Shown here: positions 1 through 11,970 of the stretch, piece by piece
Layout of the letters: the number at the start of each line of letters is the position of its first letter
Numbering within the stretch: position 1 is the stretch's first letter
Assembly (NCBI GenBank): GCA_001871075.1
Contig: MNUP01000065.1
Coordinates: 1-11,970, forward strand
Direction of reading: 5' to 3'
Source: Candidatus Desantisbacteria bacterium CG1_02_49_89
Lineage (GTDB): Bacteria > Desantisbacteria > UBA1551
Length of the DNA: 11,970 nt
Translations under genes and position numbers: made by a program
The notes under the pieces: model-generated
What the model saw: the letters and a program-made list of their open reading frames with translations, nothing else
The model's database searches: none
What the model was told of the DNA's origin: nothing

Positions 1-168
1 TAGTGTGGTGTCACATAAATCCCTTGACATTTGATTCTGCTTTGAGTTGTCATTGCGAGCGACCAAAGGGAGCGTGGCAATCTCGATTTTTAGGTCGAGA
101 TTGCTTCGTCGTTAACACTCCTCGCAATGACAGCCCAAATGTAAAGATCTGTTAGAGACACCACACTA
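1..168. mobile_element. MITE-like palindromic element with 12-bp terminal inverted repeats
   Basis: The window opens with TAGTGTGGTGTC (1-12), and its exact reverse complement is at 157-168. Inside, imperfect arms continue: a TTGTCATTGCGAGCG-type left arm (about 47-61) and a CTCGCAATGACA right arm (121-132). The centre is a GTGGCAATCTCGA/TCGAGATTGCTTCG hairpin around 75-110. No coding capacity is visible. The CATTGCGAGCG...CTCGCAATGAC core resembles a palindromic repeat common in many bacterial genomes. The terminal repeats begin with TA, which would fit a TA-targeting element, but the left edge is the window edge, so the target duplication cannot be checked. It ends 2 nt before a truncated reading frame, suggesting that it interrupted a gene. 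Confidence 0.6.
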
Positions 169-170
169 GT

Positions 171-317
171 AAGGATCTTTTTTTCCCTATATCACCATAT
201 TTCAAAGGCAAATATGAGTTATGGCTTGAGTCTCCTCGTTGGTGTTCCGGAAAAGATGATTATAGCAAAATAAAAATAAATAGGAGCAATAAAATATCGA
301 TTGAAATTATAAGGTAG
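171..317 (+). pseudogene. Possible 3' remnant of a lost gene, cut by the MITE-like element
   Basis: An open frame of 48 codons starts immediately after the inverted-repeat element and ends at TAG 315-317. Its translation has a natural composition, containing a KGKYELWLESPRWCSGKDD stretch with alternating polar, aromatic and charged residues, unlike the random translations of the AT-rich sequence around it. There is no start codon or ribosome-binding site, and the frame is closed inside the element (TAG 153-155), so this can only be the tail of something larger. A 6-bp hairpin (GGTAGG 313-318 with CCTACC 328-333) lies at the stop. I do not recognise the family. It may also be chance. Confidence 0.35.
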
Positions 318-412
318 GGATAGATTGCCTACCAATAATTAGGGATATAGGCACAACACTACTATTATTTTCTTTTAGGCTACTTTTACAATTTTCACAC
401 GATAGGGTTAAT
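318..412. other. AT-rich stretch with no recognised feature
   Basis: This stretch lies between the possible gene remnant and the first terminator-like palindrome. It is AT-rich, has stop codons in all frames, and shows no repeat matching other parts of the window. Confidence 0.5.
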
Positions 413-468
413 AAAAATCCCTCTCAATCCCCCTTTTATAAAGGGGGAGGAAAGAGGGATTATTTTTT
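413..468. terminator. Double-armed GGGGG/CCCCC terminator-like palindrome, copy 1
   Basis: AAATCCCTCTCAATCCCCC pairs with GGGGGAGGAAAGAGGGATT across a short TTTATAAA-type loop, followed by TTTTTT on the plus strand. It has the same layout as 2098-2153 and is part of the ~300-bp direct repeat. Elements of this form recur in many genomes as mobile palindromes and can work as intrinsic terminators in both directions. Confidence 0.6.
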
Positions 469-495
469 GCTTATATAAATGTGCGACGAAACGCC

Positions 496-551
496 GCACC
501 GCTACATAGCAGAGCAAGCTCTGCCACTACAATGGGCGGGCAAGCCCGCCC
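496..551. repeat. REP-like pair of hairpins, copy 1
   Basis: Two short palindromes stand side by side: GCAGAGC-AA-GCTCTGC and GGGCGGGC-AA-GCCCGCCC. The second ends directly at the pseudogene stop codon. The same pair is at 2210-2265 beside the intact batE stop. This looks like a REP-type palindromic element settled at the gene end and copied with the repeat. Confidence 0.65.
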
Positions 552-715
552 CTACGGTTTTATGCGCTCAACCTTATCAGATTCGGTCCAGCCTTTAAGG
601 CCCTCCTCTTTAAGCCCAACCTCGAACCAGCCCTGATTTTCCCTTAAAACAAGGACTTTCTTTCCCTCAGGAACAATAAACCCGGCTGTGAACATAAAGG
701 GTGCCTGGTCTTGAC
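552..715 (-). pseudogene. Truncated duplicate of the batE C-terminus (SH3-like domain end)
   Basis: Read leftward, this encodes the last ~43 residues of BatE, from GFIVPEGKK to the terminal VERIKP and a stop at 552-554. There are two amino-acid differences from the intact copy (Arg to Gln and Cys to Phe in the RENxGWxEV segment). Farther upstream only a shadow of the SGPGxxY region remains (about 692-715), out of register with the good frame. No start codon, TPR or membrane part is present, so it cannot make BatE. Most of the differences from the intact gene are synonymous, which says the sequence was under selection as a functional gene before truncation. It is probably the leftover half of a recombination event. 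Confidence 0.8.
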
Positions 716-783
716 AAAACAAATGACAAATCGCATTAAAGTTGAATAAAGCAAAGCAAAATTCAATTATAGGTTAGAAAATA

Positions 784-815
784 AAAAATCCCTTTTTATT
801 TAAAGGGATTTTTTT
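784..815. terminator. Intrinsic terminator hairpin with A/T tails on both sides
   Basis: AAAAATCCCTTT (784-795) pairs perfectly with AAAGGGATTTTT (802-813) over a 6-nt loop, with a T run continuing to 815. The symmetrical A and T tracts would allow termination in either direction. It isolates the XRE/ImmA cassette from leftward sequence. Confidence 0.65.
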
Positions 816-862
816 AACTAAAAGTCACTTTTTGCTTGCCCCCATGCAAGTTTCTTCCATGT

Positions 863-882
863 AGATTTGCAGCTGCAAATCT
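863..882. repeat. 20-bp perfect palindrome upstream of the XRE promoter
   Basis: AGATTTGCAG is followed at once by its reverse complement CTGCAAATCT. It lies about 70 bp before the -35 box. It could be a regulator site or a remnant of a longer inverted repeat; function unknown. Confidence 0.5.
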
Positions 883-951
883 GACTACAGGAACAGGTCG
901 AAACCTAAATGCTGGGGTCTTCATCTCTGGGTTCTCGAGTGATGTTTTTCC

Positions 952-980
952 TTGACAAATCCCCAATGTTATGTTATAAT
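952..980 (+). promoter_or_regulatory. Consensus sigma70-type promoter of the XRE/ImmA pair
   Basis: TTGACA (952-957) and TATAAT (975-980) are both perfect consensus hexamers, separated by the optimal 17 bp. Transcription would start near 987-988, giving a leader of about 45 nt to the chosen start codon. A promoter this strong normally needs repression, which fits the palindrome lying on its -10. Confidence 0.85.
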
Positions 981-992
981 AATAACATAACA
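967..992. promoter_or_regulatory. Probable operator: 11-bp-arm inverted repeat over the -10
   Basis: TGTTATGTTAT (967-977) and its exact reverse complement ATAACATAACA (982-992) flank a 4-bp AATA centre. The repeat covers the -10 box and the predicted start site, so bound repressor would block polymerase. The adjacent gene encodes a HTH_XRE protein, making autoregulation the simplest reading. Binding itself is inferred. Confidence 0.75.
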
Positions 993-1018
993 GCCTGAAT
1001 ATGAGGCAAAATACATAT

Positions 1019-1023
1019 GGAGG
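1019..1023 (+). promoter_or_regulatory. Ribosome-binding site that decides the XRE start
   Basis: GGAGG lies 8 nt before ATG 1032. The upstream in-frame ATG at 1017 overlaps this site and has only GAGG at 10 nt in front of it, so 1032 is preferred. Confidence 0.7.
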
Positions 1024-1031
1024 ATAGGAAT

Positions 1032-1418
1032 ATGGAAAAGGGATTTGGAGAACTTCTGAGGGAATACAGGCTAAAAGCCGGGTATAGCCTGAGGGCATTT
1101 GCTAAGGTGATAAATATGCAGCCGTCCAATCTGAGTTTTATGGAAAGCGGAAAGGTGAACCCGCCAAGAGCCTCTGAAGCACTGGTTAAAATCGCCAATG
1201 CTTTAGGGTTAACAAAAGGATCAAAAGAATGGACGAATTTTTTTGACCTGTCCGCAGGCGAAGCAAGGATACCGGCTGATATAAGGACAGACGAAAATAT
1301 AAGGAACTATCTGCCTATTATGCTGAGGACCGTGGCGAATGCAAGATTGACAAAAAAACAACTGGAGGAGTTGATACAGATGGTAAAAAATTCAAGAAAG
1401 GGAAAGAAAATTGGATAA
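1032..1418 (+). CDS. XRE-family helix-turn-helix repressor (ImmR-like)
   Basis: This is a 128-residue DNA-binding regulator. Residues 7-62 form a Cro/C1-type HTH domain: LREYRLKAGYSLRAFAK gives helices 1-2, and INMQPSNLSFMESGKVNPP gives the recognition helix and the loop after it. The remaining ~65 residues are helical and end in a basic tail (NSRKGKKIG), with no second known domain. The start is taken at ATG 1032 because GGAGG sits 8 nt upstream; an in-frame ATG at 1017 would add five residues. It overlaps the downstream metallopeptidase gene by 8 nt, so the pair is translationally coupled, as in ImmR/ImmA modules of integrative elements and in Xre/COG2856 toxin-antitoxin-like pairs. It probably represses its own promoter through the 967-992 palindrome. 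The target genes beyond itself are unknown. Confidence 0.9.
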   Translation: MEKGFGELLREYRLKAGYSLRAFAKVINMQPSNLSFMESGKVNPPRASEALVKIANALGLTKGSKEWTNFFDLSAGEARIPADIRTDENIRNYLPIMLRTVANARLTKKQLEELIQMVKNSRKGKKIG

Positions 1419-2079
1419 ATATGAAAGAACTCTTTCCCAGCTTCAAAAAATAGGCGATGAGATATTAGAGAAACACAACAAGAACAATTCCTATTATGAA
1501 GTTGGCATTGAATATATTATTGAAGCAGGATTTGGGATCCATATAGAAGCAGAACCTTTAAAGGAAAGATATGGGGTAGAAGCATTCCCGGCAATAGGAA
1601 AATCCATAATTTATATCGATATCAGCCTTATGGATGACAGCAGGCAGGAAAGAAGATATAGATTTACCCTTGCTGAAGAACTTGCCCATATAATACTCCA
1701 TTCCGATATTTATAAGGAAGTAAAGACTTTTAATGATTATTTCAAAGCAGAAAGGTCAATATCCGAGGATTCGTACCACAGGTTGGACAGAAACGCAAAG
1801 GAGTTAGCGGGAATAATACTTATGCCGCGTTATACTTTTATTAACAGAGCGATAGAAATAAGAAACGATCTTTGCAGGTCAAAGGCAAAGGACAAAAATT
1901 CTTTAACCGACATTGAAAAGAACAAGGCAAGAAATCAGATAGTTAGAATATTAATGGATGATTTTAACGTTAATCAGGAGCCATGCGAAATAAGGCTGGA
2001 AAGAATTGAAAAGGGCCTGAATTGTTCATTATTTGAAATGAGCTTGGATAAAAGTTTCTTAAAGAAGAGGAAACCATAA
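1411..2079 (+). CDS. ImmA/IrrE-family (COG2856) metallopeptidase homologue with altered zinc motif
   Basis: This 222-residue protein starts at TTG 1411 inside the end of the repressor gene, with AAAGGGA about 7 nt upstream. Family members are zinc peptidases that cleave their partner XRE repressor and so lift repression. The core signature is clear: FTLAEELAHIILH (residues 85-97) corresponds to the usual FTLAHELGHxxLH, and NAKELAGIILMPR (128-140) to the usual EANxFAAxLLMP. Two ligand positions look changed: the first His of HExxH is Glu89 (EELAH, with His93 kept), and the Glu of the EAN motif is Asn128. The protein may therefore use an unusual metal site or be a non-catalytic binder of the repressor. 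The tail (141-222) is charged and helical. No membrane segment or signal is visible. The stop is followed by a strong terminator. Confidence 0.85.
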   Translation: MDKYERTLSQLQKIGDEILEKHNKNNSYYEVGIEYIIEAGFGIHIEAEPLKERYGVEAFPAIGKSIIYIDISLMDDSRQERRYRFTLAEELAHIILHSDIYKEVKTFNDYFKAERSISEDSYHRLDRNAKELAGIILMPRYTFINRAIEIRNDLCRSKAKDKNSLTDIEKNKARNQIVRILMDDFNVNQEPCEIRLERIEKGLNCSLFEMSLDKSFLKKRKP

Positions 2080-2097
2080 AAAGCAGGTGTTGAATAT

Positions 2098-2153
2098 TGA
2101 AAATCCCCCTCATTCCCCCTTTATAAAAGGGGGAAGAAAGGGGGATTATTTTT
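2098..2153. terminator. Convergent terminator between the immA-like gene and batE, copy 2
   Basis: AAATCCCCCTCATTCCCCC pairs with GGGGGAAGAAAGGGGGATT, followed by TTTTTT on the plus strand and TTTT on the minus strand. It lies 18 bp after the metallopeptidase stop and about 110 bp after the batE stop, well placed to end both convergent transcripts. It is homologous to 413-468. Confidence 0.75.
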
Positions 2154-2209
2154 TACGACCTATATGAATGTGCGACGAAACGCCCTCCATAAAAACTGGC
2201 GGGCAGGTC

Positions 2210-2265
2210 GCACCGCTACATAGCAGAGCAAGCTCTGCCACTACAATGGGCGGGCAAGCCCGCCC
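2210..2265. repeat. REP-like pair of hairpins at the batE stop codon, copy 2
   Basis: GCAGAGC-AA-GCTCTGC (2223-2238) and GGGCGGGC-AA-GCCCGCCC (2248-2265) directly precede the batE stop at 2266-2268 in plus coordinates. They would form stem-loops at the 3' end of the operon transcript, possibly protecting it from exonucleases. Confidence 0.65.
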
Positions 2266-3030
2266 CTACGGTTTTATACGCTCAACCTTATCAGATTCGG
2301 TCCAGCCTTTAAGGCCCTCCTCTTTAAGCCCAACCTCGCACCAGCCCCGGTTTTCTCTTAAAACAAGGACCTTCTTTCCTTCGGGAACGATGAACCCGGC
2401 TGAATATTCCATTCCGGGGCCTGACCTTACGCCGCAGTCAGATTTAACAACGATCGCGGATGGCTGGTTCACGTTATAGAGTTTAATACCCCACCAGATC
2501 CCTGAAATAGCTGCGGCGATCAATAGAATACGGATCGCAAGATTAAAGATTGCAGATTTTCTGAAAAACCAGACGCAGATAAAAGCGATTAAAAGAAAAT
2601 AACAGATCGAGAAGATGACCGTGAGCTCGCCTACGCTTAGAAGGTCATAAACGCCCTTAAGTGTTTCCATAACAGGATTTTTCTGTTTTTGCTCTGCCTG
2701 AAGCGTTGATTCCCTGGCGAATTCAAGGTTGAATTTCATATCCTCGTCCCTCGGGTCAAGGACCCTCGCGCGTTCATAGTTGAGGATAGCCGGGCCAGGC
2801 TTGCCTGCTTTGAAATAGGCGTTCCCAAGGTTGTAAAAAAGCTGAGCGGATCGCAGACCCTTTGATAGCAGGTCTTCGTACGAATTTATGGCAGAGCTAT
2901 AACTGCCTGCTTCATACTGCTTGTTCGCCTGCAGGAAAAGCTCATCCGGCCCCTGAGCGCAAGCGAGCTCAAAGCTCAAAGCTGAAAGCTGAAAGGTAAC
3001 AACAAGGAGTAGAAGCAATGCCTTTTTCAT
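2266..3030 (-). CDS. batE: BatE: secreted/membrane TPR protein with C-terminal SH3-like domain
   Basis: BatE is a 254-residue protein of the Bat (aerotolerance) membrane complex. A signal peptide spans about residues 1-25, with an ACA|Q-type cleavage site. TPR-like repeats cover about 27-105 (LFYNLGNAYFKAGKPGPAIL is a typical TPR helix pair). Two membrane segments lie near 135-156 and 164-181. Residues 192-254 form a bacterial SH3 domain (VRSGPGMEY, then VLVLRENRGWCEV, then KGWTESDKV). I start at ATG 3030, because MKKALLLLL is a clean signal start and the in-frame extension to 3135 translates spacer palindromes. The 5' end is almost the same as that of batD, including leader and signal peptide, and contains the heptamer array 2967-2994. 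It is the last gene of the operon. Its final ~46 codons are duplicated at 552-690. Confidence 0.9.
   Translation of the reverse strand: MKKALLLLLVVTFQLSALSFELACAQGPDELFLQANKQYEAGSYSSAINSYEDLLSKGLRSAQLFYNLGNAYFKAGKPGPAILNYERARVLDPRDEDMKFNLEFARESTLQAEQKQKNPVMETLKGVYDLLSVGELTVIFSICYFLLIAFICVWFFRKSAIFNLAIRILLIAAAISGIWWGIKLYNVNQPSAIVVKSDCGVRSGPGMEYSAGFIVPEGKKVLVLRENRGWCEVGLKEEGLKGWTESDKVERIKP
2967..2994. repeat. Heptamer array inside the batE signal peptide
   Basis: There are four exact 7-nt units (plus strand GCTCAAA twice, then GCTGAAA twice). On the coding strand they give the FQLSALSFEL part of the signal peptide. The near-identical array in batD is at 4925-4952. Confidence 0.85.
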
Positions 3031-3075
3031 ATTAAATACCTTTTTTGCCACGAATTTCCCCCCGCAGCTGCTGCG

Positions 3076-3108
3076 CAGCTCAACGCAGGGGCCTGCGCGC
3101 CAGAGCTG
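3076..3108. repeat. REP-like GC-rich hairpin between batD and batE
   Basis: Outer arms CAGCTC (3076-3081) and GAGCTG (3103-3108) enclose an inner CGCAGG-GG-CCTGCG hairpin (3084-3097). More GC-rich imperfect pairing continues on both sides (about 3060-3125). It sits in the 166-bp spacer and would form a stable stem in the mRNA just before batE, a position seen for REP elements. Confidence 0.6.
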
Positions 3109-3158
3109 AGCGGATGGCGCTGCGGACGAAAGCACGAAATAGATCAGCCACGGATTTT

Positions 3159-3200
3159 AAACTCTATAAACTCTGTAAACTTGTAAACTTTGTAAACTAT
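3159..3200. repeat. 9-nt array at the batD stop codon
   Basis: AAACTCTAT, AAACTCTGT, AAACTTGT, AAACTTTGT and AAACTA follow one another with a spacing of 9, 9, 8 and 9. The batD stop codon (CTA at 3197-3199 on the plus strand) is part of the last unit, so the array begins exactly where the gene ends. Confidence 0.8.
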
Positions 3201-4987
3201 TTTCTAGTTTTCATGGTTTTTTCGAGCTTGTTGATTATCGCCTTCGTCCGTTCTGCAAGGCCGCGGACTTCCTGCTCCTGCGCCTGCAAAGGAGCGTACC
3301 TGACAAAATCGCACTTCGAGATGATATCAAGCGTTTCCGCGACCGTTTCCTGGTCAGTTCCGCGGTCCAGCAGGTTTTTTTCTATCATTGCCGATGTCAG
3401 GCCCGGAGCCGCGATATTGAGCTTGTCCGCGATGTACTGCGCCAGCACGCCGGAAATGGCGCAGGCGGTCTTAACAGGGTCCTGTTCTTTTATGCCCCTA
3501 AGGTTTTTCTCCGCGGTCCCGAAGGCCCTGTGCAGGCGCATATATTTTATATCGGTAATAAGGCGGTTGTACTGCCTGCTGTAAATGAATGAGACCAGTA
3601 AAGCAAGTAGCGGCAGCAATTGCAGGATAATGAACCAGGGCTGCTCGTAAACCGGGGTGGTTTTCCTTAAAAGCCTGCCGGAAGTTTTCAAATAACGGAT
3701 ATCCCTGCCCAGGAACTTGATGCCCTGGGGTGAAAATGCGGAAGGGAGCTGCGCCGCGGGCTTTGTGCTCGGAAGAGCGGTGATACTTACCGGGTTTGCG
3801 GAGACGGTGCGGTACGACCTGGATGCCGGGTCAAAAAAGCTTATTTCCACCGCGGGTATTGTAAGCTTGCCAGCTGTCTGGGGCACAAGCATTGTCGTGA
3901 AGGCCTTTGAGCCCTGAACAACATAATTTTCCTTTGTCACGTTCATTGACGGTATCGTGTTATATTTCCTGAACCCGGTAAGCCCTTCTATCGCTGGCTC
4001 TGAGATGGTCTTGATGTTGCCCACGCCGGAAATAGTGGCCTTAAGCGTTATTGGCTGGTTTGCCTCTACAGTCTGCTTGTCCGCGCTTGCTTCGATTCTG
4101 TACTGCCCGACCATCCCGGAAAAATTCCGCGGTTTTCCCTGGGGCAGGGGCAGCACCTTTATCTGGATGGGGTTTGTTGTAAGGGTGTGTGTTTTGCCCC
4201 TTGAAAAGAAAGACTGGAAAAAGCTGTCGTCAAAGAAACCGGTGGGGGGGGAGAAATCCTCCACGTTGCACACAAGGTTCGCGCTGCCGATCGTGTAGTT
4301 GCCTGCCGCGGTAGGGAAGAGCCCGGTTTTAAGCTCAACCACAAAATATCTCTGGCCGTTGACGACTTCGTAGTATGTTTTTTGCGGGGGAAGGTCCTCT
4401 ATCCAGAAACCGGTGTATTCCGGCTGTTTATACTGGGGATTGCTCATAAGGTTGATATTGCGGTAGAACTTGAATGAAAAGGTTATCTGCTCGTTAACAT
4501 ACGCGGTCTGCTTGTCAACAGTACCCGTGACGAATATATTGCCCGTGGCTCCTGGGGCAGGTGCCTGCTGCTGCGGAGCCTGGGCCTGGGCAGCTGCCTG
4601 CACGACCTCAATGCTTATGGGGGCTGAGGAAAAGGCCTTTCCCCCGACCTGCACGCTTATGGGCGGGATGGTGAACTTGCCTATCTTTTTCGGCGCGAGC
4701 ACGAAATTAAAGGTGACGGAAGACGAGATCTGGCCGTTCACGATGGAAATGTTCTGGCTCTGCCCGGAAGAATAGATGTTAAAATCAGGCAGGCCTGGTA
4801 TCTGGGGCTGGGGTATCTGGGAAACGTTGCCTGAAACAACGACGCGCAGGGTCACCTGCTGGTCAAGCGAGACCTGCGGCCTGTCAACGGAGGCGGATAT
4901 GCTTATGTCCTGCGCCCAGACAAGGTGAAAGCTCAAAGCTGAAAGCTGAAAGGTAACGACAAGGAGTAAAAGCAATACTTTTTTCAT
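3197..4987 (-). CDS. batD: BatD: periplasmic Ig-like domains, single membrane anchor, cytoplasmic helical tail
   Basis: BatD is 596 residues. The signal peptide is residues 1-25, cleaved after VWA|Q. The first Ig-like beta domain spans about 27-130 (ISASVDRPQVSLDQQVTLRV) and is followed by an Ala/Gln/Pro-rich linker (131-148). Two further beta domains span about 150-280 (FVTGTVDKQTAYVNEQITF) and 295-405 (IEASADKQTVEANQPITL). One membrane segment is near 450-470, with a helical cytoplasmic region at 471-596. The repeating VDxxxVxxxxxxTL pattern at the start of each beta domain is typical of the BatD family. The start is ATG 4987, 8 nt after AAGG; a GTG at 5008 would only add MVKKVFK. The gene follows batB-batC across a ~296-bp repeat-filled spacer. 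Its signal sequence carries a heptamer array, and its stop lies in another array. Confidence 0.92.
   Translation of the reverse strand: MKKVLLLLLVVTFQLSALSFHLVWAQDISISASVDRPQVSLDQQVTLRVVVSGNVSQIPQPQIPGLPDFNIYSSGQSQNISIVNGQISSSVTFNFVLAPKKIGKFTIPPISVQVGGKAFSSAPISIEVVQAAAQAQAPQQQAPAPGATGNIFVTGTVDKQTAYVNEQITFSFKFYRNINLMSNPQYKQPEYTGFWIEDLPPQKTYYEVVNGQRYFVVELKTGLFPTAAGNYTIGSANLVCNVEDFSPPTGFFDDSFFQSFFSRGKTHTLTTNPIQIKVLPLPQGKPRNFSGMVGQYRIEASADKQTVEANQPITLKATISGVGNIKTISEPAIEGLTGFRKYNTIPSMNVTKENYVVQGSKAFTTMLVPQTAGKLTIPAVEISFFDPASRSYRTVSANPVSITALPSTKPAAQLPSAFSPQGIKFLGRDIRYLKTSGRLLRKTTPVYEQPWFIILQLLPLLALLVSFIYSRQYNRLITDIKYMRLHRAFGTAEKNLRGIKEQDPVKTACAISGVLAQYIADKLNIAAPGLTSAMIEKNLLDRGTDQETVAETLDIISKCDFVRYAPLQAQEQEVRGLAERTKAIINKLEKTMKTRK
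4925..4952. repeat. Heptamer array inside the batD signal peptide
   Basis: Four 7-nt units lie in a row (plus strand GTGAAAG, CTCAAAG, CTGAAAG, CTGAAAG). On the coding strand they read as CTTTCAG-type units and give FQLSALSFHL. One unit gained or lost would shift the frame of batD. Confidence 0.85.
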
Positions 4988-5006
4988 CTTAAATACCTTT
5001 TTTACC

Positions 5007-5080
5007 ACGAAAGCACTCCGCCCGTCTTTCAGCGGGCGAGACTTCGCCCACCTAAAAGGATGGGCGAGGAAATCACGAAA
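5007..5080. repeat. 74-bp palindrome-rich spacer repeat, copy 1
   Basis: This differs from 8221-8294 at only 2 of 74 positions and has the same orientation. It contains CCGCCCG...GCGGGCG and GCCCACCT...GGATGGGC pairings flanked by CACGAAA-type ends. It touches the 5' leader of batD. A mobile palindromic element is likely. Confidence 0.8.
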
Positions 5081-5093
5081 AAATACATTTTGT

Positions 5094-5120
5094 CACTGAA
5101 GGCACTGAACACACTGAGGA
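5094..5120. repeat. 9-nt array CACTGAAGG / CACTGAACA / CACTGAGGA
   Basis: Three tandem 9-nt units sharing CACTGA lie in the middle of the batB-batC/batD spacer. Confidence 0.7.
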
Positions 5121-5132
5121 AGATGTGTAATA

Positions 5133-5177
5133 TCAGGGCTGAAGCCCTGAGTTACCCCGAAGGGGTCCCTTTGGGAC
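5133..5177. repeat. Three adjacent short hairpins
   Basis: TCAGGGCT-GA-AGCCCTGA (5133-5150), CCCC-GA-AGGGG (5155-5165) and GTCCC-TTT-GGGAC (5165-5177) follow each other. This resembles a composite REP-type element; no T tract follows on the minus strand, so a terminator is not supported. Confidence 0.6.
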
Positions 5178-5200
5178 AATAATATCCCTTGCCCTTGCTC

Positions 5201-5240
5201 TGACACTTTGACACGCTGATACGTTGACACGTTGATACGC
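5201..5240. repeat. 8-nt array TGACACGT-type, five units
   Basis: TGACACTT, TGACACGC, TGATACGT, TGACACGT and TGATACGC follow without gaps. A sister array with four units lies at 8369-8400, in the same orientation and also just downstream of a stop codon. Confidence 0.85.
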
Positions 5241-5248
5241 CTTAAACG

Positions 5249-5276
5249 GTGGACAATCGACCGTGGACTGTGGACT
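5249..5276. repeat. Heptamer array GTGGACT-type after the batB-batC stop
   Basis: There are four exact 7-nt units: GTGGACA, ATCGACC, GTGGACT, GTGGACT. The array lies 7 bp from the batB-batC stop codon (5284-5286). Confidence 0.85.
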
Positions 5277-5283
5277 AGAGAGG

Positions 5284-7005
5284 CTACCATTCTTTCTCCA
5301 CCGTGCCCACCTGGACAGGGACCATCTTTTTGCGGTCTTTGGACGCCTTCATTTCGCTTTCCTGGAAAGCATCCAGTATCCTTTTCGCGTCTTCCTTTGA
5401 CATCTGGTCCTTTTTCTCTCCCTGCTGTTGTTCCTGCTGTTCTTTTTTGTCCTGATCAGAGTCTTTATTTTCTTTCTGCTGCTGTTCCTTTTTTTCATTC
5501 TTGTTTTTATCCCCGGTCTTCTGCTGCTGTTCCTTCTGTTTCTGTTCCTGTTTGTCTTTTTCCGGCTTGCAGCATTTAGTATTGGGCGTTTCCTTCATTT
5601 TCTTCATCAGGAGCTCAAGGTTGAATTTCGCGTCCATATCCCTGGGGTTCAGGTCAAGGGCTTTTTTATAGACCTGGATCGCCTCCTGCATCCTATCAGT
5701 CCTGTAAAGGCTGTTCCCGGTGTTGTAATATGCCTTCTGCTGTATGGAGCGGTCTTTTGAATTATTCGCCTTCATGAATTCATCCAGCGCCTGTCCGTAT
5801 TCGCCTGACTTGAAAAGGGCGTCCCCGGAATTAAAAAAGAGCATGTCCGATCCGGGATGGTCAACAAGCGCGTCTTTATACCGGTCAAGCGCCTCTTCGT
5901 ATTGCTCTTTTTCGTAAAGCCGGTTGCCCTTATCGATCTTTCCCTTTAATGACGCCCCGGAAGAGCTTGGGAGCAGTATGGCCAGCAAAAATACGAACCC
6001 GATAAGCACCTTCTTCTTTTCTGACAGCAGAAGCTCAAGCATTATCAATATCAGCGCGATCAATAAGAAATATTGATACCTGTTCTCCTGCTGGGAATAT
6101 ACCTTTGCCTGCAGTTCTTTTTTCTCCATATTCGAAATGTCCTCGTAGATCCGTTCGATCTCTATCTCCCCGTCAGAAGCCCTGTAATACCTGCCCCCGG
6201 TCTCGAGCGCGATCTTCTGCAAAGCCGCCTCGTTAAGGGAACTCATGATCGACTCGCCTTTTTTATCTTTAAGGTATCCGGAAACATTTCCTGTTTCGTC
6301 GCGGACCGGGATGGGTTCGCCTGAAGGATTGCCGAAACCTATCGCGTATATCCTGACGCCTTCCTTTTTGGCTTCAGCCACAACGCTGTCCAGGCTTCCT
6401 TCGTGGCTCTCGCCGTCGCTTAACAGGATAAAAGCCTTGTATTTCTGCTCCTTGCTGACAAAGCCCTTTATCGCGGTCCTTATCGCGGCCGGGATGTTCG
6501 TTCCGGGGCGGGGGATAAGGCCCGGGTCTATAAGGTCAAGGAACATTTTCGCCGCGTTATAATCCAGGGTAAGCGGGCACTGGACGAAAGCGATGCCGGC
6601 GAAGGCTATCACGCCTATCCTGTCACCCTGAAGCTTGCTTACAAAGGACGAAAGCTCATTCTTGGCTTTTGCAAGGCGGCTGGGAGCGATATCCTCAGCC
6701 ATCATGCTCCTGGAACAGTCAATGGCGATGAATATATCCACGCCCCTTCTTTTTATTTCCTGCATTTTTGTCCCGATCTCAGGCCCGGCTGCGGAGATCG
6801 CGATGAGGAGAATAGAAATGACGACAAGCGCCGTTTTGTACGCCTGTTTCTTCCTGCTTGCGGACGCGGAAAGCGCCTCGACCAGTTTCGGGTCGCCGAA
6901 TGCCGCCATCCTCCTTTTCTTTTCCCCCAGGGAAAAGATAAAGAGCATAATAAGCAGCGGCACAGCCCAGATCAGATTGCTCCATAACGGATGAGAAAAC
7001 CCCAT
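5284..7005 (-). CDS. batB: BatB-BatC fusion: membrane VWA protein with TPR and Lys/Gln-rich tail
   Basis: This 573-residue protein joins what are often two genes. The BatB part has membrane segments near 10-26 and 58-74. It then has a VWA domain from about 89 to 295 with a complete MIDAS: IAIDCSRSM (Asp96, Ser98, Ser100), a Thr near 169 (RPGTNI) and LLSDGESHEG (Asp197). Membrane segments follow near 311-327 and 332-347. The BatC part starts near 352 and carries three TPR units to about 467 (AYYNTGNSLYRTDRMQEAI is the clearest). A Lys/Gln/Glu-rich, probably disordered stretch follows (480-535), then a short conserved tail. The start ATG 7005 has AGAGGA just upstream. There is one continuous frame with no sign of frameshift. 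The VWA domain is predicted to face the periplasm and to bind a divalent metal and protein partners. Confidence 0.92.
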   Translation of the reverse strand: MGFSHPLWSNLIWAVPLLIMLFIFSLGEKKRRMAAFGDPKLVEALSASASRKKQAYKTALVVISILLIAISAAGPEIGTKMQEIKRRGVDIFIAIDCSRSMMAEDIAPSRLAKAKNELSSFVSKLQGDRIGVIAFAGIAFVQCPLTLDYNAAKMFLDLIDPGLIPRPGTNIPAAIRTAIKGFVSKEQKYKAFILLSDGESHEGSLDSVVAEAKKEGVRIYAIGFGNPSGEPIPVRDETGNVSGYLKDKKGESIMSSLNEAALQKIALETGGRYYRASDGEIEIERIYEDISNMEKKELQAKVYSQQENRYQYFLLIALILIMLELLLSEKKKVLIGFVFLLAILLPSSSGASLKGKIDKGNRLYEKEQYEEALDRYKDALVDHPGSDMLFFNSGDALFKSGEYGQALDEFMKANNSKDRSIQQKAYYNTGNSLYRTDRMQEAIQVYKKALDLNPRDMDAKFNLELLMKKMKETPNTKCCKPEKDKQEQKQKEQQQKTGDKNKNEKKEQQQKENKDSDQDKKEQQEQQQGEKKDQMSKEDAKRILDAFQESEMKASKDRKKMVPVQVGTVEKEW

Positions 7006-7021
7006 TGTTCCTCTTAACTGC

Positions 7022-7160
7022 GTCGAACGTCGTGCGTCTTACGTCGTGCGTATAAATTCTTAAACGTATGACGTACGACATACGACTTACGACGGTATCT
7101 ACGCACGACCTACGACGTATGACGGTATTTACGCACGACTTACGACGTATGACATACGAC
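7022..7160. repeat. Large heptamer array filling the batA/batB spacer
   Basis: GTCGTGC-type units run from 7022 to 7049. After an AT-rich turn (7050-7065), the complementary NTACGAC-type units run in groups of 4, 3 and 4 (7066-7093, 7103-7123, 7133-7160), separated by GGTATCTAC and GGTATTTAC. The first part can fold as an imperfect hairpin with the AT-rich turn as its loop. The last unit lies 3 bp from the batA stop codon. Positions 7034-7095 recur as an exact inverted copy at 10347-10408. Confidence 0.9.
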
Positions 7161-7163
7161 GGC

Positions 7164-8156
7164 TTAAGGAATCTTAAGCAGGACCGTGCCGGCAAGTGCC
7201 TGTTCAAGCAAAAGCAGCGCGAAAGCCGGGAGCAGGAAGAAAAGGTAAAGGTCCCTGTATTCCGTGTATTCCTTCACTTTCAGCTTTACTTTTTCCAACC
7301 TGTCAATTCTTCTGAAAATTTCCTCAAGCCCCCCTGTGGAAGCCGCGCGGAAATAAGTCCCGCCTGTCATATCAGCCATTTTTCTTAAGGATACCTCATC
7401 AAGCTCCTGTTCCGGGATCTTAACGTATCTTCTCCCGAAAGCAGGGTCATCCACCGGGTACATCGCCCCGCCGGGGGCTCCGGCGCCTATCGTGTATATT
7501 TTTATGCCAAGCGCCTGCGCTGTTTTCGCGGCCGTGAGCGGGTCTATTTCCCCGTAGTTGTTCCTGCCGTCAGAAAGCAGTATGATCACCTTGCTCTTAG
7601 CCTCGCTTGTGCGCAGCCTGTTTACCGATGTCGCGATGGCTGAGCCGATCGCTGTCATGTCAATAGAGGTCATGCCTATCTCGACCTTGCTGATCAGGTC
7701 CAGCACCGCGCCGTGGTCAAGCGTGAGAGGGCACTGGGTGAAGCTCAGGCCCGCGAAAACCACCACGCCTATCCTGTCGTGTTTCCTGCCCTGGACGAAT
7801 TTTTTGGCGGTTTCCTTCGCGGCATCAAGCCTGTTCCTGGGCTTAAAATCCTCAGCCTGCATGCTGGAGGATGTGTCCAGGCACAGTATGATATCAACGC
7901 CTTCTGTAGAGACTTCCTCGCTGAAGGTCCCTGCCTGTGGCCTTGAAAGCGCCAGCACAATGAGAGCAACGGCCGCAAGCCTGGACCATAGAAGAATAAT
8001 ATCCCTGTTCTTTGTCCAGAAGTCGGCGCTCCTGCCCAGGATGCCGAGGCTTGAATATACCAGTGCCGCGCCTTCCCTGCGGAAATATTTCCGCAGCAGC
8101 AGGTAAACCGGGATGAAAACCAGGAATGTCAGATAATAAGGGTTCGCGAATCGCAT
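7164..8156 (-). CDS. batA: BatA: membrane VWA-domain protein
   Basis: BatA is 330 residues. Membrane segments lie near 8-22 and 54-71, and the second ends in the LSRPQAG motif typical of BatA/BatB. The VWA domain covers about 84-290 and has a full MIDAS: LCLDTSSSM (Asp94, Ser96, Ser98), a Thr in GMTSIDMTAIG (163 or 168) and LLSDGRNNYG (Asp196). The C-terminal membrane segment is near 303-322. The MIDAS binds a divalent cation and through it a protein ligand, so BatA is probably a core of the membrane complex remodelled by MoxR. The start ATG 8156 has GGTGAG close upstream, a weak or very close site. Sequence similarity to the following BatB part (FAGxxFxQCPLTLD in both) shows that the two are paralogues. 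Confidence 0.93.
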   Translation of the reverse strand: MRFANPYYLTFLVFIPVYLLLRKYFRREGAALVYSSLGILGRSADFWTKNRDIILLWSRLAAVALIVLALSRPQAGTFSEEVSTEGVDIILCLDTSSSMQAEDFKPRNRLDAAKETAKKFVQGRKHDRIGVVVFAGLSFTQCPLTLDHGAVLDLISKVEIGMTSIDMTAIGSAIATSVNRLRTSEAKSKVIILLSDGRNNYGEIDPLTAAKTAQALGIKIYTIGAGAPGGAMYPVDDPAFGRRYVKIPEQELDEVSLRKMADMTGGTYFRAASTGGLEEIFRRIDRLEKVKLKVKEYTEYRDLYLFFLLPAFALLLLEQALAGTVLLKIP

Positions 8157-8170
8157 ATCTCACCAAAAAC

Positions 8171-8212
8171 AAGTCAAAAGTCAAATTGTAAAATGTAAAT
8201 TGCAAAAGTGTA
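8171..8212. repeat. Heptamer array AAGTCAA-type before batA
   Basis: Six 7-nt units lie in a row: AAGTCAA, AAGTCAA, ATTGTAA, AATGTAA, ATTGCAA, AAGTGTA. It is 15 bp upstream of the batA start codon, next to the ribosome-binding region. Confidence 0.85.
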
Positions 8213-8220
8213 AGATTATT

Positions 8221-8294
8221 ACGAAAGCACTCCGCCCGTCTTTCAGCGGGCGAGACTTCGCCCACCTGAAAGGATGGGCGAGGAAAGCACGAAA
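8221..8294. repeat. 74-bp palindrome-rich spacer repeat, copy 2
   Basis: This is the partner of 5007-5080 with two mismatches, in the same orientation. It lies in the 245-bp spacer before batA. Confidence 0.8.
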
Positions 8295-8329
8295 CCTTCG
8301 GTCAGCCACGGATTTCCACGAATTTTTAC

Positions 8330-8357
8330 ATTCAGCTTTTAGCATCCAGCATTTAGC
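8330..8357. repeat. Heptamer array ATTTAGC-type
   Basis: Four 7-nt units follow without gaps: ATTCAGC, TTTTAGC, ATCCAGC, ATTTAGC. Confidence 0.85.
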
Positions 8358-8368
8358 AGATTTTACTC

Positions 8369-8400
8369 TGACACATTGACACGTTGATACGTTGACACGC
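8369..8400. repeat. 8-nt array TGACACGT-type, four units, at a stop codon
   Basis: TGACACAT, TGACACGT, TGATACGT and TGACACGC end 1 bp before the stop codon of the BatD-like gene (8402-8404). The related five-unit array is at 5201-5240. Confidence 0.85.
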
Positions 8401-8401
8401 A

Positions 8402-9343
8402 TTAAGGAGCAGGCTCAACAGGCACAATTTCTTTCGTAAGGTCGACGATCTCATACGCCATTGCAAGGTCCCGATCAATTTCTGTTTTCTCCGGGATGAA
8501 CCTGGCGAATTTAACCAGGTCGCTTTGGTCAAGCAGTTCTTTCAGCATGCCGCAATGCCTGCGCTCAATGCCTTTTACCCGCATTTCCTGGTAAAGCTCG
8601 GTTGTGGTGCGTTCGGTCGCAAAGACCGAATACCTTTCCTCGATGTAAAGGCGCATTATCTCGGACAGGACGATGTAATATTTTTTTATCTTTCCCCGCA
8701 GCACAAGGTCCATCTCTTCAAGTTTTTTCAGCCTTTCAATTGCGATCTCGTGAGCCGGCCTTGCCAAAGGTTTCTGGGCAGGGAATACAGGTTCACCCTT
8801 CCTTCTCTTCCAGAGGATCCAGAATATTACCAGGCCTGCGGCTATCGCGAGGACGTAAAAGAGCAGGTAGCTCTTTATTGAAAGGGGAGGTTTTATGTCC
8901 CTGATGTCAGCGCCGGCTGTTTCGCCTTTCAGCACGCTTTCAACCAGTATCGGTATCGTGTCCGTTGAGGCAGTCGACGTGTTCCCAGCCAGGTCTTTAT
9001 AGGCAACGAGCAGGGAAGGTATCGCGTAAGAGCCCACGCTGAAAACAGTTATCGTGTACCTGAACTCGGTTATTTCCTTACCGCCTCTCTTTCTGGGTTT
9101 TTCCTGCCGCAGGTCTTTTACCTCGAATATCTCAGAGGCAGGGGACGGGTTGAATGCCGCAAGCTCAGCGCCCGCGGGTTTCTCGACAATAACCGTGTAG
9201 ACGATCCTGTCCCCGACAGTTATCTTCGACCTGTCCACCCGCGACTTTACAGTTACCGCCGCGCTTTCTGCATAAACGACGTGTAACGTGTCACGTGTCA
9301 CGTGTAACGTAAAAACCAGGAGTAAAAGCAATATCTTTTTCAT
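8402..9343 (-). CDS. Short BatD-like membrane protein (Ig-like domain, one TM, cytoplasmic helical domain)
   Basis: This is 313 residues, encoded between the DUF58 gene and batA, where many Bat/MoxR operons have a DUF4381-type protein. Residues 1-25 are a signal peptide (cleavage near VYA|E). Residues 28-135 form a beta domain whose start (VKSRVDRSKITVGDRIVYTV) matches the start of the BatD domains. A membrane segment is near 157-178. A helical cytoplasmic part (195-305) contains KKYYIVLSEIMRLYIEERY and LLDQSDLVKFARF, resembling the BatD tail (SGVLAQYIADKLN, SKCDFVRYA). I infer a compact BatD paralogue that links periplasmic and cytoplasmic partners. ATG 9343 has AAAGG 7 nt upstream. The signal sequence contains the heptamer array 9279-9306. 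A named family cannot be fixed from sequence alone. Confidence 0.85.
   Translation of the reverse strand: MKKILLLLLVFTLHVTRDTLHVVYAESAAVTVKSRVDRSKITVGDRIVYTVIVEKPAGAELAAFNPSPASEIFEVKDLRQEKPRKRGGKEITEFRYTITVFSVGSYAIPSLLVAYKDLAGNTSTASTDTIPILVESVLKGETAGADIRDIKPPLSIKSYLLFYVLAIAAGLVIFWILWKRRKGEPVFPAQKPLARPAHEIAIERLKKLEEMDLVLRGKIKKYYIVLSEIMRLYIEERYSVFATERTTTELYQEMRVKGIERRHCGMLKELLDQSDLVKFARFIPEKTEIDRDLAMAYEIVDLTKEIVPVEPAP
9279..9306. repeat. Heptamer array inside the signal peptide of the BatD-like gene
   Basis: Four 7-nt units (plus strand ACGTGTA, ACGTGTC, ACGTGTC, ACGTGTA, then a partial ACGT) encode the TLHVTRDTLHV stretch. An Arg-Asp pair inside a hydrophobic signal core is unusual and is explained by the repeat. 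Confidence 0.85.
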
Positions 9344-9356
9344 CCTGAACCTTTAC

Positions 9357-9380
9357 CACAGAAGCACGGAGGCACGGAGA
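9357..9380. repeat. 8-nt array CACGGAGG-type
   Basis: Three tandem units (CACAGAAG, CACGGAGG, CACGGAGA) lie just upstream of the BatD-like gene. Confidence 0.7.
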
Positions 9381-9389
9381 TTTCTCCGC

Positions 9390-9418
9390 GAAACCTGAAA
9401 CTCTGAAACCCGAAACAA
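9390..9418. repeat. 7/8-nt array GAAACCT-type
   Basis: GAAACCT, GAAACTCT, GAAACCC and GAAACAA follow one another with a spacing of 7, 8 and 7. Confidence 0.75.
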
Positions 9419-9431
9419 ATGTTTTTGCTAA

Positions 9432-9459
9432 CCACTGACCACTCGCCACTGACCACTGA
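9432..9459. repeat. Heptamer array CCACTGA-type after the DUF58 stop
   Basis: CCACTGA, CCACTCG, CCACTGA and CCACTGA are four exact 7-nt units, ending 2 bp from the DUF58 stop codon (9462-9464). Confidence 0.85.
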
Positions 9460-9461
9460 TT

Positions 9462-10340
9462 TTAACGGAATCTTTTGGCCCGCTTCCTGAAAAACGCGGT
9501 AAGCGGCTTAACGTAGGACGAACCGGTTTCCAGGTTCACGAAATCCATGTTTATGGAACCGAAGAACCTGTGCCTCGCATTCAGCCTGTCAAGCGCCTCC
9601 TTTTCAAAGGAGCCCCTTAGGGCCGCGTCGCCGGTGTTTACCAGGGCCGTCTTGCCCGTTTCAGCATCTTGCAGGCTCACAAGGCCGGCAGGAGGCATCC
9701 TTGATTCTCCGGGGTCCGCGATCTCCACGGCTATCATGTCATGGCGCTTGTTGGTTATCCGCAGCATTTTCTCGTAATCCCGGTCAATAAAATCCGATAT
9801 GACGAAAACAATGCATTTTTTCTTTACGACGTCGTTAAGGTATTTCAAAGCCGCGGAAATATCCGTGCCCGTGCCGCGGGGCTTGCCGTAAAGGGCTTCC
9901 CTTATGATCCGCAGGGCGTGCGTCCTTCCTTTCTTGGGCGGTATGTATTTTTCGATAGAGTCCGTGAACAGTATCAGGCCGACCTTGTCGTTGTTTTTCA
10001 TGGCGGAGAAAGCAAGCACCGCGCATACCTCAGCCGCTATTTCCGCCTTCATCCTGCGGGCGGTGCCGAACATGCCGGACGCGCTCCTGTCAACCAGCAG
10101 CATCACGGTCAGCTCCCTTTCCTCCACGAACTTCTTGATATAGGGGTGGCCGAACCGCGCGGTCACGTTCCAGTCTATAAGGCGTACGTCATCCCCGGGC
10201 TGGTACTCACGCACCTCGGAAAATTCCATGCCCCTGCCTTTGAACACGCTCTCGTACTGGCCTGCGAACACCTCGGTCACGAGCCTGCCTGTGGTTATCT
10301 CGATGCGCCGTATAGTTTTTAGTATCTCGCTGGATAACAT
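9462..10340 (-). CDS. DUF58-family protein (cytoplasmic VWA-like partner of MoxR)
   Basis: This 292-residue protein has the DUF58 signature near residues 35-63: GRGMEFSEVREYQPGDDVRLIDW followed by TARFGHPYIKKF. A VWA-like fold follows, with LLVDRSASG near 80-88 (a DxSxS-type MIDAS is kept) and IVFVISDFIDRDYE around 170. No membrane segment or signal is seen. DUF58 proteins are nearly always encoded next to MoxR AAA+ ATPases and are thought to work with them, though the biochemical role is unsettled. The start ATG 10340 has GGAG 4 nt upstream. That ribosome-binding site directly adjoins the heptamer array of the preceding spacer. It lies 85 bp downstream of moxR. Confidence 0.92.
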   Translation of the reverse strand: MLSSEILKTIRRIEITTGRLVTEVFAGQYESVFKGRGMEFSEVREYQPGDDVRLIDWNVTARFGHPYIKKFVEERELTVMLLVDRSASGMFGTARRMKAEIAAEVCAVLAFSAMKNNDKVGLILFTDSIEKYIPPKKGRTHALRIIREALYGKPRGTGTDISAALKYLNDVVKKKCIVFVISDFIDRDYEKMLRITNKRHDMIAVEIADPGESRMPPAGLVSLQDAETGKTALVNTGDAALRGSFEKEALDRLNARHRFFGSINMDFVNLETGSSYVKPLTAFFRKRAKRFR

Positions 10341-10346
10341 CTTGCT

Positions 10347-10420
10347 CCGTCGTAAGTCGTATGTCGTACGTCATACGTTTAAGAATTTATACGCACGACG
10401 TAAGACGCTCGACGCTCGAC
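10347..10420. repeat. Inverted pair of heptamer arrays filling the moxR/DUF58 spacer
   Basis: GTCGTAA, GTCGTAT, GTCGTAC and GTCATAC (10349-10376) are followed by an AT-rich turn and then GCACGAC, GTAAGAC, GCTCGAC and GCTCGAC (10393-10420), 5 bp from the moxR stop. The halves are complementary and form an imperfect hairpin. Positions 10347-10408 are an exact inverted copy of 7034-7095. Confidence 0.9.
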
Positions 10421-10425
10421 TGTAT

Positions 10426-11421
10426 CTACGGGACTTCAACCTCGTTCAAAACATGCTTAACGATATCGTCCGTAGTTGTCTCTTCCGCTTCAGCTTCATA
10501 CGTGAGGATTATCCTGTGCCTGAGCACGTCTCCCGCGATGGTCTTTATGTCCTCAGGTGTCACGTACCCTCTTCCCCTCATGAACGCATATGCCTTTCCC
10601 ACCGTTGTCAGGTATATGGTCGCCCTGGGGCTTGCGCCGTATGCTATAAGGGGTTTCAGGTCATCCATTTTATAATCCTGGGGGGACCTTGTGGCGAATA
10701 CGATATCAACTATGTATTTTTTCACCTTTTCATCTATATAGACTTTATTCACCACTTCCCTTGCTTTTACTATGTCTTTTGGGTTCACTACTGGGCTGAC
10801 CTTCGGGTCTGAGCCGGTGGTCATGCGCTCGAGTATCTGCAGTTCCTCTTCTTTTTGGGGATAGGTGATCTTGAGCTTGAGCATGAACCTGTCCACCTGC
10901 GCTTCAGGAAGGGGATATGTGCCTTCCTGCTCTATGGGGTTCTGCGTGGCAAGAACCAGGAAGAGATCTTCAAGTTTAAAGGTTGTTTCCCCCATCGTAA
11001 CCTGGCGTTCCTGCATGGCTTCAAGCAGCGCGCTCTGGACTTTCGCCGGAGCGCGGTTTATTTCGTCCGCGAGGATGAAATTAGAGAAGATCGGGCCCTT
11101 CCTTACGGTGAATTCCTTTCCTTCGGCAGCCCGCGGGTTGTAAATCGTGGTGCCTGTCAGGTCAGCCGGAAGAAGGTCAGGCGTGAACTGTATCCTCTGA
11201 AATTTCGCCTGTATCGACCCGGCAAGGGTTTTTATCGCGAGGGTCTTGGCAAGGCCCGGCACTCCCTCTATAAGGATGTGGCCGTTTGCAAGAAGGCCCA
11301 GCACAAGCCCTTCAAGGATCTGGCGCTGGCCCACGATCACTTTTCCCACCTCGCTGAGGATCTGCTCCACGAACACACTTTCCTTCTTTACCGCCTCGTT
11401 AATTTCCTTTATATCCCACAT
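10426..11421 (-). CDS. moxR: MoxR-family AAA+ ATPase
   Basis: This is a 331-residue AAA+ protein of the MoxR/RavA type. The Walker A motif is GVPGLAKT (53-60), Walker B is FILADEINRAP (115-125), the sensor-1 region is LATQNPIE (157-164), and the MoxR-typical LPEAQVDRFMLK is at 171-182. The helical lid follows and ends in ASPRATIYL, which carries the sensor-2 Arg, and the ARGYVTP-like GRGYVTPEDI. The length is normal for the family. The start ATG 11421 has a strong AAGGAGGG 6 nt upstream. It is the first gene of the operon and is expected to hydrolyse ATP to remodel or insert metal into the VWA proteins encoded downstream. Location is cytoplasmic, at the membrane through its partners. Confidence 0.95.
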   Translation of the reverse strand: MWDIKEINEAVKKESVFVEQILSEVGKVIVGQRQILEGLVLGLLANGHILIEGVPGLAKTLAIKTLAGSIQAKFQRIQFTPDLLPADLTGTTIYNPRAAEGKEFTVRKGPIFSNFILADEINRAPAKVQSALLEAMQERQVTMGETTFKLEDLFLVLATQNPIEQEGTYPLPEAQVDRFMLKLKITYPQKEEELQILERMTTGSDPKVSPVVNPKDIVKAREVVNKVYIDEKVKKYIVDIVFATRSPQDYKMDDLKPLIAYGASPRATIYLTTVGKAYAFMRGRGYVTPEDIKTIAGDVLRHRIILTYEAEAEETTTDDIVKHVLNEVEVP

Positions 11422-11437
11422 GTTTTTCCCTCCTTAA

Positions 11438-11458
11438 AATTATGAGTTATGAATTATG
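11438..11458. repeat. Heptamer array AATTATG-type before moxR
   Basis: AATTATG, AGTTATG and AATTATG are three exact 7-nt units, 2 bp from the moxR ribosome-binding site. A related AAATTATG recurs near 11505. Confidence 0.7.
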
Positions 11459-11592
11459 GAATTCGAAAGCATTCAGTAAAACATACGAGAATGTTGCGGA
11501 GCAAAATTATGAATCAACAACAAGGTATCTGTTTAAATAAAATTCCTTCCCTTTCACCTAATCCCTAACCGCATAAAGCGCGTCCCACATTT

Positions 11593-11648
11593 TGCTTTCA
11601 TAAGAAAGCAGAGGGACATCTTATCCCTGACATCTTATCCCTGTCCCC
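11593..11648. repeat. Hairpin and 14-bp tandem repeat in the moxR leader
   Basis: TGCTTTC-ATAA-GAAAGCA (11593-11610) is a clean hairpin. Directly beside it GACATCTTATCCCT is repeated twice head to tail (11615-11628 and 11629-11642), closed by GTCCC. GGGAC and GTCCC arms surround the repeat. This would be in the 5' untranslated RNA of the operon if the promoter at 11657-11687 is used. It may be a REP-type element rather than a regulatory site. Confidence 0.6.
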
Positions 11649-11656
11649 ACTATATA

Positions 11657-11687
11657 ATTATATACCAAAATTTTGACAATTTGTCAA
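11657..11687 (-). promoter_or_regulatory. moxR: Possible promoter of the bat operon
   Basis: On the minus strand TTGACA (11687-11682) is followed after 17 bp by TATATA (11664-11659), or after 19 bp by TATAAT (11662-11657). The -35 is part of a TTGACAA/TTGTCAA palindrome (11673-11687) that could be an operator. It lies about 230 bp before moxR with no gene between. The AT-rich setting weakens the case. Confidence 0.5.
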
Positions 11688-11714
11688 GGAAAAAACATAC
11701 CTTTGTGCGGAAAT

Positions 11715-11753
11715 AATCAAAAGTATACCTGGGGAACAATCAGAAGTATACCT
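11715..11753. repeat. 16-bp direct repeat pair, possible insertion-sequence end
   Basis: AATCAAAAGTATACCT (11715-11730) and AATCAGAAGTATACCT (11738-11753) differ at one position and are 23 bp apart. Short direct repeats of this kind are found at the ends of some insertion sequences, for example in the IS21 family. No transposase is visible on the left side. Confidence 0.5.
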
Positions 11754-11803
11754 ATCTGGGGGAAATTGATTTAGGCTGGCTGGTTTAAAAATCAGGTAAT
11801 AAT

Positions 11804-11855
11804 CACCCTCTCCTTTATCCTCTCCCCTCGAGGGAGAGGGGTAGGGTGAGGGGGG
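11804..11855. repeat. Long palindrome CCTCTCCC-CTCGAG-GGAGAGG
   Basis: CACCCTC...CCTCTCCCC and GGGGAGAGG-type arms pair around a central CTCGAG. This is a form of the CCCTCTCC...GGAGAGGG palindrome common in many bacterial genomes. There is no T tract, so it is called a repeat rather than a terminator. Confidence 0.7.
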
Positions 11856-11970
11856 TGGGTACTCTCGAAGGCAGAATCTGGAAGGTAGGTCGATTTCCGG
11901 AGCAAGAAGTAACCGTGTGTCTTATCCCCAACAAAAAGATTATTGTGTTAAAAGATGAGCAGAAAATCGG
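11855..11970 (+). CDS. Possible partial reading frame running off the right edge
   Basis: An open frame continues to the last base with a natural-looking translation (GRIWKVGRFPEQEVTVC, then LIPNKKIIVLKDEQKI). The beta-rich pattern vaguely resembles the C-terminal barrel of integrase-type transposases, and the insertion-sequence-like repeats to the left would fit a transposase remnant. No ATG or ribosome-binding site is found; the frame opens after the stop at 11786-11788 and crosses the palindrome. Identity is not established, and chance is possible over ~39 codons. Confidence 0.25.
   Translation, partial: MGTLEGRIWKVGRFPEQEVTVCLIPNKKIIVLKDEQKI

Follow-up and report, generated by a model that had tools for sequence, protein, structure and literature searches.

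Short tandem arrays of 7-9-nt words in a bat operon of Candidatus Desantisbacteria belong to dispersed, genome-wide word families

The window analysed here is the whole stretch of 11,970 nucleotides from contig MNUP01000065.1 (assembly GCA_001871075.1) of Candidatus Desantisbacteria bacterium CG1_02_49_89. A bat operon occupies positions 2266-11421 on the minus strand and includes a TPR/SH3 gene in a batE-like position (2266-3030, minus strand; TPR and SH3_3 matches), a BatD gene (3197-4987, minus strand; Pfam BatD) and a gene at 8402-9343. At least one short tandem array lies at every gene junction, as a preliminary description had proposed, with some arrays individually weak. Arrays scoring at least 12 are found at 3158-3181 (period 9), 5198-5239 (period 8), 7064-7093 (period 7), 8369-8399 (period 8), 9428-9459 (period 7) and 10349-10378 (period 7); twenty shuffled windows contained no array scoring 12 or more, and period-7 arrays scoring 8-12 occurred in them at about 0.1 per window.

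The first of these is part of a AAACTCTGT-type period-9 array of the AGTTTAYAN family that extends over 3158-3198 (TRF 61; detector 12.5 + 9), and its last unit does overlap the batD stop codon (TAG on the minus strand, 3197-3199), as had been noticed earlier. Both period-8 arrays, at 5198-5239 and 8369-8399, belong to TGAYACGY, a family present genome-wide, the latter being its second copy in the operon; the array at 9428-9459 consists of CCACTGA units (12.5), and an AAGTCAA / AAATTGT array of period 7 at 8171-8206 scores 11.5. Weak on their own are the period-9 array CACTGAAGG at 5094-5117 (score 10), the period-8 array CACGGAGG at 9357-9379 (10), the period-7 array at 11440 (9.5; AATTATG, 11438-11463, an incomplete arm of the commonest family) and a short period-7 GTGGACT array at 5259-5276 (8.5). 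Two others were detected by TRF only, with gaps or mismatches: a degenerate ATTTAGC-type array at 8324-8358 (TRF 49 at period 14, 33 at period 7), and a weak period-7 GAAACCT array with indels at 9390-9416 (TRF 38, below the detector threshold).

Larger structures are also present. A GACGTAC hairpin element at 7022-7095 (plus strand; fold -35 kcal/mol) comprises a heptamer arm, an AT-rich loop TATAAATTCTTAAA and an inverted arm, and a second copy lies in inverted orientation at 10346-10419 (minus strand; -31.4 kcal/mol), the two agreeing at 72/74 positions once the second (about 10346-10419) is reverse-complemented. Two of the arrays listed in the preliminary description, those at 7022 and 10349, are inverted copies of one 74-bp hairpin. 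Extra degenerate GACGTAC units, partly with a 30-nt period, were found beside the first copy at 7105-7160 by TRF and the detector. A separate 74-nt dispersed element, ACGAAAGCACTCCGCCCG...GGAAATCACGAAA, occurs at 5007-5080 and 8221-8294 (72/74 identical), and the segment AAAATTATGAATCAACAACAAGGTATC... at 11503-11553 resembles, by inspection, the start of the AATTATG-element core (compare elements L108 and L129).

Three of the strongest arrays lie within genes and were missing from the preliminary description. All are on the minus strand, in signal-peptide codons: (CTTTCAG)4 in the TPR/SH3 gene (2966-2995; score 20.5, null 0) and in BatD (4922-4952; 16.5), both placed by leader alignment, and a (CGTTACA)4-type array in the gene at 8402-9343 (9279-9310; 20), which leader comparison puts at the position that the CTTTCAG arrays take up in the other two genes. 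The three leaders present two words at one place and of one length.

The phenomenon is not limited to the bat operon. Genome-wide counts of arrays rest on a 757-kb sample of the same genome, whose assembly is 93.5% complete. The claimed lag-7 periodicity is real: identity at this lag in the operon spacers reaches 0.346, compared with 0.249 after dinucleotide shuffling (z 7.1), with 0.337 at lag 14 (z 6.7), and genes show none of it (0.258, z 0.3). Noncoding arrays of periods 7, 8, 9 and 10 number 161, 47, 42 and 24 in the sample, so similar arrays do exist elsewhere; periods 4-6 contribute one array altogether, and shuffled spacers none at these periods. The period, which had been singled out as the shared property, is shared genome-wide, its distribution having a sharp lower edge at 7 followed by a falling tail at 8, 9, 10 and 11. 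In total the genome carries several hundred short arrays, usually of four copies of a 7-9-nt word. The sister genome G001, from the same order but another family and the nearest genome compared, is almost devoid of arrays, with a period-7 noncoding density of 1.6 per 100 kb against 161 here; a DUF58 query for orthologs of the bat-operon spacers had no match there. The suggested preference for gene ends also extends across the genome: in co-directional spacers, 32% of arrays have a stop codon no more than 15 nt away, compared with 12.8% under random placement, and start codons show no excess (14.7% versus 13.6%).

The consensus words are families repeated across the genome, a shared and genome-specific vocabulary, which contradicts the earlier view of independent, separately written arrays. 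A three-unit TGAYACGY pattern has 189 overlapping matches in this genome and none in G001, and 3.5 units of CGTACGA have 38 matches here and none in 289 other genomes. In the three large families the unit count has its maximum at four at periods 7, 8 and 9 alike, runs of three, four and five units numbering 12/44/1 (period 7), 3/32/4 (period 8) and 7/25/3 (period 9; AGTTTAYAN has 25 four-unit runs in the sample). What the main families share is this unit number, rather than the common length of about 28-40 bp previously proposed. AARGTTR has no peak at four, and the unit-number distributions of AARGTTR and AAATTKY are broader.

Many arrays are inverted pairs around AT-rich loops. An inverted partner lies within 150 nt of 90 of the 274 arrays, compared with 7 when the flanks of other arrays were used and 0 when shuffled; for many families (AAAGTTG, AATGACT, AACGATG) no such partner was found. 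Flanks are held in common by distant arrays in 184 of 274 cases, also across word families, and imperfect palindromes share a core while their arms carry different words. Selection purely on hairpin structure was considered and rejected: the two arms of AATTATG elements show lower complementarity than arms swapped at random (0.27 versus 0.44, P 0.005), the probable reason being that an arm containing an odd unit is passed on from copy to copy.

Within genes, arrays occur in frame in leuS, hypF, thiL, tsaB, a pyrK-like gene, TIGR03960 and MiaB-like genes, as well as in signal peptides such as the three of the bat operon. Because 7 is coprime to 3, the same stop-free word yields an identical repeated heptapeptide in every frame; SVQCPVSSVQ in LeuS is one predicted array-coded peptide. 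Lengths were compared through tblastn and DNA alignments at the only five in-gene sites with an informative G001 ortholog. A MiaB-like gene has gained 45 nt at the TA/TAATGATTTTG junction and leuS array 1 is an insertion of 27 nt, while leuS array 2 and TIGR03960 arrays 1 and 2 show net changes of -2, -1 and +2 aa, the arrays themselves being 11-12 aa long. Among paralogous repeats, four different words occupy one turn, and spacing equals that of the array-free repeats. Judging from these alignments, intragenic arrays arose either by insertion (about 27 and 45 nt) or by overwriting with little or no change in length.

We give an even chance to the reading that the arrays are very small non-autonomous dispersed elements, copied as short patches. 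Points against it are the missing target-site duplications at 13 four-plus-four elements, the lack of a Y1 transposase gene regularly flanked by arrays among ten matches, the families without inverted partners and the missing four-unit peak of AARGTTR. They would then be the visible portion of a population of tiny dispersed DNA elements, the typical member being an arm made of a 7-, 8- or 9-nt word in four tandem copies, either solo or joined to an inverted partner round an AT-rich loop to make an imperfect palindrome of about 60-110 bp. Spread would occur as short patches are copied from the genome-specific vocabulary to new sites. In spacers, arrays would accumulate because they are harmless there, favouring sites beside stop codons; in genes, an array would survive only if it read in frame without stops and lay in a tolerant loop or signal peptide, whether it had been inserted or had replaced a native stretch of nearly equal length. 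In short-patch double illegitimate recombination, unlinked DNA takes the place of a short native tract, with microhomology on either side. Here, leuS, TIGR03960 and the paralogous repeats show native sequence replaced at almost unchanged length. Copying may involve short homologous or microhomologous patches, through substitution-type illegitimate recombination or a putative trans-acting recombinase, and word families would drift by mutation combined with local homogenisation.

Local replication slippage, which we think unlikely, would have words duplicated in place, units of at least 7 nt escaping mismatch repair or fitting the polymerase, as Mrazek and colleagues proposed. The sharp lower edge at 7 with its declining tail agrees with this, as does the finding that spacers of many phyla have period-7/8 arrays of other words with the same lower edge (words in common with this genome's period-7 list do not exceed chance, 3 against 1.9). 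The words are moreover linked in a one-step mutational network (68 versus 34 edges at period 7; 17 versus 2 at period 8), and CAAATNN, which three or more unrelated genomes rich in arrays have in common and which is rare elsewhere (4/290), forms longer arrays of variable length in those other genomes. In the G001 ortholog, one TIGR03960 loop has its own period-8 array of a different word, which counts against dispersed elements inasmuch as local formation in permissive loops fits it equally well. Yet the wide, decaying unit-number distribution that is the hallmark of slippage is not seen in the three large families, and identical words stand at hundreds of unrelated sites. Of the single mechanism once imagined to write repeats at gene ends, the 3' preference stands, but local slippage leaves the four units regardless of period, the inverted pairs with common cores and the overwriting without length change unexplained.

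Selected protein-binding sites, four units being bound by a nucleoid or RNA-binding regulator, are quite improbable in our judgement. Unit positions are unequally conserved (in TGAYACKY, only 2 of about 400 cells are changed at five positions and the other three are free to vary, and position 9 of AGTTTAYAN is fully free), which speaks for such sites, and the peak at four and the attraction to gene 3' ends are in keeping with it. Dozens of unrelated words would, however, need as many binders; start codons are not favoured, arrays sit within leuS, hypF, other housekeeping genes and signal peptides, and a sister genome of the same order does nearly without them.

Classical MITEs, with the arrays as terminal inverted repeats of several transposon families and solo arms as remnants, make a poor candidate that we hold to be very unlikely. 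Dispersed copies with terminal inverted repeats do exist for three families, as imperfect palindromes with a common core and arms of different words, and copies can be mutually inverted (7022-7095 and 10346-10419). Against this, 13 four-plus-four elements lack target-site duplications (mean 1.54 nt versus 1.42 for swapped flanks), solo arms of about 31 nt lie in genes, overwriting is unlike transposition, and no autonomous partner was found among the Y1 transposases examined. A Y1/RAYT transposase was also rejected as the mover: none of ten Y1 matches is bracketed by an inverted array pair in the manner of REP palindromes, nor consistently flanked by arrays, those arrays that lie near some of the ten differing in word and distance. 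Scarcely credible, finally, is a reverse transcriptase writing repeats off an RNA template in the manner of telomerase or of DRT10, which makes a 9-nt repeat (PMC12632851): periods of 7-10 and about four units recall such repeat addition, but the sole reverse transcriptase match in the 93.5% complete assembly is truncated at a contig end and by eye resembles enzymes of diversity-generating elements, the array-poor G001 has an intact one, and dozens of words would require dozens of templates.

A wider extension of the dispersed-element reading, possible though doubtful, posits a bacterial activity, patchy in its distribution, that inserts or substitutes short arrays at arbitrary positions, drawing on a vocabulary particular to the lineage, with the result that peptides encoded by 7-nt words end up in essential proteins and signal peptides. 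If true, such DNA would form a new self-spreading class, whose unit is defined by a word and its fourfold repetition instead of by a fixed sequence. For decades, heptamer arrays have been reported from individual genomes and ascribed to slippage or binding sites; the present genome makes their origin testable, through its period limit, its count of four, its shared cores with exchanged words, its array-poor sister and its array peptides in aminoacyl-tRNA synthetase and other essential enzymes. Were patches truly copied and genes overwritten, proteins would vary in frame by a route that escapes standard searches for repeats and transposons.

Several known systems invite comparison. Rickettsia palindromic elements are small palindromic DNAs inserted in frame in essential genes and tolerated in loops; compared by description, they are longer, are not built of short tandem words and belong to one lineage. 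Elhai et al. (2008) reportedly found small dispersed repeats in Nostoc, elements of 21-27 nt embedded in heptameric arrays; these too are said to be very small mobile repeats tied to such arrays, but there the elements define the system and the arrays are their surroundings, unlike here. Mrazek et al. 2007, as cited in PMC4679880, attributed long SSRs with a heptamer maximum in several bacteria to slippage, whereas unit number, pairing and overwriting here argue for copying between sites. In marine Beggiatoaceae, TAACTGA direct repeats, for which a role in translation was suggested, likewise form heptamer arrays that abound between genes, with two to six units and a patchy occurrence across phyla; they consist of one word just upstream of start codons, in contrast to the many words near stop codons and inside genes found here (PMC4679880). 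The closest precedent is Geobacter metallireducens, which has multicopy elements of four tandem GGACCGG heptamers and opposite-strand site pairs made of four octamers or five heptamers, similar sites having been suggested to bind IHF/HU (PMC2700814). In architecture, as distinct from sequence homology, the two systems agree: four tandem 7-8-nt units in dispersed multicopy families, partly in variably spaced inverted pairs, between and within genes. Geobacter metallireducens has a handful of families, however, whereas the present genome has a single vocabulary with dozens of words, cores that are shared while the arms are exchanged, signs of in-frame insertion and overwriting, and a nearly array-free sister; given so close a precedent, its arrays are best regarded as an unusually rich new form.

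The contig that makes up the window (C15, 11,970 bases) belongs to a 2.48-Mb draft genome that is 93.5% complete. Its minus strand carries a bat-type operon, for which seven genes are listed: a MoxR-like AAA ATPase (10426-11421), a DUF58 protein (9462-10340), a weakly assigned BatD-like membrane protein (8402-9343), two BatA/VWA proteins (7164-8156 and 5284-7005), BatD (3197-4987) and a TPR/SH3 protein (2266-3030). A duplication covers the 3' end of the last-named gene with its downstream sequence (481-690 and 2168-2405), the fragment copy lying about 1.7 kb away, and one copy has about 27 nt extra after GAAACGCC. Beside the operon (1029-2079), the gene for an HTH regulator stands ahead of one for an M78 peptidase of the ImmA/IrrE type; such pairs are typical of regulators that are toxin-antitoxin-like or belong to mobile elements. 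At 11615-11643, two perfect copies of GACATCTTATCCCT precede GTCCCC and resemble sequence flanking a transposase gene that has been lost.

The short-period arrays that the preliminary description reported in the operon spacers are real. Across the six internal spacers, identity was 0.346 at lag 7 compared to 0.249 in dinucleotide shuffles (z 7.1), and 0.337 at lag 14 (z 6.7), whereas the operon genes gave 0.258 at lag 7 (z 0.3). A gap-free detector placed arrays with scores of at least 12 at 3158, 5198, 7064, 8369, 9428 and 10349, and none in 20 shuffled windows; those at 5094, 5259, 9357 and 11440 were weaker by this measure, and those at 8330 and 9390 were detected by TRF only. Three of the strongest arrays in the window (2966, 4922 and 9279) had been overlooked because they sit within genes.

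The excess extends across the genome, about 30% of which was sampled (757 kb, including 100 kb noncoding, with genes called by a simple ORF caller). Noncoding arrays scoring at least 12, a threshold that does not disfavour short periods, numbered 161, 47, 42, 24 and 4 at periods 7 to 11, with one at period 6, none at 4 or 5, and none in shuffled spacers at periods 4-12. Beyond these, a peak is seen at period 19 alone (11 arrays in the sample), formed by a separate group of repeats that is built on CACGAAA (AAAGCACGAAAGTATCACG). The proximity to stop codons noticed in the operon is also general: of the arrays in co-directional spacers, 32% are no more than 15 nt away from a stop codon, against 12.8% under random placement, and start codons show no such enrichment. 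Across many phyla, the noncoding DNA of about 110 bat-operon loci (116 kb) contained 39 arrays at period 7, 10 at period 8 and none at periods 4-6 or 9-11; shuffles gave none at any of these periods. In-place slippage, the common reading of heptamer repeats, accounts for the period edge.

The arrays are not, as had been supposed, independent and each with its own consensus; their words belong to families, and two of the arrays originally listed are one element. Positions 7022-7095 and 10346-10419 are opposite orientations of a single 74-bp hairpin element (72/74 identical), and a second dispersed element, of 74 nt, has copies at 5007-5080 and 8221-8294 (72/74). TGAYACGY in three tandem units (allowing one mismatch and counting overlaps) has 189 matches in this genome and none in G001, the only other genome of the phylum in the comparison set, which is of the same order but distant (LeuS identity 71%) and has a single period-7 array within 61 kb of noncoding DNA. 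CGTACGA in 3.5 units has 38 matches here and none in 289 other genomes. Single-change edges among the genome's words exceed those among letter-shuffled words (68 versus 34 at period 7, 17 versus 2 at period 8), and variability is unequal among unit positions, for example in TGAYACKY and AGTTTAYAN. Independently of period, unit number peaks at four in TGAYACKY (8 nt; 3, 32 and 4 runs of three, four and five units), RTKATGA (7 nt; 12, 44 and 1) and AGTTTAYAN (9 nt; 7, 25 and 3); other families, such as AARGTTR, are more broadly distributed. An inverted partner lies within 150 nt of 90 of 274 arrays, compared to 7 with the flanks of other arrays and 0 with shuffled flanks. An AT-rich loop lies between the two arrays of such a pair, and the core AAGGAATTTTATTTAAATAAAATTCCTT is found repeatedly with arms of differing words (ATTATGA, TGAYACGY, AGATCCT). 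The four-unit peak, the inverted pairs and the recurrence of words are all unexplained by slippage.

Array words of other genomes mostly differ from these. One word, CAAATNN, is shared by at least three unrelated genomes that are rich in arrays, and it is seldom found in 290 further genomes. Three of the sharers (G059, G061 and G063; loci L096, L049 and L101) have this vocabulary in common and carry dozens of arrays, which may exceed four units and in some cases exceed 10.

In-frame arrays also occur within genes assigned as leuS, hypF, thiL and tsaB, and within those for a pyrK-like subunit, a TIGR03960 radical-SAM protein, a MiaB-like protein, a Rnf/Nuo-type protein and a Mur ligase, as well as in about 12 signal peptides. 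In the window, three MKK-LLLLLV-T leaders are followed, at equal place and length, by CTTTCAG (twice) or CGTTACA (once). In-gene arrays are the more perfect, 30% having at least 97% identity compared to 2.6% in spacers, and alignment to solved LeuS, ThiL and HypF chains places them in loops or in stretches of variable length. Against G001, five ortholog sites were informative. Arrays are insertions of 45 nt in the MiaB-like gene (QNVCSYKDSRASCVVRRASKSNDF versus QNVCAYNDF) and 27 nt in leuS; three other arrays, the second one of leuS and two of TIGR03960, span 11-12 residues and have taken the place of native sequence, the net length change being -2, -1 and +2 residues. In giant repeat proteins the FYYRD..GSPVLT-x-ADTQTE turn holds (CGTTACA)n, (CGCTTAT)n, (CCACTGG)n or (GCTATCA)n, varying by repeat, and two repeats without an array keep equal turn spacing. 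These proteins (L139:4196-19999, L130 and L102), two of more than 4,000 aa, contain beta-rich repeated modules whose turns have been rewritten by arrays many times. Replacement without length change is likewise unexplained by slippage. Local formation may still contribute, as one of the loops holds in G001 a separate period-8 array made of a different word.

We favour the reading that the arrays are small non-autonomous elements copied as short patches, with selection sparing copies located at gene ends or within loops and signal peptides. Binding sites account for position-specific conservation but leave dozens of words and placement within essential genes unexplained. A copying enzyme was not found: no Y1 transposase was bracketed by arrays, no target-site duplication was seen, and the one reverse transcriptase in the draft assembly is truncated. 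The latter lies alone at a contig end (G000:C119 37201-37527, locus L311) and is possibly of the diversity-generating type.

Several relatives of these arrays have been described. The Geobacter metallireducens genome contains tandem fours of heptamers and octamers, between and within genes, for which regulator binding was proposed (PMC2700814); its four-unit arrays, some in opposite-strand pairs, resemble those described here. Others are the Beggiatoaceae TAACTGA repeats (PMC4679880) and genomes rich in heptamers (Mrazek 2007, as cited in PMC4679880). Within this kind, the present arrays are a new variety and an unusually rich one.
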